Source: a bacterium (GTDB lineage Bacteria; CAIWAD01). Taken from it: a stretch of DNA of 21,822 nt. The stretch covers positions 1 through 21,822 of the forward strand of contig JAUXWS010000049.1 of NCBI GenBank assembly GCA_030685015.1, written 5' to 3'. Positions 1 to 21,822 of the stretch are shown piece by piece. The notes under the pieces are model-generated. The model did no database searches. It was not told where the DNA came from and saw only the letters and a list, made by a program, of their open reading frames with translations. The first letter of the stretch is position 1. Each line of letters starts with the position of its first letter. A program made the position numbers and the translations under genes.

Positions 1-159
1 GTTTCCCAGGCGACGAAACAGGCGACGGGTGGCATTCAGGTCGCCGGGCAATTGCTGGATCGTTGGGCGAACAGCCCCGGGTGCCAGGATGGCGGCGGTG
101 ATGGAATTCTGGTGGACATCCAGTCCCACCCACGTGGTGGAAGTGTTACTCTCATGCAT
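1..159 (-). CDS. IS110-family transposase, N-terminal fragment (runs off window)
   Basis: Read on the minus strand from an ATG at 159, the frame stays open for 53 codons to the window edge. It gives a start MHESNTSTTWVGLDVHQNSI, followed by ITAAILAPGA and a segment ending FRRLGN. The VGLDVHQ-x-S motif near residues 11-19 is the hallmark of the RuvC-like (DEDD) domain of IS110 transposases, and its Asp is the first acidic catalytic residue. A Shine-Dalgarno-like GGAG lies about 7 bases upstream of the ATG. The family are RNA-guided recombinases that use a bridge RNA encoded next to the gene. Only the N-terminus is visible, so whether the full element is intact cannot be told. Identification rests on the motif and start; confidence is good for family, nil for subgroup. 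Confidence 0.82.
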   Translation of the reverse strand, partial: MHESNTSTTWVGLDVHQNSITAAILAPGAVRPTIQQLPGDLNATRRLFRRLGN

Positions 160-164
160 GGCCG

Positions 165-337
165 GGCTCCTTACGTTTCTGGGCACTGCCCAGTGTGGCT
201 CTGGTCCCTCGTGGATCAACCCACGGCCAACGTAGGGACCCGGCCGTTCCATAAGGTCTAGTCCACCTTCGCCGTGCGCCTGTCATCGGATCGACGCCCG
301 TCCCTGGAGATGACAGCGGCTCCGGGGACGGGTTTTT
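165..337 (-). ncRNA. Candidate IS110 bridge RNA (structured 5' leader of the transposase)
   Basis: The ~175 bases directly upstream of the IS110 transposase start are packed with complementary segments. In plus coordinates they are 297-304 with 325-332 (8 perfect pairs, extended by 306-309 with 320-323), 253-257 with 265-269 inside 241-244 with 271-274, 203-209 with 234-240 enclosing 210-214 with 221-225, and 179-184 with 188-193. No coding frame is convincing here. In the IS110 group the bridge RNA (about 180 nt in IS621) is encoded between the left end and the recombinase gene and folds into a 5' stem-loop plus two looped guide domains. Size, position and hairpin number fit that plan. The ends given are estimates, and the target and donor guide loops are not assigned. 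Confidence 0.42.
297..337 (+). terminator. Hairpin plus T5, terminator-like on the plus strand
   Basis: CCCGTCCC (297-304) pairs perfectly with GGGACGGG (325-332). A T-G wobble and GGAG/CTCC (306-309, 320-323) extend the stem to 13 pairs with a 10-base loop, and TTTTT follows at 333-337. On the plus strand this has the form of an intrinsic terminator. It would stop transcripts running out of the insertion element towards ald, antisense to the transposase. On the minus strand the same stem would be the first hairpin of the candidate bridge RNA. Both readings are possible. Confidence 0.45.
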
Positions 338-741
338 GATAGGCGGGAAGGGCACATGGACGGAAACGCCAGGCATCCACCCCTGAAGCTTCCCGCTTCC
401 TGGAGAAAAGCTGATCATGACCTGATGGTCGAGGGCGGAGCTTGGCGCAGGGTCTCTGCCCCTCGCAAGCTTTGAGGCCCTGGACCATGGACGGGGCCGG
501 CCCAGGCCGCTTCCCGAAGCCGAGGCCATCGCAGGCGGAAGTGGACGCCCGATTCCCAATCCCGCGCAGGGCCGCCGCCTGATTCCCAGCCCTGCACCGG
601 CCATGGCCCCCCCCTGCCCAAGATCAGCTTTGCCCACGACGTGTTCGACTCCTCATGGATTGGCACGGCTTTTGAGTGGATGGACATGCCCCGTGCGGAC
701 TCGTGGGAAGGGTTGGGCGGGCAGCGAACAGGAGGAATACC
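338..741. other. Non-coding stretch between the IS110 end and ald
   Basis: Open frames cross this ~400 bp on the minus strand, but none has a ribosome site, recognisable protein or sensible start, so I treat it as non-coding. It should contain the left boundary of the IS110 element. IS110 elements lack long terminal inverted repeats, so the boundary cannot be placed by eye. A short hairpin is visible at 385-399 (GAAGC/GCTTC). The octamer GATTCCCA occurs twice, at 551-558 and 581-588. The sigma54-like site at 661-675 and the ald ribosome site at 730-735 lie at the right-hand end. Confidence 0.55.
661..675 (+). promoter_or_regulatory. Candidate sigma54 (-24/-12) promoter upstream of ald
   Basis: TGGCACG (661-667), four bases, then TTGA (672-675) matches the sigma54 consensus TGGCACG-N4-TTGC at all but the last base. 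The -24 GG is intact; the -12 GC reads GA, which is a serious mismatch. It would put transcription start near 687, about 55 bases before the ald start codon. No enhancer-binding-protein site was identified. Treat as a candidate only. Confidence 0.28.
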
Positions 742-1887
742 ATGCAATTCAGTCTGGCCAAAGAAGTCCGGCGCGGCGAACATCGGGTGGCCTTGACTCC
801 CAGCGGGGTCGGGCAGCTCATCGCCGCCGGGCAGGAGGTCTTCGTGCAGTCCGGCGCGGGCACCGCCTCCCATTTCACGGATCAGGAGTACCAGGACGTG
901 GGCGGCACCATCGTCTACACGCCGGAGGAGGCTTACGCCCGCGGTGAAGTCGTGGTCAAGGTGCTGCCACCCAAGGAGGAGGAGACGGAGCTGATCCGGG
1001 AGGATTGCTGTCTGGTCAGCTTCCTGCAGATCGCCGCCGGCCGGGACCGCCTGCTGGACACCCTGCTCAAGGAGAGGATCCTCGCCCTGGGCCTGGAGCT
1101 GGTCTCCCACCAGGATGGCCGCAAACCCCTGGTCACCGCCATGAGCGAGATCGCCGGCCAGCTGGCCATTCAATTCGGCGCCAACTACCTGCTCAGCGAC
1201 CATGGCGGCCGCGGCATCCTGCTGGGTTCCATTCCCGGCATCAGCGGCGCCACCGTGACCATTCTCGGCGCCGGCACGCTGGGCACCATGGCCGCCCGCA
1301 CGGCGCTGGGCATGGGCGCCCAGGTGGTCTTGCTGGACCGGGACATCTCGCAGCTTCGCAGGGCCGAGCACTCCCTGGGCCACGTGGCGACGATGATGGC
1401 CACGTCCAACAACATCCGTCGTGCCCTGGCCTTTGCCGACATCGCCATCGGCGCCGTCAGCCTCCCGGGGGACCGCACTCCCCATCTGGTCGACCGCGAG
1501 ATGGTGCGCGGCATGAAGGCCGGATCCGTCATCGTGGACACCTCGGTGGACATGGGCGGTTGCTTTGAGACCAGCCGCCCCACCACCATCGAGAGCCCCA
1601 CCTTCATCGCCGAGGACGTGGTCCATTGCTGCATTCCCAACCTGCCCAGCCTGGTCTGCCGCACCTCCAGCCGCGCCCTCTCGCACAGCATCGCGCCCTT
1701 GCTGCTCGAGATGGCCCGGGAGGGTGGCGCCATTCCTCTGCTGCGGCGCATCCAGGGCCTTCGAGACGGGGTGGTGACGATCGGGGGCCAGGTGACCAAC
1801 GCGCGGGTGGCGGAGCTCTACGGTCGCCCGCTGGGTGATCTGATGGCGGCCCTGGCCGCCCTGAGCGATAAGGAGGGCGGACGATGA
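742..1887 (+). CDS. Alanine dehydrogenase/PNT-family protein, Bacteroidota-like subfamily
   Basis: This 381-residue cytosolic protein belongs to the alanine dehydrogenase/transhydrogenase family. That family interconverts L-alanine and pyruvate with NAD(H), or in related branches acts on other amino-acid-like substrates. Start chosen at 742: AGGAGG lies at 730-735, six bases upstream, and the protein begins with the family pattern KEVRRGEHRVALTP. Arg15 (substrate carboxylate), Lys73 (equivalent of Lys75), the Rossmann motif GAGTLG (176-181) and Asp270 in DTSVDMGG are present. The catalytic His96 of characterised enzymes is Gln96 here (SFLQIAAG). The segments GGCFETS and VVHCCIPNLPS resemble, from memory, proteins annotated alanine dehydrogenase in Bacteroidota, which I recall also having Gln there. 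Its stop overlaps the next start (ATGA), so the two genes are probably translationally coupled. Family is secure; the reaction is not. Confidence 0.85.
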   Translation: MQFSLAKEVRRGEHRVALTPSGVGQLIAAGQEVFVQSGAGTASHFTDQEYQDVGGTIVYTPEEAYARGEVVVKVLPPKEEETELIREDCCLVSFLQIAAGRDRLLDTLLKERILALGLELVSHQDGRKPLVTAMSEIAGQLAIQFGANYLLSDHGGRGILLGSIPGISGATVTILGAGTLGTMAARTALGMGAQVVLLDRDISQLRRAEHSLGHVATMMATSNNIRRALAFADIAIGAVSLPGDRTPHLVDREMVRGMKAGSVIVDTSVDMGGCFETSRPTTIESPTFIAEDVVHCCIPNLPSLVCRTSSRALSHSIAPLLLEMAREGGAIPLLRRIQGLRDGVVTIGGQVTNARVAELYGRPLGDLMAALAALSDKEGGR

Positions 1888-3176
1888 GCTGGGTGACCCG
1901 CTACCGGGAGCGCTGCGTCAGCGCCGAGGAGGCGGTCCGCGTGGTGAAGAGCGGGGACACGGTGCATATCCACCCGGGTTGCGCCATCCCCACACGGCTC
2001 GTCAACGCCATGTCGGCCCGCTGGCAGGAATTGGAGAATGTTGAGATCCTGCACATTCTCACCTTCAATCCGGCGCCCTATGTGGCGCCCGAGATGAAGG
2101 GGCACTTCCACCACACGGCGCTCTTCACCGGCGCCAATGTGCGGGAGGCGGTCAACGAGGGGCGAGCCGACTACGTGCCCGTCTTCCTCTCCGAGATTCC
2201 CGCCCTTTTCCGCAACGAGTATCCCATCGACGTCTCCATCATCCACGTCTCGCCGCCCGATGAGCACGGCTTCTGCAGCTACGGGATCGGCGACGAGGTG
2301 ACCAAGCCCGCCACCGAGGCGGCCCGCATCGTCATCGCCCAGGTCAACCCGCGCATGCCCCGGGTCCATGGCGACAACTTCATCCATGTCAGCAAGATCA
2401 AGGCCTTCGTCGAGGTGGACGATCCCCTTGTGGAGATCGTGCAGGGTACGGTCAGCGAACGCAACAAGGCCATCGGGCGCAACGTGGCCGGCCTGATCGA
2501 GGACGGGTCCACCTTGCAGATGGGCATCGGCGGCATTCCCGACGCCGTCCTGCTCTACCTGGAGGACAAGCGCGATCTGGGCATCCACACCGAGATGTTT
2601 TCGGACGGGGTGGTCAAGCTGGTGGAGGAGGGGGTCATCACCAATGACCGCAAGACCTTCCACCCGGGCAAAATGGTCGCCAGCTTCTGCATGGGCACCA
2701 AGCGACTCTATGATTTCGTGGCGGACAACCCGCTGATCGAGTTCCATCCCAGCCATTACGTCAACGACCCCTTCAACGTGGCCAGGAACGAACGGATGGT
2801 GGCGATCAACAGCGCCATCTCAGTGGATCTGACCGGCCAGGTGAACAGCGACTCCATCGGCACCCGCATCTATAGCGGTTTCGGCGGACAGGTGGACTTC
2901 ATCCGCGGCGCCGCTCGCTCCGCCGGCGGCAAGCCGATCATCGCCCTGCCGGCCACGGCCAAGTCGGACACGCAGAGCCGCATCGTGCCCACGCTGGCCC
3001 CGGGTGCCGGCGTCGTCACGTCCCGGGCCGATGTCCACTACATCGTCACGGAGTTCGGTGTGGCCTATTTGCACGGCAAGAGCATCCGCCAGCGGACGCG
3101 AGCCCTCATCGACATCGCCGCACCCGCTTTCCGCGAGGAACTGGAGCGCCAGGCCCGGGAGCTCAAGTACCTGTAG
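1884..3176 (+). CDS. Acetyl-CoA hydrolase / 4-hydroxybutyrate-type CoA-transferase
   Basis: This 430-residue protein is of the acetyl-CoA hydrolase/transferase family (class I CoA-transferase fold, two halves). Members move CoA between acetate and acyl-CoAs such as 4-hydroxybutyryl-, succinyl- or butyryl-CoA, or hydrolyse acetyl-CoA. The glycine-rich CoA-binding segment GIGGIPDAVL is at 214-223. The catalytic glutamate should be Glu237 in GIHTEMFSDG, which aligns with the Glu of Clostridium 4-hydroxybutyrate CoA-transferase (remembered alignment). The C-terminal half holds SGFGGQVDFIRGA and the conserved VTEFGVAYLHGKS. The length is normal. The ATG overlaps the ald stop by 4 bases, and an intrinsic terminator follows 30 bases after its stop. 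Pairing with an alanine-dehydrogenase-like gene suggests amino-acid or acyl-CoA fermentation, but the substrate cannot be read from the sequence. Confidence 0.88.
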   Translation: MSWVTRYRERCVSAEEAVRVVKSGDTVHIHPGCAIPTRLVNAMSARWQELENVEILHILTFNPAPYVAPEMKGHFHHTALFTGANVREAVNEGRADYVPVFLSEIPALFRNEYPIDVSIIHVSPPDEHGFCSYGIGDEVTKPATEAARIVIAQVNPRMPRVHGDNFIHVSKIKAFVEVDDPLVEIVQGTVSERNKAIGRNVAGLIEDGSTLQMGIGGIPDAVLLYLEDKRDLGIHTEMFSDGVVKLVEEGVITNDRKTFHPGKMVASFCMGTKRLYDFVADNPLIEFHPSHYVNDPFNVARNERMVAINSAISVDLTGQVNSDSIGTRIYSGFGGQVDFIRGAARSAGGKPIIALPATAKSDTQSRIVPTLAPGAGVVTSRADVHYIVTEFGVAYLHGKSIRQRTRALIDIAAPAFREELERQARELKYL

Positions 3177-3205
3177 CTGGCCCGTCAAGCCGCAGACCCG
3201 AGCAG

Positions 3206-3229
3206 GGGCCGTCTCTGGGCGGCCCTTTT
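3206..3229 (+). terminator. Intrinsic terminator of the ald-CoA-transferase operon
   Basis: GGGCCG (3206-3211) pairs with CGGCCC (3220-3225) around an 8-base loop and is followed by TTTT (3226-3229). It lies 30 bases after the CoA-transferase stop. Confidence 0.7.
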
Positions 3230-3303
3230 CCCGTCCATGCCGTCGATCGATCCTTGAGACGCCCCGCCGCCCTTATCCATGAATGATTTTCAATTTCATC
3301 AAG

Positions 3304-3340
3304 ACAGGTGACAGGGCACACACCTGTTCAGCCCTTGACA
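3304..3340 (+). promoter_or_regulatory. Inverted repeat and TTGACA box upstream of the PPC-protein gene
   Basis: ACAGGTG (3304-3310) and CACCTGT (3321-3327) form a 7-bp inverted repeat with a 10-base spacer, just ahead of a perfect TTGACA (3335-3340). I see no good -10 box 16-18 bases downstream, so the promoter is uncertain. The repeat could be an operator. The rest of the 3230-3445 spacer shows only weak GC-rich hairpins and the AAGGAG ribosome site at 3434-3439. Confidence 0.25.
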
Positions 3341-3445
3341 TTCAACCTTGGGGCCATCAGCCGGCAGCCGGTTGCGGCTCCTGTCATCCTTCCTCCTTCA
3401 GCGCCGCTCCGGTGACCGCCGGACACACACAGCAAGGAGATCATC

Positions 3446-6400
3446 ATGAACAGCGTGGCGTGGGCGATCTTGGCGCCGTGGCAGCGGCGCGCATTGGCTG
3501 GCGCGACGGTCTGGCTGGTTCTGTGGCCCCTGGCTCTGGCCCATGGCCAGTGTCCACCGGTCATGCCGCCGCCCAACGCGATTTACGAACTGGAACCCAA
3601 CAACACTCCACCCCAGGCCCAGCCCTGGCCCTTCCCACAGCCGGTCTACGGCGAACAAACGACCGTGGGCGATCCGGACTGCTTCCTGCTGCTCGGCGTG
3701 CCGCCGGATCAGGCGGTCCGTTTCCTGGTCGTGCCCGACACCTTCAATCCCCGCCTGCGCTTGTGGGGTATGACCGCCGGCATCTGGACCATGCTGCTGG
3801 AGGCGGACGAGGCCGGCTATTGCGAAGCCGAGCAAGTCGTCTACGGCGGCTGGGATCCCTGCCAGGTTGCCGTGCCGGTGGAGCAGCTGGTCTTGCAGGT
3901 GGTGCGCAGCCCCCTGCAGCCTCCCACGAACGGCTCCTACCTGGCCACGGCGGAGCTGGTGTCCAGCAACATCCCACCGGGCGACTGCTGCGCCTATCCC
4001 ATCGTGGTGGGCGGCTTTCCCTACACGGACACGCAGACCACTTCCGCCTCCTACCGCGACATGGGATTCAACAGCTCGGCGGACGTCTGGTACCGGCTGG
4101 AGCTGGCCCAGGGCGGCATCCTGCGGGCAGAGACCTGCGCGGCGGCCACCACCTTCGACACCATGCTCTGGCTGGTGGGCGATGATTGCCAGACGGTCCT
4201 CCACTCCAACGACAACAGCCTCGTCTGTGGTCCCCTTTCCACCAAGAGCCACCTGGCCTGGACCCTGTTGGCCGGCACCTACTATGTGGTGGTGGAGGGC
4301 AACGGCGCGGCGACGGGAACCTACCAGCTGGACCTGACCCTGGCCACCTGCAACCAGGTGGTGCCCGGCCCGGGCGCCCTCCTCGAGCTGGAGCCCAACG
4401 ACGAGTGGATGATGGCCCAGCCCTGGCCGGCCAGCATGCAGCTCTTCGGCGAGCAGACCTTGATGGGCGACGCGGACTGGTTCCGGCTGGAGAGCGCGGG
4501 CGTGCATGGCGAGTACTCGGTCACGATCCAGCCCGACACCTTCGACCCGGTGGTGACGGCCTACGTGCTCACGGACCTGGGCGTCGTGCCGGTGGCCACG
4601 GCCAACAGCGGCGGCTTCTGCGAGAGCGAGCAACTCACCTTCTTCGTCGATCCCTGCGCCCCCATCCACATCGTGGGCGGCCCCTACGTCGCGGTCACGC
4701 AGAACGAGGTGGGCATGCCCATGCACGGCCACTACGCCGGCTCGTTCAGCGTTGGCCCGAACCCGATCCCGGCGGGCGACTGCTGCCAGTATCCGATCAG
4801 CGTGGGAGCCTTTCCGTACACCGACACGCAGGCCACTACCTCCGGCTTCCGCGACCAGGGCTTCAACGCCAGCGCCGACGTCTGGTACCGCCTGGATCTG
4901 GACCAGGGCGGCGTGCTCACGGCCCAGACCTGCGCCGCGGCCACCACCTTCGACACCATGCTGCGCGTCCTGGATGACGACTGCCAGACGGTGCTGGATT
5001 CCAACAACGACAGCAACATTTGCGGCCTGGGCTCGTCGAGGAGCTGGCTGAGCAAGGCGCTGGCGGCAGGCACTTGCTATGTGATGGTGGAGGGCAACGG
5101 CAACGCCACGGGCACCTTCCAGCTTGATCTGAGCTTCCTTGGCTGCAACGCCGTCGTGCCCGGACCCGGCGCCCTGTGGGAGTTGGAGCCCAACGACGAG
5201 CCCGAGATGGCCATGCCCTGGCCCCCTGAGCTGCAGCTCTACGGAGAGCAGACGAGCGCCGGCGACCCCGATTTCTTCCACCTGATTCTGCCGAACCTGC
5301 TGGACGGCTTCGAGCTGATGATTGAAGCGGACACCTTCGATCCCGTGGTGCGCGTCCATGCCCTCACGGAGGACGGCTTGTTCCTCATGGCCGTGGCGGA
5401 CAATGGCGGTTTCTGCCAAAGCGAAGCGGTGGCCGTGGCGCCCTGGGATCCCTGTCTCAACCTGGTTCCCCTCCTGGGATGGGTGGTGGAAGTGTCGCCC
5501 TCCTCCCAGAGTCCGCTCAGCGACGGACACTATCTGGGAACGGCGACGGTGATTCCTTCGACCGTCGCGGCCGGCGACTGCTGCGCCTACCCCATCCCCG
5601 TGGGCAGCCTGCCCTACAGCGACACGCAGACCACGTCCACGGGCTTCCGCGACATGGGCTTCGGCGCCTCCCCTGACGTCTGGTACGAATTGTCCCTGAG
5701 CCAGGGCGGCGTGCTCACGGCGCATAGCTGCGGCGGCAGCAGCAATTTTGACACGATGCTGCGCCTGCTGGACGACGACTGCGCCACCGTGATCGCCTCC
5801 AACGACAATTCCCTCATGTGTGGCAGCGGCTCCGCGCAGAGCTGGCTCAGCGCCTGCGTCAGCGCCGGCACCTACTACGTGATGGTCGAGGGCGGCGGCA
5901 ACGCCAGTGGCACCTTCACCTTGAATCTTGCCCTGCGACCGGGCGCCGCCCAAGCCCGGCTCATCGCCGGGGAATGGGGCGCCGACGCCGAGGAGTGGCA
6001 CCAGCGCTTCACCGACGAGACCAGCCACCTCTGGCTCTTGCCCGACGATCCCTGCCGCAGCATCCAGCAGGTGCTTTTCCGCGGGACGTCGGAGAGTGGC
6101 GCCTGGGTCGTGCTGGGCGTCGACACGGACGGCTGGGAGCCGCCCATGGCCACGGAGCGAGTGCCCCAGCCGGACGGCGACGGCTGGTTCTGCGACTTCG
6201 ACCCGGGCCTGCTGCGCCTGGAGCCGGGGCTCATCCACTTCGCGGCGGACCTCACACTGGAGGATGGTTCGTTGGTCACGGTGGAGACGACCAGCTGGTA
6301 CGCGCCCAACCTGAGCGCGGACTGGCTCTCCCTGGAGCTGGAACGGGAGATCACCCTGCATGGCGGCATCCTGACCGTCTACCCGCAGCCGGACAACCAG

Positions 6401-7393
6401 GATTTGACCCTCTCGTGGAAACTGGGGGAGAAGGTGCCCCAATGGAGCCGTGAGGTGCCGCCGGAGTGGCAGCGCCCGGTCTCCGACACCCATTGCACCC
6501 CCACGGCGGCGGCCGCCTGCCTGGAATGGCTGGACGCCACCTACGGCACCAACGTCACCGGCGGCTTGTCGGGTGACGAACTGATCACGGGTCTGGGCAA
6601 CGCCATGGACACCAACGTGGGCGGCTCCGGCACGACCGGTTCCGGCCTGCGGGAGGGCTTGCAGGACTGGATTGGCGACAACGGTGGCGGCTACACGGTC
6701 CACACCGATCTCCACGGCGACACGGATGGCATGCAGGAGCAGGGGGAGTCCCAGAATCAGGATGTCATCGCGACGCTCCAGTGGGCGGGCGGCGGCTCCC
6801 ACAGTGTGACGCTCAGCTCCTTCAACAACGTGCCCAATGAGGATGGCACCCACACGGTGGACTTCATGGACCCGTGGACCGGCAGCACCCAGGAGGGGAG
6901 TTTCAACCCGGACACGGGCGCCTTCAGCGGCTATGGCAGCGGCAGCGATTCCGGAGCCCTGGGCAGCGTCACCTACGTCTGCCCCGTGGAGCAGGAGCCG
7001 GGCGGCGGAGGCAGCGGCGAGGGCGGCAGCGGCATGGGTCCACTTGTACCTGGCGGCTTGGGCATTCCCGTCCAGCCGGGCTGGTGGTGGCTCAAGCTGA
7101 CCTTCATCGACTCCTTCGGCATGGCCGCGGAGCGCTTCCATCTGGTGCGGAGCCTGGCGCCCGGGGAGCCGCTCGTGAGCATCGAGCTGCTGCCGGAGAG
7201 CAACCAGGTGCGCTTGAGCTGGGATCCCGTGGACGACGCCACTGGCTATCGCATCTACCGGCACGTGGACAGCTTCTTCGACGTCTTCACCATGGATCCG
7301 TGGCTGGAGACGGACCAGACGGAGGCCTTCGACGCCACGGGTCCGGCCGGCACCCGCTGGTGCTACAGGGTGACGGCGGTCTACCCCCGCTAG
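3446..7393 (+). CDS. Large secreted protein: three PPC-type repeats, papain/C39-like domain, FnIII
   Basis: This 1315-residue exported protein is not a named family. A signal peptide spans about residues 1-34 (basic QRR, hydrophobic core, cleavage near ALA-HG or AHG-Q). Three tandem units start at residues 48, 314 and 579. Each has an ELEPN(N/D)/GEQT-x-x-GD unit, then a DCC-x-YPI ... DVWY-x-L ... FDTML ... AGT-x-Y-x-MVEG unit, as in bacterial pre-peptidase C-terminal (PPC) beta-sandwich domains. After a linker domain (~832-1000), residues 1000-1170 have Gln1009, Cys1017 (HCTPTAAAACLEW), His1119 (GSHSVTL) and Asp1142 (FMDPWTG), the order of a C39/papain-like peptidase triad. A Gly/Ser-rich linker leads to a terminal FnIII domain (~1241-1315, SWDPVDDATGYRIYR). 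There is no sorting domain or membrane anchor. A secreted protease or peptide-binding adhesin is inferred. AAGGAG seven bases upstream supports the start. Confidence 0.8.
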   Translation: MNSVAWAILAPWQRRALAGATVWLVLWPLALAHGQCPPVMPPPNAIYELEPNNTPPQAQPWPFPQPVYGEQTTVGDPDCFLLLGVPPDQAVRFLVVPDTFNPRLRLWGMTAGIWTMLLEADEAGYCEAEQVVYGGWDPCQVAVPVEQLVLQVVRSPLQPPTNGSYLATAELVSSNIPPGDCCAYPIVVGGFPYTDTQTTSASYRDMGFNSSADVWYRLELAQGGILRAETCAAATTFDTMLWLVGDDCQTVLHSNDNSLVCGPLSTKSHLAWTLLAGTYYVVVEGNGAATGTYQLDLTLATCNQVVPGPGALLELEPNDEWMMAQPWPASMQLFGEQTLMGDADWFRLESAGVHGEYSVTIQPDTFDPVVTAYVLTDLGVVPVATANSGGFCESEQLTFFVDPCAPIHIVGGPYVAVTQNEVGMPMHGHYAGSFSVGPNPIPAGDCCQYPISVGAFPYTDTQATTSGFRDQGFNASADVWYRLDLDQGGVLTAQTCAAATTFDTMLRVLDDDCQTVLDSNNDSNICGLGSSRSWLSKALAAGTCYVMVEGNGNATGTFQLDLSFLGCNAVVPGPGALWELEPNDEPEMAMPWPPELQLYGEQTSAGDPDFFHLILPNLLDGFELMIEADTFDPVVRVHALTEDGLFLMAVADNGGFCQSEAVAVAPWDPCLNLVPLLGWVVEVSPSSQSPLSDGHYLGTATVIPSTVAAGDCCAYPIPVGSLPYSDTQTTSTGFRDMGFGASPDVWYELSLSQGGVLTAHSCGGSSNFDTMLRLLDDDCATVIASNDNSLMCGSGSAQSWLSACVSAGTYYVMVEGGGNASGTFTLNLALRPGAAQARLIAGEWGADAEEWHQRFTDETSHLWLLPDDPCRSIQQVLFRGTSESGAWVVLGVDTDGWEPPMATERVPQPDGDGWFCDFDPGLLRLEPGLIHFAADLTLEDGSLVTVETTSWYAPNLSADWLSLELEREITLHGGILTVYPQPDNQDLTLSWKLGEKVPQWSREVPPEWQRPVSDTHCTPTAAAACLEWLDATYGTNVTGGLSGDELITGLGNAMDTNVGGSGTTGSGLREGLQDWIGDNGGGYTVHTDLHGDTDGMQEQGESQNQDVIATLQWAGGGSHSVTLSSFNNVPNEDGTHTVDFMDPWTGSTQEGSFNPDTGAFSGYGSGSDSGALGSVTYVCPVEQEPGGGGSGEGGSGMGPLVPGGLGIPVQPGWWWLKLTFIDSFGMAAERFHLVRSLAPGEPLVSIELLPESNQVRLSWDPVDDATGYRIYRHVDSFFDVFTMDPWLETDQTEAFDATGPAGTRWCYRVTAVYPR
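3587..4384 (+). repeat. PPC tandem unit 1 of 3
   Basis: This is the first ~798-bp unit of the internal repeat, beginning at ELEPNNT (residue 48). It contains both sub-units: the GEQT-x-x-GD half and the DCCAYPI...FDTML half. Confidence 0.8.
4385..5179 (+). repeat. PPC tandem unit 2 of 3
   Basis: Second unit, ~795 bp, beginning at ELEPNDE (residue 314). The B half (DCCQYPI, DVWYRLDL, TTFDTMLR, VMVEGNG) is very close to unit 1 at protein and DNA level, which points to in-frame tandem duplication. Confidence 0.8.
5180..5940 (+). repeat. PPC tandem unit 3 of 3
   Basis: Third unit, beginning at ELEPNDE (residue 579). It ends around LNLALRPG, lacks the VVPGPGAL linker that joins units 1-2 and 2-3, and passes straight into a different domain. 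Confidence 0.78.
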
Positions 7394-7418
7394 GCTTCCG
7401 CCAGAACGATGGAATGGG

Positions 7419-7446
7419 GCCGGATCCCGCGCGGGCAGGGTCCGGC
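7419..7446. terminator. Hairpin between convergent genes
   Basis: GCCGGA (7419-7424) pairs with TCCGGC (7441-7446), with further GC pairing inside, in the 70-bp gap between the convergent PPC-protein and lptD genes. There is no T tract on either strand, so it is a weak bidirectional terminator candidate. Confidence 0.3.
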
Positions 7447-7463
7447 TCCCTGCTCTTGCCAGG

Positions 7464-10208
7464 TCAGAAGGAAGCGTAGACCCCGGTGCGTCCCTTGCGC
7501 TTGTCCCATTTGAGGTCTTCAAGCAGGTCGCTTTTCACCCGGATGAGCAGGTGGTAGGAGGAGCGGCGCGGATCCCAGGTGAAGTGCCCCTCCCAGCAGT
7601 GCATGTCGCGATAGACGTTGATGCTCTGCGAGGAGAAGCTGCGCGCCTCGAGGTCGTAGTGCAGGCCGCTGGACACCTTCCAGTGCCGGGCCAGATTGAG
7701 GCTGCCGCGCAGGTTGACGAGGCTGCGCTTGCTGGGATGGAGGGGGTTGCTCTTGTCCAGGCTCCAGGACCAGGTGGTGCTGAGGTCCCAGGGAATGCCG
7801 AGATCGGCGCTGCCGAAACGCGGCGAGAAACGGTTCTCCTCGTCGTCCGCCGGCACCGGCTCCGCCGCGGCGCGGCTCCGGCCCCCGCTGAAACGCGTGC
7901 TGACCGTGACGCTGGTGGAGGCCAGGCGGGGCAGGCGCCCATCCTGCCAGGCATAGCGGGCGATGCGCTGACCGGTGGCGGGATTCACCTGGTAGGGGCT
8001 GTGCACCGTGCTCATCTGCAGGTTGAGGCTGCCCAGGGGGCCCAGGCGCAGGCCGGCCGCCTGGAGCGGGTCCAGGGACCAGTTGCTGCTGATGTTGGAC
8101 AGCTTCATGCTGTCCAGCATGAAGTCATAGGACGTGGAGGTGGTCAGGCGCAGCAGGTCGCTCTTGACGGAACGGGGCGGGGGACGCCTTCCGCCTCCCG
8201 CCGGCGGGGAGCCTCCGCCCCCCAGGCTGTCATCGGCGGCGGGCTGGCGCGTGGTCCATTTGCTCTGCCAGAGCTGGCCCAGGGACATGTTGAGGGCCAG
8301 GCTCTCGCGCGAGGGCGTGGCGCCATAGATGGAGCTGCGGAAGCGGTCGAGCCGCAGGAGCAGGCTGTCGCCCTGGCGCGCCTCTTTCACGTAGCCCCAG
8401 CCGGAGGTCGAGAAATCCGGCGTCCAGGTGGCGGAGAGGGAGGGGCTGACCACATGGCGCAGGGCCTCCAGACCCCCCAGGCGCGGATAGACGATGCCGT
8501 AGAACTGGGTGGAGGCGGAGAGGCTCGTGTTGAAGGTCTGGCGCGCCGCGAAGCCGGAGCGGACCCGCGCATCAAGGGCGCCGTCGGGCCGCCGCGTCCA
8601 TTCACTCGTCTCGTCCACCCAGACGGAAGTGGCGTTGATGGAAGGAGTAAGGGCCAGGGCGCCCACCTTGCCGGGCACGGAGAATCCCAGGTTGTGGCGC
8701 GCCCCGCGCTGGCTCCGCGCCTGCCAGAGATCCAGGCCGTCCATCTCGTAACGGTTCTCCGCCCGGCTGGACAGCTTCAGGGTGGAACCGGCCAACCAGT
8801 CTCCCACCCCCGCCGCCGCTCCCGCTCCCGCTCCTGACGCGGAGGCCGTGCCGCGGGCGCCCCGCGAGCGGTCCGAAGCCAGCGAGCGCAGCGGAGTCCA
8901 GGTGGGGAAGCTCAGGTCCAGCACAGGCAGGCTGCCGCTGGTGATGCCTGTCTCCAGGTTCTGGTTGCCCGAGCCGTTCAAGGTCCAGCGCACCCCCTGG
9001 TCGGGAAAGAGACCGGAGAGACTGAGGTTGCTGGAAAGATTCTGGGTGAGGCGGATCTCCTGGTTGTCGCTGGTCTCCTGGTAGTATTGCTTGCTGGAGG
9101 CCAGCGCCACCTTGGAGCGAAGGCTGATGTAGGGCGTCAGCGCCTGGTCGTGGGACCAGCGCAGGTCCCAGCCCTCCCGCGAACTGGTGCGGGCCACGTT
9201 GTAGCTGCCCGACAGGCTGCCCCGGTCGGCCGCACGCCACTTGTAGCGCGTGATGCTCTCGAAGAGCCAGTCGGGACCCAGTTCGGCGTAGCTGAGCCGG
9301 AGCTGCGTGTCCCAGGTGTCGGCGGCGGCCCAGTACCAGCCCAGATGGTCCAGCTTGCGCCCCTGTTGTTCGGTCTGGCCGTAGCTGGGGAGGATCAGTC
9401 CGCTGGCGCGGCCCCGCTTCAGGCTGAAGAGGGCGACCGGCGAATAGAGGGTGGGGACCTGGCCGAAGTGCAGGGTCACGTCGCTGGCGAAGACACGGTC
9501 GCGCATCAACATCTTGAGCCGGCGAGCCTCGAAGTGGAAGTGGGGGCAATCCTCGTCGCAGGTGGTGAAGACGGCGTCGGACACGTGCATCTCGCGCGTG
9601 GCGACACGCTTGATGCGGGTGCCGCCGTAGAGGCTGAGATCCTCCGCCGCCCGCCCGTCCCGGATGAATCCCTGCCGCGTGTTGATGTCGAGGGACATCC
9701 ACCGCCCGTAAAGGACCTGGTTGCCGTCGCTGAAGACCGGCCAGGGCAGGCGGGCGTCCAGGGCCAGGGAGTCCGGCCGCTCCGGCGGACGGGGCGCCAC
9801 CCCCGTCCGGGCGTCCGCCCGTCCCGCCAGGCGTTGCCCTCCGCCCAGTCCCAGGTTGCCACCACAGCCTTCGGCCAGCGCTTCGTCGCCGGTGGACCAG
9901 GCCTCCACCCGGTCACGCTCCCAATCCACCAGGATCTCGGGGCTTTCCAGGGTCATGCCCAGGAAGGAGAGGCGGGATGAGCCGCTGAGCAGGGTGCGGC
10001 GACTTTGCACCTCCATGAAGAGGCTGTCCGCCGTGTAGGTGACGATGGAATCACGGGCCGGCGAGTAACCGCTGCCGACCAGGTAGTCGGCCGGGTTGAA
10101 GCTGGCCGCCCCGGCCGCGGGGGCCAGACCCGCGCTCAGCAGGAGAAGGCCCCACGCCGGCAGAACCGATCTCGTGGCAGCACGCTGCGATGGAGGCTGG
10201 CTGATCAT
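7464..10208 (-). CDS. lptD: LptD-like outer-membrane LPS assembly protein
   Basis: This 914-residue outer-membrane beta-barrel protein is of the LptD/OstA type, which inserts lipopolysaccharide into the outer leaflet with LptE and the Lpt bridge. A signal peptide covers about residues 1-35. The N-terminal OstA/LptA-like jelly roll contains VQSRRTLLSGSSRL and a Cys pair, Cys217 and Cys221, in TTCDEDCPHFHF. The barrel includes RHVVSPSLSATWTPDF, and the C-terminus carries RDMHCWEG (Cys871) and ends in Phe, as barrel beta-signals do. Separated cysteines suggest disulfides like those of E. coli LptD. The pattern resembles LptD of Bacteroidota relatives. Its ATG overlaps the cstA stop by one base (TGATG), with no good ribosome site, so translation is probably coupled. 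A low-complexity Gly/Ala insert lies near residues 456-475 and a Gly/Pro-rich one near 660-680. Confidence 0.82.
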   Translation of the reverse strand: MISQPPSQRAATRSVLPAWGLLLLSAGLAPAAGAASFNPADYLVGSGYSPARDSIVTYTADSLFMEVQSRRTLLSGSSRLSFLGMTLESPEILVDWERDRVEAWSTGDEALAEGCGGNLGLGGGQRLAGRADARTGVAPRPPERPDSLALDARLPWPVFSDGNQVLYGRWMSLDINTRQGFIRDGRAAEDLSLYGGTRIKRVATREMHVSDAVFTTCDEDCPHFHFEARRLKMLMRDRVFASDVTLHFGQVPTLYSPVALFSLKRGRASGLILPSYGQTEQQGRKLDHLGWYWAAADTWDTQLRLSYAELGPDWLFESITRYKWRAADRGSLSGSYNVARTSSREGWDLRWSHDQALTPYISLRSKVALASSKQYYQETSDNQEIRLTQNLSSNLSLSGLFPDQGVRWTLNGSGNQNLETGITSGSLPVLDLSFPTWTPLRSLASDRSRGARGTASASGAGAGAAAGVGDWLAGSTLKLSSRAENRYEMDGLDLWQARSQRGARHNLGFSVPGKVGALALTPSINATSVWVDETSEWTRRPDGALDARVRSGFAARQTFNTSLSASTQFYGIVYPRLGGLEALRHVVSPSLSATWTPDFSTSGWGYVKEARQGDSLLLRLDRFRSSIYGATPSRESLALNMSLGQLWQSKWTTRQPAADDSLGGGGSPPAGGGRRPPPRSVKSDLLRLTTSTSYDFMLDSMKLSNISSNWSLDPLQAAGLRLGPLGSLNLQMSTVHSPYQVNPATGQRIARYAWQDGRLPRLASTSVTVSTRFSGGRSRAAAEPVPADDEENRFSPRFGSADLGIPWDLSTTWSWSLDKSNPLHPSKRSLVNLRGSLNLARHWKVSSGLHYDLEARSFSSQSINVYRDMHCWEGHFTWDPRRSSYHLLIRVKSDLLEDLKWDKRKGRTGVYASF

Positions 10209-11902
10209 CAGCAGGGACAGTCCGGCAGGTCGGCCGGCGGGCCATGACCGGTCGTCGGGGGGAGGGCTTCAGCATCTGATGGGCGGCGCAGAGCCCGCCA
10301 CGCCTCCCCGGCCAGCACCAGGGACAGGGCAAGAAGGAGGAGGGCCATCAGGGCAAGCAGCCAGTACCCGCGCAGGGCGTTCTGCCAAAGCAGCTGGGCC
10401 AGGGCCGTGATGGTCACGGCGAACATGAAGAACATGGGGAGGCGTACATGCCAGGCCCGATCCCGCCCCTGGCTGCGGCGCGACAGCCAGACGGTCACGG
10501 CCAGCAGCGCCAAGGTGGCCAGCAGTTGGTTGGCGGCCCCGAAAATGGGCCAGATCGCCTTGCCGACGTTGGAGACGAGCAGCAGCGCACCCGCCCCCAC
10601 CGTCACGAGAGTGGCGATGTGGCGGCCACGCAGCCAGGCGGCTGTCGGCCAGGCCGCCTCCGCCAATTCCTGAAACAGGTAGCGGGCGATGCGCGTGGCC
10701 GTGTCCAGGCTGGTCAAGGCGAAAGCGGAGACAGCCAGGCTGACAAAGATGCGTCCGCTTGATTCCGGCAGGCCGAGCACGGCCATGATGGAGGCCAGGC
10801 CGGCCGCGAAGCGGGAGATGGCTTCGCCCGTCGTCATTCCTTGCAGGTCTGCCACCCCCAGGGTGGCACCCACCACGATGAGGGCCACCACCGCCAGCAG
10901 GCACTCGATGAGCATGGCGCCGATGGCCACCGGGCGGGCGTCCGATTCCCGACTCAACTGCCGGGCCGTCGTGCCCGACGAGACCAGGCTGTGGAAACCG
11001 CTGATGGCGCCGCACGCCACTGTCACAAAGAGAATGGGGAAGAGGGTGCCGAGCTGGGGGTCGTGGAAACCCACGAAGACGGGCACCTTCAGGATCGGGT
11101 CGGCGACCAGGATCCCGGCCAGCCCGCCCGCCATCAGGGCGTAGAGCAGGAAGCTGTTGAGGTAGTCCCGCGGCTGCAGGAGCAGGTGGACGGGGGTTAC
11201 GCTGGCCAGGTAGACATAAAGGAGGATAAGACCTTGCCAGGCGAAGAGGCTGCCGCCAGGCCCCAGGACGGGTCGCAGGTCCATCGGCCAGGCCAGGCCG
11301 GCCCAGAGCGTCAGGCAGATGAAGGGAAGGGCGATCAGCGTGAGGAGCGCCAGGGGCAGGCCCCGTCGCAAAAAGAAACCGAACACAATCGCCAGTAGAA
11401 GGAATCCGATGGAGCTGGTGGCGGCGGCGGGCTCGGCCGTGAAGGTGCCGCCAACCAGAATGGTGAAGACGGCCACCACCAGGAGCAGGGCCAGCCAGCT
11501 GAAGAGCAGGAAAAGCAGGCGGCCCCGCGCCCCGATGTGGCGCTCCACGACGCGACCGATCGTGTCGCCCCGGTGACGCAGGGAGGCGACCAGGCTGCTG
11601 AAGTCGTGGACGACGCCGAGCAGGATGCCGCCCAGGATGACCCACAGCCAGACCGGCAGCCAGCCAAAGCCCGCCGCCAGCACGGGTCCGACGATGGGGC
11701 CGGCGCCGGCGATGGAGGCGAAATGATGGCCGAAGAGGACGGGGGCGCGGGCAGGCACGAAATCCACCCCATCGCCGCGGGCGAGCGCCGGGGTGGGCTC
11801 GGCATCATTCAGCTGGTAGCGGCGGGAGAGGCGGCGGCCCTGGATGAGGTACGCGGCGCCCAGCAGGAGGACGCTGACCACCATCAGCAAACGTCCCGAC
11901 AC
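10208..11902 (-). CDS. cstA: CstA-family carbon-starvation transporter
   Basis: This 564-residue polytopic inner-membrane protein is of the CstA/BtsT family, whose characterised members take up pyruvate or peptides. The family signature PVLFGHHFASIAGAGPIVGP follows the first membrane segment. Many hydrophobic helices follow, with ACGAISGFHSLVSSGTTARQ and FGAANQLLATLALL, both typical of the family. I place the start at GTG 11902-11900 because GGGAGGA lies just upstream. An in-frame ATG at 11944 has no ribosome site and abuts the tRNA terminator, so it is less likely. The length is between long CstA (~700) and the shorter forms. The gene lies between tRNA-Val and lptD, and its stop overlaps the lptD start by one base. 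Substrate is unknown; pyruvate would link it to the alanine-dehydrogenase-like and glycolytic genes. Confidence 0.85.
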   Translation of the reverse strand: MSGRLLMVVSVLLLGAAYLIQGRRLSRRYQLNDAEPTPALARGDGVDFVPARAPVLFGHHFASIAGAGPIVGPVLAAGFGWLPVWLWVILGGILLGVVHDFSSLVASLRHRGDTIGRVVERHIGARGRLLFLLFSWLALLLVVAVFTILVGGTFTAEPAAATSSIGFLLLAIVFGFFLRRGLPLALLTLIALPFICLTLWAGLAWPMDLRPVLGPGGSLFAWQGLILLYVYLASVTPVHLLLQPRDYLNSFLLYALMAGGLAGILVADPILKVPVFVGFHDPQLGTLFPILFVTVACGAISGFHSLVSSGTTARQLSRESDARPVAIGAMLIECLLAVVALIVVGATLGVADLQGMTTGEAISRFAAGLASIMAVLGLPESSGRIFVSLAVSAFALTSLDTATRIARYLFQELAEAAWPTAAWLRGRHIATLVTVGAGALLLVSNVGKAIWPIFGAANQLLATLALLAVTVWLSRRSQGRDRAWHVRLPMFFMFAVTITALAQLLWQNALRGYWLLALMALLLLALSLVLAGEAWRALRRPSDAEALPPTTGHGPPADLPDCPC

Positions 11903-11919
11903 GGGTCCTCCCGGTTTCA

Positions 11920-11938
11920 GGCCGCGCGGGAGGCGGCC
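11920..11938 (-). other. Hairpin in the cstA leader
   Basis: GGCCGC and GCGGCC (11920-11925 and 11933-11938) pair around a 7-base loop, between the tRNA terminator and the cstA ribosome site (11907-11911). It ends about 9 bases from that site, so it might affect translation initiation. No T tract. Confidence 0.3.
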
Positions 11939-11945
11939 TTCCATG

Positions 11946-11967
11946 AAAAAGCCGCGTTGCCGCGGCT
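11946..11967 (-). terminator. Intrinsic terminator after tRNA-Val
   Basis: On the minus strand AGCCGCG-GCAA-CGCGGCT forms a perfect 7-bp stem with a GNRA loop, running into TTTTT (11946-11950). It begins 25 bases beyond the tRNA 3' end. It also lies upstream of cstA, so cstA-lptD transcription may depend on readthrough. Confidence 0.8.
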
Positions 11968-11992
11968 AGGACGGCCACTGGGTGCGGCCGGA

Positions 11993-13213
<1,221 letters not shown>

Positions 13214-13287
13214 CGAAGCGGCCGATCAGGCCCGGGTGCGCCGGCCCGCCGCGGCGGACGGTGTGGTGACGATTCGGGGAGGATGGC

Positions 13288-14484
13288 ATGCCCAAGCTCA
13301 GTGTGCGAGAACTGCAGGTCAAGGGTCGACGTGTCCTCTGCCGCGTGGACTTCAATGTCCCCCTGGACAAGGAGGGCCGCGTCACGGACAATCTGCGCAT
13401 CCGCGCGGCCCTGCCCACCATCCGCCTGCTCCTCGAGGGGGGCGCCCGCCTCATCCTCATGAGCCATCTGGGCCGGCCCAAGGGCGGACCGGAAGCGAAG
13501 TACAGCTTGGCGCCGGTGCAGGCCGAGCTGGCCAGCCTGCTGGGCCGGGCGGTCCAGCTCTCGGCGGACTGCGACTCGGAGGCCACCCTGGCCCAGGCCT
13601 TGGCGCTGCGGGATGGCGAGGTCCTCCTGCTCGAGAACCTGCGCTTCCACCCTGGCGAGGAGAAGAACGATCCGGCCTTCGCCGCCGCCCTGGCCCGCCT
13701 GGGGGAGGTGTATGTCAACGATGCCTTCGGGACCGCCCACCGCGCCCACGCCTCCACCGAGGGTGCGGCGCGCCTTCTGGGCAAGGGCGCCGCCGGTCTG
13801 CTTATGGAGCGGGAATTGCGCTACCTGCACGACGAGTTGGCGCACCCCGCCCGCCCCTTCGTCGCCGTGCTGGGGGGAGCCAAGGTCTCCGGCAAGATCG
13901 ATGTGATCACCAGCCTGCTGGAGAAGGTTGATTGCGTGATCGTGGGCGGCGGCATGGTCTTCACCTTTTTCCAGGCGATGGGCCTGCCCATCGGGCGCAG
14001 CCTGCTGGAAGAGGACCGCGTGGCCCTGGCGGGGGAGATCCTCGCCCGATTCCGCCAGCGCGGAGTTGAGCTCTTGTTGCCGGTGGACATCCTGGTGGCC
14101 GAGTCCGTCAGCGCCGGATCACCGGCCCGGGTGTGCCCGCGCGAGGGGATTCCCGCCGACGGAATTGGCGTGGACATCGGACCAGCTTCCCTCGAGTTGT
14201 TCCGCCGGCGCCTGGAAGAGGCCAGAACGGTGGTTTGGAATGGGCCGATGGGGATTTTCGAGATCGAGGACTTCGCCGCTGGAACCAAAGGGGTCGCCCT
14301 GGCAATCGGCGAGGCCACCCGCCGTGGCGCGGCCACCATCGTCGGGGGCGGCGACAGCGCGGCGGCGGTCCAGGCCTTCGGTCTGGAGGACCGCTTCAGC
14401 CACATCTCGACGGGGGGCGGGGCCAGCCTGGAATTGCTGGAAGGACGGGTGCTGCCCGGAGTGGCCGCCCTGAGCGAGGCTTGA
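13288..14484 (+). CDS. pgk: Phosphoglycerate kinase
   Basis: This 398-residue cytosolic enzyme transfers phosphate from 1,3-bisphosphoglycerate to ADP. The N-terminal substrate domain has RVDFNVPLDKEGRV, SHLGRPKG and LENLRFHPGEEKND; the nucleotide domain has LGGAKVSGKIDV, WNGPMGIFE and the phosphate loop GGGDSAAA. All expected motifs are present and the length is normal. GGGAGGA upstream of the ATG at 13288 sets the start. The gap with gap is 74 bp and holds only GC-rich short palindromes, consistent with one transcript. A 29-base hairpin directly after the stop separates it from tpiA. Confidence 0.97.
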   Translation: MPKLSVRELQVKGRRVLCRVDFNVPLDKEGRVTDNLRIRAALPTIRLLLEGGARLILMSHLGRPKGGPEAKYSLAPVQAELASLLGRAVQLSADCDSEATLAQALALRDGEVLLLENLRFHPGEEKNDPAFAAALARLGEVYVNDAFGTAHRAHASTEGAARLLGKGAAGLLMERELRYLHDELAHPARPFVAVLGGAKVSGKIDVITSLLEKVDCVIVGGGMVFTFFQAMGLPIGRSLLEEDRVALAGEILARFRQRGVELLLPVDILVAESVSAGSPARVCPREGIPADGIGVDIGPASLELFRRRLEEARTVVWNGPMGIFEIEDFAAGTKGVALAIGEATRRGAATIVGGGDSAAAVQAFGLEDRFSHISTGGGASLELLEGRVLPGVAALSEA

Positions 14485-14513
14485 GCCCGGCATCCGACCT
14501 TGCGCCGCCGGGC
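14485..14513 (+). other. Intercistronic hairpin between pgk and tpiA
   Basis: GCCCGGC (14485-14491) pairs perfectly with GCCGGGC (14507-14513) around a 15-base loop, starting at the base after the pgk stop. There is no T tract, so it looks more like an mRNA-stability or attenuation element than a terminator. Confidence 0.4.
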
Positions 14514-14556
14514 CTGAAACGTTAACCTTTGCGCTTTCGCCAAGTTTGGAAGGACC

Positions 14557-15324
14557 ATGCGCAGATTGCTGATCGCCGGCAACTGGAAGATGCACATGCT
14601 GAACCACGAGGCGGTCGGCCTCGCGCGGCAGCTGAAAGTGCGGCTGCTGGGCGTGCATCGGGTCGGAGTGGTGGTCTTCCCACCCTTCACCGCCCTCACC
14701 TCGGTGGCGGAAATCCTGAGCGATGCCGATATCCAGCTGGGCGCGCAGAACCTGCATGACCAGCGCAGCGGCGCCTTCACCGGAGAAGTGTCCGGCGACA
14801 TGGTGCGCAGCGCAGGTGGCACGTGGGTGCTGGTTGGCCACAGCGAGCGGCGCCAGCATTTCGGGGATTCCGATGGATGGATCAATCGCAAGGTCCACGC
14901 CGCGCTGGAAGCCGGATTGCGGCCGATCCTCTGTTTGGGCGAGACGCTGGAGGAGAGGCGTGCAGGACGTCTGACCGAGGTGTTGCGGCGCCAGTTGAGC
15001 CAGGCTTTGGCCGGCTTGACCCCGCATTCCGCGGCCGAGCTGAGCCTTGCCTATGAGCCGGTTTGGGCCATTGGCACCGGTGTGGTCGCCACGCCGGCGC
15101 AGGCGCAGGAGGCGCATCAGTCCCTGCGCGCTTGGCTGGCGGAGGCCCTGGGCGCCGCTCATGCCGACGCCTGCCCGATTCTATATGGAGGGTCGGTCAA
15201 GGCGGACAACGCCCGGGAACTCCTGGGCATGCCCGACATTGACGGTGCCCTGGTGGGAGGCGCCAGCCTCAAGATGGAAGATTTCAGCGCCATCGTCCAA
15301 GCGGGCGAAGGCATCGTGAAGTGA
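14557..15324 (+). CDS. tpiA: Triose-phosphate isomerase
   Basis: This 255-residue TIM barrel interconverts dihydroxyacetone phosphate and glyceraldehyde 3-phosphate. Lys11 (AGNWKMH), His95 (VGHSERRQ) and Glu167 (AYEPVWAIGTG) form the full catalytic set at their standard positions. The phosphate-binding YGGSVKADNA and GALVGGASL follow. GGAAGGA lies just upstream of the ATG. It is 72 bases after pgk and 13 bases before secG, so all four are probably co-transcribed. Confidence 0.97.
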   Translation: MRRLLIAGNWKMHMLNHEAVGLARQLKVRLLGVHRVGVVVFPPFTALTSVAEILSDADIQLGAQNLHDQRSGAFTGEVSGDMVRSAGGTWVLVGHSERRQHFGDSDGWINRKVHAALEAGLRPILCLGETLEERRAGRLTEVLRRQLSQALAGLTPHSAAELSLAYEPVWAIGTGVVATPAQAQEAHQSLRAWLAEALGAAHADACPILYGGSVKADNARELLGMPDIDGALVGGASLKMEDFSAIVQAGEGIVK

Positions 15325-15337
15325 GTGAGGACGCACT

Positions 15338-15688
15338 GTGTACATCACCATTGTCTTGCTGGCCATTCTCGTAGCCATATTCTTGATGGTCATCATCTTG
15401 ATGCAATCTTCCAAAGGCGGTGGCCTGTCCGCCACTTTCGGCGGGGCGGGGGGAGAAGCCATGCTTTCATCTCGCCAGGCGGCCACTGTCCTGCACAAAG
15501 TGACCATCTATCTGGTTGCCTCCTTCATGGCGCTGTGCCTTCTGGCGACCATGTTGTCGGGCCGCGGCGGCGGCGAGTTGCGCCCGCTGACCTCCGGCGC
15601 CTTGCAGGAGCAAAGCACAGCCAGCGGATTCAATGCCAGCATTCCGGTCCTGCCCCCGGAGACCCCGGGAACCGGCGGGGGGGACTAA
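15338..15688 (+). CDS. secG: Preprotein translocase subunit SecG
   Basis: This 116-residue inner-membrane protein helps the SecYEG channel. Two membrane helices lie at about residues 3-22 and 52-72, and between them is the family loop LMQSSKGGGLSATFGG. The tail is Gly/Pro-rich, as in many SecG. It starts with GTG at 15338; GAGG seven bases upstream supports this. It sits 13 bases after tpiA and 17 bases before tRNA-Leu, the arrangement gap-pgk-tpiA-secG seen in many bacteria. Confidence 0.92.
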   Translation: MYITIVLLAILVAIFLMVIILMQSSKGGGLSATFGGAGGEAMLSSRQAATVLHKVTIYLVASFMALCLLATMLSGRGGGELRPLTSGALQEQSTASGFNASIPVLPPETPGTGGGD

Positions 15689-15705
15689 TCGTATAGGGTC
15701 GGCCT

Positions 15706-15789
15706 GCCCGAGTGGTGAAATTGGCAGACACGCCATCTTGAGGGGGTGGTGTCCTCACGGACGTGCCGGTTCAAGTCCGGCCTCGGGCA
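15706..15789 (+). tRNA. tRNA-Leu(GAG)
   Basis: This is an 84-base type II tRNA. The acceptor stem is GCCCGAG/CTCGGGC with discriminator A, and the D stem is GTG/CAC. The anticodon stem CCATC/GGTGG carries loop TTGAGGG (anticodon GAG, reading CUC/CUU), with a GTCC/GGAC long variable arm and T arm GCCGG/CCGGC around TTCAAGT. CCA is not encoded. It follows secG, as tRNA-Leu(GAG) leuU follows secG in E. coli. Confidence 0.95.
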
Positions 15790-15816
15790 TGGCCCTGTCG
15801 GCGACAGGGCCATTTT
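15789..15816 (+). terminator. Intrinsic terminator abutting tRNA-Leu
   Basis: ATGGCCCTGTC (15789-15799) pairs perfectly with GACAGGGCCAT (15803-15813) around a 3-base loop and ends in TTTT. The stem starts on the discriminator base of the tRNA, so the RNA must be trimmed right up to the stem. It probably ends the gap-to-tRNA transcript. Confidence 0.85.
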
Positions 15817-15857
15817 AACAGGGTGGACAACCCACCAAGCAAGCGGGGGAACCCAAC

Positions 15858-16886
15858 ATGAGAACCTATCTGATCCTAGCCATCGGCCTGTTGATGGCTG
15901 TCCTCACTGTGCTGGCGCAGACCCCGGAACTGGATGCGAAGAAGAAGGACATTGATCGGCTGGTCCAGGAGATGGGAGTGGCGGGCAGTCCGGAGGAGTA
16001 CGACGCACTCAAGAAGAAGTACGACACCGCGGTGGATGACTACCGCAAGCTGCGAGCCAGACACCAGAGCGAGAATGACCAGGACGTGGCCTGCAAAACG
16101 GCCCTGAACTCCTCCATTGCCTCGTACAAGGATCGGGACTACACGGCCGCCCGCACGCATGCCATGAATGCCCAGAAGACCTGTCCCGACAATGCCCAGG
16201 CCGCCTACATGCTCGGCTTGGCGGAGCGCAAGCTGGGCAACTATCAGGCGGCGCTTGCCGCCCTGGGCAAGGCGACCCAGCTCGATCCGGAGGATACCAA
16301 GGCCATTCTGGAAAAGGCCCGCATGTTGGCCGGCGAGATGAAGCGTCCACGGGAAGCTGCGGACGTGCTGGATGCCATGATCGCCCAGCATCCCACCGAG
16401 GCTCGACCCTGGTTTGAAAAGGGCAAGATCTTCCTCGAGCAGAGAAATTTCGAGATGGCGATCCCGGCCCTGGAGCAAGCCGTGGTGGTGGATCCCAGCT
16501 TCACCCGGGGTTGGGTGACCCTGACCCAGGCCTGTGTGGAAGCCCACGACTGCGAGAAGGCCATCAAGGCGGCTGCCAATGCGTTGAAGGACAAAGGGAA
16601 CCGGGACATTGCCGAGGTCTACTATCATCAGGCAACGGCTTACAACCAGTGCTCGCAGTTTGACAAGGCGATCGAAGCGGCTGACGCCTGTTTGGAAAAT
16701 GTGTCCAAGTTGAAGCAGAACAAGAGCTTCATCCAGGGAGGTGCCCATTACGAGAAGGGCGTCGCCTTGATGAAGCGCGGCATGTTGGACACTGCCAAGA
16801 AGTCCTTCCAGGACGCATCCGCATTTATTGAATGGCGTCAAAGCGCCAACTTTGAGTTGGACGCCATCAAGAAGGACCAAGGCTGA
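15858..16886 (+). CDS. Secreted TPR-repeat protein
   Basis: This 342-residue protein of unknown function has a signal peptide (about residues 1-21, ending VLAQ). A Lys/Glu/Asp-rich, probably coiled-coil stretch runs at 22-70, then TPR helices: ASYKDRDYTAARTHAMNAQK, YMLGLAERKLGNYQAALAAL, WFEKGKIFLEQRNFEMAIPA, and a pair around YYHQATAYNQCSQFDKAIEA and HYEKGVALMKRGMLDTAKKS. TPRs are protein-binding scaffolds, so a periplasmic or outer-membrane-associated adaptor role is inferred. It lies between two terminators (15789-15816 and 16906-16932), so it is a single-gene unit. A GGGGG-AA run upstream serves as a weak ribosome site. Cysteines in the TPR region (CKTA, KTCPDN, QACVEAHDCEK, NQCSQ, DACLEN) are more numerous than usual for a TPR protein. 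Confidence 0.78.
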   Translation: MRTYLILAIGLLMAVLTVLAQTPELDAKKKDIDRLVQEMGVAGSPEEYDALKKKYDTAVDDYRKLRARHQSENDQDVACKTALNSSIASYKDRDYTAARTHAMNAQKTCPDNAQAAYMLGLAERKLGNYQAALAALGKATQLDPEDTKAILEKARMLAGEMKRPREAADVLDAMIAQHPTEARPWFEKGKIFLEQRNFEMAIPALEQAVVVDPSFTRGWVTLTQACVEAHDCEKAIKAAANALKDKGNRDIAEVYYHQATAYNQCSQFDKAIEAADACLENVSKLKQNKSFIQGGAHYEKGVALMKRGMLDTAKKSFQDASAFIEWRQSANFELDAIKKDQG

Positions 16887-16905
16887 CCCGTTGAACATCG
16901 AACCG

Positions 16906-16932
16906 AAAAGGGCCTCAACAAGGGCCCTTTTT
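16906..16932 (+). terminator. Intrinsic terminator of the TPR gene
   Basis: GGGCC (16910-16914), flanked by AAAA, pairs with GGCCC (16923-16927), which is followed by TTTTT. The A/T flanks extend the stem. It starts 20 bases after the stop codon. Confidence 0.85.
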
Positions 16933-16962
16933 CATGTGCACAGCCAGTCAATCGTGATGCTG

Positions 16963-16985
16963 CCGGCGGGTGGATCCACCGCCGG
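16963..16985. promoter_or_regulatory. GC-rich palindrome upstream of the rnf promoter
   Basis: CCGGCGG (16963-16969) and CCGCCGG (16979-16985) flank the palindrome TGGATCCA (16971-16978), giving a 23-base inverted repeat with one extra G at 16970. It lies about 40-50 bases upstream of the AT-rich promoter island. Regulator site or hairpin, undetermined. Confidence 0.35.
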
Positions 16986-17022
16986 GAGCTTTGGCCATCG
17001 ACCAAGTGAAGCCCCCTCGGAC

Positions 17023-17054
17023 TTGTAAGTTAACTTGACAATATTTTAACTTTG
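17023..17054 (+). promoter_or_regulatory. AT-rich promoter/operator island of the rnf operon
   Basis: This 32-base AT-rich island in GC-rich DNA lies 30 bases before rnfC. It holds the perfect palindrome AAGTTAACTT (17027-17036), a TTAACTT direct repeat (17030-17036 and 17046-17052, 16 bases apart), TTGACA (17035-17040), and TAACTTTG (17047-17054). The last matches the Bacteroidota -7 box TAnnTTTG, with a TTG (17023-17025) 21 bases upstream at about the right -33 distance. The TTGACA has no good -10 box at 17 bases. This is probably the rnf promoter, with the palindrome as an operator; the sigma factor is unclear. Confidence 0.45.
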
Positions 17055-17083
17055 TGGGGTTCCATCTGTGGCGGGGAGGCCCC

Positions 17084-18463
17084 ATGTCCTGGCTTGGATT
17101 CCGTCCCACCTTCAAGGGTGGTGTTCATCCCGGTGACGAAAAGGATCTGACAGCGGACCGTCCGCTGGAGAGAATGCCGGATCCGGAATTGTTGCTGGTG
17201 CCTTTGCAGCAACATCTGGGTCGACCGGCCCAAATTCTTGTCAAGAAGGGTGATTGGGTCCGCCAAGGCCAATGTCTGGCTGCCGCTGGAGAGGGGATCA
17301 GCGCCGCTGTGTTGGCACCCAGGGCCGGTCTGGTGCAGGCCGTGGAACAGGGCGGTACTGCCTCCGGCTTCCCAGGATCCCTCATCGTGATCAAGCCGGG
17401 TCCGCCCCCTGCCCAGGATGGAACCGAGCCCTTTCCCACCGAGCCGCTGGACCTGCCCCCCCTGGATCCAGACACCGTGAGCGCGGGCGAGCTCGTGGCG
17501 CGGGCGCGGGAAGCCGGGCTGGTCGGCCAGGGCGGGGCCGCCTTTCCCATGGCGGTCAAGCTGTCACCCCCGACGGGAACCCGCCTGGACCTGTTGATCA
17601 TCAACGGTTGCGAATGTGAGCCCTACTTGACCCGCGATTACCGGCTGATGTTGGAAGAACCGGACGCCCTGCTTGAGGGAGCGGTGCTGGTGGCCCGGGC
17701 CCTGGCTGTCCCTCGCGTGGTGATCGGGGTCGAGGACAACAAGCCGCGGGCGGTCGAAGCGCTGACGGAAGCGCTGACCCGTTGGGAGCCGACGGCGGGT
17801 GTCCGTCTGGAGATCCTGTCCGTGCGCACCAAGTATCCCCAGGGCGCCGAGAAGATGTTGATCGAAGCGATCACCGGAAGGCGGGTGCCGCCGGGCAAGC
17901 TGCCCATGTCCGTGGGCGCCGTCGTGCAGAACGTGGGCACGGCCTTGGCCTTGCGCGAGGCGGTGGTGCTGGGCCGGGTCCAGACCGAGGCCGTGCTGAC
18001 CGTCAGCGGCCGCGGCATCCAGCGACCGGCCAACCTGCGGGTGCCGGTGGGGACGCCCCTGGCCGATGTGCTGGACTATTGCGGCGGTTTTCTGCCCGAG
18101 GCGGCCCGTCTCATCGTGGGCGGACCCATGATGGGCGTGGCCCAGCATGACCTGGCCGCCCCGGTGGTGAAAGCCTGCTCCGGCATCCTGGTCTTGAGTG
18201 GGGAGGAGCTGGGGGCGGACATGGAGTCCGGCACTTGCCTGCGCTGCGGACGCTGCGTGGACGCCTGTCCCCTTCAGCTGGTGCCCAGCCGCCTGGCCCG
18301 CCTCACCGCATTGGGACGGGCGGAGGAGGCGCGCGACGAGGGCATCGAGGTCTGCATGGAGTGCGGCACCTGTGCCTTCGCCTGTCCGGCCCATCTTCCC
18401 CTGGTGCAATGGCTCAGGCTGGGCAAGCAGCAGGCCCGGTCCCTGGCTCGGAGTGCGTCATGA
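17084..18463 (+). CDS. rnfC: Rnf complex subunit RnfC
   Basis: This 459-residue peripheral subunit of the Rnf (ferredoxin:NAD+ oxidoreductase) complex is proposed to bind NAD(H) and pass electrons through Fe-S clusters. The start TFKGGVHPGDEK is typical of RnfC. The NuoF-like segment has GLVGQGGAAFPMAVK and INGCECEPYLTRDYRLM. Two [4Fe-4S] motifs follow: Cys385/388/391/395 (CLRCGRCVDACP) and Cys424/427/430/434 (CMECGTCAFACP). I chose ATG 17084 because GGGGAGG precedes it; a GTG at 17054 in frame has no ribosome site and falls in the promoter island. It is the first rnf gene, and its stop overlaps the rnfD start by 4 bases. Confidence 0.95.
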   Translation: MSWLGFRPTFKGGVHPGDEKDLTADRPLERMPDPELLLVPLQQHLGRPAQILVKKGDWVRQGQCLAAAGEGISAAVLAPRAGLVQAVEQGGTASGFPGSLIVIKPGPPPAQDGTEPFPTEPLDLPPLDPDTVSAGELVARAREAGLVGQGGAAFPMAVKLSPPTGTRLDLLIINGCECEPYLTRDYRLMLEEPDALLEGAVLVARALAVPRVVIGVEDNKPRAVEALTEALTRWEPTAGVRLEILSVRTKYPQGAEKMLIEAITGRRVPPGKLPMSVGAVVQNVGTALALREAVVLGRVQTEAVLTVSGRGIQRPANLRVPVGTPLADVLDYCGGFLPEAARLIVGGPMMGVAQHDLAAPVVKACSGILVLSGEELGADMESGTCLRCGRCVDACPLQLVPSRLARLTALGRAEEARDEGIEVCMECGTCAFACPAHLPLVQWLRLGKQQARSLARSAS

Positions 18464-19446
18464 CGGACAAGCAGACGGGCGGGCAGCTCGCCCTTTCCCT
18501 GGCCACCTCGCCACACCTGCACAGTCGCTGGACGACCGCCCGGCTGATGTGGGTGGTCAATCTCTGCCTGCTGCCGTCCCTCGCCGCCGGCCTGGCCTTT
18601 TTCGGCTGGCGCGCTCTTTTCACGGTGGCGGCGGCGGTGGCCGGTTCCCTGGCCGCCGAGGCCCTGGTGGCATGGTGGCGGAAGCTGCCCCTCGCCCTGG
18701 ACGACGGATCGGCCCTGCTGACCGGCCTTCTGCTGGGACTCATCGTGCCGCCCGCTCTTCCCCTGTGGATGGCCCTGCTGGGCGGCGCCGTGTCCATCGG
18801 TCTGGGCAAGGCCGTTTTCGGCGGTCTGGGCATGAACATCTTCAATCCCGCACTGGTGGGTCGCGCCTTTCTCCAGGCCGCCTTTCCCGTGGCCATGACC
18901 ACCTGGTCGGCCAACCGCCTGGCGGTGGACGCCATCAGCACGGCCACCCCGCTGGCCCTGGTCAAATTCCGCGAGCCCGGCCTCAGTGTGATGGATGTGG
19001 CGCCGCCCCTGCGCGACCTCCTGCTTGGAACCACGGCCGGCAGCCTGGGCGAGACCAGCGCGCTGGCCGTGCTGGCTGGCGGCCTCGTCCTGCTCGTCCT
19101 CAAGGTCGCCAACTGGAGGATTCCCGCCGCCATGGTCCTGGGAGCCCTGATCCTGGGATCGCTCTTCTGGCTGTCGAACCCCGCCGCCTGGCCCCACCCC
19201 CTCTTCCACCTGCTTTCTGGCGGCTTCCTGCTGGGCGCCTTGTTCATGGCGACGGACCTGGTGACCAGTCCCCTCACGGCGCGCGGCATGTGGATCTTCG
19301 GACTGGGCGCCGGACTCCTCACCGTGCTCATCCGCCTGTTCGGCGGCCTGCCGGAGGGGGTCATGTACTCCCTTCTCATCATGAACGCGGCCGTGCCCCT
19401 CATCAACCGCTGGACCCGGCCCCGGATCTATGGAGCGGCCCGATGA
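18460..19446 (+). CDS. rnfD: Rnf complex subunit RnfD
   Basis: This 328-residue membrane subunit has several helices and is homologous to NqrB. It carries covalently bound FMN and takes part in ion translocation. The N-terminal TSPHLHSRWTTARLMW and the GKAVFGGLGMNIFNPALVGR loop are conserved. The FMN attachment site should be Thr163 in ISTATPLALV, in place of the more common S-G-A-T. The C-terminal helices include FMATDLVTSPLTARGMW. The length is normal. It overlaps rnfC and rnfG by ATGA on both sides, so translation is coupled. Confidence 0.94.
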   Translation: MTDKQTGGQLALSLATSPHLHSRWTTARLMWVVNLCLLPSLAAGLAFFGWRALFTVAAAVAGSLAAEALVAWWRKLPLALDDGSALLTGLLLGLIVPPALPLWMALLGGAVSIGLGKAVFGGLGMNIFNPALVGRAFLQAAFPVAMTTWSANRLAVDAISTATPLALVKFREPGLSVMDVAPPLRDLLLGTTAGSLGETSALAVLAGGLVLLVLKVANWRIPAAMVLGALILGSLFWLSNPAAWPHPLFHLLSGGFLLGALFMATDLVTSPLTARGMWIFGLGAGLLTVLIRLFGGLPEGVMYSLLIMNAAVPLINRWTRPRIYGAAR

Positions 19447-20240
19447 AAACCATCCTGCACATGCTGGCCACCCTCAGTCTGGTGGGGCTTCTGTCGGGAG
19501 GGGCGCTGGCCCTGGTCAACGCCTGGGCGGGCCCGCTGATCGAGGCGAACGAGACACGAGTGAAGCTGGCCGCGGTGATGGAGGTGGTGCCGGGCGGCGT
19601 CCGTTCGCAGCCCTTGGCCGAACTGGCCCCCGCCTCCGACCTGGATGCCTACCTCGTGTTCACCTCCAGCGGCGAGCCAGCCGGCTGGGCGGTGGTGGGG
19701 ACGGGCACCGGCTTCTCCGACAAGATCCGCCTGATGGTGGGACTCAGTCCGGATCTTGAGCAGACGCTGGGTCTGAAGGTGCTCAAGGACGCCGAGACGC
19801 CCGGCCTGGGCACGGAGATCCGGGCGGGAGCCTTCCCCGACCGCTTCTTCGGGCGGGGAGGAGAAGCGCCCAGCCTGGCGCTGCAGGAACTGAAAGTGGT
19901 GAAAGGAGCGCCGGCGGCTCCCCATGAGATCCAGGCGATCACCGGGGCCACCATCAGCTCCAAGGCCGTGGTGCGCATTGTCAACGACTGTGTCGCCCGC
20001 CTGCGCGCCGTGGCAGCCGGTCGGGCTTGGGCCTTCGATGGGATTCGCGCCCATGTCGAGGGCCATTCGACGGGGATTTTGCGTCGCGCAATGGCATTTG
20101 CTCGCAAGAAATCTGCGTCGAATGGGACCGACAGGCCCGACGCGAGCGTCGGGTGGGGCGATGAAGACCGCGAAGTGGCTAAACCCGACAGGCTGCTAGG
20201 TCCGGTGGCGGCGGCCCAGCGGATGGAGGGCGGGGCATGA
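19443..20240 (+). CDS. rnfG: Rnf complex subunit RnfG with unusual C-terminal extension
   Basis: This 265-residue Rnf subunit is anchored by one N-terminal helix (about 5-27), with a periplasmic FMN domain homologous to NqrC. The motif DAETPGLGTEIR is at 117-127, and the flavin threonine should be Thr170 in ITGATISSKAVV. The core ends around residue 195, where RnfG proteins normally stop. Another ~70 residues follow, Arg/Lys- and Gly-rich (VEGHSTGILRRAMAFARKK), with no match to the family that I recognise. This tail is encoded by a palindromic element (20063-20200), described separately. The ATG overlaps the rnfD stop and the stop overlaps the rnfE start, so the frame through the tail is kept by the operon. 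Whether the tail affects flavinylation or assembly is unknown. Confidence 0.9.
   Translation: MKTILHMLATLSLVGLLSGGALALVNAWAGPLIEANETRVKLAAVMEVVPGGVRSQPLAELAPASDLDAYLVFTSSGEPAGWAVVGTGTGFSDKIRLMVGLSPDLEQTLGLKVLKDAETPGLGTEIRAGAFPDRFFGRGGEAPSLALQELKVVKGAPAAPHEIQAITGATISSKAVVRIVNDCVARLRAVAAGRAWAFDGIRAHVEGHSTGILRRAMAFARKKSASNGTDRPDASVGWGDEDREVAKPDRLLGPVAAAQRMEGGA
20063..20200 (+). repeat. Palindromic repeat-like element read in frame at the 3' end of rnfG
   Basis: CCATTCGACG (20063-20072) and CGTCGAATGG (20116-20125) are perfect 10-base arms. They extend inwards with bulges (20075-20083 with 20103-20113) around a 19-base loop. Next comes CCCGACGC-GA-GCGTCGGG (20136-20153). The nonamer CCGACAGGC occurs at 20128-20136 and 20185-20193, bracketing the second hairpin. 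The composition is less GC-rich than flanking rnf DNA. The boundaries are estimates. It resembles a REP- or MITE-like mobile palindrome; no second copy is in this window. Confidence 0.6.
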
Positions 20241-20929
20241 AAGCGCGTCCGAGCGCCCGGCAGGAGGTCGTCAAAGGCCTGTGGGACCAGAATCCCATCC
20301 TGCGCCAGTTGCTGGGGCTGTGTCCGGCCCTGGCCGTCACCGTCTCCGCCATCAACGGCGTGGCCATGGGCCTGGCCGTGATCTTTGTCCTGTCCTGCTC
20401 CAATGTCCTGGTCAGCCTGCTGCGGAGGCTGATTCCCGCCCAGGTGCGCATCGCCGCCTACATCGTCATCATCGCCACCTTCGTCACGATCGTGGACCTG
20501 GTGATGAAGGCGCGCTTCCCCGGGCTGAGCCAGTCCCTCGGCGCCTTCATTCCGCTCATCGTGGTCAACTGCATCATCCTGGGCCGGGCCGAGGCCTTCG
20601 CCAGCCGCAACCACCCGGGGCGCGCCCTGCTGGACGCCCTGGGCATGGGGGTCGGCTTCACCATCACCCTCACCGTGCTGGGCGGCGTGCGCGAGATCCT
20701 GGGCTCGGGCGCCCTCTTCGGCCTCACCCTGGTTCCGGGCTGGGAGGCCTGGGTGGTGATGATCCTGCCCGCTGGCGGCTTCCTCACCCTGGGCCTGATG
20801 CTGGCCGTGGTCAATCTCATCACCCGCCGGCGGGACGTGCTGGGCCGCCAGGCCCTCGTGGAGGAGTCACGGGTGGTCCGCCGCGTCGAGCTGCGCGGTC
20901 CGGCCAGCGCCGCGGGAGGGCCCGCCTGA
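20237..20929 (+). CDS. rnfE: Rnf complex subunit RnfE
   Basis: This 230-residue inner-membrane subunit has about six helices and is homologous to NqrD. Cys29 (LGLCPALAVT) and Cys112 (VVNCIILGRAEAFA) are the cluster-ligand cysteines that, with those of RnfA, hold a [2Fe-2S] centre in the membrane. Other conserved parts are NGVAMGLAVIFVL, GFTITLTVLGGVREILGSG and the N-terminal GLWDQNPIL. A 25-residue basic tail follows the last helix. The ATG overlaps rnfG (ATGA) and the stop overlaps the rnfA start by one base (TGATG). Confidence 0.95.
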   Translation: MKARPSARQEVVKGLWDQNPILRQLLGLCPALAVTVSAINGVAMGLAVIFVLSCSNVLVSLLRRLIPAQVRIAAYIVIIATFVTIVDLVMKARFPGLSQSLGAFIPLIVVNCIILGRAEAFASRNHPGRALLDALGMGVGFTITLTVLGGVREILGSGALFGLTLVPGWEAWVVMILPAGGFLTLGLMLAVVNLITRRRDVLGRQALVEESRVVRRVELRGPASAAGGPA

Positions 20930-21501
20930 TGGACTTGCTGCTCATCTTCCTGGGCGCGGCCGTGGTCAACAACTTCGTGCTCAGCTATTTCCTTGGCATC
21001 TGCCCCTTCGTGGGCGTGTCGGGGCGCGTCAGCAGCGCCCTCTCCATGGGCCTGGCCACCACCTTCGTCATGACGATGACGGCCATGGTCACCTGGCTCA
21101 TCCAGGCCTACCTGCTCGACCCGCTGGGTCTGGGCTTCCTGCAGACCGTCTCCTTCATCCTGGTGGTGGCGTCGCTGGTCCAATTCGTCGAGATGGTGAT
21201 CAAGAAGGCCAGTCCGCCCCTCTACCGGACCCTGGGCATCTACCTGCCCCTCATCACGACCAATTGCGCCATCCTGGGCCTGGCCCTCTTCATCCAGCTG
21301 CGGGGGCACGGCTTCATCGAAGGCCTCGTCTTCGCCCTGGGCGCGGGCGGAGGTTTCACCCTGGCCCTCTGCCTGATGGCCGGCATCCGCGAGGAACTGG
21401 AGCTGGCCAGCGTGCCGCCCAGCTTGCGCGGGGCGGGTATCACCCTGCTTGTCGCGGGAATCATGGCATTGGCCTTCATGGGTTTCGCTGGAATGATCTG
21501 A
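20929..21501 (+). CDS. rnfA: Rnf complex subunit RnfA
   Basis: This 190-residue inner-membrane subunit has six helices, is homologous to NqrE and is the inverted-topology partner of RnfE. Cys25 (FLGICPFVGV) and Cys113 (ITTNCAILGL) are the paired cluster ligands. NNFVLSYFLGICPF at the start and GIREELELASVPPSLRG near the end are standard. The length is normal. It starts one base inside the rnfE stop. A 22-base gap separates it from the next gene, which is not rnfB. Confidence 0.96.
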   Translation: MDLLLIFLGAAVVNNFVLSYFLGICPFVGVSGRVSSALSMGLATTFVMTMTAMVTWLIQAYLLDPLGLGFLQTVSFILVVASLVQFVEMVIKKASPPLYRTLGIYLPLITTNCAILGLALFIQLRGHGFIEGLVFALGAGGGFTLALCLMAGIREELELASVPPSLRGAGITLLVAGIMALAFMGFAGMI

Positions 21502-21523
21502 AGTTTGTCATGAGGATCGACTT

Positions 21524-21822
21524 ATGAGCACGAGGCGGGATTTCCTCAAACGGACCCTGGTGGTGGGCGTGGCCTTCGGCCTGGGCCTGTGGCGCGGTCT
21601 GGACCAGGCCGGACAAGGGGATCGCTGGGAACTGGCGGCCCGCCTGCCGGCCGGTGAGGAGGATGCCCTGTGGGAGCTGGCCGGCCACCTGGGCGTGACG
21701 CCGGATGGCTGCCGGCGGCGTCCGCTGGGCGACGCCCCCGGGGCGGACCTGGTCCTGCTGCGCAACGGCCGCCTGCTCGAGCCCGCCGCCTGGCCCGCCG
21801 CGGCGCTGGCCCTGCGCCGGCG
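21524..21822 (+). CDS. Tat-signal exported protein, 5' part only
   Basis: Ninety-nine codons are visible before the window ends. The N-terminus STRRDFLKR is a classic twin-arginine motif, followed by a short hydrophobic stretch (VVGVAFGLGLW), so the mature protein is probably exported folded, perhaps with a cofactor. After it comes an acidic, Leu/Ala-rich stretch with one Cys (DGCRRR) and PGADLVLLRNGRLLEP. I recognise no domain. It sits 22 bases after rnfA with GAGGAT upstream, so it is probably in the operon. ApbE (the flavin transferase often near rnf) was considered, but its early family motifs are not seen. Function open. Confidence 0.7.
   Translation, partial: MSTRRDFLKRTLVVGVAFGLGLWRGLDQAGQGDRWELAARLPAGEEDALWELAGHLGVTPDGCRRRPLGDAPGADLVLLRNGRLLEPAAWPAAALALRR

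What the first reader, a model, noticed from the sequence alone, without database searches (positions are those of the whole stretch)
1..337. IS110 transposase start with an adjacent candidate bridge RNA
A 53-codon minus-strand fragment with VGLDVHQNSI marks an IS110-family recombinase. The ~175 bases upstream contain at least four hairpins. This is the place, size and style expected for a bridge RNA, which programs target and donor recognition in this family. If confirmed, it would be a new programmable recombinase/bridge RNA pair from a poorly sampled lineage.
Basis: partly seen in the sequence, partly recalled or inferred. Interest (0 to 1): 0.66.

Follow-up and report, generated by a model that had tools for sequence, protein, structure and literature searches.

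The report
RNA-guided transposon inserting at gene ends

Summary
The 53-codon IS110-family fragment (1-159, minus) is real. It is the start of a transposase in a multi-copy element that ends at base 258 (260 if the TA core is counted). Only about 100 nt of the element precede the gene. Those nt form a conserved stem over the transposase ribosome-binding site. The hairpin at 297-332 lies outside the element and is the displaced terminator of the target gene. So the upstream 'bridge RNA' is not there.

Relatives show an IS1111-type layout: 11-14 bp subterminal repeats, a short left end and a long right end. A two-loop ncRNA lies downstream of the gene; a covariance model finds it after the transposase in about 30 relatives. 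Its 5' loop strand matches each element's own target (6.6/8 cognate against 4.2/8 non-cognate; 0 of 100,000 permutations).

The clade's target is new to me. 11 of 14 scored right-end junctions (3 of 3 in this genome) sit exactly at the stop codon of a T9SS C-terminal-sorting-domain gene, and the element's right end supplies a replacement stop. A same-genus genome holds the empty site of this insertion.

The window element's own guide RNA is only partly assembled, so its guide is inferred. This is a new member of a known kind with an unusual target.

The parts
1..159 (-). first 53 codons of an IS110/IS1111-type DEDD transposase, cut by the contig end
   Evidence: 49-51% identical to P0003, 62% to P0004; full relatives carry PF01548 and PF02371
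160..258 (-). left end (5' leader) of the element, about 100 nt
   Evidence: boundary from five copies in the genome; aligned with the left ends of G003 and G029
160..245 (-). stem covering the Shine-Dalgarno AAGGAG (168-173) and the start: + strand arms 160-175 and 230-245
   Evidence: compensatory changes in three outer-stem pairs across 3 elements; 16 elements: 180 start-region pairs against 65 in shuffles, maximum 101
240..253 (.). left subterminal inverted repeat (CCGGCCGTTCCATA on +)
   Evidence: partial counterpart GGCCGTTCCATA in right-end contigs C18 and C33; perfect 14-bp pair in G003
254..258 (.). left terminal extension AGGTC; with core TA (259-260) it is 7 bp, as in IS1111
   Evidence: the 7 bp/3 bp rule is from PMC11187229
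259..261 (+). TAG: remnant of the stop codon of the target T9SS sorting-domain gene, whose body is on contig C33
   Evidence: empty site in G002: GTG AAG TAA; C33 right-end junction GTG AAG|TGATATGG; ortholog match
297..340 (+). intrinsic terminator of the target gene, now separated from it by the element; not part of the element
   Evidence: 13-nt arms 297-309/320-332, 92% complementary, then TTTTT; G002 has a terminator-like hairpin between its intact sorting-domain gene and the same downstream gene
742..1887 (+). alanine dehydrogenase/transhydrogenase-like gene used as synteny anchor
   Evidence: PF05222 and PF01262; 86% identical in G002

Best explanation
The window holds the left end of an IS1111-type insertion sequence of the IS110 family. 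The element works by a bridge/seek RNA made from the long right end, downstream of the transposase. In that RNA, the 5' strand of the first internal loop (about nt 14-21) pairs with the target core plus 6 nt. In this clade that target is the last codons plus the first two bases of the stop codon of T9SS C-terminal-sorting-domain genes (such as CTGAAG followed by TA or TG). The recombinase then inserts a circular element between the last sense codon and the stop. The element's right end (CCATATCA) supplies a new TGA, so the host protein is unchanged; the old stop and terminator are left on the far side, next to the left end. The many near-identical gene ends (93 sorting domains in this genome) act as a multi-copy landing site. 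The upstream hairpins hide the transposase start from read-through transcripts. Shown by sequence: ends, target, RNA position, RNA conservation, guide-target match in relatives, empty site. Inferred: recombination chemistry (from published IS1111/IS110 work), the window element's own guide, and the function of the leader stem.
For: Ends and copies. Right-end junctions in this genome at C18, C33 and C60, all TIGR04183 genes. Same-genus empty site; C33 is the other side of this insertion (G002 gene 68% identical to the C33 gene, next best 36%). Full relatives G003 and G029 (62% identical to G003, other phylum). Six more sorting-domain insertions in G029's phylum. Subterminal repeats and a long right end. 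ncRNA with two internal loops, found downstream in relatives. Guide-target test 6.57 against 4.22 of 8, 0 of 100,000; sorting-domain-only subset p=0.006.
Against: The main body of the window element is missing from the assembly; only the last ~24 positions of its RNA (in C33, 20 bits) and a truncated sibling (C60) are seen. The left target guide is weakly supported (p=0.03). Donor-loop pairing is not resolved beyond an AUAUCA match to the right end. Three of 14 junctions are not at sorting-domain genes (L235, L236, L245), and L236's guide does not fit its site. Transposases of 369-370 aa are longer than the 330-350 aa given for IS1111. No expression data.
Confidence: 0.87

Rival explanations
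1. One reading: an IS110-type element with its bridge RNA in the ~175 nt upstream of the transposase (160-337).
For: Strong folding of 160-260; position expected for the IS110 subgroup (PMC11208160).
Against: Element ends at 258/260, leaving ~100 nt; last hairpin is outside; no target match in the left end (p=0.28); the leader stem pairs over the start codon; the conserved ncRNA is downstream; no Rfam or R1 hit.
Confidence: 0.03
2. Insertion at sorting-domain gene ends comes from chance, from assembly artefacts at repeats, or from a protein-directed preference rather than the RNA guide.
For: Contigs break at the element; sorting-domain genes are repeated and break assemblies too.
Against: C60 in this genome, and G003, G029 and several relatives, have the junction inside a contig; junctions fall exactly at the stop codon in 11 of 14; guide and target vary together (AAA/AAG, G/C, TA/TG); more distant relatives with other guides hit other targets with 8/8 matches.
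Confidence: 0.06
3. Dead remnant: the window copy and its siblings are no longer mobile.
For: C60 is truncated and has an altered repeat; no complete copy is in the assembly.
Against: Five left ends are near-identical (99-100%) at unrelated sites with an intact reading frame as far as seen, as expected of recent spread.
Confidence: 0.15

Closest known systems
IS1111 group of the IS110 family (ISEc11, ISKpn4, ISPa11; seekRNA, PMC11187229)
   Same: Subterminal inverted repeats; 7 bp left and 3 bp right extensions; short left and long right end; ncRNA downstream; top-strand guide 5' in the RNA; GL-P----SG motif; no target duplication seen.
   Different: Transposase 369-370 aa rather than 330-350; target is the stop-codon end of T9SS sorting-domain genes instead of attC, REP or others named there.
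ISSfr2 and ISSso6 (IS110-like elements, L181 and L182)
   Same: About 41% identical transposases; same downstream RNA found by R1 (54 bits); same end layout.
   Different: Other guides and other targets.
IS621 bridge RNA system (IS110 group, PMC11208160)
   Same: DEDD recombinase with a two-loop RNA whose guides include the core dinucleotide.
   Different: RNA upstream, long left end, only 2-3 bp subterminal repeats.

Membership tests
IS110 family (DEDD recombinase) | DEDD N-domain and Transposase_20 C-domain | tested here: met
   PF01548 and PF02371 in relatives P0003 and P0004, NF033542; the window itself has only the first 53 codons
IS1111 group | perfect or near-perfect subterminal inverted repeats of about 11-13 bp | tested here: met
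   14 bp in G003, 11 bp in G029, 12-14 bp in others; GGCCGTTCCATA shared by both ends in this genome
IS1111 group | 7 bp left and 3 bp right terminal extensions | tested here: met
   TAGACCT|TATGG and CCATA|TCA; holds if the TA core is counted with the element
IS1111 group | long non-coding region with the guide RNA downstream of the gene | tested here: met
   R1 hits after the CDS in about 30 relatives
IS1111 group | guide to the top strand lies 5' of the guide to the bottom strand | tested here: met
   top-strand guide at RNA nt 14-21, p<5e-5; the 3' (left) guide is only weakly supported
IS1111 group | transposase 330-350 aa aligning with IS1111 over its full length | tested here: inconclusive
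   369-370 aa; GL-P----SG motif present; no tree with named IS1111 members was built
IS110 group (IS621-like) | bridge RNA in a long left end | tested here: not met
   left end about 100 nt, no guide match
Bridge/seek RNA system | RNA bound by the transposase and needed for transposition | not testable with these tools
   needs expression and assay

The most novel reading that the evidence does not exclude
A clade of IS1111-type elements in at least two phyla uses its guide RNA to insert exactly before the stop codon of T9SS sorting-domain genes. Each insertion restores a stop codon and uses a large host gene family as a renewable harmless landing site, while moving the gene's terminator to the far side of the element.
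Probability: 0.85. Interest if true: 0.6.

Novelty: new member of a known kind. Interest (0 to 1): 0.5.

Why it matters
The mechanism is known; what appears new is the target. Natural RNA guides aimed at the coding end of a large gene family, with the stop codon rebuilt by the element's own right end, would be a clean example of how a guide-directed transposon avoids harming its host. It would also give natural guide variants (TA or TG stop, AAG or AAA codon, G or C before it) for testing guide rules. The conserved leader stem is a separate, testable control on transposase translation. A search of the held open papers found nothing on this target; that library is incomplete.

Tried and rejected
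Upstream bridge RNA: rejected (boundary at 258/260, no guide match, no model hit). C58 IS110-type gene as the missing body: rejected (25% identical to P0003; the window's left-end DNA has no match there). Right ends by the largest shared contig-end clusters: those were other repeats; the right ends were found through the subterminal repeat instead. Pfam on the 53-residue fragment: no transposase family. Close relatives in IMG/VR: none; plasmid DNA match: none. Fine pairing of the donor loop: tried by eye, matches inconsistent, left open. Reading the right-end TGA as a special adaptation: weakened, because relatives with other targets also end in ATCA.

Full report
What is in the window. The minus-strand frame at 159-1 encodes 53 residues of an IS110-family transposase. 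The same DNA occurs at the ends of four other contigs of this genome, and all five copies share ...CCATAAGGTCTA and then diverge. The window therefore starts inside a multi-copy element that ends at base 258, or 260 with a TA core. The element contributes only about 100 nt upstream of the gene.

What the hairpins are. In 160-258, bases just before the start codon pair with bases just inside the subterminal repeat. Aligned with two full relatives, the outer stem keeps its pairs through compensatory changes. Over 16 elements the 15 nt before the start make 180 pairs with the first 40 nt, against a mean of 65 and a maximum of 101 in shuffles. The natural reading is a stem that hides the ribosome-binding site from transcripts entering from outside; that function is inferred. 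The hairpin at 297-332 followed by TTTTT lies in the flank.

The other end. No close copy of the body is in the assembly. Class relative G003 has a complete element: 369-aa transposase, perfect 14-bp subterminal repeats, about 100 nt upstream and 250 nt downstream of the gene. With its repeat as a probe, right ends were found on contigs C18 and C33, and a truncated copy with a complete downstream region inside C60. A 62% identical transposase (to G003's) with the same layout is in G029, from another phylum.

The target. The right-end junctions at C18, C33, C60, G003 and G029 each fall exactly after the last sense codon of a gene ending in a T9SS type A sorting domain (TIGR04183). In a same-genus genome, G002, the gene preceding the same alanine-dehydrogenase-like gene is an intact sorting-domain gene ending GTG AAG TAA, followed by a terminator-like hairpin. 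Its best match in the sequence held from the window's genome is the C33 gene (68% identity; next 36%). So C33 and the window flank one insertion, and 297-332 is the terminator of the interrupted unit. The protein is not changed, because the right end supplies TGA. The genome has 93 sorting-domain matches, most of those inspected ending AAG TAA or AAG TAG.

Generality. Searching G029's phylum gave further elements at 55-87% identity. Six more have their right end exactly at a sorting-domain stop, making 11 of 14 junctions scored. Of the other three, L245 has a guide that matches its different site 8/8, L235 matches 6/8 beside a very short frame, and L236 does not match. Relatives with other targets also end in ATCA, so the restored stop is probably a lucky property of the right end rather than something evolved for this target.

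The RNA. The downstream region of G003, G029 and C60 holds a 128-130 nt stretch, 87% identical on average, that folds into two stem-loops with internal loops. A covariance model from these three finds it downstream of the gene in about 30 relatives, including ISSso6 and ISSfr2, mostly at E 1e-6 to 1e-22, and finds nothing in the window. With ends set by the subterminal repeats, the reverse complement of core plus 6 nt of right target was compared with the RNA. The match starts at nt 14-16 of the RNA, 6.69 of 8 for the element's own target against 4.47 for others' (0 of 20,000 permutations). In 23 elements it is 6.57 against 4.22 (0 of 100,000), and within the sorting-domain group alone p=0.006. 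The same test on the upstream 100 nt gives p=0.28. The left guide is weak (p=0.03), in keeping with variable left flanks. I set the element ends by hand from the repeats and aligned guides without gaps; related elements are not independent, though keeping one element per distinct target octamer gives the same result.

Class. The features stated for IS1111 (PMC11187229) are met: subterminal repeats, 7/3 extensions, downstream RNA, top-strand guide first, GL-P----SG motif. Transposase length is outside the stated range and no tree with named members was made.

Limits. The window element's own guide is not in the assembly; it is inferred from its targets, the last 24 positions of its RNA in C33, a sibling and relatives. 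No step of the reaction was observed.

Noticed in passing
C58:20681-21559 (L006/L007): A second, distant intact IS110-family transposase (373 aa, about 25% identical to P0003), single copy; R1 does not find the downstream RNA beside it.
   Followed up: partly
L179:1391-1830 (C60): Truncated sibling element with a changed right repeat (TATGGTGCC) but a conserved complete guide RNA carrying a different guide (CTCAAGTA) and a near-matching site (ACCAAG).
   Followed up: yes
L237 and L245: Elements whose right end supplies TAG instead of TGA and whose guides end in TG; L245 has an 8/8 guide match to a site that is not a sorting-domain gene, a natural retargeting.
   Followed up: partly
right ends of C33, C60, G003, G029: A TTGAC hexamer near the right end points towards the left end, as for a promoter formed when the ends join in a circle.
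   Followed up: no
contig ends C28, C29, C32, C35 of this genome: A repeat of about 170 bp with terminal inverted repeats (AGCAGCCTGTCGGGCTTGG), probably a small non-autonomous element.
   Followed up: no
contig ends C16, C57, C65, C69, C104 of this genome: Another multi-copy element ending in GGATAAGCTCT, unrelated to the IS110-type one.
   Followed up: no
window 10051-10134: ARAGORN calls a selenocysteine tRNA inside long open frames; Rfam does not support it, so it is probably false.
   Followed up: no
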